A stretch of 64,000 bases of DNA from an uncultured SAR116 cluster alpha proteobacterium (lineage in GTDB: Bacteria > Pseudomonadota > Alphaproteobacteria > Puniceispirillales > Marisalimonadaceae): assembly GCA_902592615.1 (NCBI GenBank), contig CACJFI010000004.1, positions 1 through 64,000 of the forward strand. The letters run 5' to 3'. A program made the position numbers and the translations under genes. Below the pieces are notes generated by a model, which was not told the DNA's origin, ran no database searches, and was given only the letters and a program-made list of their open reading frames with translations. Position 1 is the stretch's first letter. The number at the start of each line of letters is the position of its first letter. Below are positions 1 through 64,000 of the stretch, piece after piece.

Positions 1-933
1 TTTTCTTTCGTTACCAAAATTATTTATTTCCAATTCTCGTTCTACAATTAAATTTTCAAAATTTTTGGTAAGTAAACATATAATTCCTTGCTCGAGTGGT
101 AAATAATCAAAAATTGAATTTAATTGTTTTTCATGAAATAAAGGTAAAAAATGTTCTATACCGTTAAACTTAATACCAGCAGAAATGTTTTCATAAAGTA
201 AACTATTTATACTAGCAGCCCCGTTTTTACTCCTAAATTTTTTTCTGAAATTTTCTATGTTTTTTTCATTCAATATAAATTCATTTGATGTATAAATATT
301 AAAATCATTTATTTTATCCTTAGATCTTTGTGTAAGAGGATCCATTGTTTTGATTGTTTCAATATTATCACCTATAAAGTCAATTCTAAATGCAGTTTGG
401 TTACCAACAGGAAAAACGTCTAATATACTTCCTCGAATACTAAATTCACCAAACTCTCTTACTGTTTGTACCCTTTTATATCCTGAGTTATTTAAGAACT
501 CGATAATTAATTGAAATTTATAATCTGAAGATAAATTTAAATTTATAAAACGATTTAAAAAAAAATCTTTAGGCGCTGTTTTGTTAAATAAAGCATTAAT
601 AGTAGTTAAAATAACATTTTTGCTTTTATTCTCAATTCTATTTTTTTTAAAAAAACAAAGATCTGTAAATGATTTTACACGCTCTGCAATTAAATTGAGA
701 TTTGGTGATGAAATATCATAAGGCAAACAATCCCATGCTGGGATTTTGTATATGTTTATTTCTTTGAAATTCAAATATAAAAAATTAAAAACATTAGAGA
801 GTTCTAAATCATTTTTTGCTACGTAAAATATATTTTGATTTTGAGATAGAGAAGAAATTAAGAAAGGTATTAAGCTATCTCGAATTCCATTTATTTCTCT
901 TATTTTATTTAAATCTTTTTTAAAATTAAACAA
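1..933 (-). CDS. mfd: Transcription-repair coupling factor Mfd, N-terminal part (runs off window start)
   Basis: Minus-strand frame open from a TTG start at ~933 to the window edge (LFNFKKDLNKIREING...IPAWDCLPYD...REFGEFSIRGSILDVFPVG...RIDFIGDNIETI), typical UvrB-like N-terminus of Mfd; adjacent to sdhE/recG. Not in the supplied ORF track because it is truncated. Confidence 0.9.
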   Translation of the reverse strand, partial: MFNFKKDLNKIREINGIRDSLIPFLISSLSQNQNIFYVAKNDLELSNVFNFLYLNFKEINIYKIPAWDCLPYDISSPNLNLIAERVKSFTDLCFFKKNRIENKSKNVILTTINALFNKTAPKDFFLNRFINLNLSSDYKFQLIIEFLNNSGYKRVQTVREFGEFSIRGSILDVFPVGNQTAFRIDFIGDNIETIKTMDPLTQRSKDKINDFNIYTSNEFILNEKNIENFRKKFRSKNGAASINSLLYENISAGIKFNGIEHFLPLFHEKQLNSIFDYLPLEQGIICLLTKNFENLIVERELEINNFGNERK

Positions 934-934
934 T

Positions 935-1192
935 TTAATGACCTTTAAATTCTTTTATAAGGTCAATTAGAAAGTTTTCTTTAGAAGATTTGGATGTTTC
1001 AATATCTATGGATAAACGCCAAATTCTAGGATCTCCTGAATTAAGAAGAGCTTGATATGCTAATAAGTTTTCATCATCGAGATATTTTAAATGATTTTCT
1101 GCAAAACTACCTAACAAAATATCAGTTTCACGAGTACCAGTATATTTAGATCTATAAATTAATTTTTTTATAAAAACATTTCTATTATTCAA
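935..1192 (-). CDS. sdhE: FAD assembly factor SdhE (DUF339 / succinate dehydrogenase assembly factor 2)
   Basis: Short protein with RSKYTGTRETDILLGSFA...LDDENLLAYQALLNSGDPRIWRL, characteristic of SdhE; between mfd and recG. Confidence 0.88.
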   Translation of the reverse strand: MNNRNVFIKKLIYRSKYTGTRETDILLGSFAENHLKYLDDENLLAYQALLNSGDPRIWRLSIDIETSKSSKENFLIDLIKEFKGH

Positions 1193-1254
1193 TTTTTTCT
1201 CGTTTTATTGATATTTTTTGTTATTGTTTATTATAAATAAAGGTTTTTGATTTC

Positions 1255-3381
1255 TTGTCTAATGTAATTATTAAAAGACCAAAAGAGATTTTTGAATTAT
1301 TCTCATCACTCGGAAATTTAAGTGGTGTTGGTGAAAAAAAATTAAACCTTTTAGAAAAAAAAATTGGACCATATTTAATAAATCTTTTATTTTATTTGCC
1401 ACACAAGTCTATTAATAGATTCCAAAACATATCTTTAAAAGAAGTAAATCATGGTGACATATTAACTTGTGAAGTAGAGGTTGTGGAAATAAATATACCT
1501 CCCTTTAATTTTAGAAAAAAAAATAATATGTCTAGGATAATAACCTTTGGCCTCAATAACGAAAAAAATGTAAGATTAGATATTGTTTACTTTGGGCAAA
1601 ATACACAGTATTTAAAAAACATTTACAAAGTTGGAAATAGAGTTTTTGTAAGTGGAAAATTTGAGAACTTTAATGGCCTTGGACAGATTGCTCATCCTGA
1701 CTATATTGTAAAACCAACCGAGAAAAAATTAATACCATTCTTTCAACCAATTTATCCTTTATTTTTTGGAATAAACCAAAAATTCATATCAAAAATTATC
1801 AATCAAGGTATAAAGAAAATACCAATAATACCTGAATGGTTAAATAAAGATATACTGATAAAATACAAATTCCCAAATTGGCATACTTGTATATCTAGAA
1901 TACATAATCCAGAAAACAATGAAGACTTAAACTTAAATAGTATTTTTAGAAAACGACTTGCTCTAGATGAATTAATAGCAAATCAGATATCTATGTTACT
2001 AATAAAAAATAAAATTTCTAAAATTAAAGAAATTAAACAATGTTATAGCAACTCAGAATTGATTAAAAATTTTTATTCGAATTTACCATTTGAGTTAACT
2101 GGTAATCAAATAAAAGTTATAAATGAGATAAAAGAGGACATTCATAGCAATAAAACTATGGTTAGAATGCTTCAGGGTGATGTTGGGTCCGGTAAAACAA
2201 TTGTTGCTATAATTTCTATACTCAACGCAATATTAGACGGATCTCAAGCAGTATTAATGGTTCCAACGGAAATTCTTGCAATTCAACATTTTAATACAAT
2301 TAAAGAGTTACTTATACCACTAAAAATTGAACCAACTCTTCTATTAGGAGAAAGCAGATCTGTTTATGATAACAAAACTAGATCTAATATAATTAAACAA
2401 ATAGAAGATGGTGAAATTAAAATTATAATTGGAACTCACGCATTAATTTCAAAAAAAGTAATTTATAATAACCTATCTTTAGCTGTTATTGACGAGCAGC
2501 ACAGGTTTGGCGTTAAACAAAGAGTTGAAATAACAGAAAAAGGTAATAATGTTAATGTACTAGTTATGACAGCAACGCCTATACCTAGATCTCTCGCACT
2601 CACTGCTTATGGTGATATGGATATTTCTGTTTTAAGTGAAAAACCTATTGGTAGAAAATCAATTAATACATATGTTTTGTCACAAACTAAAATAGCAGAA
2701 GTATTATCTTCTATTGAAAGAGCAATTAAAGCTGGAGCATTAGTATATTGGGTTTGTCCTCTAATTGAAGATTCTGAGGATTCAGATCTGATTGCTGTTA
2801 ACGAAAGATATAATTTTTTAAAAAATAATTTTAAAAACATTAATGTTTCATTAATTCATGGAAAACAAAATCAGATTGAGAGAGAAACATCAATGAATGA
2901 GTTTAAATCTGGTGAAAGTAAAATTCTAGTTGCTACTACGGTAATTGAAGTTGGAGTAGATGTTCCTGAAGCTACTATAATGGTAATTGAATGCGCAGAA
3001 AGATTTGGGTTAGCTCAAATACATCAATTAAGAGGAAGAGTTGGAAGAAGTAATAAAGAATCCTCATGCATATTGTTATATAATTCTAATTTAAGCTCAA
3101 TTGCTCATTCAAGGTTAAAAATCTTGAAGGAAAATGATGATGGATTTAAAATTTCTGAACATGATTTAGAATTACGTGGACCAGGAGAAATTCTTGGAAG
3201 TAAACAATCTGGCAATCTTGAATTTAAGTTTGTGGATTTGCATGTCCACAACCAAATGATTCCCGTTGCAAGAGACGAAGCTAGGAAAATGCTTGAGAAT
3301 GAAGATGATAAAGAAAAAATTAATATTCTTTTATCTATTTTTGAAAATAATGATGCTATCAGATTATTAAAAGGTGGTTGA
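1255..3381 (+). CDS. recG: ATP-dependent DNA helicase RecG (TTG start)
   Basis: MLQGDVGSGKT Walker A, DEQHRFG, TATPIPRSLALTAYGDMDIS, QLRGRVGR; full length 708 aa. Confidence 0.97.
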   Translation: MSNVIIKRPKEIFELFSSLGNLSGVGEKKLNLLEKKIGPYLINLLFYLPHKSINRFQNISLKEVNHGDILTCEVEVVEINIPPFNFRKKNNMSRIITFGLNNEKNVRLDIVYFGQNTQYLKNIYKVGNRVFVSGKFENFNGLGQIAHPDYIVKPTEKKLIPFFQPIYPLFFGINQKFISKIINQGIKKIPIIPEWLNKDILIKYKFPNWHTCISRIHNPENNEDLNLNSIFRKRLALDELIANQISMLLIKNKISKIKEIKQCYSNSELIKNFYSNLPFELTGNQIKVINEIKEDIHSNKTMVRMLQGDVGSGKTIVAIISILNAILDGSQAVLMVPTEILAIQHFNTIKELLIPLKIEPTLLLGESRSVYDNKTRSNIIKQIEDGEIKIIIGTHALISKKVIYNNLSLAVIDEQHRFGVKQRVEITEKGNNVNVLVMTATPIPRSLALTAYGDMDISVLSEKPIGRKSINTYVLSQTKIAEVLSSIERAIKAGALVYWVCPLIEDSEDSDLIAVNERYNFLKNNFKNINVSLIHGKQNQIERETSMNEFKSGESKILVATTVIEVGVDVPEATIMVIECAERFGLAQIHQLRGRVGRSNKESSCILLYNSNLSSIAHSRLKILKENDDGFKISEHDLELRGPGEILGSKQSGNLEFKFVDLHVHNQMIPVARDEARKMLENEDDKEKINILLSIFENNDAIRLLKGG

Positions 3382-3384
3382 TCA

Positions 3385-4029
3385 TTACTTAATATTATTA
3401 GTTTTCATTTTTGGAGTAACTATGCCTCCAGAAATTACCATTTTTACAGCATCTTCAACTTTCATTTTCATATATATTAAATCCTTCTTGGGAACAAATA
3501 AAAGAAATCCACTTGTAGGGTTAGGAGTGGTAGGTATAAAAACATTGATCAAGGTTTCATCGTTTAAGGACTGAACTTCTCCTTTTGTCTCTCCTGTAAC
3601 AAACCCAATAACCCAAATTTTTTTCCTTGGATATTCAACTAAAACAACCTCTCTAAAACTATCAGAGTTAGTAGACATGACTGTTTCCATAATTTGCTTA
3701 ATTGCACCGTATATACTTCTAACAACAGGCATTTTATCAAGCACTCTTTCCCCAGCTTTAAGCAAAGTTCTGCCGATAAATCCAGGAGTTATTGCTCCAA
3801 TAAAAGTAATAACCACAATACTTATGATCAATCCTATTCCAGGTATTTGGTGTGGTAACTGTTTAGTGAAATCCAAACTATCAGGCAATAAACCGGCAAC
3901 TTGAGAATCTATAAAAGTAATTATGATCCAAGTAACGTAGATTGTTATTAAAATTGGAGATGTGACTAAAATGCCCGCTAGAAAATATCTTCTAAATCTT
4001 GCAAAAAAACCAATTTTTTCTTCAGACAA
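3385..4029 (-). CDS. DUF502 family membrane protein
   Basis: YFLAGILVTSPILITIYVTW, GIGLIISIVVITFIGAITPGFIGR, VFIPTTPNPTSGFLLFVPK typical of DUF502. Confidence 0.88.
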   Translation of the reverse strand: MSEEKIGFFARFRRYFLAGILVTSPILITIYVTWIIITFIDSQVAGLLPDSLDFTKQLPHQIPGIGLIISIVVITFIGAITPGFIGRTLLKAGERVLDKMPVVRSIYGAIKQIMETVMSTNSDSFREVVLVEYPRKKIWVIGFVTGETKGEVQSLNDETLINVFIPTTPNPTSGFLLFVPKKDLIYMKMKVEDAVKMVISGGIVTPKMKTNNIK

Positions 4030-4103
4030 TTTAAACTCCTGATGGTATAAATATTATAGATTATATAAATAAATACTCAAAACCAATATGAAAAGATTTA
4101 AAA

Positions 4104-4937
4104 ATGAAAAAATTATCTGATGAAAAATTAAATGATTTAAACCAGCTAAAATCTATTTCAAAAATAAGAAAAGTAATTAAGATATTAAGAGATCCAATTG
4201 ATGGTTGTCCTTGGGACTTAAAACAAGATTACAATTCATTAGCTCCCTATTCTATTGAAGAAGCTTACGAACTTGTAGATGCCATAGAAAACAATGATAT
4301 CGAAGAGATAAAAAAAGAGTTGGGAGATTTATTATTACAAGTTATTTTAATTTCACAAGTGGCCGATGATAAAGGAGATTTTGATTTCGATGATGTAGCG
4401 AATGAGATATCTGAAAAAATAATTAGAAGACATCCACAAATATTTGATAAAAATTACAATGAAAATGATCTTCCTCATGAATCATGGGAAAAAATCAAAA
4501 AATTAGAAAAAAATAGAATTACAAATACCAAAAATACATTAGACCTAGTTGAAAAAAATATTCCAACGTTACTAAGATCTCTTAAAATACAAAAAAAAGC
4601 TGCATCATTGAATTTTGATTGGGAAAATGAAACTCAAGTTTTGAATAAAATTGATGAAGAAATTCATGAATTGAAAGATGCACTCAAGTTGAATAACAAA
4701 AAAATGATTGAAGAAGAATTAGGAGATTTATTTTTTACTATTATTAATTTATCACGACGTTTAAATTTAGATCCAGAGCAAACTATAAGAAAAGCAAATA
4801 AAAAATTTACTACTAGATTTAATGAAATGGAAAACTTTATTGAAGACAACAAACTAAAATGGCATAATTTAAAAAAACATGATTTTAAAAATCTTTGGAA
4901 TAAAGTAAAAAATAATCAAAGAGGAATTAATGAATAA
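4104..4937 (+). CDS. mazG: Nucleoside triphosphate pyrophosphohydrolase MazG
   Basis: LRDPIDGCPWDLKQDYNSLAPYSIEEAYELVDAIE, two MazG EExxE motifs (KKELGDLLLQV, EEELGDLFFTI). Confidence 0.95.
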   Translation: MKKLSDEKLNDLNQLKSISKIRKVIKILRDPIDGCPWDLKQDYNSLAPYSIEEAYELVDAIENNDIEEIKKELGDLLLQVILISQVADDKGDFDFDDVANEISEKIIRRHPQIFDKNYNENDLPHESWEKIKKLEKNRITNTKNTLDLVEKNIPTLLRSLKIQKKAASLNFDWENETQVLNKIDEEIHELKDALKLNNKKMIEEELGDLFFTIINLSRRLNLDPEQTIRKANKKFTTRFNEMENFIEDNKLKWHNLKKHDFKNLWNKVKNNQRGINE

Positions 4938-5694
4938 TAACATACCTAAAAATATTCTTATTACTGGTGCCACTTCAGGCTTTGGTAAAGCAACGGCAAA
5001 GCTATTTAATAAAAAAGGCTGGCAAACAATAATTACAGGTCGAAGAGCTGATCGTTTAGAGGAGCTTGCAAAGGAATTAGGTGAGAAATCATTACCACTT
5101 GCTTTTGATATAAGTGACAGGCGTGCAGTTAAATCAGCCATACAAAATATATCACCAAATTTTAATAATATAAGTGTATTATGTAATAATGCAGGCTTAG
5201 CTCTTGGATTGGAAGGCGCTGATAATGCCAACCTTGATGACTGGGATCAAATGATAGATACTAATATAAAAGGCTTAGTATATGCTACTCGAACTGTTTT
5301 ACCATTTATGGTTGAAAACGGAGAAGGTCATATAATTAATCTAGGATCAGTCGCTGGCTCATATCCTTATCCTGGAGGAAATGTTTATGGAGGAACCAAA
5401 GCGTTCGTAAGTCAATTTTCTTTAAATTTAAGAGCTGATTTAGTCGGCAAAGGCATTAATGTAACATCAGTAGAACCGGGTTTAGCAGAAACAGAATTTT
5501 CTATTGTTAGGTTTAAAGGTGATAAAGAAAAGGCATCTCAGGTTTATCAAAATACAAGATCAATAAAAGCAGAAGATATTGCAGAAATAATTTATTGGGT
5601 GGCTACAAGACCTAAAAATATAAATATTAATAAAATTGAAATTATGGCTGGTGACCAAGCTTTTAACCCTTTTAATATTGTAAAAAATGGCTAA
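4930..5694 (+). CDS. SDR family NAD(P)-dependent oxidoreductase (YdfG-like)
   Basis: ITGATSGFGKATAKLF cofactor motif, NNAGLALG, YGGTKAFV active site. Confidence 0.9.
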   Translation: MNNNIPKNILITGATSGFGKATAKLFNKKGWQTIITGRRADRLEELAKELGEKSLPLAFDISDRRAVKSAIQNISPNFNNISVLCNNAGLALGLEGADNANLDDWDQMIDTNIKGLVYATRTVLPFMVENGEGHIINLGSVAGSYPYPGGNVYGGTKAFVSQFSLNLRADLVGKGINVTSVEPGLAETEFSIVRFKGDKEKASQVYQNTRSIKAEDIAEIIYWVATRPKNININKIEIMAGDQAFNPFNIVKNG

Positions 5695-6566
5695 TTTTTA
5701 TATTTCCTGTATGGATTATCATATGGAATGATTAAATCTCTAATATTATTCCAAGTTTGAATATTACTTGCAGCTAGGATTGATCCTTTAGATTTTATAT
5801 TAAATTCACTTTTGTTGGTTGCCATATAAACACAACCGCCAGCTTCTCTTATTATCAAGTCCATAGGAGCATGATCCCAGGGAGTAACTCTTCCGTGAAA
5901 AATAAATTGAATTTCGTTTTTGGCCAACATAATTGTTTCGATACCTGCACTACCAATAAATAATCTGTCTGTGCTAGTTTTTAAATTAAGGAGAATAGTT
6001 TGTCTATAATTTTCAGGTATCCCCTTAGTTCCACCAGATCCTATTATTTTCAATATGTTAGATTGCTTTATTGAAAGTCTAGATGATATTTTGTTATTTG
6101 TATCAACTAAAAAAGCACCATAGTTTTTAAATGCATATACAAATATATTTTTTAAAGGGTAATAAACAAATGTTGCTATAGGAAGCATATAACTAACTAG
6201 TGAAATCATAGAACAAAAATTTTCTTTCCCATTAATATAATTCTTTGTTCCGTCTATTGGATCAACAACCCACAATAGAGATTTATCCAAATATTTTTCA
6301 TATTGTTTATCTAAAAAAGCAGTTTCTTCGCCTAATATATCACTAACATCTAAAAAACCTTTTAATTTTTTTGAGATAATTTCTTCACTTTCTTTATCTG
6401 CAATGCTTACAAAATCATCATTTGATGTTTTTGTACTTATATCTTCTGATTTCAAATTTTTATGATAACGTAAAATAACTTTTTTATTAACGTTAATTAA
6501 TAAATTCATAATGTATTTTACAATCTTATTCCTTTTTGTATTATTTTGAATTAAAATATCGTTCAT
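5691..6566 (-). CDS. Inositol monophosphatase / 3'(2'),5'-bisphosphate nucleotidase family protein
   Basis: VDPIDGTKNYINGKENFC and TPWDHAPMDLIIREAGG motifs of the IMPase superfamily. Confidence 0.82.
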   Translation of the reverse strand: MNDILIQNNTKRNKIVKYIMNLLINVNKKVILRYHKNLKSEDISTKTSNDDFVSIADKESEEIISKKLKGFLDVSDILGEETAFLDKQYEKYLDKSLLWVVDPIDGTKNYINGKENFCSMISLVSYMLPIATFVYYPLKNIFVYAFKNYGAFLVDTNNKISSRLSIKQSNILKIIGSGGTKGIPENYRQTILLNLKTSTDRLFIGSAGIETIMLAKNEIQFIFHGRVTPWDHAPMDLIIREAGGCVYMATNKSEFNIKSKGSILAASNIQTWNNIRDLIIPYDNPYRKYKN

Positions 6567-6571
6567 AATTA

Positions 6572-7882
6572 TCAGATATTATACAACTTAATTTCAGGAA
6601 AATGTGATTTGAATGAATTTAATTTGTCATTAGATATTTTAGCCTTAACTTTGTTGCCTATAAAATCTATATCGCAAAATGTTTCATTATATACATGTGA
6701 ATTTTTATACAACCAAGAAGAAATTTTGTAAGAGTTAATAGGTATATGAAAAAGTACCTTCGTGAATTTTTTTTCAGCCAAATTTTCGATGTAATTTTTT
6801 AAATCTTTCATGCCCTTGGGTGTTAAAGCAGAAGTTTTAACTAAATTTTTCTTGTATTTGATTTTTATATCACTCAAATCTGAATTTAAATCGCATTTAT
6901 TAAAAACATTTATTATTTTCTTTTCTAATTCTTCTTCAGTAAAACCAATAGAAATTAATGTTTCAAATACTAATTTTGCCTGATTTTCTATATTAGGGTT
7001 TGATAAATCATGAACTAACAATAAGTAATCAGCTATAAAGAGTTCTTCTAAAGAAGATTTAAATGAATCAATCAACTCTGTGGGTAATGCTGATATGAAA
7101 CCTACAGTGTCTGAAATTATAATTTTTTTATTGTCAGACATTTTTATAGAACCCATTTTTGTATCTAACGTAGCAAATACCATATCTTTAACTAATATAT
7201 CAGAAGATGTAAGGCTATTAAAAATTGTTGACTTACCACTGTTGGTATAACCAACTAAAGAAAAAATCAAAGAAGAAACACTTTTTCTGTGTTTTCTTTG
7301 AACTTCTCTGGTTTGTGTCACCTTTGTAAGTGATTTTTTTAATTGTTTTATTTTTGAATTAATCATTCTTTTATCTAATTCTATTTGACTTTCACCAGGA
7401 CCACCTATTTTACTTAAACCACCTCTTTGCCTTTCGAGATGTGTCCAAGATCTGACAAGTCTTGTTTTTTCGAAACTTAAATTAGCAAGTTCTACTTGTA
7501 ATTTACCTTCTTTAGTTTTCGCTCTTAGACCAAAAATTTCTATAATAAGCTGTGTTCTATCAATGATTTTTTTTTGTAAAATTCTCTCTAGATTTCTATG
7601 TTGTATAGGCGATAAAGAACAATCAAAAATTATTAAATCAACGAGGCTTAGGTCAAAATTATTTTTAATTTCATTAGCAACATTATTGTTTATTAATAAT
7701 GAGGATTTTGGGATACTGATATTAACTATTTTTTCAAATACGATGACTGCATCTAAGGCTGACACAAGACTTCTTGTTTCAGAGGAACGAGAAATAAAGT
7801 TTTTTTGATTAAAAATATCGTTTTGAGAAAATTTATTATTCTTAAATATAGGAAGAATTAAAAATGTTTTATAATTAACCAT
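6572..7882 (-). CDS. hflX: GTPase HflX
   Basis: HLERQRGGLSKIGGPGESQIELDKR, G1 GYTNSGKST, ATLDT, DTVGFI, NKCD. Confidence 0.93.
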   Translation of the reverse strand: MVNYKTFLILPIFKNNKFSQNDIFNQKNFISRSSETRSLVSALDAVIVFEKIVNISIPKSSLLINNNVANEIKNNFDLSLVDLIIFDCSLSPIQHRNLERILQKKIIDRTQLIIEIFGLRAKTKEGKLQVELANLSFEKTRLVRSWTHLERQRGGLSKIGGPGESQIELDKRMINSKIKQLKKSLTKVTQTREVQRKHRKSVSSLIFSLVGYTNSGKSTIFNSLTSSDILVKDMVFATLDTKMGSIKMSDNKKIIISDTVGFISALPTELIDSFKSSLEELFIADYLLLVHDLSNPNIENQAKLVFETLISIGFTEEELEKKIINVFNKCDLNSDLSDIKIKYKKNLVKTSALTPKGMKDLKNYIENLAEKKFTKVLFHIPINSYKISSWLYKNSHVYNETFCDIDFIGNKVKAKISNDKLNSFKSHFPEIKLYNI

Positions 7883-7891
7883 AAAATATTA

Positions 7892-8740
7892 CTAATTAAA
7901 ATTCTTAAAATACAAATTTCTTAATTCAATTGATGTTTTGCCAATCATACCATTACCAATTTTAATATTGTCAATTTCAATAATTGGAGTAACAAAAGAA
8001 GATGCACTAGTTAAAAATACTTCTTTAGAGTCTAACATTTCGTCTTTTGTAAATTTTTTTTCCAACATTTTAAACTTATTTTTTTTTGCAAATTGTGCAA
8101 TTGTCTTTCTAGTAATACCAGATAAAATCTTCCCATCAATTTCACGAGTTAAAATTTCATTATCATTATTTATAATCCAAATATTTGAACTAGATCCTTC
8201 AGTTACATAACCTTCATAATCAATAAAAATTCCTTCATAAGCATTTTTTTCATTAGCATGGGTTTTAGCTAAAACATTTGGTAACAACTGTGTTGTCTTA
8301 ATATCAGGCCTAGACCATCTATTATCAAAAATAGTAATTGCTTTTACCCCTTTAATATGATCTGAAATATTATTTTTCTTTTTTGATACAATCATTGTTA
8401 GTATTGGTTTGGAGTTAAGTCCAAAATAACTATGATTTCTATCAGCTACACCTCTTGATACCTGTATATAAATACTCCCAAAATTAACTCTATTTAATTT
8501 AAAGAGATTTTTGATTATTATTTTAAGTTGTTGTTTTGATAAATGAAAATTAATGTTTATTAATTTTAAAGAATTATATAATCGTGTTATATGTCCATCA
8601 TAATCATAAAACTTACCATTGTTATATAATATTACCTCATAAACAGCATCACCAAAATGATATCCTCTGTCATTTATACTAATTTTAGCATCTACAATAT
8701 TGCAATAAAGTCCATCTATATAAGATATATTAGCCATCAA
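7892..8740 (-). CDS. dat: Class IV aminotransferase, D-amino-acid aminotransferase-like
   Basis: INDRGYHFGDAVYEV, GYVTEGSSSNIWI, SGITRKTI; next to trkA as in alphaproteobacterial ntr loci. Confidence 0.8.
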   Translation of the reverse strand: MMANISYIDGLYCNIVDAKISINDRGYHFGDAVYEVILYNNGKFYDYDGHITRLYNSLKLININFHLSKQQLKIIIKNLFKLNRVNFGSIYIQVSRGVADRNHSYFGLNSKPILTMIVSKKKNNISDHIKGVKAITIFDNRWSRPDIKTTQLLPNVLAKTHANEKNAYEGIFIDYEGYVTEGSSSNIWIINNDNEILTREIDGKILSGITRKTIAQFAKKNKFKMLEKKFTKDEMLDSKEVFLTSASSFVTPIIEIDNIKIGNGMIGKTSIELRNLYFKNFN

Positions 8741-10122
8741 AAGAAATCCAAATTAACTGAAAGTAGCTCTTCAACTTTTTTCATCGATTTTACTGGAACA
8801 AACATAACTACTATATCACCTGCTTTAATAATAGTATCACCTCTTGGCGATACAATACTTTTATCATCTTTAACAATTGCACCTAATGATACATCTTTAG
8901 GCAATTTAATATCTTTTAGAGGCTTTCCTATAATTGATGAAGATTTAAGAGCCTCAAAAGATATAACTTCACCAAATTCTTCTATTATAGAATGAACATG
9001 TTCTATTTGACCACTTCTAACTTCTTGTAAAATAGATGATGCTGTCAAATTTGGCGGACTAACAACACCCTCTAGATCTAATGAATTAAATAGAGGTATA
9101 AATACAGGTAAATTTATTAAAGCTACAGTATGTGAAGCTCCAGATCTTTTAGATAATAATGAAGATAGAATATTAACTTCATCGTTATTTGTTGCAGCAA
9201 TATATGTTTCACCTTGACCTAACCTTGCCTCCAATATTATTTCTGGATCTAATGAATCTCCAGAAATTATTGTTGCATACTCTAACATTTCTGCAGCATA
9301 CCTTGCTTTATCTTTATCAATTTCTAAGATTGTAAGATTAGTTTCTGGAGATAATTTATGTATTTCTTCAGCTACTCTTATTCCAATTGCACCAGCTCCT
9401 GAAATAGTTACTTTTTCTGGGGTTATTTCAATATGACCAAACGCATTTAAGGTTCTATTAATTTGATTAGTGGGGCAAGCTAAGTAAACTCTATCACCAG
9501 ATAAAATTGTATCATCTCCACCTCTTGGAACAATCAATTTTGTCCCTCTAATGATAGCCATAACTGTAACACTTAGATCTGGAAATAAGTCGACTAAATT
9601 TCTTAAAGGTGTATCAAGTATAGGACAATCTGCTTTACAAGAAACCCCCAACATAGTGACTAGTGAACTAGCAAACTCAGCCACATCAAAAGCCCCAGGG
9701 GTTCTCCATTGATTAACAATTGCATTTGCAACCTCGTCCTCTGGTGATATTATTCTGTTTACACCTACATCTTTTAATAAATAATTAGAATATTTAGGAT
9801 CGAGATATTCTTTTGATCTTATTCGAATTATCATTGTTGGAGTGCCAAATATGGACTTTGCTACATGACATGCTGCTATGTTAATCTCATCCGATTGGGT
9901 AACAGCTATAATCAGATCTGTATCCACAACACCTGCATCTTCGAGAACGTTTGGATAAGAAGCAAGACCTAATACTCCTTGAACATCATATAATTCTGTA
10001 ATACGTTGAATAGCTTCAGAATTTGAGTCAATAACAGTTATATCAAAACCTTCATTAGATAAATGTTCAGTAATAGAAGTGCCAACTCTTCCAGCACCAC
10101 AAATTATAACTTTTTGTTTCAT
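8737..10122 (-). CDS. trkA: Trk system potassium transporter regulatory subunit TrkA
   Basis: Two TrkA-N Rossmann domains (CGAGRVGTSITEHLSNEGFDITVID; GAGAIGIRVAEE) and TrkA-C domains; downstream of ntrX. Confidence 0.94.
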   Translation of the reverse strand: MKQKVIICGAGRVGTSITEHLSNEGFDITVIDSNSEAIQRITELYDVQGVLGLASYPNVLEDAGVVDTDLIIAVTQSDEINIAACHVAKSIFGTPTMIIRIRSKEYLDPKYSNYLLKDVGVNRIISPEDEVANAIVNQWRTPGAFDVAEFASSLVTMLGVSCKADCPILDTPLRNLVDLFPDLSVTVMAIIRGTKLIVPRGGDDTILSGDRVYLACPTNQINRTLNAFGHIEITPEKVTISGAGAIGIRVAEEIHKLSPETNLTILEIDKDKARYAAEMLEYATIISGDSLDPEIILEARLGQGETYIAATNNDEVNILSSLLSKRSGASHTVALINLPVFIPLFNSLDLEGVVSPPNLTASSILQEVRSGQIEHVHSIIEEFGEVISFEALKSSSIIGKPLKDIKLPKDVSLGAIVKDDKSIVSPRGDTIIKAGDIVVMFVPVKSMKKVEELLSVNLDFF

Positions 10123-10144
10123 ATAATTTCCAAATTAATTTAAT

Positions 10145-11545
10145 TTAATCAAAATTATTAATATTAATATCTAATTCTTTTAGTTTTCTATGTAAAGCTG
10201 ATCTATCCATTCCAATAAATGTTGAAGTCTTTGCAATGCTTCCCTTAAATCTTTTTAATTGTTCTTTTAAATATTTTTTCTCAAAAATTTTTCTTGCATC
10301 TTTTAAAGATAAAGATAATTGGTTTGAAATGTCATCATTTTCATCTTCTTTATTGTGGCCCAATATTTCTGGTGGCAAATGTAAAGGTGTAATAATAAAA
10401 TTTTTATGTTTACCATACATTATGTTCAGCCATTCTAAAATGTTTTTTAATTGTCTTACATTACCTGGCCAATCATAATTTTTTAGTATTACAAGCGTTT
10501 CAGAGGAAAGTTTTAGTGTGTTATTCCCAAAATCTCTTGCTAAAAGATTTAAAAAATGAACTATAAGGTCAGCTATATCTTCGCTCCTCTTACTTAACGG
10601 AGGCACTTCGATTGGAGCAACTGAAAGTCTATAAAACAAATCTTCTCTTAATGTACCTTCTTTAATAAATTCTATTAAATTATTATTGCTTGCTGAGATA
10701 ATTCTAACATCAACATTAATTTTTTTATTTGAACCAATTTTATAAAAACTTTGATCTTGAATTGCCTGGACTAATTTAGCTTGTGTTTGAAGAGGAAGGT
10801 CACAGATCTCATCAAAAAAGAGCGTTCCATTATTAGCTTGTTCAAACAAACCCAAATTTGATAGATTGTTATTCTCCTCATTGGTTTTCTCATTCCAGCC
10901 AAACAAAACTTGCTCAACTCTTTCTGGAGATAAGGTGGCGCATGACGCAATAATAAAAGGAAAAGATGCCCTATTAGATTTTTTATGAATCCATCTAGCT
11001 ATTAATTCTTTTCCTGATCCAGATGGACCAGTAATCAAAACTCTACTATTAGTAGAAGCAATTTTATTTAAATTTTGCTTTATATTTTTAAAAGTAAATG
11101 ACTTTCCAATTAAAGTCATACGTTCATTTTCTTTTGACTCAAAGTCTAAAACTTTTAATTTTAATTTTCTATCCTCTAAAGCTTTTTCTATTAACAATAT
11201 TAATCTTTCAGCTTTAAATGGTTTTTCAATAAAATCGAATGCTCCATTTTTTGCGGCTTTCATTGCTGTTTCAATATTGCCATGACCTGACATCATTATA
11301 ACTGGTATTAAAGGGTCATGATTTTGGCTAAAAGATAAAAGATTAAGTCCAGCATTTGCATCATTATTCATCCATATATCTGTAATCAACAAATTTATAT
11401 TCTCATTTTTAATTATATTAACAGCTAGATCAAAATTTGTAGCTATAATAGCATTATAGTTTTCATCTCTTAATGTTTCAGCTACCATTTCGCAAATATC
11501 AATTTCGTCATCTACAACAAGAATAGAAATTTTATTTTTTATCAT
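10145..11545 (-). CDS. ntrX: Response regulator NtrX (AAA+ type)
   Basis: Receiver (VVDDEIDICEMV...DIWM...KPFKAERL), AAA+ GPSGSGKELIARWIHKK, Fis-type HTH; paired with ntrY. Confidence 0.92.
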   Translation of the reverse strand: MIKNKISILVVDDEIDICEMVAETLRDENYNAIIATNFDLAVNIIKNENINLLITDIWMNNDANAGLNLLSFSQNHDPLIPVIMMSGHGNIETAMKAAKNGAFDFIEKPFKAERLILLIEKALEDRKLKLKVLDFESKENERMTLIGKSFTFKNIKQNLNKIASTNSRVLITGPSGSGKELIARWIHKKSNRASFPFIIASCATLSPERVEQVLFGWNEKTNEENNNLSNLGLFEQANNGTLFFDEICDLPLQTQAKLVQAIQDQSFYKIGSNKKINVDVRIISASNNNLIEFIKEGTLREDLFYRLSVAPIEVPPLSKRSEDIADLIVHFLNLLARDFGNNTLKLSSETLVILKNYDWPGNVRQLKNILEWLNIMYGKHKNFIITPLHLPPEILGHNKEDENDDISNQLSLSLKDARKIFEKKYLKEQLKRFKGSIAKTSTFIGMDRSALHRKLKELDININNFD

Positions 11546-13720
11546 TTAATTTTTCTCATTTTTTAATTTTGATATTAAAGGAAATTTAATGATCACAGAT
11601 GTGCCTTTAAAGCTTTTTGGTTTTATTAAGATTGTCCCATTATGATCATCTATAATTTTTTTTGTAATAGCTAAACCTAAACCTGAATTACCAACTTTTG
11701 TAGTGTAATAAGGTTCTATAATTTTAGATAATATAGATTTATCAATACCAGTTCCATTATCACTTATTGTAATTGAAGCAAAATCATTTTTGTTTTCAAA
11801 AGAGATTGAAATTTTACCATTTGAAACATTATTTAATACAATATTTTCATAAGAATTTTTAATTAAGTTACTACAAGCTTGTCTTATTTGTTTTTCGTCA
11901 GCCATTACGAAGGCTTGGTCAATTATATTGTCTATATCAATGATAACATTTTCATACGATGTAACCATAGGCTTCACAAAATCTGTTATAATTTTGTTTA
12001 TATTTATTAATTTTAGTTTTGGAGATGGCATTCTGGCAAAAGAAGAAAATTCATTCACTAGATGATGAATATCATCAACTTGACGGGTAATCATATCTAA
12101 AGATTGCTCAAAAACTTTTTTGTCTATTTTCTTTCCATTATTTAGTTTATTTTTTAAGCGTTCTGCACTTAATCTTATTGGTGTAAGAGGATTTTTAATT
12201 TCATGCGCTATTCTTCTTGCAATATCAGACCATGCACCCATTTTTTGGGCAGCAATTAGACTAGTAATATCATCAAAAGTTAAAACATAACCTAAAATAA
12301 CACTATCAGATTTTTGTACAACTAATCTAGTTATTAAATTTAAAACTTTATCATTTCTTACAATTTGTATTTTATCCTCAAGGACGTTCTTTTCTGATTT
12401 TAAAAAATTTTCTATTAAGTTTTTAAATTCAGGTACAACATCTAAAATTGACTTACCATAATCTTCATTAATTGAAATATTTAATAACTCTGTAGCAGTA
12501 ATATTTGGTAGATTTAATTTTAAATCTTTATCCAATCCAATTACACCAGAATATACGCCTGAAAGCACTGATTCAGAAAATTTTCTTCTTTTATCTAATT
12601 GATCATTTGCGTGTTCCAAATCAACTCTGTTAGTCTTTAAGTCTAAAATCATGAGATTAAATGCTTGTACTAATCTTTTAATTTCATTAATATTTATTTT
12701 AGACAATACATTATTTGAAATTTTATAATCTAAATTACCACCTCCTACTTCCTCAGCTCCCTTAATAAGTGAACTTATAGGCTCAAGTAATCTGTTAGCA
12801 ATGTTAAGTCCAATTATCAATGAGGTGAACAACAAGATTACTGTAATTAAAATAAAAATAACAATAAATGAAATTTTAATATCAAATTGTTTTAGTTCAA
12901 TAGACTGATAATCTGAAACTGCAATTGAAGTACTTTCTATTGCATTTAAAACTTTTTGATCAACAAATCTTGTAATCAATAAATAAGCATCAATAAATTG
13001 AGATAATTTTATAAATGCTCTGATTTTATTCGCGTCATACTCTTTTACAATGAAAATTTCATCATTATTTGCTACATCATAATACTTCTGTGGTATTTCA
13101 GTGTAAGTATATTCAAAAACAAACTCAGAAAATGCTAAAACATTACCTATAGAGTCTATAATAACAGCTTCAGACAAGTTATGCTGCCTAGTATATTTAT
13201 TTAAAAACTTATTAAATTTATTTTTATCCGATGATAAAAAATTAGAGTTTATATTTATTAAATTTACAAGTTCTAAAATTTCTCCTCTAATTGCACTTTG
13301 ATGTTCATTTAGATACTGATTGGCAACTTCTACAGATTGAGAGATTGCAGTTGATATTTTCTTATTAAACCAACCACTTAATGTTGCGTCAAAAATAAAG
13401 ATTGAAAAAAACGCTATTAATAAAGTAGGTGTTAAAGTGATAGCAGAAAATATAATTAATATTTTTTTTTGTAATTCCTGACCAGCCTTTTTAGATTTTA
13501 AATTATTAAAAATATGTAAAAAATTTTTAAAAAAAACATTAAACAAACTTAATATTATAAAAAAAGATATTACTAAAACTAAAATGAATAAATTTTTGTT
13601 ATCATAAAATAGTTGAAATTGATAAAGAGAATTATAAATAAATAAAAAAAATGTTAATGATATTAAAAATGATAAAAAAAATAATTTTTGTTGAAATATA
13701 TTTAAAAAAAATCGCTTCAT
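11546..13720 (-). CDS. ntrY: Sensor histidine kinase NtrY
   Basis: N-terminal TMs, HAMP, PAS, IARRIAHEIKNPLTPIRLSAERL H-box, SGLGLAITKKIIDDHNG. Confidence 0.93.
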   Translation of the reverse strand: MKRFFLNIFQQKLFFLSFLISLTFFLFIYNSLYQFQLFYDNKNLFILVLVISFFIILSLFNVFFKNFLHIFNNLKSKKAGQELQKKILIIFSAITLTPTLLIAFFSIFIFDATLSGWFNKKISTAISQSVEVANQYLNEHQSAIRGEILELVNLININSNFLSSDKNKFNKFLNKYTRQHNLSEAVIIDSIGNVLAFSEFVFEYTYTEIPQKYYDVANNDEIFIVKEYDANKIRAFIKLSQFIDAYLLITRFVDQKVLNAIESTSIAVSDYQSIELKQFDIKISFIVIFILITVILLFTSLIIGLNIANRLLEPISSLIKGAEEVGGGNLDYKISNNVLSKININEIKRLVQAFNLMILDLKTNRVDLEHANDQLDKRRKFSESVLSGVYSGVIGLDKDLKLNLPNITATELLNISINEDYGKSILDVVPEFKNLIENFLKSEKNVLEDKIQIVRNDKVLNLITRLVVQKSDSVILGYVLTFDDITSLIAAQKMGAWSDIARRIAHEIKNPLTPIRLSAERLKNKLNNGKKIDKKVFEQSLDMITRQVDDIHHLVNEFSSFARMPSPKLKLININKIITDFVKPMVTSYENVIIDIDNIIDQAFVMADEKQIRQACSNLIKNSYENIVLNNVSNGKISISFENKNDFASITISDNGTGIDKSILSKIIEPYYTTKVGNSGLGLAITKKIIDDHNGTILIKPKSFKGTSVIIKFPLISKLKNEKN

Positions 13721-13778
13721 GATTTAATCATTATCACAAAAACTATTATAGTCCATAATATTACTTTAACAAATAAAT

Positions 13779-15215
13779 TTAAGTCTTTCTTTTCTTTATA
13801 ACTTCAATACCATATAAATTAATTTTTGACCTTAATGTGTTTCTATTAAAACCTAAACATTTGGAGGCTTTAATTTGATTTCCTCTAAATAAATCTAAAG
13901 TTGTTTCAATTAGAGGTTTCTCAATTTTAGATATAAAATTATTATGTAAATTATTAAGAGATAAATTTTCATCAAAATCTTTAAAATATTTTTTAAGGTA
14001 ATTTTTGAAATATAATTCTAGATTTTCTTCATATTTGGTTTCATCATCAAACCTGTCCTCTGATAAAACTTCTTTAATAAGACTTAGAGCTATGTCCTCT
14101 GTAGATGATAATAAACACAGTCTTTCAATAACATTTTTTAACTCTCTTATATTTCCTGGCCAAGAATATTCTTTAAGAAGATTCATGCCTTCATATGTTA
14201 TATTTCTATTAATAAAAGTGTTTTTATAATTGTTGTTCAAGAACGAGAAGGATAAATCTGGTATATCTTCAAATCTATCTTTTAGTGAGGGTAATTTAAT
14301 TGGAACAACATTTAATCTATAATATAGATCTTCCCTGAACAATCCTTTTTCTACGTCATTAACGATATTTTTTTTTGTTGAAACAAAAATCCTAGACTTT
14401 TCTAAATTAGAATTTTCAGGAAATAATTGAGATAAACCATTTTCTATAAAATTTAAAAAATTTTTTTGTTGTACCTCAGACAACTCAGTAACATCTTTTA
14501 TATAAATTGAGCTTCCACTTAAATCATTTACATTCTTTATATTAATTGAACTAAATGTATTAATTCTTTCAATTAAACCATCAAATTGATAATCGTCAAA
14601 AAATTTAGCATCTAAATTTATAAAAAAATTATTTGTTTTTGAACTTAAATCATGGATAGATTTTGCTATAAGTTTTTTACCTGTGCCACTATCGCCAGAG
14701 ATTAAAACAGAAAAATTTGTATTCACTATTCTTGATATTATTTTATAAATTTCTTGCATTGCAGTTGATTTCCCAACAACTGGGCCTGAGTCATATATAT
14801 TTTTAGGAATATCATTTATCATTTCCTCTTTACTTAATTTAGGTTGTAAAAATGTACTTGAAACTAAATTCAAAAGTTCTTCTAAATCAAATGGTTTAGG
14901 TAAATATTCAAATGCACCTTTTTTTTCTGCTCTGACTGCAGTTAATAATGTTGTCCTTGCAGACATAACAATTATTTTTAAATCAGGGTTATTTTTTTGT
15001 AGTTTTGGCAGAATATCTAAGGCATCTCCATCAGGCAAACCAACATCTGTAATAAGAACATCTGCAAAGTCAGATTCAACTAACCTCCACATACCTGCAG
15101 CAGTTCCACTAGATTTTACATTATAACCAGCTCTAGTTAAGGCTGTGGAAATAACAACTCGAATACTTCTATCGTCATCTACAACAATTATATTTTTAAC
15201 ATTTTTAACTTCCAT
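13779..15215 (-). CDS. ntrC: Response regulator NtrC with a degenerate AAA+ domain
   Basis: Receiver VVDDDRSIRVVISTALTRAGY...DVGLPDGD...KPFDLEELL; Walker A GDSGTGKKLIA; Fis HTH at C-terminus; cotranscribed with ntrB. No GAFTGA. Confidence 0.88.
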   Translation of the reverse strand: MEVKNVKNIIVVDDDRSIRVVISTALTRAGYNVKSSGTAAGMWRLVESDFADVLITDVGLPDGDALDILPKLQKNNPDLKIIVMSARTTLLTAVRAEKKGAFEYLPKPFDLEELLNLVSSTFLQPKLSKEEMINDIPKNIYDSGPVVGKSTAMQEIYKIISRIVNTNFSVLISGDSGTGKKLIAKSIHDLSSKTNNFFINLDAKFFDDYQFDGLIERINTFSSINIKNVNDLSGSSIYIKDVTELSEVQQKNFLNFIENGLSQLFPENSNLEKSRIFVSTKKNIVNDVEKGLFREDLYYRLNVVPIKLPSLKDRFEDIPDLSFSFLNNNYKNTFINRNITYEGMNLLKEYSWPGNIRELKNVIERLCLLSSTEDIALSLIKEVLSEDRFDDETKYEENLELYFKNYLKKYFKDFDENLSLNNLHNNFISKIEKPLIETTLDLFRGNQIKASKCLGFNRNTLRSKINLYGIEVIKKRKT

Positions 15216-15234
15216 AAATAAAAACTCCTTTTAT

Positions 15235-16305
15235 TTAAGATTTTTTGAGAGGGAAATTCATACAAAAATTTGTAAATCCATCATTTGATGAAACGTCAAT
15301 AACTGCACCCATTTCCTCTAAACCACTTGCAACTATTGATAATCCAAGACCCTTTCCTTCTTTTTTAGAAGAAACAAATGGATCAAATATACTAGATAAT
15401 AAATTACTTGGAATACCAATGCCGAAGTCAATTATTTCTATTTGGAGTGGTAATGGCGTAGGAATTTCTTCTTTACCGAAAGACGTAATCTTGTTTGAAT
15501 TAAAACTAGTTTTAATCTTAATTATACCTTGTTTTTGACTAGCTTCAGTAGCATTTTTTAACAAGTTTATTATGATTTGAATTAATAGATTTTTATTAGC
15601 GAACAATCTAGGAAGAGACGGATCAAATTCATTTATAAAATTTATTTCGTTCCCAAAACTATTTTCTGCAACACGTTTACAATGGTTTAAGATTTCATGA
15701 ATATTTAAACTTTCATAATCTAATTTTATATTGTTATTTGATATTTGCTCCATTCTATTTAATAATCCTTCAACACGGTCACACTCAATTGATATAAGAT
15801 TAGTCAATTCTAATAAATTACTATTATTTTTGACGTCAGTTTCAATTAATTGTGATGCACCTTTGATACCAGCTAATGGGTTTTTTAATTCATGCATTAA
15901 CATATCAATCATAGATGAAAACGATTTAGAAATTTTACTGTTTATTCTTTGTGATTGAAACATTTCTGATAAAGCTAACTGACTTATCTGAACTATTATT
16001 TTATTATTATCAAAAGACAATGGAACAACATGAACTCTTACTTTTCTATTAGGAAAATTTAAATTACTAAAATCCAAACTTTCTTCTGTTATACCAGTTT
16101 TACTATTTCTAACTCTTTCTATTAAATTTAAGATTGGAGAATCATTTGGAATAAGTTCGTTGATTTTTTTTCCATTCAATATCGATGAGCTAATACCAAA
16201 AAATTCTTCACCAATTTCATTTACATATACAACGATATTAAATTTATTTACTAAAAAAACTGGCGTTCTTAATTCATTTAAAATACTATTTTCCATGATT
16301 AACAA
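15235..16305 (-). CDS. ntrB: Nitrogen regulation histidine kinase NtrB (GlnL)
   Basis: PAS domain, MLMHELKNPLAGIKGASQLIE, DPFVSSKKEGKGLGLSIV. Confidence 0.92.
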   Translation of the reverse strand: MLIMENSILNELRTPVFLVNKFNIVVYVNEIGEEFFGISSSILNGKKINELIPNDSPILNLIERVRNSKTGITEESLDFSNLNFPNRKVRVHVVPLSFDNNKIIVQISQLALSEMFQSQRINSKISKSFSSMIDMLMHELKNPLAGIKGASQLIETDVKNNSNLLELTNLISIECDRVEGLLNRMEQISNNNIKLDYESLNIHEILNHCKRVAENSFGNEINFINEFDPSLPRLFANKNLLIQIIINLLKNATEASQKQGIIKIKTSFNSNKITSFGKEEIPTPLPLQIEIIDFGIGIPSNLLSSIFDPFVSSKKEGKGLGLSIVASGLEEMGAVIDVSSNDGFTNFCMNFPLKKS

Positions 16306-16405
16306 TATAGATAAATTAATAATCTAAGTCATAAATGGTTATAAATTATACAAAAATTTAAATTTTTAAAATCATTTTGAGTAATTGCCTATATTTTAAG
16401 CGGTT

Positions 16406-17608
16406 GTGGAGGCAGATATGAGCAATATCAATTTGGCGCTGATCATATTAGCAGGAGGAATAGGAAGAAGAATTAACAAAAAAATTACTAAACAAATGAT
16501 GAGGTTTAATGATTTAACAATTTTAGAGATAAATATAATAAATTTTAGGAAAGATTTTAAGGATATTCCAATCCAAATTGTAACCAATGATAAAGATTTT
16601 TTAGAAGTTTCTAAAATATGTAATAGATTCAATTTACTTTCTCCAGTGATTGGAGGCAATGAAAGATACAAAAGCACTTATAATGCTCTTCAATCAATTA
16701 AACATATTGATCCAAAATATGTTTTAATACATGACGCAGCACGTCCAATTATTTCTTCTGAGGTAATAAAAAAATTAGTTAAGTACAGTAAACAAGATAT
16801 TTTTTGTGTTGCACCTGTATTAAAAATTAGCGATTCTATTAGAAAAATTTCAAAGAACATAATCAGAAGAATCGTGCCAAGAGATGATAAAGTTTTAGTT
16901 CAAACACCACAATTATGTAATTACAAGATCCTTAAAAAGACTATTGAAAATAATAATGAAAAATTTGAAGACGAAACTGCTCTTTTTTTACATAATTCAA
17001 TGCCAGTCATTACTATAGAAGGTGATCCTCTTGCATTAAAAATAACTTATGAAAAAGATCTAAATTTATTGGAGCCTCATTTGACTAAAAATTATAACAA
17101 TTACATTACAAAAATAGGTAATGGATTTGATATTCATCGTTTTGATAATAGTAAAAAATCAGATAATAACTTTATTTTACTTGGTGGTATTAAAATTAAA
17201 GCTTCAATGCCGTTAATAGGTCACTCTGATGCTGATGTTTTACTTCATGCTATTACTGACAGTATATTAGGAGTAATGAATAAAGGTGATATAGGTAGTA
17301 TTTTTCCACCTACCAATGAAAAATGGAAGAATGCAGATAGCTCAATATTTTTAACACATGCCTCAAAATTACTTCAAAATGAAAAAGGGATTATTAATAA
17401 CATAGATGCTGTAATTGTTTGTCAAAAACCAAAAATTTTAGATTATTCAAAACAAATGAAAAAAAATATTGCAAAAATACTAAATATTAATGAGCAAAAA
17501 ATTAGTATTAAAGGAAAAACTTCAGAAAGTATTGGTTTTGTTGGCAGGCAGGAAGGTATAGCTGCTATGGTTTCAACTGCTATACAAGTAAAAAACACTG
17601 ACTTATAA
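16406..17608 (+). CDS. ispDF: Bifunctional IspD/IspF (MEP pathway)
   Basis: IspD part LILAGGIGRRI...HDAARPI; IspF part IGNGFDIHRF...GHSDADVLLHAITDSILG...FPP. Confidence 0.95.
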   Translation: MEADMSNINLALIILAGGIGRRINKKITKQMMRFNDLTILEINIINFRKDFKDIPIQIVTNDKDFLEVSKICNRFNLLSPVIGGNERYKSTYNALQSIKHIDPKYVLIHDAARPIISSEVIKKLVKYSKQDIFCVAPVLKISDSIRKISKNIIRRIVPRDDKVLVQTPQLCNYKILKKTIENNNEKFEDETALFLHNSMPVITIEGDPLALKITYEKDLNLLEPHLTKNYNNYITKIGNGFDIHRFDNSKKSDNNFILLGGIKIKASMPLIGHSDADVLLHAITDSILGVMNKGDIGSIFPPTNEKWKNADSSIFLTHASKLLQNEKGIINNIDAVIVCQKPKILDYSKQMKKNIAKILNINEQKISIKGKTSESIGFVGRQEGIAAMVSTAIQVKNTDL

Positions 17609-18104
17609 TGAAAATTAAAAATTAATTTTATTGTATTGGTCCAAGTTTGCTGAAGTATATCCAGTTGGATGTTCAAAATACGCACTAGGTACAATGGGTT
17701 CCTTAGTTAAAATCATAATTGGTTACTTTTTAATATTAAATCTATAAATTGAATCATATTTATTTATTTTATTATTTTAAGTTATTTTCTTTATGAATCT
17801 CACCTAAAATTATATAATAAAAAGGATCCAAATGAAGTTGTAACAAATAAAATCAATGAATAACTTATCGCCATTCTAAGATATATACAATTAGAAAAAT
17901 TAAGTTAAATAATTTTACCTCTAATTTCATCATTTATATTATTCAAATTTTTTGATATTACTAAAATGGTTAAATAAAAAAATTTGAAAATTTACCAAAT
18001 GGTATTGGCAATATGGCAGATGATATAGTTGCAGAATTGTTTACTTTTGTAACTCAAGCAGCGATTTTAACTAATTTAAACCAAAACATTTACATTAAAA
18101 CATT
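17608..18104 (+). pseudogene. pgpA: Remnant of phosphatidylglycerophosphatase A (pgpA)
   Basis: No intact ORF, but PgpA-like motifs occur in order across several frames with internal stops: ALGTMGSL (~17682-17705), KDPNEVVTNKINE*LIAIL (~17822-17878), ILFKFFDI (~17938-17960), LPNGIGNMADDIVAELFTF (~17992-18048). Sits between ispDF and cinA, an expected pgpA position. Confidence 0.8.
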
Positions 18105-18605
18105 ATGGAATTAAAAATGTGGGAAAAAATAAATCTAGAATCTGAAAAACTATATTTTAATTGTATAAAAAAGAAATTAACAATAACTACTGCTGAAAGT
18201 TGCACAGGTGGCATGATATCATCTGCAATTGTTCATATTAATGGTTCAAGTAAAATATTTAAATCATCAGTTATTGTTTATTCTAACGATATGAAAAATA
18301 AATTGCTTATGATCCCAAATGATTTAATTACAAAAAATGGAGCTGTAAGCGAAATAATAGCATTTAAGATGGCTAAAAACTCATTAACAATATTAAAAGC
18401 ACATTTATCAATTGCAGTTACGGGAATTGCTGGGCCCACTGGAGGAAGTATTGATAAACCAGTTGGACTCGTTTGGATTGGAATTGGAACAAATGAAAAA
18501 ATTATTACAAACAAATATCAATTTAATGGAAGTAGACTTAAAATTAGACAAAAAACAACTTATGAGGCATTAAAATTAGCAAATAAAACTATTTCGGAAA
18601 TCTAA
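18105..18605 (+). CDS. CinA C-terminal domain protein (nicotinamide-nucleotide amidohydrolase, PncC family)
   Basis: TTAESCTGGMISSAI, SVIVYSND, AVTGIAGPTGGSIDKPVGLVWIG. Start may be the in-frame ATG at 18117. Confidence 0.92.
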   Translation: MELKMWEKINLESEKLYFNCIKKKLTITTAESCTGGMISSAIVHINGSSKIFKSSVIVYSNDMKNKLLMIPNDLITKNGAVSEIIAFKMAKNSLTILKAHLSIAVTGIAGPTGGSIDKPVGLVWIGIGTNEKIITNKYQFNGSRLKIRQKTTYEALKLANKTISEI

Positions 18606-18608
18606 GAT

Positions 18609-19037
18609 TTAATCATACAACTCATTAGCCCTACTTTCAAAAGCTTTTACCATTTTTTTTACAGCTTCGTTAAACAACGTTTCCATCAATGTTTGTAAAA
18701 AAATAGATTTAAACTTAAAATCAACCATAAACTCTATCTCACAACCGTCTGGATTTTCTTTAAATAACCAATAGTTTTGAAGATACTCAAAAGGCCCATC
18801 TTTATAATCGACAATTATTTTTTTCTTTTTTTTATCAAGAGTTATCTTTGAAGAATATATTTCTTTATAAATTTTAAATCCAATTATTAAATCAGCTTCA
18901 AAAGACTTTAAAGTTTTGTTTTTAATTCTTGCGCCTAAACACCAAGGCAGAAATTCAGGATATTTTTTAACATCTGCAACTAAGTTAAATAAATTATTTG
19001 GAGTATGGTTTATTATTCTCCGTTCTTCATGCCTCAT
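18609..19037 (-). CDS. RatA/COQ10-type SRPBCC (START-like) protein
   Basis: LFNLVADVKKYPEFLPWCLGARI...FEYLQNYWLF typical of the polyketide cyclase/COQ10 family; downstream of lipA. Confidence 0.87.
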   Translation of the reverse strand: MRHEERRIINHTPNNLFNLVADVKKYPEFLPWCLGARIKNKTLKSFEADLIIGFKIYKEIYSSKITLDKKKKKIIVDYKDGPFEYLQNYWLFKENPDGCEIEFMVDFKFKSIFLQTLMETLFNEAVKKMVKAFESRANELYD

Positions 19038-19051
19038 TTAGGATAACTTTT

Positions 19052-19990
19052 CTAATTATTTATTTGATTAACTCTAATTTTTTTTAATTTTTCAAAATCT
19101 TCGCTTGCATGAAAACTACTTCTTGTAAAAGGGGATGATGAAACCAATAAAAAGCCTTTGGATAAAGCAACTTTTTTATATAACTCAAAATCATCGGGTT
19201 TAACAAATCTTTCTACTTTATGATGTTTGATGGTCGGTTGTAGATATTGACCAATAGTTAAAAAATCAATATCTGCAGATCTCATATCATCCATAACTTG
19301 AAAAATTTCGTTTTGATCTTCGCCCAAACCGACCATTATTCCAGATTTTGTAAAAATATTAGAATCAACTTCTTTTACTTTAGCTAACAGATTTAACGAA
19401 TGAAAATATCTGGCTCCAGGGCGAACAGTTGGATATAATCTTGGAACAGTTTCAAGATTATGGTTAAAAACATCTGGCTTGGCTTTGATTACTTTTTCCA
19501 GTGCTCCATTCTTTTTTAAAAAATCAGGTGTAAGAATTTCGATTGATGTGTTAGGGGAATATTTTCTTATATCTAAAATTGTGTTAACAAAATGTTCTGC
19601 ACCACCATCATTCAAATCATCTCTATCAACAGATGTAACTACAACATGTTTTAAATTTAATTTTGCGACTGATTTAGCAACTCTAATAGGTTCAGACAGA
19701 TCGAGAGCTTTTGGTCTACCGGTAGCTACATTACAGAAAGCACATGCTCTAGTGCAAATATCTCCCATAATCATCATAGTGGCGTGTTTTTGTGACCAAC
19801 AACTTCCTATATTAGGACAGCTAGCTTCTTCACAAACAGTTGTAATATTTAAATCATCTAATAAACCTTTTGTTTCATCAAAAATTTTTCCTTGAGGAGC
19901 TTTTACTTTTAACCAAAAAGGTTTTTGAGGAGAAATGTTATCTGGTTTATTAATCTTTTCTGGATGTCTTATTTTTTTTATATCGTTCAT
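19052..19990 (-). CDS. lipA: Lipoyl synthase LipA
   Basis: [38 protein letters not shown] (two Fe-S cluster Cys motifs), [11 protein letters not shown]. Confidence 0.97.
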
Positions 19991-20017
19991 AATATTAAGT
20001 ATTTAATTTATATCTGA

Positions 20018-21427
20018 TTAGTAATGAATTGCTTGATTATAAGCATCCAAAACTGACTCATGAATACCTTCTGAAAGTGTTGGATGAGGAAAAATTGTAT
20101 GCATAAGTTCATGTTCTGTAGTCTCTAATTTTTTCGCTATAGAAAAACCTTGGATTAATTCAGTTACCTCAGGGCCAACCATATGAGCCCCAACTAATTC
20201 TCCTGTATCTTTATTAAATATGGTCTTAATTAAACCTTCAGATTCTCCTAAAGCTATAGCTTTTCCATTACCAATAAATGGAAATTTACCGATCTTTAGA
20301 TTTATTTTTTTAGATCTTGCTTGTGTTTCAGTCATGCCTATTGAGGCAACTTGAGGTCTACAATAGGTACAACCTGGAATTGATGTTTTATCAATAGGTC
20401 TTAAATTTTTATGACCCGCAATTTTTTCCACGCACAAAATACCTTCGTGACTGGCTTTGTGCGCCAACCAAGGGCCTTTAGTAATGTCACCTATTGCGTA
20501 GATACCCTTCTCGCCGGTTTCTAAAAATTCGTCTGTAACAACATGACCTTTATCAATTTTAATGTTAAAATCTTCTAATCCTAATTTTTCAGTATTTGCA
20601 ACTATTCCAATAGCTAAAATAAGTTTTTCAGATTGAATTATATCTACTTTGCCATTAATAGTTATTTCCGCTGAGATTGTGTTTGTTTGACTTGTAACTG
20701 ATTTTAATGTTGCATTAGTTTTAATTTTTATGCCTCTTTTTTCAAAATTTACTCTAACAATTTCAGATATATCATTGTCTTCATTAGGTAAAATTGAAGG
20801 CAAAGATTCTATAATTGTCACATCTACTCCTAAATCATTATAAAAAGAAGCAAACTCAATCCCAATTGCTCCAGAACCAACTATAATAAGTGATGAGGGC
20901 AACTTGGGGGGGGTCATTGCTGTTTTGTAATCCCAAATGTTAAATCCATCAGACGAAACAAAGGGTAAATTTCTAGATCTAGCGCCAGTGGCTAGAATAA
21001 CATTATTTGCTGTTTTATTTATAATTTTATCTTTAGTTTTTATATTGATTTTCTTAATATTAGAAGTTTCTTTTACTAAACTACCAAAACCTTCAAAAAC
21101 TTTTACTTTATTCTTTTTCAATAGGTGACTTATACCAGATGATAATTGTGATGCGACTTTCCTAGAACGTTTAGTTATATTATTTATATCCATTTTTATA
21201 TTAGATACTGTAAATCCAAAATCATCTACATTATCTAGCATATGCTTGATTTCACTAGCTCTTAATAGCGCTTTAGTAGGAATACATCCCCAATTTAAAC
21301 AAATTCCACCTAAATGTTTATCCTCTACTAATGCCACAGACATACCTAATTGAGAAGCTTTAATTGCCGCCACATAACCACCTGGGCCGCCACCAATAAT
21401 AATAAGATCATAATCAACATTTGACAT
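20018..21427 (-). CDS. lpd: Dihydrolipoyl dehydrogenase (E3)
   Basis: IIGGGPGGYVAAIKASQLG, GGICLNWGCIPTKALLR, HPTLSEG. Confidence 0.96.
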   Translation of the reverse strand: MSNVDYDLIIIGGGPGGYVAAIKASQLGMSVALVEDKHLGGICLNWGCIPTKALLRASEIKHMLDNVDDFGFTVSNIKMDINNITKRSRKVASQLSSGISHLLKKNKVKVFEGFGSLVKETSNIKKINIKTKDKIINKTANNVILATGARSRNLPFVSSDGFNIWDYKTAMTPPKLPSSLIIVGSGAIGIEFASFYNDLGVDVTIIESLPSILPNEDNDISEIVRVNFEKRGIKIKTNATLKSVTSQTNTISAEITINGKVDIIQSEKLILAIGIVANTEKLGLEDFNIKIDKGHVVTDEFLETGEKGIYAIGDITKGPWLAHKASHEGILCVEKIAGHKNLRPIDKTSIPGCTYCRPQVASIGMTETQARSKKINLKIGKFPFIGNGKAIALGESEGLIKTIFNKDTGELVGAHMVGPEVTELIQGFSIAKKLETTEHELMHTIFPHPTLSEGIHESVLDAYNQAIHY

Positions 21428-21436
21428 ATCTGTTTC

Positions 21437-22702
21437 CTACAAGAGCATTAATGAAGGGTTTTCAATGAAATTTTTAAACTCTGATAAAAGTTGTGCGCCA
21501 ACTGCACCGTCAACGACTCTATGATCACATGATAATGTGACTGTCATAATAGTTGCAATTGAAATTTCATTGTTAATTACAATTGGTCTTTTTTCACCTG
21601 ATCCAACAGCAAGTATGCTACCTTGTGGTGGATTAATTACTGCTGAAAATTCTTTAATACCATACATACCAAGATTAGAGATCGAAAAAGATCCTCCTAT
21701 ATATTCTTCAGGTTGTAGTTTGCCATCCTTAGCTTTATTAGCTAAATTTTTCATCTCAATTGATATTTCTAACAATCCTTTAGATTGAACATTTTTTACA
21801 ATAGGTGTAATTAATCCACCGTCAATAGCTACTGCAACAGAGATATTTGTATTCTTATAATATTTTGTACTTTCTTCATCCCAACTAGCATTAGCCTTAG
21901 GAACTTTTATTAGTGCAGCACTAGAAGCTTTAATAATCATATCATTTACAGATATTTTATATTCATCATTAGATTTAGAGTTTATAGTTTTTCTTACTTT
22001 TAAAAGTTCGTCTATATTACAATCTAAAGACAGATAAAAATGAGGAGCCTCATTTTTAGATTTAACTAATCTTTCAGCAATAGTCTTTCTCATTGCACTA
22101 TTTTTAACAATCTCAAAATTGTTATTTTCTAAATTATTAACGATTGTATTATCAGATTTTTTATTATCAAAATTATCTATATCAATTTTAAGAATTCTTC
22201 CTTGTGGACCTGAACCTGTAATTGAGCTTAAAGGTATATCTCTTTGTTTCGCAATTCTTTTTGCTAAAGGAGATGCAAAAATTCTTTCTTTGTTAATAAA
22301 TTTTAGATCTGGTTTGTTAGAAATATCAGAAATTATTTTTGATGTTTGAACATCTTCTTTGATATTATTGATTTGTATAATGTTTTCATTCAGCTTTTGT
22401 GGCTCTGATTGTGTTTCTTTTTTAACTTCATTAGAGTTTTTATTATTAGATAGTTTTTCACCCTCTGATAAAAGGATTGCTATAGGAGTATTAACTTTGA
22501 TAAATTCTTGACCTTCTGATACTAGAATCTTACCAATAATACCATCATCAATCGCCTCAACCTCCATTGTTGCTTTATCTGTTTCAATTTCAGCTATTAG
22601 ATCGCCTGATTCGACTTTATCACCTTCTTTAACTAACCATTTTGATAAGGTACCCTCTTCCATTGTAGGACTTAAGGCAGGCATTAAGATATCAACACTC
22701 AT
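21437..22702 (-). CDS. pdhC: Pyruvate dehydrogenase E2, dihydrolipoamide acetyltransferase
   Basis: N-terminal lipoyl domain ([12 protein letters not shown]), E3-binding domain, catalytic [13 protein letters not shown]. Confidence 0.95.
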
Positions 22703-22711
22703 TAAATATTC

Positions 22712-24046
22712 CTAATCTTTATAGCATACTTCTACACATGCACTCACAATATCATCAACTTGTGGCAAAGCTAATTTTTCTAAATTAGCAGCATATGGCA
22801 TTGGAACATCTTTCCCTGTTACTCTTTTTACAGGAGCATCAAGCCAATCAAAAGCTTTTTCAATTATTAATGCTGAAATTTCCGCACCGATTCCTGAAAA
22901 AGGAAAACCTTCTTCACAAGTAACTACCCTATTAGTTTTTTTAACAGATTCAATTATAGTGTCAGTATCCAGTGGACGTAATGTTCTAAGATTAATTACT
23001 TCTGCATTTATGTTTCTATCTTTAAGAATTTCTGCAGCTTCTAAAGATTTTCCTACCATAATAGAAAATGAAATTATAGTAACATCATTTCCCTCTTTTT
23101 CAATATTAGCTTTTCCAATAGGTAATAGAAAATCTTCATCATCAGGACAACTAAAACTTTGCCCATACATGACCTCATTTTCAAGAAAAATTACTGGATC
23201 AGGATCTCTTATTGCAGCCTTAAGAAGACCTTTAGCATCTTTACTTGACCATGGTGAAATTACTTTTAAACCTGGACAATGTGCATACCAACTTGCGTAA
23301 CATTGACTGTGTTGTGCAGCAACTCTAGATGCAGCTCCATTAGGACCTCTAAAAACAATTGGACAACCCATTTGACCACCAGACATATAAAGTGTTTTGG
23401 CTGCCGAATTAATTATTTGATCCATAGCCTGCATGGCAAAATTAAAAGTCATGAATTCAATTATAGGTTTTAGATTTCCAAAAGCGGCTCCAATACCTAT
23501 GCCAGCAAATCCATGCTCAGTAATTGGTGTGTCATAAACTCGTTTATCTCCAAATTCATCTAGTAAGCCCTGTGTTACTTTATATGCGCCTTGATATTCT
23601 GCAACTTCTTCTCCCATCACAAATACACTTTTGTCAGCTCTCATTTCTTCGGCCATTCCATTTCTTAATGCTTCCCTAACAGAAATTAGACTTGAATTTG
23701 CTTCTATTGAAATTGGTTTATTGTTAAAAGGTTTTGCAGGAATTTTTTCTTTTTCTAAATATGGTTTATCAGCAATTTTTTTAATTGTAGCGTGAGGTAA
23801 TTCACTAGAGTCAACTAATAAAGCTATAGGTGTATTTACTTTAACTCCTTCAGTACCTTCTGCAACCAACAATTGACCAATTTTACCATCATCAACTGCT
23901 TCAACTTCCATTGTAGCTTTATCAGTTTCAATCTCAGCAATTAAATCACCAGACGAAATAGAATCTCCCTCATTGACAAGCCATTTTGACAAAGTACCTT
24001 CTTCCATAGTAGGGCTAAGAGCTGGCATTAATATTTCAATAGTCAT
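22712..24046 (-). CDS. pdhB: Pyruvate dehydrogenase E1 beta with fused N-terminal lipoyl domain
   Basis: Lipoyl domain [16 protein letters not shown] followed by E1 beta ([22 protein letters not shown]...[10 protein letters not shown]). Confidence 0.96.
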
Positions 24047-24056
24047 TATAACACCA

Positions 24057-25061
24057 TTAATTAATAGTTATATCAGTGAATAATTCATCTTCAGAGGGCT
24101 CAGGCGAATCTTGAGCAAATTTTGCTGCTTCTGCAATAACTGACTTAATATCAATATCAATATCCTTAAGTGTTTTTTCTTCAACACCCATTTTATTCAA
24201 AAGAGATTTTATATTTTCAATTGGATCAGATGTTTTTCTAATTTTATCAACTTCATCTCTAGTCCTGTATTTGGCTGGGTCAGACATAGAATGCCCTCTG
24301 TATCTGTAGGTTTTCATTTCTAAAATATACGGACCTTTACCTGTTCTACAATAATCAATTGCCCTTATAGCTGCATCCCTAACAGCAAGAATATCCATAC
24401 CATCAATGATCTCAGATTTAATACCATAAGCTTCTCCACGATCAGACAAGTTTTCTCCAGCTGAGGATCTGTTTACTGAAGTACCCATACCATACTTATT
24501 ATTTTCAATTACAAAAACTACTGGAAGCTTCCAGAGCGAGGCAATGTTGTAAGACTCATAAACTTGACCTTGGTTTGCTGCTCCATCTCCAAAATAAGTA
24601 ATTGAAACATTTTTATTACCATTATATTTATGTGCAAATGCTAGACCTGCACCTATTGGAACTTGAGCGGCTACAATTCCATGACCACCAAAAAATCCTT
24701 TTTCACGGCTAAACATGTGCATAGACCCACCTTTACCCTTTGAATAACCATCTTTTCTTCCCGTAAGCTCTGCCATCACCCCCTTAGGGTCCATATCACA
24801 TGCTAACATATGTCCATGATCTCTATAAGATGTAACAATGCTATCACCCTCAATTTGAGCGGATTGAATACCAACAACTACGGCTTCCTGTCCAATATAT
24901 AAGTGGCAGAAACCTCCAATTTGACCCATTCCATATAACTGTCCAGCCTTTTCTTCAAATCTTCTGATAAGCAGCATTTTTTTGTACATATCTTGTAACA
25001 AATTTAAATCATAGTTCATTTTTGTTTCAATTAATATTTTCTTAGCTGTACTTTTTTTCAT
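24057..25061 (-). CDS. pdhA: Pyruvate dehydrogenase E1 alpha
   Basis: [32 protein letters not shown] motif [26 protein letters not shown]. Confidence 0.96.
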
Positions 25062-25137
25062 TCTACACCTATGATTTTAAGTGATTAACAACTTATTTTT
25101 AACAAAGAATTTAAATTTATTCTAATATTAATTTGAT

Positions 25138-25449
25138 CTATTTTTTTATATAAATAACTATTTGATCAGAATGTATCAACCCCAACAGATCATAAGAAAT
25201 TTCACTAATATAATCGGGATCTAAATTATCATCTCTTAAAAGATTAATTTCTGACATAATATTCTTTTTATTATTTACTAATTTAATATATCTATCTGTT
25301 TCTTTAGCTATTTGTGAATTTAACCAAAAAATTCTCCATACAGACCGTTCACCAAAGAAAATATGAGAAATAAAAAAAACAAAAATAATAAAACTGAAAA
25401 TAGTTATAGAATTTGAAACAAATTTTGTTTTCATCAGATGATTATTCAT
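25138..25449 (-). CDS. Septum formation initiator family protein (FtsB/DivIC-like)
   Basis: Small single-TM coiled-coil protein between eno and pdhA, with IMSEINLLRDDNLDPDYISEISYDLLGL. Confidence 0.75.
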   Translation of the reverse strand: MNNHLMKTKFVSNSITIFSFIIFVFFISHIFFGERSVWRIFWLNSQIAKETDRYIKLVNNKKNIMSEINLLRDDNLDPDYISEISYDLLGLIHSDQIVIYIKK

Positions 25450-25458
25450 ATTAAGTCC

Positions 25459-26742
25459 TTAAATATTTGAATTAAAAAATTTTCTTCCAAAGTATTGTGC
25501 ATTATCTCCTAGCGACTCTTCAATTCTAAGAAGCTGGTTATACTTAGCTGTTCTGTCACTTCTAGATAATGAGCCTGTTTTAATTTGACCAGCATTAATA
25601 GCAACAGATAGATCACTAATAAAAACATCCTCAGTTTCACCTGATCTATGAGAAATTATCACTCCAAAATTATATGTTTTTGCAAGTTCAATAGTTTCTA
25701 GAGTTTCTGAAAGCGTTCCAATTTGATTTAATTTTATTAAAATAGCGTTTCCCGACTTATCTTTAATACCTTTTAGCAATCTATTTTTATTAGTAACAAA
25801 TAAGTCATCTCCAACAATTTGTAACTTATCACCTAAGAACTTTGTTAGTTCCTTAAATCCAAACCAATCATTTTCATCGAAAGGATCTTCAATTGAAACA
25901 ATTGGAAATTTATTACAAATATCTTCCCAATATTTTAACAGTTCATCAGTGTTTAACTTTTTATTTTCACCATGTAAATGATAATATCCTTTTTTATATA
26001 ATTCGCTAGCAGCTGCATCAATAGAAATAAAAATTTCTTCCCCTAATTTATATCCACTTATTTCTATAGCTTTAGAGATATATGAAAGTGCTTCTTCAAG
26101 ATTGTTTATGTAAGGTGCAAAACCACCTTCATCGCCAACTGCTGTTGAAAGAGATTTTTCTGACAAAATCTTTTTTAAATTTTGAAAAATTTCTACACCA
26201 GCTCTAAGCGCATCGGAAAATGTTGAAAAACCAATTGGCATTATCATACATTCTTGAAAATCTAAACCATTATTAGCATGGGCACCACCATTGATTATAT
26301 TCATCATAGGCACTGGTAAAGTATTAGCTCTTATACCACCTATATAGTTCCAAAGACATAGTCCTTTAGAACTAGCAGAAGCTCTAGCAATAGCCATTGA
26401 AAAGCCTAACATGGCATTGGCTCCAAGACGACTTTTATTTTTTGTATTATCAAGCTCAATTAAATCATAATCTATACTTTTTTGTTCAAATGGATTTCTT
26501 CCAGAAAAAGTATTAAATATTTCAATGTTCACACTTTCAACAGCTTTACTTACACCATAACCGTTGTATAAATTACTTTTTTTGTCTCTTAGCTCATAAG
26601 CTTCATATTTCCCTGTTGAGGCTCCTGATGGAACAGCTGCTCTACCAATACTTCCATCAGATAATCTTACATCCACTTCTAAAGTTGGATTACCTCTACT
26701 GTCTAGTATTTGTCTAGCTTGAACATCTTCAATATATACCAT
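25459..26742 (-). CDS. eno: Enolase
   Basis: [50 protein letters not shown]. Confidence 0.98.
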
Positions 26743-26767
26743 AATAACTCCAATTTAGGATAATATA

Positions 26768-27592
26768 CTACGTTTTGATAATTTTATCTATTTCAATTAA
26801 CTTTGTTAATAAAGGTTCAAGTTCAGACATTTTTAACATATTTGGACCATCACTTGGAGCTTTATCAGGATTTTCATGAACTTCAACAAACAAACCTGAA
26901 ACTCCAACTGAAACAGCAGCTCTAGATAATGTTGGAACAAACTCTCTTTGACCTCCAGATACGTGACCTAATCCACCAGGTTGCTGAACAGAATGTGTTG
27001 CGTCAAAAACAATCGGATATCCAAAACTAGACATTTGTGGAAGTGCGCGCATATCAGAAACTAAGGTATTATAACCAAAAGACGTACCTCTTTCGGTAAG
27101 TATAATTTGATTATTTCCGTTATTTAAAATCTTGTCTAATACATTTTTCATGTCCCAAGGGGCTAAAAATTGTCCTTTTTTAACATTTATTATCCTCTTA
27201 GTATTAGCAGCAGCAATTAATAAATCAGTTTGCCTACATAAAAAAGCAGGTATTTGAATAATATCCACAATTTCTTCAATATCTTTACATTGATGTGTTT
27301 CATGAACATCAGTTAAGACTGGTAAATTAAAGATTTTTTTTACATCAGATAAAATACTTAAACCTTTTTCAAGGCCCACCCCCCTGGAAGACTTTGAACT
27401 GGTTCTATTTGCTTTATCAAAAGATGATTTATAAACAAAATTTATATTTAATTTTTTACATATATCTTTAATTATACCTGCATGGTTAATTGCGTGATCT
27501 TTGCTTTCAATAGAACAAGGGCCTGCAATTAAAAATAAAGGAAGTCTATTAGATACTTTAAAATTTAATATTTCAACAATGTTCTGTGTCAT
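26768..27592 (-). CDS. kdsA: 3-deoxy-8-phosphooctulonate synthase KdsA
   Basis: [33 protein letters not shown]. Confidence 0.97.
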
Positions 27593-27618
27593 CTAATACA
27601 ATACCAAAATATTTATGA

Positions 27619-29265
27619 TCATAATAATCTTGATTGCTTTAAACTTGCATTAATAAATGAAGAAAAAAGTGGATGTGGATCAAAAGGTTTAGATTTTAGT
27701 TCGGGATGAAATTGAACACCAATAAACCAGGGATGTTTTGGAACTTCTAGTATTTCTGGTAAAGAGTTATCAGGCGACATTCCTGAAAATATCAGACCAT
27801 ATTTTTTAAAATCTGAAATATATTTGTTATTTACCTCATATCTATGCCTATGACGTTCAGAAATAGTCTTTTTTTTGTAAATTGAACTTACAAAACTATT
27901 GTCTAAAAGTTTACAATCATAAGCCCCAAGTCTCATAGTGCCGCCAAGATCAGATTCTTTATCTCTTTTTTCTAGTCCAGTTTTTGTTTGCCATTCTGTT
28001 AAAAGACCTACCAGCGACAATTTTGTTGACCCAAACTCAGATGAAGATGCATCTTTCATATTAAGAACGTTTCTAGCAAATTCAATTACAGCCATTTGCA
28101 TACCAAAACAAATACCGAAAAAAGGTATATTATTTAATCTAGCATATTTAATTGCGTTTATTTTGCCTTCAGAGCCACGCTCACCAAATCCTCCAGGAAC
28201 AATTATGCCATTTATATCTTTAAAAAAATTTGTTAAATTTAAATTTTGGTCTTCTAAAGATTCAGAATTCACCCATCTAATTGTCACCTTTACATTATTA
28301 TCTAAACCACCATGATTTATTGCTTCAATCAAAGATTTATAAGCATCAAGCAAAGACGTATATTTTCCTACAATGCCGATATTTACATTTCCATCAGATG
28401 ATCTTTGTATTTCATTTATTTTGTTCCAACGACTTAGATTAATTTTTTTTGATAAACCTAGGTTAAAATGTTTGCAAATTTGATTATCAAGTCCTTGGTT
28501 ATGATAAGAAATTGGAACTTCATATATTGATGGACAATCAAGAGCTTCAATTACAGATTCAGGCTTTAAATTACAAAATAAGGCAATTTTTGATTTTTGC
28601 TCATTTGGAATCCTGTCTTCAGTCCTACAAAGTAATAAATCCGGTTGTATACCCATTCCTTGCAATTCTTTTACAGAATGTTGAGTGGGTTTAGTTTTTA
28701 ATTCTCCAGCAGTTTTTATATAAGGCAACAGAGTAACATGTAAAAAACAAGTTTGAGATAAACCTAATTCATTACCCAATTGTCTAATTGCTTCAATAAA
28801 AGGAAGTGATTCTATATCTCCAACCGTTCCACCAATTTCACAAAGAATGAAGTCTTCATCATTAATATCAGATAGTATATATTCTTTTATTGAATCTGTA
28901 ACATGAGGAATTACTTGTATAGTAGCCCCTAAATACTCACCTTTTCTTTCCTTGGCAATAACATTAGAATAAATTTTACCTGTTGTAATATTGTCATTTT
29001 TTTTTGCAGGAACTCCTGTAAATCTTTCATAATGGCCTAAATCCAAATCTGTTTCAGCTCCATCATCTGTAACATAACATTCACCATGTTGATAAGGACT
29101 CATCGTGCCAGGATCAACATTCAAGTATGGATCTAATTTTCTTAATTTAACACTATATCCCCTAGCTTGAAGCAAAGCACCCAAAGATGCAGAAGCTAAA
29201 CCTTTACCTAATGATGAAACAACACCTCCAGTTATAAAAATAAACTTTACCGATGTATTTTTCAT
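27619..29265 (-). CDS. pyrG: CTP synthase
   Basis: [47 protein letters not shown]. Confidence 0.98.
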
Positions 29266-29277
29266 TTAATAACCTAA

Positions 29278-29586
29278 TTAATTATCAAGAGGAACAGCAG
29301 GAACTTTTGTAGGTTTTTCTTCAATTGTTTTTTTTACTTCGTTTGAAATCGAAGGAGTGTCTTGAGAAGATAATAATGCAAGAATAATTGAAGTTAAGAA
29401 AAAACAACCACCTAGAAATGCAGTTAATTTAGTCATAAAGTTTGCAGTACCTCTTGCGGTCATAAACCCCCCACCAGCACTAGATCCTCCAATACCTAAT
29501 CCACCACCTTCACTTTTTTGTATTAGTACTGCAAAAATTATACATATCGCCAGAATAACATGAATAATCAATATAACTGTAATCAT
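29278..29586 (-). CDS. secG: Preprotein translocase subunit SecG
   Basis: IIHVILAICIIFAVLIQKSEGGGLGIGGSSAGGGFMTARGTANFMTKLTA. Confidence 0.94.
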   Translation of the reverse strand: MITVILIIHVILAICIIFAVLIQKSEGGGLGIGGSSAGGGFMTARGTANFMTKLTAFLGGCFFLTSIILALLSSQDTPSISNEVKKTIEEKPTKVPAVPLDN

Positions 29587-29603
29587 TTAATGACCCGTAA
29601 TTA

Positions 29604-30341
29604 TTAAGAAATATTTAGATATTTAACTGCTGCTGAGTAAATTGCAAGAAAATCTTTTGCTTTCAGACTTGCTCCACCAACTAAAACACCGTCAACATTA
29701 GTGATATCTAGTATTTCATTTATATTTTTAATATTTACTGAACCACCATAAATAACGTTTATTTTTTTGTTGACGAATTTATTTATGATTTTTTTAATAT
29801 GAGTATGCATTTCTTCAATTTCAAATACACTTGGAATTTTACCAGTACCTATTGACCATATAGGTTCATAAGCTATTAATAAATTTTCATAATTGTCCGG
29901 CAAACAATCATTTATTTGTTTTTCTATGAATTGTAGAGCTTTACCTTCTTGTCGATCAATCAAGGTTTCGCCAACACATAGTATAACCTTCAAACTAGAA
30001 TTTAATGCTGCCTCAGCACGTAATTTTATCTCGGCATTATTTTCATTATTTATTATTCTTCTTTCAGAGTGTCCAATAATTACATATTTACAACCAGTAT
30101 CTCTAAGAAAATTTGGAGAAATTTCACCTGTAAACGCTCCAGAAGTTTTGTAATGACAATTCTGTCCACCAATAGATATTGGTAAATCATTAATTAGGCT
30201 GTGTAAATAATCTATGTAAATCGTTGGAGGAAAAATACATGTCTCTACTTTATCAGAAAACTTAAATTTTTGTAAAAATTTAGCATACTCTGAAATCGAT
30301 TTTTTATCTAAATTCATTTTCCAATTAGCCGCTATAAACAT
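29604..30341 (-). CDS. tpiA: Triosephosphate isomerase
   Basis: AANWKMN, IIGHSERR, AYEPIWSIGTGK, YGGSVN. Confidence 0.97.
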   Translation of the reverse strand: MFIAANWKMNLDKKSISEYAKFLQKFKFSDKVETCIFPPTIYIDYLHSLINDLPISIGGQNCHYKTSGAFTGEISPNFLRDTGCKYVIIGHSERRIINNENNAEIKLRAEAALNSSLKVILCVGETLIDRQEGKALQFIEKQINDCLPDNYENLLIAYEPIWSIGTGKIPSVFEIEEMHTHIKKIINKFVNKKINVIYGGSVNIKNINEILDITNVDGVLVGGASLKAKDFLAIYSAAVKYLNIS

Positions 30342-30463
30342 ATAATTAAAATTCCCAAATTAATTAAAATTAACTTATAAAATAAATAAAAATTAAATTA
30401 TTTAAAATATTTTATAAATAGTATATTAATTAAAAAAAATTAACAATTTTACTAGGTAATGTA

Positions 30464-32329
30464 ATGTTAAGATCTCTTAGGAACCAAACACAATCTATTT
30501 TTTTTAAATGTTTTCTTGTCCTACTAGTTTGTGGTTTCGCTTTATGGGGAGTAGGAGATTTAACCGGAGGTTCAAAAAGCAAAAGCATTTTAAGTGTTGA
30601 AAATCAAAATATCTCAATTGAAGAAGCTCTTAATAAAATAAACCGAGCAAGATATATGTTACCCAATAAACCAAGTTTAGAAGAAACAATTAAAAATGGT
30701 ATGTATAAGAGTGTTTTAAATAGGCTAGAACAAGAAATGTTAATAAATGAAGAGGCTAATTTTTTAGATTTAAATGTTCCTTTATCTGAACAAATGAAAT
30801 TAATTAAAGAAGAAAAAGCATTCAATGATGCTCTCGGTAAATTTTCACAAAAAAAATTTATACAATCTCTTAAAAATGCAGGATTGTCTGAAGAAAAATA
30901 TTTAGACATTATTAAAACTGAGTCCAATTTTAAACAACTATCTATGCCAATTACGAAAAACGATTATTATAATGAAAAAATAATAAAAAAAATTATTAGT
31001 TGGCAAAATGAAGTTAAAGATATTGAGTATGAAACTTTTAAAATTGTGAATAAAAACGAAATTAAAAAACCATCTAACGATGTTTTAAAATCTTTTTATA
31101 AAAAAAATAAAAAATCTTATGAAATACCTTTGACAAGAGACGTAAATTATATAGAGATCACTCCATCTCATTTTGAGGATCAGGTGGTAATAAATAAAAA
31201 ACAAATAGATGAAAAATATGAAATTGAGAAATCAAATTATAAAACAGAAGAAACGAGAGAAATACTACAAATAACAACACAAAATGAAATTAAAGCTCGT
31301 GAATTTGTTGATTTAATTAAAAAAGGTGGCAATTTCAATGAACTTGCTAAAAACAATTTTAATCTTAATAAATCAGATACAAATATTGGTTTTTTAAAAA
31401 AATCTGAACTTCCATCAGAAAGTGCTGATTTAATATTTAAAGCTCAATTAAATGAAACTTTAGGTCCGATAAAAACAAAATTTGGATTAAATATATATAA
31501 AATAATAACAATATCACCAGAAAAAGAACCTAATTATGAATTTATAATAGATGATATTAAGAAAAAATTAATTAAAGAATTATCTATAGAAATATTATTT
31601 GAAAAACTCAATAATATTGAAGATTTAATTGCAGAGGGTAATAATCTTGATGAGATTGTAAAGTCAAATATCTTTAATAAAAAAATAATAGTTAAAAATT
31701 TAAGGAAAATATCGAAACAAGGTTTTATTTATTCATATGTTGGAAAGACGGAGTTTTTAGAAAAGAAACCAGAATTTGTTAAGAATATATGGAATACAGA
31801 AGTTAACGAATTAAGTGATATTTTTAATTCAAATGATGATTATAGTTATTTTATAATAGAAATTATCAATGAAACAAAAAGTGAAATTCCAACATTTGAT
31901 TTAGTAAAAAATAAAGTTTTTGATCAATGGCTTGAACAGGAGTTAATTTTAAAAACAAAAGACATAGTTAAAAGAATAGTTTCGTCAAATAATAATAAGT
32001 TGTCGAATAAATCCTCTATTAAAAGAAACGATAAGATTTTAGGAAATATAGATGATCCATATTTAATAAATAGAATATTTGAAATTAATAATAAAGAAAT
32101 AGAATATTTTGTAACAGCAGATAATTTAATTGCAATAAAGGTTATTAAAACTAGAACAAATAATTACAAATTTGATAAAAAAACATTTAACGATTTAAAT
32201 CGAAGCTTCTCTGAAAGTTTTTTTAATGATGTTTCTAATTTATATGTTCAACATTTAGCTTCAAAACATAAATTAAAAAGAAACTATAGAGAATTAGAAA
32301 ATTATTTTATTAAACAACAAGATAATTAG
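30464..32329 (+). CDS. PpiD/SurA-type peptidyl-prolyl cis-trans isomerase, membrane anchored
   Basis: MLRSLRNQTQSIFFKCFLVLLVCGFALWGVGDL N-terminus, SurA_N-like segment, parvulin domain (FVDLIKKGGNFNELAKNN...GFLKKSELP). Confidence 0.88.
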   Translation: MLRSLRNQTQSIFFKCFLVLLVCGFALWGVGDLTGGSKSKSILSVENQNISIEEALNKINRARYMLPNKPSLEETIKNGMYKSVLNRLEQEMLINEEANFLDLNVPLSEQMKLIKEEKAFNDALGKFSQKKFIQSLKNAGLSEEKYLDIIKTESNFKQLSMPITKNDYYNEKIIKKIISWQNEVKDIEYETFKIVNKNEIKKPSNDVLKSFYKKNKKSYEIPLTRDVNYIEITPSHFEDQVVINKKQIDEKYEIEKSNYKTEETREILQITTQNEIKAREFVDLIKKGGNFNELAKNNFNLNKSDTNIGFLKKSELPSESADLIFKAQLNETLGPIKTKFGLNIYKIITISPEKEPNYEFIIDDIKKKLIKELSIEILFEKLNNIEDLIAEGNNLDEIVKSNIFNKKIIVKNLRKISKQGFIYSYVGKTEFLEKKPEFVKNIWNTEVNELSDIFNSNDDYSYFIIEIINETKSEIPTFDLVKNKVFDQWLEQELILKTKDIVKRIVSSNNNKLSNKSSIKRNDKILGNIDDPYLINRIFEINNKEIEYFVTADNLIAIKVIKTRTNNYKFDKKTFNDLNRSFSESFFNDVSNLYVQHLASKHKLKRNYRELENYFIKQQDN

Positions 32330-32330
32330 T

Positions 32331-32684
32331 TTAATTAATATTTTTTTTTATTAGACTCAAACCTTGTTGAATCAGTTTTATTGATTTTTCTAATTTTATA
32401 TTTACTGGGTTATCAATCTTTTCCATATTTTGTTGGTTTTTTTTATCAATAAAATTTACTGCTCCCTTAATGGTAAAACCATCTTCATAAAGCAATTTTT
32501 TAATTGTTAACAAAGTTTCAATGTCATTTGAGGAATAAAAACGTCTTCCACTTAAACTTTTTTTTGGATTAATTGAAGTAAACTTCTTTTCCCAAAATCT
32601 TAATACATGAGATTGAACACCAATAATTTCAGCAGTTTTAGATATTGTAAAAAAAGAATTTACATTAGACTTTAAATTAGACAT
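32331..32684 (-). CDS. MerR family transcriptional regulator
   Basis: TISKTAEIIGVQSHVLRFWEKKFTSINPKKSLSGRRFYSSNDIETLLTIKKLLYEDGFTIKGA; next to ihfA. Confidence 0.92.
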   Translation of the reverse strand: MSNLKSNVNSFFTISKTAEIIGVQSHVLRFWEKKFTSINPKKSLSGRRFYSSNDIETLLTIKKLLYEDGFTIKGAVNFIDKKNQQNMEKIDNPVNIKLEKSIKLIQQGLSLIKKNIN

Positions 32685-32689
32685 TAATA

Positions 32690-32974
32690 CTATTTAAAAA
32701 ATGACTTCAATACGTTGGAAGAACTAAAAGAAACAACATTTCTCTCTGTAATAGGAACTTCTACACCAGTTTTAGGGTTTCTTCCAATTCTAGGTCTTTT
32801 ATGTCTTACAGAAAAAGTTCCAAATGAAGATATCTTTACGTCTTCACCCTTTTCAAGTTCGTTTAAAATAAACTCAAAAATTTCTTCGATTATTAATGAA
32901 GAATCAGTAAAAGACAACCCCACATTGTCACTAATGGCTTCAATAATATCATTTCTAGTCCATGTTTTTTTCAT
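32690..32974 (-). CDS. ihfA: Integration host factor subunit alpha
   Basis: HU/IHF fold: EDVKISSFGTFSVRHKRPRIGRNPKTGVEVPITERNVVSF; plsX-fabH-ihfA-merR order. Confidence 0.93.
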   Translation of the reverse strand: MKKTWTRNDIIEAISDNVGLSFTDSSLIIEEIFEFILNELEKGEDVKISSFGTFSVRHKRPRIGRNPKTGVEVPITERNVVSFSSSNVLKSFFK

Positions 32975-33015
32975 ATGTTTATATTAGTGTAATTTTATAA
33001 AGTTAAAAGTTTTTT

Positions 33016-33993
33016 TTATAAAATTTTTGGCTTACCAATTCTTATAATAGACGCCCCCCAACTTAAACCACCCCCAATTGCATGTAATCCAATTAAATTT
33101 CCATTTAAGATTTTATTTGAAGCTATAGCATTTTCTAACGCCAAAGGAATTGAAGCAGCAGATGTATTGCCATGATCTTTTACAGTAGAAATAACCTTGC
33201 TTATATCAACTTTCATTTTATCAGCAACAGCTAATATTATTCGTTGATTAGCCTGATGAGGAACCAACCAATCCAAATCATTAATATTTTTGTTTGAAGC
33301 TTTTAAAGCTTCTTCAAGAGAAGAAGAAAGTTTATCGACAGCATGTTTAAAAACCTCTTTACCTTCCATTTCAATAAACCCTATTTTCTTATTTTTTGAT
33401 AACCCACCATTAGTTTTTAGTAAGTCATAAAATTGACCATCTGAATGTATAATATTGGACAAAATCCCCCAATCATCATACTTACTTTCTATATTTTTAA
33501 TTTTTTGAAGAATGACCGCTCCTGCACCATCTCCAAATAAAACAGATGTAGATCTGTCTTTCCAATTTAATAGCTTTGACATGGTATCTGCACCAATTAC
33601 TAAACAATTTTTATAATTGCCTTCTGTCATCATGGATTTAGCAACAGATAGTGCAAAAACAAATCCAGCACATACAGCCTGAATATCAAATGAAACTGCA
33701 TCAATTTCTAATTTTTTTTGTACTAATGTTGCAGTTGATGGGAAAGTATTATCTGGAGTGGTTGTTGCTAAGACTATTAAATCAATATCATTTTTAGAAA
33801 TTTTTGCATTTTCAATAGCTTTATTTGCTGCAAAAAATGCCATATCAGAAGTATTCTCATTATCTGATACAAAATGACGGTTCTTTATTCCAGATCTTTT
33901 TGAAATCCACTCATCCGAAGTATCTATAAAATTTGAAAGATATTCATTTGAACATATGTTTGATGGCAAATAAGATCCTACACCCGTTATCAA
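33016..33993 (-). CDS. fabH: Beta-ketoacyl-ACP synthase III
   Basis: GSYLPSN, FDIQAVCAGFVFAL active-site Cys, PHQANQRI, HGNTSAASIP. Confidence 0.97.
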   Translation of the reverse strand: MITGVGSYLPSNICSNEYLSNFIDTSDEWISKRSGIKNRHFVSDNENTSDMAFFAANKAIENAKISKNDIDLIVLATTTPDNTFPSTATLVQKKLEIDAVSFDIQAVCAGFVFALSVAKSMMTEGNYKNCLVIGADTMSKLLNWKDRSTSVLFGDGAGAVILQKIKNIESKYDDWGILSNIIHSDGQFYDLLKTNGGLSKNKKIGFIEMEGKEVFKHAVDKLSSSLEEALKASNKNINDLDWLVPHQANQRIILAVADKMKVDISKVISTVKDHGNTSAASIPLALENAIASNKILNGNLIGLHAIGGGLSWGASIIRIGKPKIL

Positions 33994-34035
33994 TATTTTG
34001 TATGAAATTTTTTAATCTCCCAAAAACATAATTTT

Positions 34036-35055
34036 TTAAAGCCTATACTCTATTTTACTTATTTTATTTTTTAAGTCAGATATAAAATTATATCTAATCA
34101 TATCAACAGCAACACCAATTGCATTTGCAAACCCAAAAGAATCAGTGCCTCCATGGCTTTTTACAGCTATACCATTGAGACCTAAAAAAACTGCTCCATT
34201 ATATTTTCTAGGATCCATTTGAAGTCTAAAATTATTAATTGCTTTTTTGGCAAAGAAATAACCAATTTTTGAACTTAAAGAGCTTGTAAGTGCTTTTTTT
34301 AAATAAGATGTTACTAATAATGCAGTACCCTCAGCAGTTTTAAGAGAAATATTACCGCTAAATCCATCAGCAATTATAACATCTGCCATGCCTTGTGCAA
34401 TTTTATCTCCTTCTATGAACCCTATGTAATTAATTTGTTTATCTAGGCTATACAAAATTTTTGAAGCTTCTTTTATATAATCCAAGCCCTTTTGTTCTTC
34501 CTCTCCAATGTTTAGAAGAGAAATTGAAGGATTTTTAATACCCATTACAATATTAGCAAAAGCTTGGCCCATAAAAGCAAATTGAACTAAATTTTTTTCA
34601 TCGCATTCAATATTAGCGCCTAAATCTAACATGCAACTTTCACCAACAATTGTTGGGAAATAGGCAGCGATTGCTGGTCTTGTTATACCATCCATTGGTC
34701 TAAGAATTAATTTTGACATTGCCATAAGAGCACCTGTATTACCTGCTGAAACCATTGCATCTGCTTTACCTGATTTAACAAGTTGTATAGCCATTCCCAT
34801 AGATGAATGTTTACCTTTTCTTAGAGCTATACTTGGTTTTTCATTTGCATCAATTATTTCGTCAGTATGAATAACGTTTGAATTTCTTAATATTTCAAGT
34901 GAATTTATTAACGGAACAATCTTATCCTTGTTTCCAAGAAAAGAAAATTTTAAGTTTGGGTGCCTAATTTTGGATTGAGCAGCTCCCTCTATAACTATCT
35001 GAGGAGCATTGTCACCACCCATTGCGTCTAGTGATAAGTGAATTGATTGTGTCAA
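34036..35055 (-). CDS. plsX: Phosphate acyltransferase PlsX
   Basis: LSLDAMGGDNAPQIVIEGA, SAGNTGALMA, GFSGNISLKTAEG. Confidence 0.97.
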   Translation of the reverse strand: MTQSIHLSLDAMGGDNAPQIVIEGAAQSKIRHPNLKFSFLGNKDKIVPLINSLEILRNSNVIHTDEIIDANEKPSIALRKGKHSSMGMAIQLVKSGKADAMVSAGNTGALMAMSKLILRPMDGITRPAIAAYFPTIVGESCMLDLGANIECDEKNLVQFAFMGQAFANIVMGIKNPSISLLNIGEEEQKGLDYIKEASKILYSLDKQINYIGFIEGDKIAQGMADVIIADGFSGNISLKTAEGTALLVTSYLKKALTSSLSSKIGYFFAKKAINNFRLQMDPRKYNGAVFLGLNGIAVKSHGGTDSFGFANAIGVAVDMIRYNFISDLKNKISKIEYRL

Positions 35056-35157
35056 AATAACTCCAATAAAATTTTTAAAGAACTACGAAAATTAAAACAG
35101 TAAACTATTAACAATAACATTTGATTAATGCAAATTAATAAATTATAGAAATTTAAA

Positions 35158-35715
35158 TCATTCAAAAAAGTTATCTAATTTAGGAAAACTGAAATTATTT
35201 GACATAAAATATTCAATTTGTTTATCTTTAAATTTATAAATGCACCCCTTGCAATATTTTACCAATAAATTCGGTTCTTTGTCATAAACATTTACATTCC
35301 TATAGATATTTCTGATAATGCTTTTTTCAAAATTATAGTAATTATCTTTTTCAAAACAATCACAATAGGCTTTTTGTCTTCCCATATAAGATCTAATCAT
35401 ATTTTTTATTTTAATATGAACACCTGCATCTCCTGCTCCCATTTCTCGTAAACTTAAATCTAAATCCAGAAAAATTTTATCAAATAAAATTTGGGATAAC
35501 TCAGCACCTTTTTTTCCTGTTTTTGATAAAGAAAAAGTTAATATTATAGAAAATAATACTAATAAGTCATATCTTCCGTCTAATGTGTCAGGTATGTTTA
35601 GTTTAGTATAAAAAACTTTATTTCTAGAAACATTAACAATTTTTTGATAAAGTAAATCAATTAAATTTTTCTTTTTTTGCTTAGTCATTACGTAAGAATT
35701 AAAAAACATATACAA
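35158..35715 (-). CDS. Ubiquinol-cytochrome c chaperone (CBP3 family)
   Basis: LDGRYDLLVLFSIILTF, LFDKIFLDLDLSLREMGAGDAGVHIKIKNMIRSYMGR typical of bacterial CBP3. Confidence 0.9.
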   Translation of the reverse strand: MYMFFNSYVMTKQKKKNLIDLLYQKIVNVSRNKVFYTKLNIPDTLDGRYDLLVLFSIILTFSLSKTGKKGAELSQILFDKIFLDLDLSLREMGAGDAGVHIKIKNMIRSYMGRQKAYCDCFEKDNYYNFEKSIIRNIYRNVNVYDKEPNLLVKYCKGCIYKFKDKQIEYFMSNNFSFPKLDNFFE

Positions 35716-35768
35716 ATGTTCCTCAAAAAGAAATCAATAATGTGAATTAATACATCAAATTAATAAAA

Positions 35769-36212
35769 ATGGAAACATATATGAATAATAAAAAACTTAT
35801 TATAATCTTCTTAATTTTTATTTTAAGTTCATGTACTCAAACATTTCAAAATAATGGTTTGTCAGAAAAAAAATTAAAAGATTTTGATATTAAAATTGGT
35901 GAAACATCAAAAAAATATTTAATGGATAATTATGGACCTCCAATTTTTGAAAATTTATTTAATAATAATGTTATTTATTATATTTCTCATGGTACAAGTT
36001 ATAGAACTTTTGACAAGCGTAAAACCGAAAAATTATTAGTATTAGAAATCATATTAGATGACAAAAACATTGTAAAACAAATCAAAAATTATTCTGAGAA
36101 GGATAGTCATGAAATCAAAATATCTAAAGATCAAGATGATAAAGATATAAATTTTATTTCAATTTGGAAGGATATAATTAATGGATTAAGAAGAAGAAAC
36201 ACTATAGATTAA
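35769..36212 (+). CDS. Outer membrane lipoprotein, SmpA/BamE family
   Basis: Signal peptide with lipobox (LIFILSSC), GETSKKYLMDNYGPP repeat-like motif; opposite the CBP3 gene. Likely start is the in-frame MNNKK methionine. Confidence 0.75.
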   Translation: METYMNNKKLIIIFLIFILSSCTQTFQNNGLSEKKLKDFDIKIGETSKKYLMDNYGPPIFENLFNNNVIYYISHGTSYRTFDKRKTEKLLVLEIILDDKNIVKQIKNYSEKDSHEIKISKDQDDKDINFISIWKDIINGLRRRNTID

Positions 36213-37156
36213 AAGTGTAGATAAGAGCTTTTAGGTTTTAAATTATTATTTTTAAACTCGAGATACTCTTTTTTAAATTTTTTAAATACACCTATTTTTG
36301 TTAACTTTAAATTCATTTTTGTTGATAACTCTTCTACTAAACTCTCATTAAGAGTATTACAAGAGAATAATAACTCATAATCATCACCTCCGTACAAAGC
36401 TGAATTTAGAATTAATTTTTTATTAAGTTGCTTGAAATTTGGTAATGGAATTTTACATAAATTCAATTCTACAGTTAACTTAGAGTTTTTTGCTAAATGA
36501 GTTGCATCTTGTACTAATCCATCTGATATATCAATCATTGAATTAGCAATATTTTTAAGTGAAATACCTAAATCAACTCTTGGTTGTGGGAGTAAATATC
36601 TTCTTTTGGCTTCTTGGAATTCGTTAAAATTTGATTTGTAATTATCTAAACCAATTTTTGACAAACCTAAAATCCCAGAAACATATAAGCAATCGCCTAT
36701 TTTAGCTCCGTTTCTATGAACTGATTTACCATTGAGGGTCTCACCAAAAATTGTAATTGTAATATTTATGTGATTCAGTGATGATGTTAAATCACCACCA
36801 ATTAACTTTACATCAAATGTTTCCTGATCTTCTTTAAGTCCTTTTGCAAATTTAGGAATAAATTGTCTTGCTTTATTCTTTGGTATACTTAATGAAAGAT
36901 TATAAAAGATTGGCTTGGCACCCATTGCTGCCATATCAGATAGATTAACTCTAAGGCTTTTTTTTGCTATATTAGCTGGGTCTTCATCTCCAAAAAAATG
37001 GATACCCTCTGCTAAAGTGTCAGTACTAATAATCAAATCAAAAGATGAGTTATGATTATATATTGCTGCATCGTTTTTTAAATTTAAGGCAAATTTATTT
37101 GTTAAAGGTCGAAAATATTTATCTATGTAATCAAATTCATTCATTATAATTTTCAT
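36209..37156 (-). CDS. thiL: Thiamine-phosphate kinase ThiL
   Basis: LKNDAAIY, STDTLAEGIHFF, NLSDMAAMGAKP, GGDLTSS, DISDGLVQDATHLA. Confidence 0.96.
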   Translation of the reverse strand: MKIIMNEFDYIDKYFRPLTNKFALNLKNDAAIYNHNSSFDLIISTDTLAEGIHFFGDEDPANIAKKSLRVNLSDMAAMGAKPIFYNLSLSIPKNKARQFIPKFAKGLKEDQETFDVKLIGGDLTSSLNHINITITIFGETLNGKSVHRNGAKIGDCLYVSGILGLSKIGLDNYKSNFNEFQEAKRRYLLPQPRVDLGISLKNIANSMIDISDGLVQDATHLAKNSKLTVELNLCKIPLPNFKQLNKKLILNSALYGGDDYELLFSCNTLNESLVEELSTKMNLKLTKIGVFKKFKKEYLEFKNNNLKPKSSYLHF

Positions 37157-37625
37157 TTAATTCTTTTGAAATATTTTCTAATATTCCATTAGCGAAATCT
37201 GGACTTCCACCAAACACTCTAATTATACTTATATATTCATTAATTATAGTTATTTTGTTAAATTTTCTTTCAAATAGTAATTCATAAGTGGCTAATCTTA
37301 ATACAGATTTTTCTGTTTCACTTAATCTATTAATAGACCAATTGTTTGATAAATTTTTGGAGATTATTTCATCAATTATTGAAATATTTTTATAAACACC
37401 TCTAATAATCGTGTTCAAGAGTTCATAATCCAAATCCTTTAAGTCTAATTCCTTTAAAATTGAAGAAAGATAATTTACCATGTAAGATTTAATCAATATA
37501 TCAATATCACAATTTGAAAAAGAGGCACCATATAATACTTGAGTAGAGCAAATTCTTGAGGCTGTTTTTTTTCTTATTGAAATATGTCTTAAATTTTTCT
37601 TTAACTTATTTTTAGTATCATTCAT
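37137..37625 (-). CDS. nusB: Transcription antitermination factor NusB
   Basis: NusB fold; WSINRLSETEKSVLRLATYELLFE...INEYISIIRVFGGSPDFANGILENI; between ribH and thiL. Confidence 0.92.
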   Translation of the reverse strand: MNDTKNKLKKNLRHISIRKKTASRICSTQVLYGASFSNCDIDILIKSYMVNYLSSILKELDLKDLDYELLNTIIRGVYKNISIIDEIISKNLSNNWSINRLSETEKSVLRLATYELLFERKFNKITIINEYISIIRVFGGSPDFANGILENISKELNENYNE

Positions 37626-38067
37626 AGTTGAAACTATTTTTAATGTTAATTAGAGATAAACAAGCTAAAGCAGCACCTGCACCTTTATTCAATTGATTAG
37701 GGTCAGATCTTTTAATAGCTTGATCTTTATTAGAAACAGTTAAAATTCCATTTCCAATTGGCACAGAGTAATTTAAAGATAAATCTATGAGAGCTCTTGA
37801 AGAATCATTAGCAACAATTTCAAAATGATACGTTTCACCTTTTATAACACAACCTAATGCTACATAACCATCAAAAATTGGTTTTTTTTTAGATTTGTCT
37901 AAAACTAGTTTTATTGCTGGAGCAATCTCTAATGCTCCAGGAACATTTAAAATTTTGTAACAAACTGAATTAGATTTTAAAATTTCTGAAGCTCCACTTA
38001 TAAGATTATCAGTAATATCATTATAATATGGAGAACAAACTAATAAAATTTTTATTTTATCAATCAT
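37618..38067 (-). CDS. ribH: 6,7-dimethyl-8-ribityllumazine synthase
   Basis: VPGALEIAPAIK, GCVIKGETYHFEIV, VPIGNGILTV, NKGAGAA. Confidence 0.96.
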   Translation of the reverse strand: MIDKIKILLVCSPYYNDITDNLISGASEILKSNSVCYKILNVPGALEIAPAIKLVLDKSKKKPIFDGYVALGCVIKGETYHFEIVANDSSRALIDLSLNYSVPIGNGILTVSNKDQAIKRSDPNQLNKGAGAALACLSLINIKNSFNYE

Positions 38068-38071
38068 AATC

Positions 38072-39169
38072 CTAACCTAGTTTTTTCCAGTCTTTTATAG
38101 TCAAATTAAATCCATCTAAACCTATTGCAGTCGCTTTTTTATTAGATAATATAGTCATATTTTTTACACCTAAATCTGATAAAATTTGAGCTCCTATGCC
38201 ATACTCTCTAATACTTGTGTTAGTTTTCTGAGTTGACTTTAAAGATTGTGAAATTTTCTTAGACAGAGATTCTGGTGATAAATCTCTAATTAAAATAATT
38301 ATACCATCACCTTTATTAGAAATAGTTTCCATCGCAGAAGATAATTCAGAACCATTTCTGTCAGTTGATTGATTACCTAAGACATCCGATAAAAGATCAA
38401 GTGCGTGAACTCTTACTAAGATTGTCTTATCGGGATCTATTATACCTTTTACAAGAGCAATATGTTCTGATTTATCAATTATATTTTTAAATATAATTAT
38501 TCTCCAAATACCACCAAATTTACTTTCTAGAATTGACTCAGAAACTCTTTTTATATAAATTTCATGTTTTCTTCTAAATGAAATCAAATCTGAAATTGAA
38601 CCAATTTTGATTTTATGCTTTTTAGAGAAGTTTATAAGATCTGGTAACCTGGCCATTTCTCCGTTATCTTTCATTATTTCACAAATAACTCCTGAAGGAT
38701 TTGCTTTAGCAAGTTTTGCTATATCCACTACTGCCTCAGTATGTCCAGCTCTAATTAGAGTTCCACCATCTTTGGCAATCAATGGAAACACATGTCCAGG
38801 TGTTGTGATTTCATTTTTAGATGCATTAGGGTTAATTGCTGTTTTAATTGTTAATGATCTATCTGATGCGGAAATACCTGTAGTTACGCCGATTCTTGCC
38901 TCAATGGACACTGTGAAAGCAGTTTCAAATCTACCTTCATTTCTTCTTTCCATCAAAGACAAACCTAATTTTTCTGACTGTGGTCGTGTTAAAGACAAAC
39001 AAATAAGCCCCCTACCATGCTTTGCCATAAAATTTATAGCATCAGGTGAAGCAAATTCTCCTAAAACACATAAATCACCCTCATTTTCTCTGTTTTCATC
39101 ATCAACTAATATAAAAATTTTTCCATTAGCTGCATCGTTTATTACATCTTCAATACTAGATAAACCCAT
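38072..39169 (-). CDS. ribB: 3,4-dihydroxy-2-butanone 4-phosphate synthase fused to a degenerate GTP cyclohydrolase II-like domain
   Basis: DHBP synthase motifs ILVDDENRENEGDLC, TPGHVFPLIAKDGG, GHTEAVVDIAKLA; C-terminal RibA-like domain lacks the Zn-Cys motif. Confidence 0.9.
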   Translation of the reverse strand: MGLSSIEDVINDAANGKIFILVDDENRENEGDLCVLGEFASPDAINFMAKHGRGLICLSLTRPQSEKLGLSLMERRNEGRFETAFTVSIEARIGVTTGISASDRSLTIKTAINPNASKNEITTPGHVFPLIAKDGGTLIRAGHTEAVVDIAKLAKANPSGVICEIMKDNGEMARLPDLINFSKKHKIKIGSISDLISFRRKHEIYIKRVSESILESKFGGIWRIIIFKNIIDKSEHIALVKGIIDPDKTILVRVHALDLLSDVLGNQSTDRNGSELSSAMETISNKGDGIIILIRDLSPESLSKKISQSLKSTQKTNTSIREYGIGAQILSDLGVKNMTILSNKKATAIGLDGFNLTIKDWKKLG

Positions 39170-39218
39170 TTTAACTCCAAGAAAAATGATCTTATTTCTA
39201 ACATGATATCATAGTTAT

Positions 39219-39827
39219 TTAATTTGCATTAAGACTTTCTAAATATCTTACTAAAATGTCAATTTCAATATTTACAATAGTTCCAATCTTGTAATTCTTA
39301 AAACTAGTATGTGACCAAGTATAAGGAACGATATTGACTATAAAGGTATCTTCATAAACAATATTGACTGTTAGAGATACACCATCTACTGATACAGAAC
39401 CCTTAGATGCAAAATATTTTAAAAATTCTTTATTTATATTGAAAGTTATTTTGTACGAACCATTAATCTTTTCAATAGATCTTATCGAAGCAGTAGTATC
39501 AACATGTCCATAAACAAAATGACCACCTAATTCATCTCCAACTTTTAGAGACTTCTCTAAATTAATTAATGATCCAACTTTCCAAGTAGAAAAATTAGTT
39601 TTTTCCCAAGTTTCATCACTTACATCAAAAAATAAAATATTTTCAGAAATTTTTTTTAAAGTTAAACAAATTCCTGAACAAGATATAGAAGCACCAATTG
39701 TTGAAGAGTTTATATCAAAATTAATACTTGAATTATTACCATTTATTACTTCGACCAATAATTCCCAATCATTAGGATGTGATATCTTTTTAACTTTTCC
39801 TATATGACTTATTAAACCTGTGAACAT
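39219..39827 (-). CDS. ribE: Riboflavin synthase alpha chain
   Basis: MFTGLISHIGKV start, internal duplication, GDELGGHFVYGHVDTTA, SVDGVSLTVN. Confidence 0.96.
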   Translation of the reverse strand: MFTGLISHIGKVKKISHPNDWELLVEVINGNNSSINFDINSSTIGASISCSGICLTLKKISENILFFDVSDETWEKTNFSTWKVGSLINLEKSLKVGDELGGHFVYGHVDTTASIRSIEKINGSYKITFNINKEFLKYFASKGSVSVDGVSLTVNIVYEDTFIVNIVPYTWSHTSFKNYKIGTIVNIEIDILVRYLESLNAN

Positions 39828-40939
39828 CTATTATCCTTATTTGTCAAATTTCTTATTTCTAAAATATTATCTTCAAAAGTTTTTAAACTAGAAATTTTGT
39901 AATTCGTGAGTTGATTAATTTCTAAAAAGTTTAATTTGTTTACAAAAGGAAGACCATCATTACCAATGATATTTCCTGAGCGAAATATTAATAATTCATC
40001 TACTAAATTTAGAGACAACAATAAAGTATTAATAATCGAACCTGTTTCAATTAGTAAATTATTTATACCTTTACTGGCTAAGTCTTTAAAAATAAAATTA
40101 AAAAAATCTTCATTATTTAGTTTCTTATCAACTTTTATTTTTTTTACAAATTTATTTTCATTCAAATGATGTTTCTTTTGCAAGACAGAATAAAGAAAAA
40201 TATCACTTTTTATTGATTGATCGTATATTTTGTAGTTTGATGAAACTTTTAAATATCTATCTAGTATAATTTTAGTAGGACTTCTTCTTTCTAATCCATT
40301 CAATCTGCAATTCATTCTTGGATTATCGTTTAATATAGTAGAACTTGAGGTCATAATAGCATCATTTTGTGACCTTAAAAAATGTGAATAAGAACGACTC
40401 AATTCATTAGTTATCCATTTAGATTTATTGTTTTTTAAAGCAATTTTTCCATCTAATGAACAGGCAATTTTAAGTGAAATATATGGTTTTTTGTAAAATA
40501 TTCTCGAAAAGAAACCATTGTAAAGTTTAGATGCTTCACCAGTCATAAAATTTTCATGAACTTTAATATCTTTTTTTTTTAAGAAATCAATCCCTTTTCT
40601 ATTTGTTCTATTGTCAGGATCTATACAACTAACAAAAACTTCTTTAATACCAGATTTATAAATTTGCTCAGCGCAAGATACACCATTTTTATTTTTATGA
40701 GCACACGGCTCAAGTGTCACATACATCAAAGATCCAAGTAAATATTTTTTATCAGAAACATTATTAATTGCTTCTTCTTCAGCATGCGGTCTGCCAGAAA
40801 CACCTGTCCTTCCATAAGATAACAACATATCGTTTTTAACGATGACACATCCAACTGGTGGATTTTTTCCTGTCGCACCCTTTGATCTTAAACCTTGTAG
40901 AATTGCAAAATTCATCCATTTAGTGTGGTTTGCTAACAT
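39812..40939 (-). CDS. ribD: Bifunctional diaminohydroxyphosphoribosylaminopyrimidine deaminase / reductase RibD
   Basis: NPPVGCVIV, GRPHAEEEAI, YVTLEPCAHKNKNGVSCAE, reductase SLDGKIAL. Confidence 0.95.
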   Translation of the reverse strand: MLANHTKWMNFAILQGLRSKGATGKNPPVGCVIVKNDMLLSYGRTGVSGRPHAEEEAINNVSDKKYLLGSLMYVTLEPCAHKNKNGVSCAEQIYKSGIKEVFVSCIDPDNRTNRKGIDFLKKKDIKVHENFMTGEASKLYNGFFSRIFYKKPYISLKIACSLDGKIALKNNKSKWITNELSRSYSHFLRSQNDAIMTSSSTILNDNPRMNCRLNGLERRSPTKIILDRYLKVSSNYKIYDQSIKSDIFLYSVLQKKHHLNENKFVKKIKVDKKLNNEDFFNFIFKDLASKGINNLLIETGSIINTLLLSLNLVDELLIFRSGNIIGNDGLPFVNKLNFLEINQLTNYKISSLKTFEDNILEIRNLTNKDNRCSQV

Positions 40940-40956
40940 TTATTAACTATATTTTA

Positions 40957-41409
40957 TTATTCTTTGATTTCTTGTTCTACAAATTTGCCAAAATCTCCAG
41001 CTTCTCTAAAATCTCTGTATACTGATGCATATCTGATATAAGCAACATTATCAATTTCAGCTAGAGCATTCATTACTAATTCACCAATAAATTTAGATTG
41101 GATATCATTTTCGCCATAAGATTCAAGCTGCCTTACAATGCCATTTACAGCTCGCTCAATCGCATCTTCCTCAGTTTGGCGCTTGCGGAGTGCCATCAAC
41201 ATTGATTTTAATATTTTATCCCTTTCAAAAGGAATTTTTTTTCCATTCCTCTTTATTACTGTTAAATCTCTTAATTGGATTCTTTCAAAAGTCGTAAATC
41301 TTGAACCACAACTAGTGCACAATCTTCTTCTTCTAATTGAAACACCATCGTCACTTGCCCTAGAGTCTTTTACTTGTGTGTCGTCTTTTCCACAAAAAGG
41401 GCATCTCAT
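40957..41409 (-). CDS. nrdR: Transcriptional repressor NrdR
   Basis: [43 protein letters not shown] Zn ribbon plus ATP-cone. Confidence 0.98.
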
Positions 41410-41425
41410 AGTATTCTCCTATAAA

Positions 41426-42697
41426 CTAATAAATTGGAAAATTTGCACATAAATTTTTAACTTTTTCATAAATACGTTTTTCTATTTGCATGTTAGATTT
41501 ATTATCTTTAAATCCGTCTAAAACATCTGCAATTAGGTTTCCTATTAATTCAAATTCTTTTTCTTGAAAACCTCTAGTAGTGGCTGCTGCTGTGCCAAAT
41601 CTAACACCTGATGTAATAGAAGGTGGTAGTGGATCAAATGGAATACCATTTTTATTACAAGTTAAACCAGCATTTTCAAGTGCCAACTCTGCACTGGCCC
41701 CTGTTATATTTTTATTATTTAAATTTAATAAAACTATATGGTTGTCTGTTCCTCCAGAAACTATTTCATATCCTCTTTTAATTAATATTTTAGATAAACA
41801 TTGTGCATTTAAAACAACACTTTTAGCATATATTTTAAATTCATTTGTGAGGGCTTCTCCAAAACCTGCTGCTTTACCAGCAATTACGTGCATTAAAGGT
41901 CCACCCTGAAGGCCTGGGAAAACAGCAGAATTTATATTTTTAAACAGGTCTTCATTATTTGTTAAAATCATTCCACCCCTTCCAGATCTAAGGGTTTTAT
42001 GAGTGGTTGTAGTTACTATATCAGCATAATCGATAGGGTTTGGATGCACACCTCCTGCTACTAGCCCTGAGAAATGGGCCATATCCACTAAAAAATAAGC
42101 ATTAATTTTATTCGCAATATCTCTAAACCTCTTAAAATCTATTATTCTAGGATAAGCAGAGCCCCCTGCAATAATCAGTTTTGGTTTATGATTAACAGAA
42201 AGCAGTTCAACTTCGTCAAAATCTATTAATGAGTCTTCTTTTCTTACACCATATTGGATTGCATTAAACCATTTTCCCGAAAGATTGGGTTTCGCACCAT
42301 GAGTTAAATGTCCACCAGCTGATAAACTCATTCCAAGAATAGTATCACCAGGGTTTAGTAAACTTAAAAATACAGCCTGATTTGCTTGTGCACCTGAATG
42401 TGGTTGAACATTCACATAGTTTGCATTAAAGAGTTTTTTTGCTCTGTCAATTGCCAGTTTTTCCACTTCATCTACATATTCACACCCACCATAATATCTT
42501 TTACCAAAATACCCTTCCGCGTATTTATTTGTTAAAACTGAACCTTGAGCTTGTAGAACTGATTTTGATACTATATTTTCAGAAGCTATTAACTCAATTT
42601 GATATTGTTGTCTATTAAGTTCTTTATTAAGAGATTTAGATAAAATTGGGTCATAATCATTAATATCTTTTTTAAAAAAACCGTCTTTATAGAACAT
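41426..42697 (-). CDS. glyA: Serine hydroxymethyltransferase
   Basis: [44 protein letters not shown]. Confidence 0.98.
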
Positions 42698-42722
42698 ATC
42701 TTTTTCCTTATTTTTTTAATTT

Positions 42723-43151
42723 TTATATTTTATCCACTCTTAAACTATGTCTTCCAGCCTCAAAATCAGTGTATAAAAACTCTTTAACTATTTCTAAGGC
42801 TAATTTGTCTTCTAAAATTCTTCCACCTAATGCAAGTACATTTGCATCGTTATGTTTTCTGCTTTTTGAAGCCATTTCAACACTTGTACACAGTGCAGCT
42901 CTTATATGTGGAAATCTATTTGCCGACATAGAAATCCCAATCCCAGTTCCACAAAAAAGAATACCTTTAGATTCATTTTCATATGACAATTTTTTAGATA
43001 AAATTTTTGCATAGTCTGGATAATCAACCGGTTTTAGAGATGTACATCCCAAATCTTCAAACTCTATAAAATTTTTTATAAAATAATTTTTAACTTTTTC
43101 TTTAAGTTCAAAACCAGCATGATCTGAAGATAAAAAAATTTTACTAACCAT
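42723..43151 (-). CDS. rpiB: Ribose 5-phosphate isomerase B
   Basis: SSDHAGFELKE, GILFCGTGIGISMSANRFPHIRAALC, RKHNDANVLALGGR. Confidence 0.95.
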   Translation of the reverse strand: MVSKIFLSSDHAGFELKEKVKNYFIKNFIEFEDLGCTSLKPVDYPDYAKILSKKLSYENESKGILFCGTGIGISMSANRFPHIRAALCTSVEMASKSRKHNDANVLALGGRILEDKLALEIVKEFLYTDFEAGRHSLRVDKI

Positions 43152-43241
43152 TATAATAGTACCATTAAAAACATATGTGATTTTTACCCCAGAAAAACTT
43201 AAAGTTCAATTTCAAAATTTAATTAAAATCAGATAATTTAT

Positions 43242-43490
43242 TTACAATAAATTATTATTAAAAAAGTTATTAAATAATTCTTTTTCTACTACCAAGTAAA
43301 TTACGAAAGCAGGAATAAATGATACTAAAAAAGAAGTAATAACTTTCATTTTTAAATTAGTTTTATCAGGTGCTGAGTTAGCAAATCCTTTTTCATGATC
43401 TTCAGAGACTTTTACCCCTACCGGAAGGGAAATAAAAAATAAAATCATCCACACTACTAAAAAAACTACTATAAATGATACTAAATTCAT
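43242..43490 (-). CDS. DUF1467 family membrane protein
   Basis: WMILFFISLPVGVKVSEDHEKGFANSAPDKTNLKMKVITSF; adjacent to rnj as in alphaproteobacteria. Confidence 0.85.
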   Translation of the reverse strand: MNLVSFIVVFLVVWMILFFISLPVGVKVSEDHEKGFANSAPDKTNLKMKVITSFLVSFIPAFVIYLVVEKELFNNFFNNNLL

Positions 43491-43499
43491 CTATCTAAA

Positions 43500-45155
43500 T
43501 CACACTCTATTAATATGAACATTTATTGTTGGTCTCTTTAAAAATGTTGATTTAAATTCACTTCTTATTAATTTTCTTACTTTATTAATAATGTCATCGT
43601 CAGAATTTAATATCCCTACAGAATTTTCATCAATCAAATGTTCAATTTTTAAAGAAATGTTTACCAAAAAATTTTCCATAGAATTACTATCCGAAACTCC
43701 AACTTGTGATATTTGTGGGGGAGTTGCTAAAAAACCTTCTTCATTAATAACAATTGAAGCACTAACAAAACCATTCCATAATGAATGTCTTCTCACTGTA
43801 AATCTCTCATTATTAATAGGAACTATTTCACCAGCATCATATACATGATTAATAAAATCAATTTTAGAAATCACACAAGGATTAGATCCATTTAATTTTA
43901 TTACATCTCCATTTCTAGGTTTTATGATTTGTGGCACTTGACATTGATTTGCCAACTCTACGTGAGCATCTATATGTTCTCTTGTCCCATGAACAGGAAT
44001 AGAAATTTTGGGCTTTATGTAAGAGTACATATCTACCAATTCATCTTTTGAAGGATGACCAGAAACATGAACATTTTTGTCGTCATCAGTAATTATTTCA
44101 ACACCCATTTCTATAAATCTATTTTGCACTTTTAATATTGAATTTTCATTACCAGGAATCTTCCTGCTAGAAAAAATTATTGTATCACCTTTCTTAAGTT
44201 TAATATATTTGTCAGCGCCTCTAGAAATCCTATTTAAAGCTGAATTTGGTTCACCTTGAGACCCAGTAGAAATAATTAGTATATTACTCCTTGGAATTAA
44301 ATTAATGTCAGTTGCATTCAATAGATCAGGTAAATTATCTAAAATTCCAACTTCTTTTGCTGCGTCAATTGCTCTCAACAAAGCTCTACCAATAATTAAT
44401 ACAGACCTGTCCGATTTTTTAGCAATTTTTAGTAAAGATTTAATTCTACTTATATTTGAAGAAAAACAAGTTACTAGAACTATTCCATTTGTTTTTGGTA
44501 TAATTTCCATTAATCCATCATACGCAAAATCTTCTGATGGTGTTCTACCTTCAACTAAAGCGTTAGTGGAATCACAAACCATTGCCAAAATTCCATCTTT
44601 TCCTATACTTCGAAAATCATTTATTTCAATATTTTCATTGATATTAGAAGCATCATTTAGTTTCCAATCTCCAGAATGAAATATATTTCCTATTTGAGTT
44701 GAAATTAAAATTGATATTGGGTCAGGGATGGAATGTGAAGTCCTTATAGCTTTTAATTTAAAGGGACCAATATCAAATTTTTCATTAATATTTAAATTTT
44801 TTAATTTAATATTATTATTTTTATTATTTTCTTTTAATTTTCTTTTTAAAAGAGCAATGGTAAATGGTGTGCCCCAAATAGGACAGTTTATTATATCAGC
44901 AAAATATGGTATTGCTCCAATATGATCTTCATGTCCATGAGTTAGAATTATTCCTAAAAATTTATCTTCTAAAGATTTAATGAATTCATAATCTGGCAAT
45001 AAAACATCAATACCTAAATCTGTTTCATCAGGAAATGAAATTCCAAAATCTACAAGAATCCATTTGTCTTCATAATGATACAAATTTGCATTCATCCCTA
45101 TTTCTTCAGAGCCACCAATAGGCAAAAATAATAAATCAGATTTTTTCCAATACAT
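43500..45155 (-). CDS. rnj: Ribonuclease J
   Basis: LPIGGSEEIGMN, LTHGHEDHIGAIPY, HSIPDPISILIST, FHSGDWKL, VHGTREH. Confidence 0.96.
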   Translation of the reverse strand: MYWKKSDLLFLPIGGSEEIGMNANLYHYEDKWILVDFGISFPDETDLGIDVLLPDYEFIKSLEDKFLGIILTHGHEDHIGAIPYFADIINCPIWGTPFTIALLKRKLKENNKNNNIKLKNLNINEKFDIGPFKLKAIRTSHSIPDPISILISTQIGNIFHSGDWKLNDASNINENIEINDFRSIGKDGILAMVCDSTNALVEGRTPSEDFAYDGLMEIIPKTNGIVLVTCFSSNISRIKSLLKIAKKSDRSVLIIGRALLRAIDAAKEVGILDNLPDLLNATDINLIPRSNILIISTGSQGEPNSALNRISRGADKYIKLKKGDTIIFSSRKIPGNENSILKVQNRFIEMGVEIITDDDKNVHVSGHPSKDELVDMYSYIKPKISIPVHGTREHIDAHVELANQCQVPQIIKPRNGDVIKLNGSNPCVISKIDFINHVYDAGEIVPINNERFTVRRHSLWNGFVSASIVINEEGFLATPPQISQVGVSDSNSMENFLVNISLKIEHLIDENSVGILNSDDDIINKVRKLIRSEFKSTFLKRPTINVHINRV

Positions 45156-45176
45156 TTTTTTCCTTCGAATAATTAA

Positions 45177-45971
45177 TTAATTTTTATTATCTAAAAATAA
45201 CTTTACTAACCCAATCAAAGTTAAATCGTCTATAATTAAATCTATACTTTTTAAAGATTTTTTGAACAAATTACTTAATCCGCCAGTGGCTATAACTTTA
45301 TATTCCGAGTATTCATTAATTGATTTTATTTTTTCAACCAGACCCTCAATCATTGATACATATCCCCAAAATATTCCAGACTCCATGGCATTTATAGTGT
45401 TTTTACCAATTATAGAAGAATTCTCATCTGTTAATGGTTTTAACGACATTTTTGGCAAATTAGCTGCAGCAAGATAAAGGGCTTCCAGAGATAAATTTAC
45501 CCCAGGGGCAATTATACCACCATTATAACTACCATCTTTACCAACAATATCAAAAGTTGTAGCAGTTCCAAAATCAATTATAATAGCGGGAGAAATTTTT
45601 AATTTCTGAGCAGCGTATGAGTTAATTAATCTATCAGCACCTGCTTCTTTTGGATTATCAATTTTTACTTTTATCCCCAAATTAAGGATATTTTCATTAA
45701 CAATTAATGACTTAACATTAAAATATTTTTTAATTAAGGATTTAATATTTATGAGCGTCTCTGGAACTACTGATGCTATAGATACTCCAGTAACACTTTT
45801 AATTTCAAGTTTTGATATTTCAAACATTTTTAATAACCATGGATAATACATATCAGCTGTCCTTTTAATATCATTATTAATTCTCCAACTGGTTAGTTGT
45901 TTGATTTGTTTACCAGTAGTGTATAAAGCAAAAACAGTATTTGTATTGCCACAGTCAATTGCTAATATCAT
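45177..45971 (-). CDS. coaX: Type III pantothenate kinase
   Basis: LAIDCGNTNTVFAL, GADRLINSYAA, IIDFGTATTFDIV, GGIIAPGVNLSLEALY. Confidence 0.96.
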   Translation of the reverse strand: MILAIDCGNTNTVFALYTTGKQIKQLTSWRINNDIKRTADMYYPWLLKMFEISKLEIKSVTGVSIASVVPETLINIKSLIKKYFNVKSLIVNENILNLGIKVKIDNPKEAGADRLINSYAAQKLKISPAIIIDFGTATTFDIVGKDGSYNGGIIAPGVNLSLEALYLAAANLPKMSLKPLTDENSSIIGKNTINAMESGIFWGYVSMIEGLVEKIKSINEYSEYKVIATGGLSNLFKKSLKSIDLIIDDLTLIGLVKLFLDNKN

Positions 45972-46708
45972 AATGTTTCTTCATCTGGAAAATAAAAACT
46001 TTCGACAGAATAATATTCTAAAAATTTATTGCCAACTTTAATCTTTAAACTCCCATTATCTCCTAATCCTAAAAAAACTCCACTTATATCATTAGATTGA
46101 GAGTTTAACTTGATAACAATTTTATTATTAATATTATATATCGTCTCATTTATTTTTTGCTTGAAAAAGTTAAAACCCTTAACTTCCCAAATAACATAAT
46201 TTTTGAAAATTATTTCTAATACGACTTTAGCAATATATATAAGAGAAAATTTTTTATTTGTATGATCATATAATCTAGTAGTATTCCAATTAATTTCATT
46301 TCTAGGAGTTTTTAAAACATTTAATCCAATTCCAGCAACAATAAAACTATCAAAAGACTCTAAAAGAACACCAGAGATTTTTCTTCCCATGACAAGAACA
46401 TCATTTGGCCACTTTAATACAATTTTTCTTTTATCTACGCCCAGATAAATTAAGGTTTCTAATATTGACAAACCAATTATTAACGATAATTGATGCCAGT
46501 TTACTTTATTCGTAATTGGTCTAAGAATAGTTGATAAAAATAGATTTCCTCTCATTGACACCCATTTATTATTATTTCGACCTCGTCCATTTGTTTGTAA
46601 ATAAGATAAATATGAACTACCCTCTGGTAATCCTTTTTTTGCATTTTTAATGGCTATATCATTTGTACTAGAACAAGTTTGCAAAATATTGAGATCAAAA
46701 TATGTCAA
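45968..46708 (-). CDS. birA: Biotin--[acetyl-CoA-carboxylase] ligase, no HTH domain
   Basis: TNGRGRNNNKWVS, GNLFLSTILRP, LKWPNDVLVMGRKISGVLLE, GIGLNV. Confidence 0.93.
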   Translation of the reverse strand: MTYFDLNILQTCSSTNDIAIKNAKKGLPEGSSYLSYLQTNGRGRNNNKWVSMRGNLFLSTILRPITNKVNWHQLSLIIGLSILETLIYLGVDKRKIVLKWPNDVLVMGRKISGVLLESFDSFIVAGIGLNVLKTPRNEINWNTTRLYDHTNKKFSLIYIAKVVLEIIFKNYVIWEVKGFNFFKQKINETIYNINNKIVIKLNSQSNDISGVFLGLGDNGSLKIKVGNKFLEYYSVESFYFPDEETL

Positions 46709-46725
46709 GAGATACCTATAAATTT

Positions 46726-48417
46726 TTATCTATTAAAATCATAAGAAGTAAAAGACTTTAGATAATATTTAAATAATTTATTATTTTTGAGTTTTAAATT
46801 ATTTCCTAATTTTGGAATAATAAAATAATTTAAAAAAGCTAAAAAAATTCCAATATAGCAAACAGTGTTTCTAATTTCAAAAAGTAATTCATTATCATTA
46901 AAATTATGATTAAGAGAAAAGCTAGTATCACCTATAAATAACAAACGCCATATGATTTCTCCAAAATTACCTGAAAATAAATTATTCAAATACCAACCTA
47001 AAAAGATTATAAAAACAGAAAAAATAAATAGAGTTAATCTTAAATAAAGTGAACCTTCTTCTATCTTATTATATATATGAATATTACAATTATTTTGACC
47101 TAAAAAAACAACAATAATGACCTTAAAAGAAATATAGCTAATAATAAAAGTATAAAAAAAACAGTAAGAAAAAATTAATAAATAGCTTACATCATTGACT
47201 AATGATAATTGAGATAAAAATAATTGATTTGAATAAAACCCAGAAAAATGTGGTATTCCTAACAAAGAAACAAATCCAATTAAAATGAACAAAAACATAG
47301 AAGGACATTTTATAATAAGATTTCCCATTCTCCTGATATTTTGTTCATTATTAAGTTTTGATGAAATGATTCCAAAACACAAAGACAGTGTTAACAAAGA
47401 AATTGTAGATGTTAAAAAATGGAAAACTACAGCACTGTATAACTTTAAACCAACTCCAATCAATAAAATGCCAAATTGAATAGACGATATATATATAATC
47501 AATTTATTCAAATTATACGTTCGAAACAGTAATATTGAAAAAATGAAAATTAAAAAAGAACCCAGTAACAATATAACTTTAAAGAAGTCTAAACTCAGTT
47601 GAGTAAATGTCAAGAAACGTAGAATAAAATAGAGTCCAACAGGCAGATATAGTAAATATAAAACAAGTGAATAAGAAGTTGTATTGAGATTTAACAAATC
47701 GTACCTGGAATTTGAAATATAAAATTGACGACATCTTAATAAAAAAGAGAAAAATAAAATAAAAGTTACAATTTCAAAATTACTAAAAAATTTATTCGAT
47801 ATAGTGTAATTATTTTCAATTATTTGAATATTTTTGAATATAATATCAAAATTTATTGAGTTTGAGAGTGTGTAAATAAAATACAAACTTAAAAAAAAGC
47901 AGAGGTCAGATACTCTGTTTTCAAAAAATATATTACTATTATCAATTTTATTTTGTGAAATATTACAAATCAAATAAGTTGATAAAATTACTAAATACCA
48001 TGCTAAAAAAAACTGAAACAGATTATTTGAAGTTATTAGAACTAATACACTAAAAATTGAAAGTGACAGATAACTATTTATTTTAAAATTTGGTAGATGG
48101 TTTTTTTTAAAATTTATTGAAAATATTGTAAGTAGAAAACCAATAACCGTTATTAAAACAATTAGGCCTGAAACAAGCAAATCAAATCTTAAACTCCAGT
48201 CAATAAACAAATGATCATATTTTATTAATGTAAAGAAAAATAGTGGTATATCTTTATCTAAATTCAAAATTTTTATAAAAATAAATAGACTTAATAGAAA
48301 AGAAAGACCGTATATAATAATATTTATAACAAATAATAATTCTGTTTTTAAATTTTGATTAAAAAACTGAAATAATAAAAAACTTAATAATGGGAAAATA
48401 AATAAAAATATTTCCAT
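46726..48417 (-). CDS. Divergent, C-terminally truncated NuoL-like (proton-conducting transporter family) membrane protein
   Basis: 563 aa polytopic protein. NuoL-like stretches: IDWSLRFDLLVSGLIVLITVIGFLLTIFSI, NSYLSLSIFSVLVLITSNNLFQFFLAWYLV, NRVSDLCFFLSLYFIYTLSNSINFDIIF, LNKLIIYISSIQFGILLIGVGLKLYSAVVFHFLT, NNEQNIRRMGNLIIKCPSMFLFILIGFVSLLGIPHFSGFYS. Located immediately upstream of birA. Confidence 0.75.
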   Translation of the reverse strand: MEIFLFIFPLLSFLLFQFFNQNLKTELLFVINIIIYGLSFLLSLFIFIKILNLDKDIPLFFFTLIKYDHLFIDWSLRFDLLVSGLIVLITVIGFLLTIFSINFKKNHLPNFKINSYLSLSIFSVLVLITSNNLFQFFLAWYLVILSTYLICNISQNKIDNSNIFFENRVSDLCFFLSLYFIYTLSNSINFDIIFKNIQIIENNYTISNKFFSNFEIVTFILFFSFLLRCRQFYISNSRYDLLNLNTTSYSLVLYLLYLPVGLYFILRFLTFTQLSLDFFKVILLLGSFLIFIFSILLFRTYNLNKLIIYISSIQFGILLIGVGLKLYSAVVFHFLTSTISLLTLSLCFGIISSKLNNEQNIRRMGNLIIKCPSMFLFILIGFVSLLGIPHFSGFYSNQLFLSQLSLVNDVSYLLIFSYCFFYTFIISYISFKVIIVVFLGQNNCNIHIYNKIEEGSLYLRLTLFIFSVFIIFLGWYLNNLFSGNFGEIIWRLLFIGDTSFSLNHNFNDNELLFEIRNTVCYIGIFLAFLNYFIIPKLGNNLKLKNNKLFKYYLKSFTSYDFNR

Positions 48418-48509
48418 GTTTCACGACTTAATTTTTATTTTAAAATATAATATAAAATTATGAATGCAAATTAAAAATTAAGTGTAAAAATTGGAATAAA
48501 TAATTAAAT

Positions 48510-49730
48510 TTATCCACCAAAATCATCTAGCATTATATCTTCTCTATCAACACCTAGATCAAGAAGCATGTTTATAACTGATTGGTTCATCATTGGTGGA
48601 CCACACATATAATATTCGCAGTCTTCAGGCGCAGGATGATCTTTAAGATATTGTTCATATAAAACGTTATGAATAAAACCGGTAAGACCGTCCCATTTAT
48701 CTTCAGGCATAGCATCAGAAAGAGCCACATGCCAACTGAAATTTGAGTTCTCTATTGCTAATTTATTAAAATCTTCAACATAAAACATTTCTTTTTTAGA
48801 TCTAGCGCCGTACCAAAAAGTAACCTTACGTTTAGTTTTAATCCTATTAAATTGATCAAAAAGATGACTTCTCATAGGCGCCATTCCTGCACCACCACCA
48901 ATAAAAACCATCTCTTTTTCTGTTTCTCTGGCAAAAAATTCTCCAAAAGGACCAGAAATTACAACTTCGTCACCAGGTCTTAGGTTAAAAATATATGAAG
49001 ACATCTTTCCAGCAGGAATTCCCGTAGAACCAGGCGGTGGAGAGGCTATTCTTACATTTAGCATTACAATGCCTTTTTCATCAGGACAATTTGCCATGGA
49101 ATAAGCTCTTTCTATTGGCTCATTACTTTCAGCGTTAAAATCCCATATTTTAAATCTATCCCAATCCGCATGATATTCTTTTGCAACATCAAAATCTTTG
49201 TAAGATAAGGAATAACTTGGAGCTTCAATTTGTATATACCCCCCTGCTCTAAAGTTAACATCTTCACCTTCAGGAAGTTCTAATATTAATTCTTTTATGA
49301 AAGTAGCAACATTATCATTACTTCTAACTTTGCATCTCCATTTCTTAACACCAAAAACTTCTTCTGGTACCTCAATTTCCATATCTTGCTTTACTGCAAC
49401 TTGACACGATAAGCGGTCGCCACAAGATGCTTCTCTTTTATTTATATGGCTTTCCTCAGTAGGCAGGATAGCTCCACCACCTGAGTGAACTTTAACTTTA
49501 CATTGAGCACAGGTACCACCTCCACCGCAAGCTGATGGTACAAAAAGTTTTTCAGCTGCAAGTGTTTGTAACAATTTACCACCAGCAGGAACAGAGACAG
49601 TTTTTTCACCATTAATTGTAATATTAACATCACCAGACGAAACCAACTTACTTCTAGCAAATATAATGATTGATACCAGAGTAAGTACTATCATTGTAAA
49701 AAGAGTTATACCAAGTACAAATGTATCCAT
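48510..49730 (-). CDS. nqrF: Na+-translocating NADH:quinone reductase subunit F
   Basis: 2Fe-2S motif [20 protein letters not shown] reductase domain [34 protein letters not shown]-terminus. Confidence 0.98.
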
Positions 49731-49741
49731 TTCTAAATCCT

Positions 49742-50350
49742 TTAAAGTTTAACACCGGAAAAACACATAAAAGCCATTGCCATAAGCCCAGCAGTAATAA
49801 ATGTAATTCCAAGACCTTGCAAGCCATCCGGTATATCACTATACTTAAGCTTTTCTCTAACACCAGCCATAGTAGCAATTGCCAAGGCCCAACCAAATCC
49901 CGATGCTATTCCATATGTTGTAGCCTCAGAAAAATTATAATCTCTTTCTACCATAAATAATGAACCTCCTAAAATTGCGCAATTCACAGTAATTAAGGGT
50001 AAAAATATACCTAGTGCATTATATAATGGTGGAAAATATTTGTCTAATATCATCTCTAGAATTTGAACCAATGCCGCTATAACACCTATGTAAGAAATAA
50101 GTCCTAAAAAGGTCAGGTCAATATCTGGGAAACCTGCCCAAGCTAATGCACCCGGTTTTAACAAATATGAAAGTATAATATTATTTGCGGGAACGGTTAT
50201 TGATTGAACTATCATTACTGAAATACCTAGGCCAATAGCTGTTGATATTTTCTTTGATACAGCAATGAAAGTACACATTCCTAAAAAAAAAGATAGAGCT
50301 AAATTTTCTACAAAAATTGCTTTTACAGCTAATGATATTAAACCTTCCAT
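49742..50350 (-). CDS. nqrE: Na+-NQR subunit E
   Basis: [55 protein letters not shown]. Confidence 0.98.
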
Positions 50351-51003
50351 TAATGTTCCTTTAATGTTTGTATTTTGTATTCACGAGCCTCAACTTGAGA
50401 TTTTTTCCATGTCCTTACACCCCAGATGATAAACCCAATAATGAAGAATGCTGAAGGAGGCAGCAATAACAAACCATTTGGAACATACCATCCACCATTG
50501 CTCACTGGATCAAAAATCATTACCCCAAATAATGAACCTGATCCAAAAAGTTCCCTAATTACACCAACACTCATTAATAAGAGACTATACCCAAGACCAT
50601 TGCCAACACCATCAACAAATGATTCAAAAGGCTTATTTTTCATTGCAAAAGCTTCTGCTCTTCCCATAACAATACAATTTGTGATAATTAAACCAACAAA
50701 AACTGATAATGTTTTAGAAATCTCATAAGCATATGCTTTTATTATTTGGTCAACAAGAATCACTAAAGATGCAATTATAACCATCTGAACAATAATTCTG
50801 ATTGAATTAGGAATATAATGTCTTAAAAATGAAATAAATAAAGACGAAAATCCACAAACAGCAATCACAGCTAATGACATAACAAAAGCTACATTCAAAG
50901 AAGAGGTAACTGCCAAAGCTGAACAAATTCCTAAAACTTGAAGTGTTATGGGATTGTTATCTACCAATGGATCAGTAAGTAATTGTTTTCTAGTTTGAGA
51001 CAT
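50350..51003 (-). CDS. nqrD: Na+-NQR subunit D
   Basis: [44 protein letters not shown]. Confidence 0.98.
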
Positions 51004-51794
51004 TAAGCTTCTCCATTCTGTAAATTTGTAAGAAACTTTTTAAAACCAGCCTCACCCATCCAAAACTTTACTAAATTATCAACACCATTTGATGTAAGTG
51101 TAGCTCCAGCTAAAGCGTCAATGTGATGTTCTTTATATTTTTGAGTTTTGGCAACTGTAATCATCAGTTCACCACTATCATTGTTAAGCTTCTTTCCTTT
51201 CCATTGTGCTTTCCATTTAGGATTATCTACTTCAGCTCCTAACCCAGGTGTTTCTGCATGTTGGTAGAATTGAAGACCAAAAATATCATTGCCATTTTTT
51301 TCTAAAGCTATAAAACCGTATAAAGTTGACCATAAACCATATCCATGTATTGGAAGTATTATCTTGTCTAAAGATCCATCATCTTTTTTGAGGAGATAGA
51401 CAGTTGCAAAATTTGTTCTCCTTCCAATTGACGCTGGATCTTCTTTTAATGATATACTTAATTGAGGATCTTCAGCAGCTTTTCTATCGTCAAAACTGAG
51501 AGGATCAAAGCGATTTGTAAATTTACCCTGATTTAAGTCTACGACAATTGGCTCGAATGAAGAAAAAGATTTTTTAACATCTATACCTTCATAATAAAGT
51601 CCTGCAACTTGAAGAATGTTTTTTTGCTTATCAACTGCTTTATTTACTTCTTGAACTTCTTTTAAGTTGACAGCAGCGAATGAAACGACCATAGAACAAA
51701 CAAGGCAAAGGGTTATTGCGACTATTATAGTTTTTGTCATGCCATCAACTGGCATATTTTTAAATTTTGTTAGGATATCATTGGGTTTGGACAT
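51003..51794 (-). CDS. nqrC: Na+-NQR subunit C (covalent FMN subunit)
   Basis: [64 protein letters not shown]-attachment motif. Confidence 0.97.
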
Positions 51795-52995
51795 TAAATT
51801 TTGTCCTTCTTTTAATATTAGCCATGACTACAAAATGATCAATCAATGGCGCAAATATATTTCCAAATAAAATAGCAAGCATCATACCTTCTGGAAATGC
51901 AGGATTTAATACTCTTATCATGATAACCATAAAACCTATTAATGCACCATATATGTATCTTCCAAGATTTGTATGACTTCCAGATACAGGTTCGGTTACC
52001 ATAAAAACTAAGCCAAAAGCATAACTTCCAATGACTAGATGCCAATACCAAGGCATACTAAACATTGGATTTGTATCTGAACCTACCCAATTAAGAAATG
52101 AAGAAAAAATAATCATTCCTAAAAGACATCCAACAACCATCCTATAGTTTGCAATTCTTGTTAAAAGAAGAAAAACCAAACCTATGGCGCATGCAAGAGT
52201 AGAGGTTTCGCCAAGTGATCCCTGAATTGTTCCAAGAAAAGCATCTGTCCATGTTATTCCATAATTACTTAAACTTTCATAACCTTCGGCTGCTGCTATC
52301 CCTAAAGAAGTTGCTCCTGAATATCCATCAACTGGTGTCCAGATTGAGTCACCTGACATATAAGCAGGGTATGCAAAATATAAAAATGCACGACCTGTAA
52401 GTGCAGGATTAAGAAAGTTCTTCCCAGTTCCACCAAAAACCTCCTTCCCAACGACAACACCAAAGGCAATACCAAGCGCTACCTGCCATAAAGGAGTAGA
52501 TGCAGGCAAGGTTAATGCAAATAACATAGAAGAAACTAAAAAACCTTCATTTACCTCGTGACCTCTAATTGTAGCAAATGTTACTTCACAAATACCTCCA
52601 GCTATTAAAGTCGTTAAATATATTGGTAAAAAATACAATAATCCATGAAAAATATTCGATACTAAACTCTCAGGACTGATTCCTAAGCCAGTAAATTGAA
52701 GCAATGATATACGCCATCCTGATTGCGCTTCAACACCTACAGTAGCCAAAGCACTGTTAGTCTGTAACCCAGTATTGTAAAGGGCCCATAAAATACATGG
52801 TATAGTAGAGATCACAACGTAAGTCATTACCCTTTTCATATCTACAAAGCTTCTTGCGTGGGGAGCAACTTTTGTAACTGTATTACTTGTAAAAAATATT
52901 GTCTCAACCATTTCGAAAAGTGGATAATATTTTTCATATTTACCGCCTTTTTCAAAATGAGGTTCTAGAGAATGGAAATAATTTCTTAATGACAT
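51778..52995 (-). CDS. nqrB: Na+-NQR subunit B (covalent FMN subunit)
   Basis: LRNYFHSLEPHFEKGGKYEKYYPLFEMVETIFF; GKNFLNPALTGRAFLYFAYPAYMSGDSIWTPVDGYSGATSLG. Confidence 0.98.
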   Translation of the reverse strand: MSLRNYFHSLEPHFEKGGKYEKYYPLFEMVETIFFTSNTVTKVAPHARSFVDMKRVMTYVVISTIPCILWALYNTGLQTNSALATVGVEAQSGWRISLLQFTGLGISPESLVSNIFHGLLYFLPIYLTTLIAGGICEVTFATIRGHEVNEGFLVSSMLFALTLPASTPLWQVALGIAFGVVVGKEVFGGTGKNFLNPALTGRAFLYFAYPAYMSGDSIWTPVDGYSGATSLGIAAAEGYESLSNYGITWTDAFLGTIQGSLGETSTLACAIGLVFLLLTRIANYRMVVGCLLGMIIFSSFLNWVGSDTNPMFSMPWYWHLVIGSYAFGLVFMVTEPVSGSHTNLGRYIYGALIGFMVIMIRVLNPAFPEGMMLAILFGNIFAPLIDHFVVMANIKRRTKFNVQTQ

Positions 52996-52998
52996 TAA

Positions 52999-54342
52999 TT
53001 AACCTTCTTTTTCAATTTTTGTTAAACTGTCTCTCAAAGCAGTACCATATTCATATTTTGCAGGACATGCAAAAGTACACAATGCAATATCCTCTTCATC
53101 AAGTTCTAGCGCACCTAATGATTGAGCAACGTCGGTATCCATTACCAAAAGAGATCTTAGTAATTGTGTTGGTAAGAAATCCTGTGGCATTAAGGATTCA
53201 AAAACACCAGTTGGAACCATTGCTCTTCTTCCTCCGTTTAAATTTGAGGTAAGATTAAATAATTTAAAAAAACTAAAAGCAGATAAAAGGACAGGCATAA
53301 CTGAATATTTGTTGGGTTGAGGTTTAATCCAACCAAAAAAATGTTTCTCTTTATCTTCTTTTATAATCGTAATTTGCCTAGAATATTTTCCTAAATAAGC
53401 CATGTCTCCATTCGCATGAAACCCTGACAAAATAGAACCTGAAATTATTCTACAATCTTCTGTTTTGTTATATTCTCCTTCTAGAATATCATCAAGACAT
53501 GCACCAACAATTGTTTTAACTAATCTGGGATTATAAGACAAAGGACCAGATATTGAAATTGTTCTATTGATATCAATATAGCCTTTTAGAAATAAATTAC
53601 CAATTGCAATAACATCTTGATAATTAACTGACCATACTGTCTTATTTGCATTTGGTGGGTCTAAAAAATGCATATGAGTGCCACTCAAACCAGCAGGATG
53701 TGGTCCAGAAAATTCGTATGTATCAAAACCATTGACACTAATTTCACTATTTTCTTTTTTACATATGAAAATATTGCCGTTTGTCAATAGTGAAATACGT
53801 TTTACACCTTCTTCAAATGCTTTCAGATCATTCATAATAATAATATCTGCATCTGGGCTAAGTGGCTCTGTGTCCATGGCGGTTATAAAAATTGAAGATG
53901 GTTCAGATTGACTATCAGGGATTTTTGAGTAAGGCCTTGTTAAAAAAGAAGTCCATAAACCACTGCTAAACAAGCATTTTTTTGTGAACTCTTTATTTGA
54001 TTTTTCTTTTGTGTGAAGTTTCTTTATTTCAATACCTTTATCCTCTAAATCCTCTATATCAATAACAACGCTCAATAGTGCCCTTTTTTCTCCTCTATTA
54101 ATTTCTTTTACAAAACCTTTACAGGGCGAAACAAAAAAAGCTTCAGGATTGTCTTTGTGACAAAAAAGAGGTGTTCCCCTCTTTACCTTATCTCCTACAT
54201 TTATTAACATTTTAGGTTTAAGACCATTATAATCAGTACCTAAGACTGCTACCGATTTTGGAATTTTAGTGTCTTCTACAACTTGTTTTGGTACTCCTGA
54301 AACAGGAATATTCAGACCTTTCTTAAGATTGAATTTATACAT
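52999..54342 (-). CDS. nqrA: Na+-NQR subunit A
   Basis: FNLKKGLNIPVSGVPKQ, AVLGTDYNGLKPKMLINVGDKVKRGTPLF, FSGPHPAGLSGTHMHFLDPPN. Confidence 0.97.
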   Translation of the reverse strand: MYKFNLKKGLNIPVSGVPKQVVEDTKIPKSVAVLGTDYNGLKPKMLINVGDKVKRGTPLFCHKDNPEAFFVSPCKGFVKEINRGEKRALLSVVIDIEDLEDKGIEIKKLHTKEKSNKEFTKKCLFSSGLWTSFLTRPYSKIPDSQSEPSSIFITAMDTEPLSPDADIIIMNDLKAFEEGVKRISLLTNGNIFICKKENSEISVNGFDTYEFSGPHPAGLSGTHMHFLDPPNANKTVWSVNYQDVIAIGNLFLKGYIDINRTISISGPLSYNPRLVKTIVGACLDDILEGEYNKTEDCRIISGSILSGFHANGDMAYLGKYSRQITIIKEDKEKHFFGWIKPQPNKYSVMPVLLSAFSFFKLFNLTSNLNGGRRAMVPTGVFESLMPQDFLPTQLLRSLLVMDTDVAQSLGALELDEEDIALCTFACPAKYEYGTALRDSLTKIEKEG

Positions 54343-54535
54343 TAAAAGTAATATTTGCCTCTATTTTAAAAATGATTTTAATATGATTAAAACAAGTTTA
54401 TATGAATTTAACTTTTGTATATAATATATAAAAAAAAAAACAAGAGCATATATCGATTTTTTTTGTTTTTTTTAATAAAAAATTTTTATGACAAAAATTC
54501 AACCAACTAACTAAATAAATAAATAAATAATTGCA

Positions 54536-55603
54536 ATGGTAAAATTGAAACAAAATAAAACAAATGATTTTTTTAAGAATCAATTTTCAATTTTTTTTCT
54601 AATATTTATCATTTGTATTAGTTTTTTTTCATGTTCTCAAAACAAATACTATGATGCTCAATTAAAAGGGAATACAATGGGGACATATTATGTAATAGAT
54701 CTTTTACATGTTCCAAAAAAAATAAAAATTAAAAAAATTGAAAAAGTAGTTCTAGACACCCTCGTAAAGGTAAATAAAATTTTATCTAATTGGGATAAAA
54801 ATTCTGAAATAAGCACAATTAACCAATTGAATATAACCACACCAATAAAAATTTCAGATGAATTAAATGAAGTTTTTAAAACTGCAAACAAAATTAATAC
54901 TAAAAGCAATGGTTTTTTTGATATAACACTTGATCCTATAATTGAACTTTGGGGATTTGGTTACAAAAAACAAATTCAAAAAGTACCTACTGAACTGCAA
55001 ATCAAAAATACATTATCTCTTGTAGGTCAAAGATCACTTATAAATTTAGATTACAAAAATAACGAGCTCAGAAAAATAAATAAAAATGTAAAAATTAATC
55101 TTTCATCTATTGGGAAAGGATTTGGAATTGATTTAATCGGAAAAAAATTAGATGAACTTGGAATAAGAAATTACTTAATCAATATTGGAGGAGACATTCT
55201 TACTAAAGGCTACAATAAAAAAGAAGAGAATTGGGTTATTGGAATTGAAAATCCAAATTTAAATGAAAAATTAATTAAAGAAATTGTTAATATATCGAAT
55301 AAAGGTCTAGCTACTTCTGGAGATTATAAAAATTTTTTTTCTAAAAGTGGTGTAAGATATTCACATATAATCAATCCTAATACTGGAAAACCAATTACTC
55401 ATAAAACTAAATCAGTAACTGTAATCCATGAAAGTTCAATGAAAGCTGATGGATGGGCTACAGCTCTTTTAGCATTAGGAAGGGTGGATGGATTAAAATT
55501 AGCAAAAAGAGAAAATATAGCAGTTCTTTTTATTGATAAAATTGATGGTAAGCTAAAAAAGTTTAAAAGTAACAAATTTCTAAATTTAAACAAAATTGAT
55601 TGA
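54536..55603 (+). CDS. apbE: FAD:protein FMN transferase ApbE
   Basis: Lipobox (FFSCSQN), LKGNTMGTYYVI, NLSSIGKGFGIDLIG, NIGGDI, HIINPNTGKPI; divergent from nqrA. Confidence 0.95.
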   Translation: MVKLKQNKTNDFFKNQFSIFFLIFIICISFFSCSQNKYYDAQLKGNTMGTYYVIDLLHVPKKIKIKKIEKVVLDTLVKVNKILSNWDKNSEISTINQLNITTPIKISDELNEVFKTANKINTKSNGFFDITLDPIIELWGFGYKKQIQKVPTELQIKNTLSLVGQRSLINLDYKNNELRKINKNVKINLSSIGKGFGIDLIGKKLDELGIRNYLINIGGDILTKGYNKKEENWVIGIENPNLNEKLIKEIVNISNKGLATSGDYKNFFSKSGVRYSHIINPNTGKPITHKTKSVTVIHESSMKADGWATALLALGRVDGLKLAKRENIAVLFIDKIDGKLKKFKSNKFLNLNKID

Positions 55604-55633
55604 GGTTCACAAATATAAGTAGTAAGTGTAAGT

Positions 55634-55846
55634 ATGGAAATTTTTATTATAACATTTGTAGTATTTTTAATTATCATTCTAATTATGTCATTAGGTGTAA
55701 TTTTAATGAATAAAAATATTAAGGGAAGTTGTGGAGGTTTGAATGCCATCTCTGGTTCAAATAAATGCTCAGTATGTAATAAAGATATAGATCCTAACAG
55801 CCCTTTGGTAACTCAACTTAACTGTAAAAGAGCTCAAAAGATTTAA
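55634..55846 (+). CDS. nqrM: Na+-NQR maturation protein NqrM
   Basis: Single TM followed by IKGSCGGLNAISGSNKCSVCNKD Cys motif; directly after apbE at an nqr locus. Confidence 0.92.
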   Translation: MEIFIITFVVFLIIILIMSLGVILMNKNIKGSCGGLNAISGSNKCSVCNKDIDPNSPLVTQLNCKRAQKI

Positions 55847-55851
55847 CATAT

Positions 55852-56064
55852 TTAATTTATTTGAGAGGTAAAAAATGCAAGTATCAAAAACGAAACTAAA
55901 GTTATTATTCCATTAATCCAGGCTTTTGTTTGCCACCCCTCTTTTTTATTTTTCCAATTAACTATAAATAATCTTCCAAAAACAATGAATATAATTAATA
56001 AAATTAGAGAGTTTGAAGGAGAATAAGAAAAGAGCTCAACAAATTTATTATAATCAGTAAACAT
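55852..56064 (-). CDS. Small hypothetical membrane protein (70 aa)
   Basis: ORF with two hydrophobic segments (SLILLIIFIVFGRLFIV; GIITLVSFLILAFFT), tightly packed between nqrM and a DMT permease on its own strand. Confidence 0.55.
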   Translation of the reverse strand: MFTDYNKFVELFSYSPSNSLILLIIFIVFGRLFIVNWKNKKEGWQTKAWINGIITLVSFLILAFFTSQIN

Positions 56065-56069
56065 AAATC

Positions 56070-56966
56070 TTATTTCAAATTCTGTGCTTGATTATATTCA
56101 AAAAGATAAATTCCAATAAAAATCATTATTAATGATAATAAATGAAAAAACTGAAATTCTTCGCCTAAAAAAAATACTGCTAATAAAGAACTAAAAACTG
56201 GTACTAAATTTGTATACAAACCAGATCTTGAAGGACCTATTTTTTCAACACCTTTCATAAAAAAAATCTGTGCTAAAAATGATGGAAAGATGATTATAAC
56301 ACCCAATATCATGATTCCTTTTGGGCCAGGCAAAATTAATTCGTAAGATAAAGTTTCATATATTAAACCAGGAAGAGAACCCATGAATGCTACATATGCA
56401 AAAAAAGTTAATAAAGTCAAAGCACCAATTTTAGGTTTTTTTCTTAAACCAACTGCATAAATTGCATACAAGGTACAAGCGAATATCATTACTATATCAC
56501 CGCTGTTTAATTCTAGTTCAATTAAATAATTAAAGTTTCCAGAACAAACAACAATCAATACTGCTATAAAAGTTATCAAAACGCCTAAGAATTGGGTAAT
56601 ATTAATTTTATCTTTCAACCATATCCATGCAATTATAATTATAAATGCAGGCATTGTTCCCTGGACCAAACCAAGATTAATAGCTATTGTATCATGTGCA
56701 GCAACATAATACGCAGAGTTAAAACCAGTAAAGCCAAACAGGCCCATGAAAATAAGCCATTTAATTCTTTTGTTCAAAATATACCAAGTTTCAATTAATT
56801 GATTTCTACATAAAATTGATAAAATTATTGAAACAAAAAACCACCTCACACTGACTATTAATAAAGGAGAAATCTCTCCAACTGCAGCTCTTCCAGCGAC
56901 AGTATTGAAAGCCCAAAAGATTGACGTCAATGTTAATAAAAAGTGAGGATTGGTTAAAATTTTCAT
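56070..56966 (-). CDS. EamA/DMT superfamily permease
   Basis: Ten hydrophobic segments; FWAFNTVAGRAAVGEISPLLIVSVRWFFVSIIL; GLYTNLVPVFSSLLAVFFLGEEF. Confidence 0.9.
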   Translation of the reverse strand: MKILTNPHFLLTLTSIFWAFNTVAGRAAVGEISPLLIVSVRWFFVSIILSILCRNQLIETWYILNKRIKWLIFMGLFGFTGFNSAYYVAAHDTIAINLGLVQGTMPAFIIIIAWIWLKDKINITQFLGVLITFIAVLIVVCSGNFNYLIELELNSGDIVMIFACTLYAIYAVGLRKKPKIGALTLLTFFAYVAFMGSLPGLIYETLSYELILPGPKGIMILGVIIIFPSFLAQIFFMKGVEKIGPSRSGLYTNLVPVFSSLLAVFFLGEEFQFFHLLSLIMIFIGIYLFEYNQAQNLK

Positions 56967-57064
56967 AAATTTTTGGATATAATACGCTTAAATATATTGA
57001 ATAAAAAAAAATTAATTGTTATTTATCTAATATAATTCTTTTTCTTTATATTCAAATTTAATTT

Positions 57065-57946
57065 TTGGGAGATAAAATGTCAGAAACACAATATTTAGCT
57101 GCAAAAACTATTGATGAAGCAGTTAACGCTCATAACAATGCCAATGGAACAGCACGGTTTCTTGCTGGTGGAACAGACTTGTTAGTTCAAATCAAAAGCG
57201 GTATTAGAAAACCTAACTTAGTTATAGACATTAAAAAAATTGTTGAGTTAAATTCCATTAATGAAATTTCAGATGGTGAATTTGAGATTGGTGCTTCAGT
57301 ATCAGGCGCTAATTTAAATAGAAATTCTAAATTTGCTAAACTTTGGCCCGGAGTGTTAGAGGCATTTAGATTAATTGGATCAGAACAAATACAGGGGAGA
57401 GCGTCTTTAGGTGGAAATCTATGTAACGGGTCACCAGCTGGCGATAGTGTTCCAGCTTTAATTGCAGCTGGTTGTAAAGCAGTTATTGCTGGTCCAAAAG
57501 GTAGAAAAGATATCCCAATTGAAAATTTTCATTTAGGGCCAGGAAAAACAATTTTAGAAAATGGTGAAATGCTAGTGAGTTTAAAGTTTCCTAAACGTGT
57601 TTCAAATTCTGCGGATGCTTATTTAAGAATGACACCTAGAACTGAGATGGATATTGCTGTTGTCGGTTGTGGTGTGAATATTTCATTAGAAAATGATACT
57701 TGCACTCATGCAAGAGTTTCTTTAGGTGCTGTTGCACCAACACCCTTATTAATTGAGGAAGCTTCCAAAATTCTGGTTGGATCAAAGCTTGATGATGATA
57801 CTTTAGATAAAGTTTCTAAAATGTGTATGGAATCTTGTAACCCAATTAATGACAAAAGAGGAACAGTTGATTACAGAACAAAAGTTGCAGGCGTTTTGTT
57901 TAAAAGAGCTACAAAATTAGCAACTGATAGAATTAGAGGAAATTAA
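57065..57946 (+). CDS. Molybdenum hydroxylase (xanthine dehydrogenase family), FAD-binding subunit
   Basis: FLAGGTDLLVQIKSGIRKPNLVIDIKKI, GRASLGGNLCNGSPAGDSVPALIAAG. Confidence 0.93.
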   Translation: MGDKMSETQYLAAKTIDEAVNAHNNANGTARFLAGGTDLLVQIKSGIRKPNLVIDIKKIVELNSINEISDGEFEIGASVSGANLNRNSKFAKLWPGVLEAFRLIGSEQIQGRASLGGNLCNGSPAGDSVPALIAAGCKAVIAGPKGRKDIPIENFHLGPGKTILENGEMLVSLKFPKRVSNSADAYLRMTPRTEMDIAVVGCGVNISLENDTCTHARVSLGAVAPTPLLIEEASKILVGSKLDDDTLDKVSKMCMESCNPINDKRGTVDYRTKVAGVLFKRATKLATDRIRGN

Positions 57947-57950
57947 TATC

Positions 57951-58430
57951 ATGGCAAAAATTCAAGTTTCAACTAAAATAAACAACGAAAAAGTAGACTA
58001 TTTGTGTGAACCACATGATACTATGTTGGATGTTTTGAGAAACCAATTAAATCTGACTGGATCAAAAGAAAGCTGCGGTTCAGGTGACTGTGGGTCCTGC
58101 AGTGTTATCCTTGATGGTGAATTAATCTGTTCTTGTTTGATGTTAGCTGCAGAAGCAGATGGAAGTAATATTGAAACTATTGAAGGTATGTCTGAGGGTG
58201 GAAAGCTTCATGCATTACAACAAAAGTTTCTTGAAAAAGCTGCGCTTCAATGTGGCATATGTACGCCTGGTTTCTTAATGGCCTCTAAGGCACTGTTAGA
58301 TCACAATCCTTCGCCAACAGAAACTGAAGTTAGATATTGGTTGGCCGGTAATCTATGCAGATGTACAGGATATGACAAAATTGTAAAAGCTGTACTAGAA
58401 GTTGCTGATGAAATGAAGGAGAGCGCATAA
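57951..58430 (+). CDS. Molybdenum hydroxylase, (2Fe-2S)-binding subunit
   Basis: CGSGDCGSCSVILDGELICSC and CGICTPGF...AGNLCRCTGYDKIVKAV. Confidence 0.96.
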   Translation: MAKIQVSTKINNEKVDYLCEPHDTMLDVLRNQLNLTGSKESCGSGDCGSCSVILDGELICSCLMLAAEADGSNIETIEGMSEGGKLHALQQKFLEKAALQCGICTPGFLMASKALLDHNPSPTETEVRYWLAGNLCRCTGYDKIVKAVLEVADEMKESA

Positions 58431-60667
58431 TGAATGAAATTAGTAACAAATGGATTGGTAAAAACACTATAAGACCAGATGGCGCGGATAAGGTAACTGG
58501 TCGAGCTCAATATTCATCAGACACAACAATGCCAGGTATGATTTGGGGTCATGTGTTAAGAAGCCCTCACCCACATGCTAGAATTTTATCTATTAATACA
58601 AAAAAGGCTGAGGAATTAGAGGGAGTTAAGGCAGTCATCACATCAAAAGATGTTGTTGACTTTCCAATTGATACGCCAGTTATACTTGGTATCCAAGATA
58701 TGCGATGGATGTGTAGAAACGTTATGGCAAGAGACAAAGTTCTTTTTCATGGCCATCCACTTGCAGCAGTTGCAGCTACAACTGAAGAAATAGCAGAAAA
58801 AGCGTGTGAATTAATAGAGGTAGAATACGAAGTTTTACCATGGGCCATTGAAATTGACGATGCAATTAAACCCGGCGCCCCCATTCTACATGATCACATC
58901 CAATTTGAAGGAAAACCATCTAATATAGCTGGCACTCTTGAGCATAAAAAAGGTGACATTGATAAAGGTTTTTCAGAAGCTGATATCATCATAGAAAGAG
59001 AATTTAAAACAGAAGCAGTACATCAAGGTTACTTAGAAACACATTCTTGTTTAGTAAGTGTTGCGGCAGATGGTAGAGCTACTATATGGAGCTCAAGCCA
59101 AGGTCAATTTATGGTAAGAGCTATGACATCATATTTAACTGGTATACCACAGAGTAAAATCAGAGCAATACCGGCTGAAATTGGTGGAGGATTTGGAGGC
59201 AAAACTATTGTTTATTTAGAGCCATTAGCTACTATCTTGTCACAAAAAACAGGTCGTCCAGTTAAAATAGTTATGAACAGAGAAGATACAATGAGAGCTT
59301 CCGGGCCCACATCTGGATCTAAAAGTAAAATAAAAATTGGTGCTACTAAAGATGGAAAGATTGTAGCAGCACAAGGAACATATTATTTACAAGCAGGAGC
59401 TTTTCCCGGATCACCTATTAGAGGTGCAGTAGGATGCTCTCTTGCACCATATGACATTCCAAATGCCCATACTTTTGGTTATGACGTAGTATCTAACAGA
59501 TGTAAAGTTGCTGCATACAGAGCTCCTGGAGCTCCTATTGGTGCATATGGAGTTGAATGTGTTTTAGATGAAATTGCTGAAAAACTTAACATATGTCCTT
59601 TGGAGTTAAGAAAAATTAATGCTGCAAAAGAAGGAACCCAAGCAGTCCACGGCCCTACTTATCCTCAAATGGGATATTTGGAAACAGTTGAAGCAGCAAT
59701 AAACCATCCTCATTATAAAGCTCCCTTAGACAAGCATCAAGGTCGAGGCGTAGCTAGTGGTTTTTGGTTTAATGCTGGTGGAGAATCAAGTGCACAATTA
59801 AATATTACTGAAGACGGTAATGTGGTTGTAACAACAGGACATCCGGATATTGGAGGTTCCAGAGCATCTATAGCCAATATTACTGCTGAATTATTAGGTA
59901 TTCATCATGATAAAGTGTCGGTTTTAATAGGTGACACAGCAACAATTGGATACAGCAACCTAACTGGTGGAAGTAGAGTATTATTTGCTTCTGCAATGGT
60001 TGTAACTGAATCTGCTAAAATAGTAATTAAACAATTAAAACAAAGAGCAGCTAAAATTTGGGGTATTGACGAAGAAGCTATTGAGTGGGAAAATGGCGAA
60101 GCTAGACCTGCCGGTGATAATGCAGGAAAATTTACCCCACTTACATTGGCTGAATTAGCAGAAAAAGCTACTGCAACAGGCGGCCCAATTGGAGCTGGAT
60201 ACCAGGTAAACACTGAAGGTGCTGAAGGTGGCTTTGCAACTCATATTTGTGATGTTGAAGTAGATATGGATCTTGGTATAGTAAGGGTAAAGCGATACAC
60301 ATCTATACAAGACGTTGGTAAAGCCATTCATCCTGATTATGTAGAAGGCCAGCTTCATGGTGGTTGTGTTCAAGGTATTGGTTGGGCTTTAAGCGAAGAA
60401 TATATCTATAATAAAGATGGTCATTTGGATAATACTGGATTTTTGGATTATAGAATGCCTGTATGTTCAGATTTACCAATGTTAGACACTGTATTAATCG
60501 AAATTCCGAACCCAAAACATCCGCAAGGGGTAAGAGGTGTAGGTGAAGTTCCCTTAGTTCCACCTTTGGCAGCTATATCAAACGCAGTTTATAAAGCAAT
60601 CGGTAAACGTTCGTACAGCCTTCCAATGTCTCCACCTAAAATTTTGAAGATTATCGAAGGTAATTAA
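58430..60667 (+). CDS. Molybdenum hydroxylase, molybdopterin-binding large subunit
   Basis: GGGFGGKTIVYLEP, AAYRAPGAPIGAYGVE, C-terminal GVGEVPLVPPLAAI; xanthine dehydrogenase family. Confidence 0.94.
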   Translation: MNEISNKWIGKNTIRPDGADKVTGRAQYSSDTTMPGMIWGHVLRSPHPHARILSINTKKAEELEGVKAVITSKDVVDFPIDTPVILGIQDMRWMCRNVMARDKVLFHGHPLAAVAATTEEIAEKACELIEVEYEVLPWAIEIDDAIKPGAPILHDHIQFEGKPSNIAGTLEHKKGDIDKGFSEADIIIEREFKTEAVHQGYLETHSCLVSVAADGRATIWSSSQGQFMVRAMTSYLTGIPQSKIRAIPAEIGGGFGGKTIVYLEPLATILSQKTGRPVKIVMNREDTMRASGPTSGSKSKIKIGATKDGKIVAAQGTYYLQAGAFPGSPIRGAVGCSLAPYDIPNAHTFGYDVVSNRCKVAAYRAPGAPIGAYGVECVLDEIAEKLNICPLELRKINAAKEGTQAVHGPTYPQMGYLETVEAAINHPHYKAPLDKHQGRGVASGFWFNAGGESSAQLNITEDGNVVVTTGHPDIGGSRASIANITAELLGIHHDKVSVLIGDTATIGYSNLTGGSRVLFASAMVVTESAKIVIKQLKQRAAKIWGIDEEAIEWENGEARPAGDNAGKFTPLTLAELAEKATATGGPIGAGYQVNTEGAEGGFATHICDVEVDMDLGIVRVKRYTSIQDVGKAIHPDYVEGQLHGGCVQGIGWALSEEYIYNKDGHLDNTGFLDYRMPVCSDLPMLDTVLIEIPNPKHPQGVRGVGEVPLVPPLAAISNAVYKAIGKRSYSLPMSPPKILKIIEGN

Positions 60668-60696
60668 TTGCAAAAGTAGTTTTATTATTTAGATCG

Positions 60697-61647
60697 ATGA
60701 ATCAAGATAATAAAACTATGATATTATTAGCTTATATTTCTGCATTTTTAGGTGTATGCGGCCACGCCAGTTCTGAATTTTTTGTTAAACTTTCAGGGAT
60801 TTCTGGAGTGGAGGTATCTGTTTGGAGATTTGGCTTAGGTGGGCTTGCCTTACTAATATTGTGCTTAATTAATCCATCATCCAGAAACTTAATTATACCA
60901 CTTAAAAAAGATCCCTACCCCATTGTTATTCTTTCAGTTTTTGGCATGGCATTTGGACAATTTTTATTTCATTGGGCCTTAGATTTTGCTTCTGTTGTAC
61001 AAGTTGCTACTATGGTTACAATAATGCCAATAGGTGTTGTTTTTGTAGTTCGTATAATTGAAGGCACTAAAATAACACCCCCAAAAATTATAAGTGGGAT
61101 TGGAGCCTTTCTGGGATGTGTTTTTTTACTTAACGACGGATACTTAGAACAACTCAAGGGAGCTGGTGAAAGTATCTTGGGAATTTATTTATCAATTGGG
61201 TGCGCTTTAGTTGGAGCAATTTATCTTGTTATGGTCAAACCTTATGTTCAAGTATATGGACCTATAAGAATGACCACATACACTTTCGTACTGGGCTTTA
61301 TAGCATTATATCCATCCATAGGTATTATTTGGAACATATGGGTAAATCCTTTTGATCTTTTTGATAGAACACATGTTGAGTATATGTCCATAATAACACT
61401 TGGGATCTGGAATACTTGTATAGCATTCATACTTTGGTTGTGGGGGCTATCTAATATTCCTAACGTAGCAAGAGGAAATTATTTGTTTTTCTTGAAACCT
61501 GTAATTGCTCTAGGATTAGCATTTTTTATTCTAGAAGACGAAATTACTCTTAATCAATTAATTGCAATTTTTGCAATAACTGGATTTGTAATATTAGAAA
61601 TTTTTTATTCTCCAATTTCTAATTTTTTCAAATTTAAAAGTAATTAA
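60697..61647 (+). CDS. EamA/DMT superfamily permease
   Basis: Polytopic protein; HASSEFFVKLSGISGVEVSVWRFGLGGLALL; NYLFFLKPVIALGLAFFILEDEITLNQLIA. Confidence 0.88.
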   Translation: MNQDNKTMILLAYISAFLGVCGHASSEFFVKLSGISGVEVSVWRFGLGGLALLILCLINPSSRNLIIPLKKDPYPIVILSVFGMAFGQFLFHWALDFASVVQVATMVTIMPIGVVFVVRIIEGTKITPPKIISGIGAFLGCVFLLNDGYLEQLKGAGESILGIYLSIGCALVGAIYLVMVKPYVQVYGPIRMTTYTFVLGFIALYPSIGIIWNIWVNPFDLFDRTHVEYMSIITLGIWNTCIAFILWLWGLSNIPNVARGNYLFFLKPVIALGLAFFILEDEITLNQLIAIFAITGFVILEIFYSPISNFFKFKSN

Positions 61648-61717
61648 TCAATGTGATAGAAAAAATATTTAAACTTGATATAAAAATATTATTCACATCA
61701 AAAAGGTAAATTGTCGC

Positions 61718-63097
61718 ATGAACATTGGAATAATTGGACTTGGCTCGATGGGATTAAATTTAGCCAAGAATATCGTATCAAAAAAAAACACTGTTTATGC
61801 ATATGAAGAAAATCCAGCAATAAATAATGACCTCAAAAAAAATAAAGTAAAAAATCTATTTCTAACAGAATCTTTAAGTGAACTCTTAAACAAGGTTATA
61901 TCGCCCAGAATAATTATGCTCAGCTTGCCAGCTGATAAAGTAGATGAGGTAATTAGTGAATTGACTAATTTTTTAGAACCTGAAGATATTGTCGCTGATC
62001 TTGGAAATTCACTTTATTCGAAGTCTATAGAAAGAAATACTCTATTAAACAGTCATATGATAAACTTTTTAGGCGTTGGAGTTTCAGGTGGGCCCAGAGG
62101 AGCTAAAAATGGTCCAGCAATAATGGCTGGAGGCTCAAAAAAAGCATGGAACAAAACTAAACACATATTTGAGGATATTGCAGCCAAAAATAACAATCAA
62201 AGCGCTTGTTGTTTTTTTGGCAGCGCTGGTTCAGGACATTTTGTAAAATTAGTTCATAATGGAATTGAATATGCACTTATGGAAGGAATAGCTGAGGTAA
62301 CTAATATCCTAGATAAAGTTTATAATCTAAATAATGATGAAATAGCAAAAAAATTTAAAGAAATACTTGAAACTAACTCTTCTTCATTTCTGTTAAAAAT
62401 AACTTCTGAAATAATAAATGCTAAAAATGAAAATAATCAATATTTTATAGATGAAGTTGATCCTGTAATTGGACAAAATGGAACAGGTGTTTGGACTATA
62501 AAAGCCGCACTAGACTTAGGGGTTGGAATTCCATCAATATACGAAGCTGTATCTGCAAGATATAACTCAAAAAATTTTAAATATAATTTTGAACAAAATT
62601 CTAATAATAAAAAATATAATCTAAATGATAAATATAATGAAATTTCTATTGAACAAATAATTTTTTTTAATTTTGCATGCTCTATTTACCAAGGTCTAAA
62701 CCTTATAAATGAATCGAATAAATGGGATTTTTTTGATTTTAAAATCGAAGATATCTTTAAGGCATGGAGTGCTGGGTGCATTTTACAAGGTAGGTACCTA
62801 GATATTATTTCAAAAGAATTCACCATACGAAAAAAAATTGATCCAGAATATTTACATAATTTAATTAAAAGAAATTGCTCAGATCAATTAATATCAATTA
62901 GAGAATTCAATTCAAGTGCAATAAACATGGGAATAACTTGCCCTGTTTTATCCTCTAATCTAGCATATTATGACCAAATGTTTTCAAATCATATAATTGG
63001 TGAAACAATACAGTTACAAAGAAGTTTTTTTGGCCTTCATCCGATTAAAGACAAAAAAGGAAAAAATAATATAAATCCTTATTGGACTAAATTATGA
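61718..63097 (+). CDS. gnd: 6-phosphogluconate dehydrogenase (decarboxylating)
   Basis: GIIGLGSMGLNLAKNI, GVGVSGGPRGAKNGPAIMAGG, FVKLVHNGIEYALM. Confidence 0.94.
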   Translation: MNIGIIGLGSMGLNLAKNIVSKKNTVYAYEENPAINNDLKKNKVKNLFLTESLSELLNKVISPRIIMLSLPADKVDEVISELTNFLEPEDIVADLGNSLYSKSIERNTLLNSHMINFLGVGVSGGPRGAKNGPAIMAGGSKKAWNKTKHIFEDIAAKNNNQSACCFFGSAGSGHFVKLVHNGIEYALMEGIAEVTNILDKVYNLNNDEIAKKFKEILETNSSSFLLKITSEIINAKNENNQYFIDEVDPVIGQNGTGVWTIKAALDLGVGIPSIYEAVSARYNSKNFKYNFEQNSNNKKYNLNDKYNEISIEQIIFFNFACSIYQGLNLINESNKWDFFDFKIEDIFKAWSAGCILQGRYLDIISKEFTIRKKIDPEYLHNLIKRNCSDQLISIREFNSSAINMGITCPVLSSNLAYYDQMFSNHIIGETIQLQRSFFGLHPIKDKKGKNNINPYWTKL

Positions 63098-63603
63098 ACG
63101 AAAAATTTGTTACTCTATTTATAATGGGTGTCGCTGGATCTGGGAAAACAACGATAGCAAAGTTGTTATCAAAAAAAATAAATGCATTTTTAATTGAAGC
63201 AGATGATTACCATAGTAAAAAAAATATAGATAAGATGAGTGCTGGAATTCCACTTAGTGACGACGACAGGTATGATTGGCTTATTAAAATTAAAGAAGAA
63301 ATCGATAAAAGAAAAAGTTTTCAAAATTTAGTTGTTTCATGCTCTGCTCTTAAAGAAAAATATAGATCAATATTAAACGTTAAAGAAGATTATTTAGTTT
63401 ATTTAAAAATTACCAAAAATACTGCAAAGACAAGGATAAAAAATAGGAAAGATCATTTCATGCCTGACAGTTTAGTTGATAGTCAATTCGCTATTTTGGA
63501 AGAACCAAATGTATGCATAACATTAGAAGAAACTCTTACACCAGAAGAAACGACATCACATTTAACTTCTATTATTAAAAACAAGCTTCATTATGGAAAA
63601 TAA
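63094..63603 (+). CDS. gntK: Gluconokinase
   Basis: MGVAGSGKTTIAKLLSKK, EADDYHSKKNIDKMSAGIPLSDDDRYDWL, VSCSALKEKYR. Confidence 0.94.
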   Translation: MNEKFVTLFIMGVAGSGKTTIAKLLSKKINAFLIEADDYHSKKNIDKMSAGIPLSDDDRYDWLIKIKEEIDKRKSFQNLVVSCSALKEKYRSILNVKEDYLVYLKITKNTAKTRIKNRKDHFMPDSLVDSQFAILEEPNVCITLEETLTPEETTSHLTSIIKNKLHYGK

Positions 63604-64000
63604 AACAAATAATTACAATGATATACCTGAAAAAATCAAATTAGATTCTAAATTTAAAGAAATTTTTAATCTAATGGAGTATTCTAAGCAAAATATTTTT
63701 ATCACTGGAAAAGCTGGCACAGGAAAAACTACCCTATTAGAATATTTTAGACTTAATTCAAAAAAGAATTTTGTAATATTAGCTTCAACGGGAATATCTG
63801 CAATAAATGCTAAAGGAAAAACTATTCATTCTTTTTTTCTATTTCCACCAAGAATATTAATTAATGAAAAAATCAAAAGATTAAGAAGCAAAGTAATAAG
63901 CAAAATTGATACTATTTTAATTGATGAATGCTCTATGATTAGATGCGATGTACTTGATGCTATAGATCAATCACTTAGATTAAACAGAAATAGCGATAAA
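63593..64000 (+). CDS. PIF1-like/AAA+ helicase, N-terminal part (runs off window end)
   Basis: ATG at 63593 overlapping gntK; MENKTNNYND...NIFITGKAGTGKTTLLEYF...STGISAINAKGKTIHSFF...IDTILIDECSMIRCDVLDAID. Not in the ORF track because it is truncated. Confidence 0.85.
   Translation, partial: MENKTNNYNDIPEKIKLDSKFKEIFNLMEYSKQNIFITGKAGTGKTTLLEYFRLNSKKNFVILASTGISAINAKGKTIHSFFLFPPRILINEKIKRLRSKVISKIDTILIDECSMIRCDVLDAIDQSLRLNRNSDK

Follow-up and report, generated by a model that had tools for sequence, protein, structure and literature searches.

The window, meaning the whole stretch of 64,000 nucleotides analysed here, lies on contig C4 of the low-GC genome of an uncultured SAR116 cluster alphaproteobacterium (G000). 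Its minus strand carries the genes of the sodium pump NQR, which were assigned by profile search as nqrA (52999..54342), nqrB (51778..52995), nqrC (51003..51794), nqrD (50350..51003), nqrE (49742..50350), and nqrF (48510..49730; TIGR01941, 678 bits). Divergent from nqrA, on the plus strand, is a gene for an apbE-like FAD:protein FMN transferase (54536..55603), whose score lies below the cut-off of its best model, PRK10461. Downstream of nqrF, a minus-strand spacer of 92 bp (48418..48509) separates it from an ATG-initiated gene (46726..48417, minus strand) encoding a protein of 563 amino acids, referred to here as protein X. A promoter scan of this spacer region found promoter-like signals at a level not above that of shuffled sequences. 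The gene order then continues on the minus strand with a birA-like biotin ligase gene (45968..46708), coaX for type III pantothenate kinase (45177..45971), and rnj for RNase J (43500..45155), followed by DUF1467, rpiB, glyA, nrdR, and ribD.

Protein X is a member of the NuoL family, as the preliminary description of this DNA had proposed. TIGR01974 (NuoL) is the top family in the profile search (E=3.3e-61), with a score of 208 bits that is about half the curated cut-off of 407.5 bits. The protein also matches Pfam Proton_antipo_M, the PF00361 fold (E=2.3e-22), and its best match among solved structures is the NuoL of Paracoccus (8qby_L, E=2.9e-40). The Mrp, Fpo, and hydrogenase-4 models are far behind, and hence the assignment to Mrp or DabB that had been named as the outcome speaking against NuoL did not emerge. 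The NuoL-type motif NEQNIRRMGNL is present. The chain ends at about residue 546 of E. coli NuoL, near the start of the lateral helix as described earlier, so that it lacks most of this helix and the whole of TM16. An AlphaFold2 model built with 16 orthologues as input (mean pLDDT 71, pTM 0.78) has helices corresponding to TM1-TM15 with TM12 broken, and the second half of the broken TM7 is predicted, at modest confidence, to be non-helical. Foldseek matched the model to NuoL/ND5 of plants and alphaproteobacteria (E 4e-18, TM 0.77-0.79).

The residues of the proton path were compared in an alignment of the 16 orthologues, E. coli NuoL, and 33 further NuoL rows, a few of which are outliers (NuoL residues are given in E. 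coli numbering). In NuoL, the pumping path is formed by the K229/D178 ion pair, the central lysine, the distal lysine K399, and D400 at the proton exit (PMC9271201). The TM5 glutamate and the later lysine motif are altered in the window protein, as had been noted by eye: E144 corresponds to Y141 (47995..47997, minus strand), H254 to L253, H338 to S337, K342 to L341, K399 to N397, and D400 to Q398. Among the 16 orthologues, E144 (now Y, Q, or H), H254 (L, F, Y, or I), H338 (S, T, or F), K342 (L, F, V, or T), and D400 (Q, K, T, or E) are lost without exception. K399 is lost in 11 orthologues (N in 10, H in 1) and kept in five, while H334 is H in nine and Y in seven. Since this pattern is common to all the full-length orthologues, it does not stem from sequencing error. 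Conversely, D82, R175 (R168 in the window), and D178 (codon 171, 47905..47907, minus strand) are kept in 16/16 and E359 in 15/16. The position of K229 (codon 228, 47734..47736, minus strand) is Arg in every orthologue, and the ion pair therefore persists as Arg/Asp throughout the family. The earlier view that the channel residues are lacking thus holds for most of the proton wire but not for this pair.

The family has also acquired constraints of its own. When three outlier rows were dropped for the conservation count, 178 columns were invariant in NuoL, of which protein X keeps 23, is fixed for a different residue in 9, and is variable or lacks the residue in 146. A further 46 columns are invariant only in the protein X family, so that 55 of its 78 invariant columns are new or changed. 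For example, QNNCNIH (residues 441-447; 47077..47097, minus strand) is strongly conserved in the family and missing from NuoL, and the conserved motif QNNCNIHxYNK is new to the family.

Compared with NuoL/ND5, the distal antiporter-like subunit of complex I, protein X shares the ancestry, the locus, the 15-helix fold with broken TM12, the residues D82, R175, D178, and E359, and the MG motif; it differs in residing in a cell without complex I, in the loss of the proton-path residues, the lateral helix, and TM16, in the Arg at K229, and in scoring below the NuoL cut-off. Another stand-alone NuoL relative is DabB of the DAB/MpsAB CO2 uptake system, which has no TM5 Glu, keeps the equivalents of R175/D178 as Arg/Asp, requires DabA, and can still be a proton conduit (PMC13144422). 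Protein X resembles DabB in standing outside complex I, in lacking the TM5 Glu, and in retaining R175/D178. However, DabB keeps K235, H260, K310, H339, H343, and K347 (PMC13144422), whereas in protein X the central Lys and the majority of the His residues are gone. Identity with DabB is ruled out, as DabA (PF10070) was found in 0/40 genomes of the genus in a search that detected its positive controls. MrpA and MrpD have the PF00361 fold in common with protein X but are distant by profile; membership of the Mrp subunits was rejected on the grounds of profile, location, and the presence of the mrp cluster elsewhere in the genome. This Mrp-type cluster lies in the window's genome at L035 (G000:C11) 6711-14027 and encodes three PF00361 proteins in frames of 570, 492, and 497 aa. 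The 570-aa protein is present across the genus, including genomes without protein X.

The history of the locus can be read from the relatives. In genera of the same family, the slot holds nuoA-N followed by birA-coaX-rnj-DUF1467-rpiB-glyA-nrdR, and in the window it holds nqrA-F and protein X followed by birA, which marks the downstream edge of the former nuo slot; coaX and rnj are flanks common to the nuo-bearing relatives. A nuo operon ending in nuoL-nuoM-nuoN precedes the identical downstream block in two other genera of the family (G357, G350, G362, G360), with nuoM/N rearranged in the otherwise matching slot of G360, and the same block follows the nuo operon in other families of the order Puniceispirillales. 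Since a complete nuo operon occupies this slot in relatives of the same family, nqr took over the nuo position in place. NuoD is found in 75/136 genomes and 19/20 genera of the order but is absent from 39/40 genomes of the window's genus, including G000, and a search for NuoH in the genus gave the same outcome (absent in 39/40). The sole positive genome, G029, is a MAG with 5% contamination, and its nuo cluster lies on C68 and C96. In the NuoL tree, its second NuoL clusters with that of a 1.2-Mb genome from a different family, which identifies its nuo genes as contaminant; a residual complex I in the genus is thereby ruled out. nqrF was found in 26/40 genomes of the genus, which are mostly incomplete, and the sister genus g233 has it too.

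Part of this history is already known. The published passages on this locus report an exchange of nuo for nqr in SAR116 LGC2-C and LGC2-D, with a nuoL directly adjoining nqr there (Roda-Garcia et al. 2021; PMC8547437). This nuoL is very probably the same gene, and the same event, as the one described here. Those passages are silent on the loss of channel residues, the truncation, selection, and the absence from some nqr lineages, so that relative to them the novelty lies in the subsequent fate of the protein. They also describe LGC2-C as without succinate dehydrogenase; here an SdhA-type flavoprotein (TIGR01816) was found in 34/40 genomes of the genus, though the definitions of the genus may differ.

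A native origin of protein X from the nuoL of SAR116 is compatible with the phylogeny and, together with the slot, is the simplest view. The free NuoL tree placed protein X beside two AT-rich, long-branch NuoLs, but a tree holding it with the SAR116 NuoLs outscored the free search by 44 log-likelihood units (p-AU 0.985), and the free placement was therefore discounted as long-branch attraction. The stem branch of protein X is very long and saturated, which leaves its precise position among the NuoLs uncertain. Arrival together with nqr by transfer was rejected, since HTCC2181, described in those same passages as the nearest nqr relative, is without nuoL beside nqr (PMC8547437), the 1.5 kb flanks of nqrF at 30 further Pseudomonadota loci contained no NuoL-like gene, and the tree permits a native origin.

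Sixteen genomes have a full-length copy of protein X, and six others have a fragment of it at a contig end; nearly all named orthologues belong to single-cell genomes of the SAR116 cluster. A scan of genome contigs with the single sequence gave no match, and the orthologues were found by the alignment-based scan. All 16 full copies lie directly downstream of nqrF. The orthologues, which come from many independent single-cell genomes and MAGs and so rule out a frameshift or assembly artefact, are 39-76% identical to the window protein, compared with 91-99% for nqrF between congeners. Protein X is cleanly absent from the clade of G027 and G030, where the gap between nqrF and birA is about 80-100 bp, and from the sister genus (G353, G354); all four keep a complete NQR. 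In a tree of 12 concatenated neighbour proteins, some deep forks of which are weakly supported, protein X is present in G029, which forms the deepest branch of the genus, and in each of the two large clades. If nuo was replaced by nqr only once, this would mean one retention and two losses. As NQR is intact in the G027/G030 clade and the sister genus despite the absence of protein X, protein X is not required by NQR, and its role is dispensable. The earlier suggestion of an NQR partner is weakened by these four genomes, and also because placement beside nqr is explained by descent, the slot being the former nuo locus.

The gene is constrained, though less than NQR. Pairwise Nei-Gojobori dN/dS values are 0.18-0.30 in pairs without G024 and 0.33-0.44 in pairs with it, against 0.14-0.30 for birA, 0.09-0.24 for apbE, and 0.00-0.13 for the nqr genes; birA-like neighbours excepted, protein X is the fastest-evolving gene at the locus. 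In the absence of selection, about 12 stops would be expected per 0.1 substitutions/site, and none occurs in the 16 copies. The intact frames and these ratios rule out a neutral pseudogene and bear out the earlier reading of the open frame as a sign of selection and not of a gene merely dying; the ratio near 1 that would have contradicted it was not observed. In G024 (L043, 5891-8361), protein X and birA are 46-51% and 59-67% identical to close relatives, with dS of about 0.8-1.1; nqr, with dS of 0.15-0.6, and coaX are far less divergent. This suggests that the tract of the protein X gene and birA came from a deeper lineage via homologous recombination.

The best explanation is that protein X descends from the native nuoL of a nuo operon once in this slot, which the nqr operon displaced in the common ancestor of the two sister genera, the NuoL derivative staying in one of them. 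The proton wire (E144, H254, H338, K342, D400, and in most orthologues K399) is gone along with the lateral helix and TM16, but the antiporter fold of 15 helices is retained, as is the K229/D178 pair, now Arg/Asp. Arginine hardly releases its proton, and from this chemistry the pair should stay closed. Protein X thus most likely no longer pumps protons and persists in the membrane in a structural or regulatory capacity. We consider it somewhat probable that it is such a selected, NuoL-derived protein. What the data show is the kinship with NuoL, the slot, the residue losses, the truncation, the selection, and the dispensability; the loss of transport, the new role, and the partner are inferred. 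Judged by position, NQR would be the likeliest single partner, and this pairing is tentative. The fuller proposal, that after the swap the distal subunit of complex I was exapted to serve as an ion-pair-locked, non-pumping stabiliser or regulator of NQR and so became a seventh NQR subunit derived from complex I, is rather doubtful.

That the gene is a slowly dying relic, its frame still open chiefly owing to the harm that a misfolded hydrophobic protein would do or to deletions not yet being fixed, is unlikely. The traceless loss from the G027/G030 clade, the absence from the sister genus, and the fast divergence relative to nqrF are what such a relic would leave behind, but all 16 full copies are intact where dozens of stops would be expected, dN/dS is near that of birA (0.14-0.26) and apbE (0.09-0.24), most of the invariant columns are new or residue-changed, and streamlined genomes are expected to discard useless DNA.

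Proton pumping by protein X has likely been lost, and the loss of all ion movement is not proved. The NuoL mutations E144Q and K229A strongly cut the activity of complex I, and outside complex I they let B. subtilis without mrpA grow almost normally and still confer Na+ tolerance (PMC4938563), so that losing these residues is not in itself proof that ion transport is gone. Together with the retained antiporter fold and the fixed Arg/Asp pair and R175, this would fit a re-engineered carrier or leak, for example a Na+ or H+ uniport, balancing the sodium gradient of NQR via a path other than that of NuoL. Such a carrier is nevertheless improbable, as the central Lys, the bridging His, and the exit Asp have been swapped for hydrophobic or neutral residues and Na+/H+ exchange has its own Mrp cluster elsewhere in the same genome. 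This Mrp antiporter is itself built of NuoL-like proteins homologous to protein X, which might then serve as an extra subunit of it. That is very improbable, given that protein X is encoded outside the Mrp cluster, on a different contig, is closest to NuoL and not to MrpA or MrpD, and is missing from G027 and G030, which keep the 570-aa Mrp-cluster protein.

Marine bacteria often replace one respiratory entry complex by another, but the survival of a single large membrane subunit from the discarded complex is odd. Here the proton-pumping complex I was exchanged for the sodium pump NQR, and one altered membrane subunit of complex I was kept under selection. As a selected, non-pumping derivative, protein X would offer a natural experiment separating the parts of an antiporter-like subunit that serve structure from those that serve pumping. 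Should it bind NQR, one respiratory complex would have recruited a component of another, unrelated one.

Some irregular frames were observed at the loci of relatives. In G360 (L143, 9324-10313), an ORF of 329 aa beside an intact nuoL fuses the NuoM N-terminus with a C-terminal portion of NuoN, reflecting either a true complex I deletion or a chimera of the single-cell genome. Likewise, nqrA lies in two ORFs in G035 (L046, 15361-16705) and rnj in two ORFs in G062 (L090, 5641-7295), each reflecting a sequencing error or a real frameshift.
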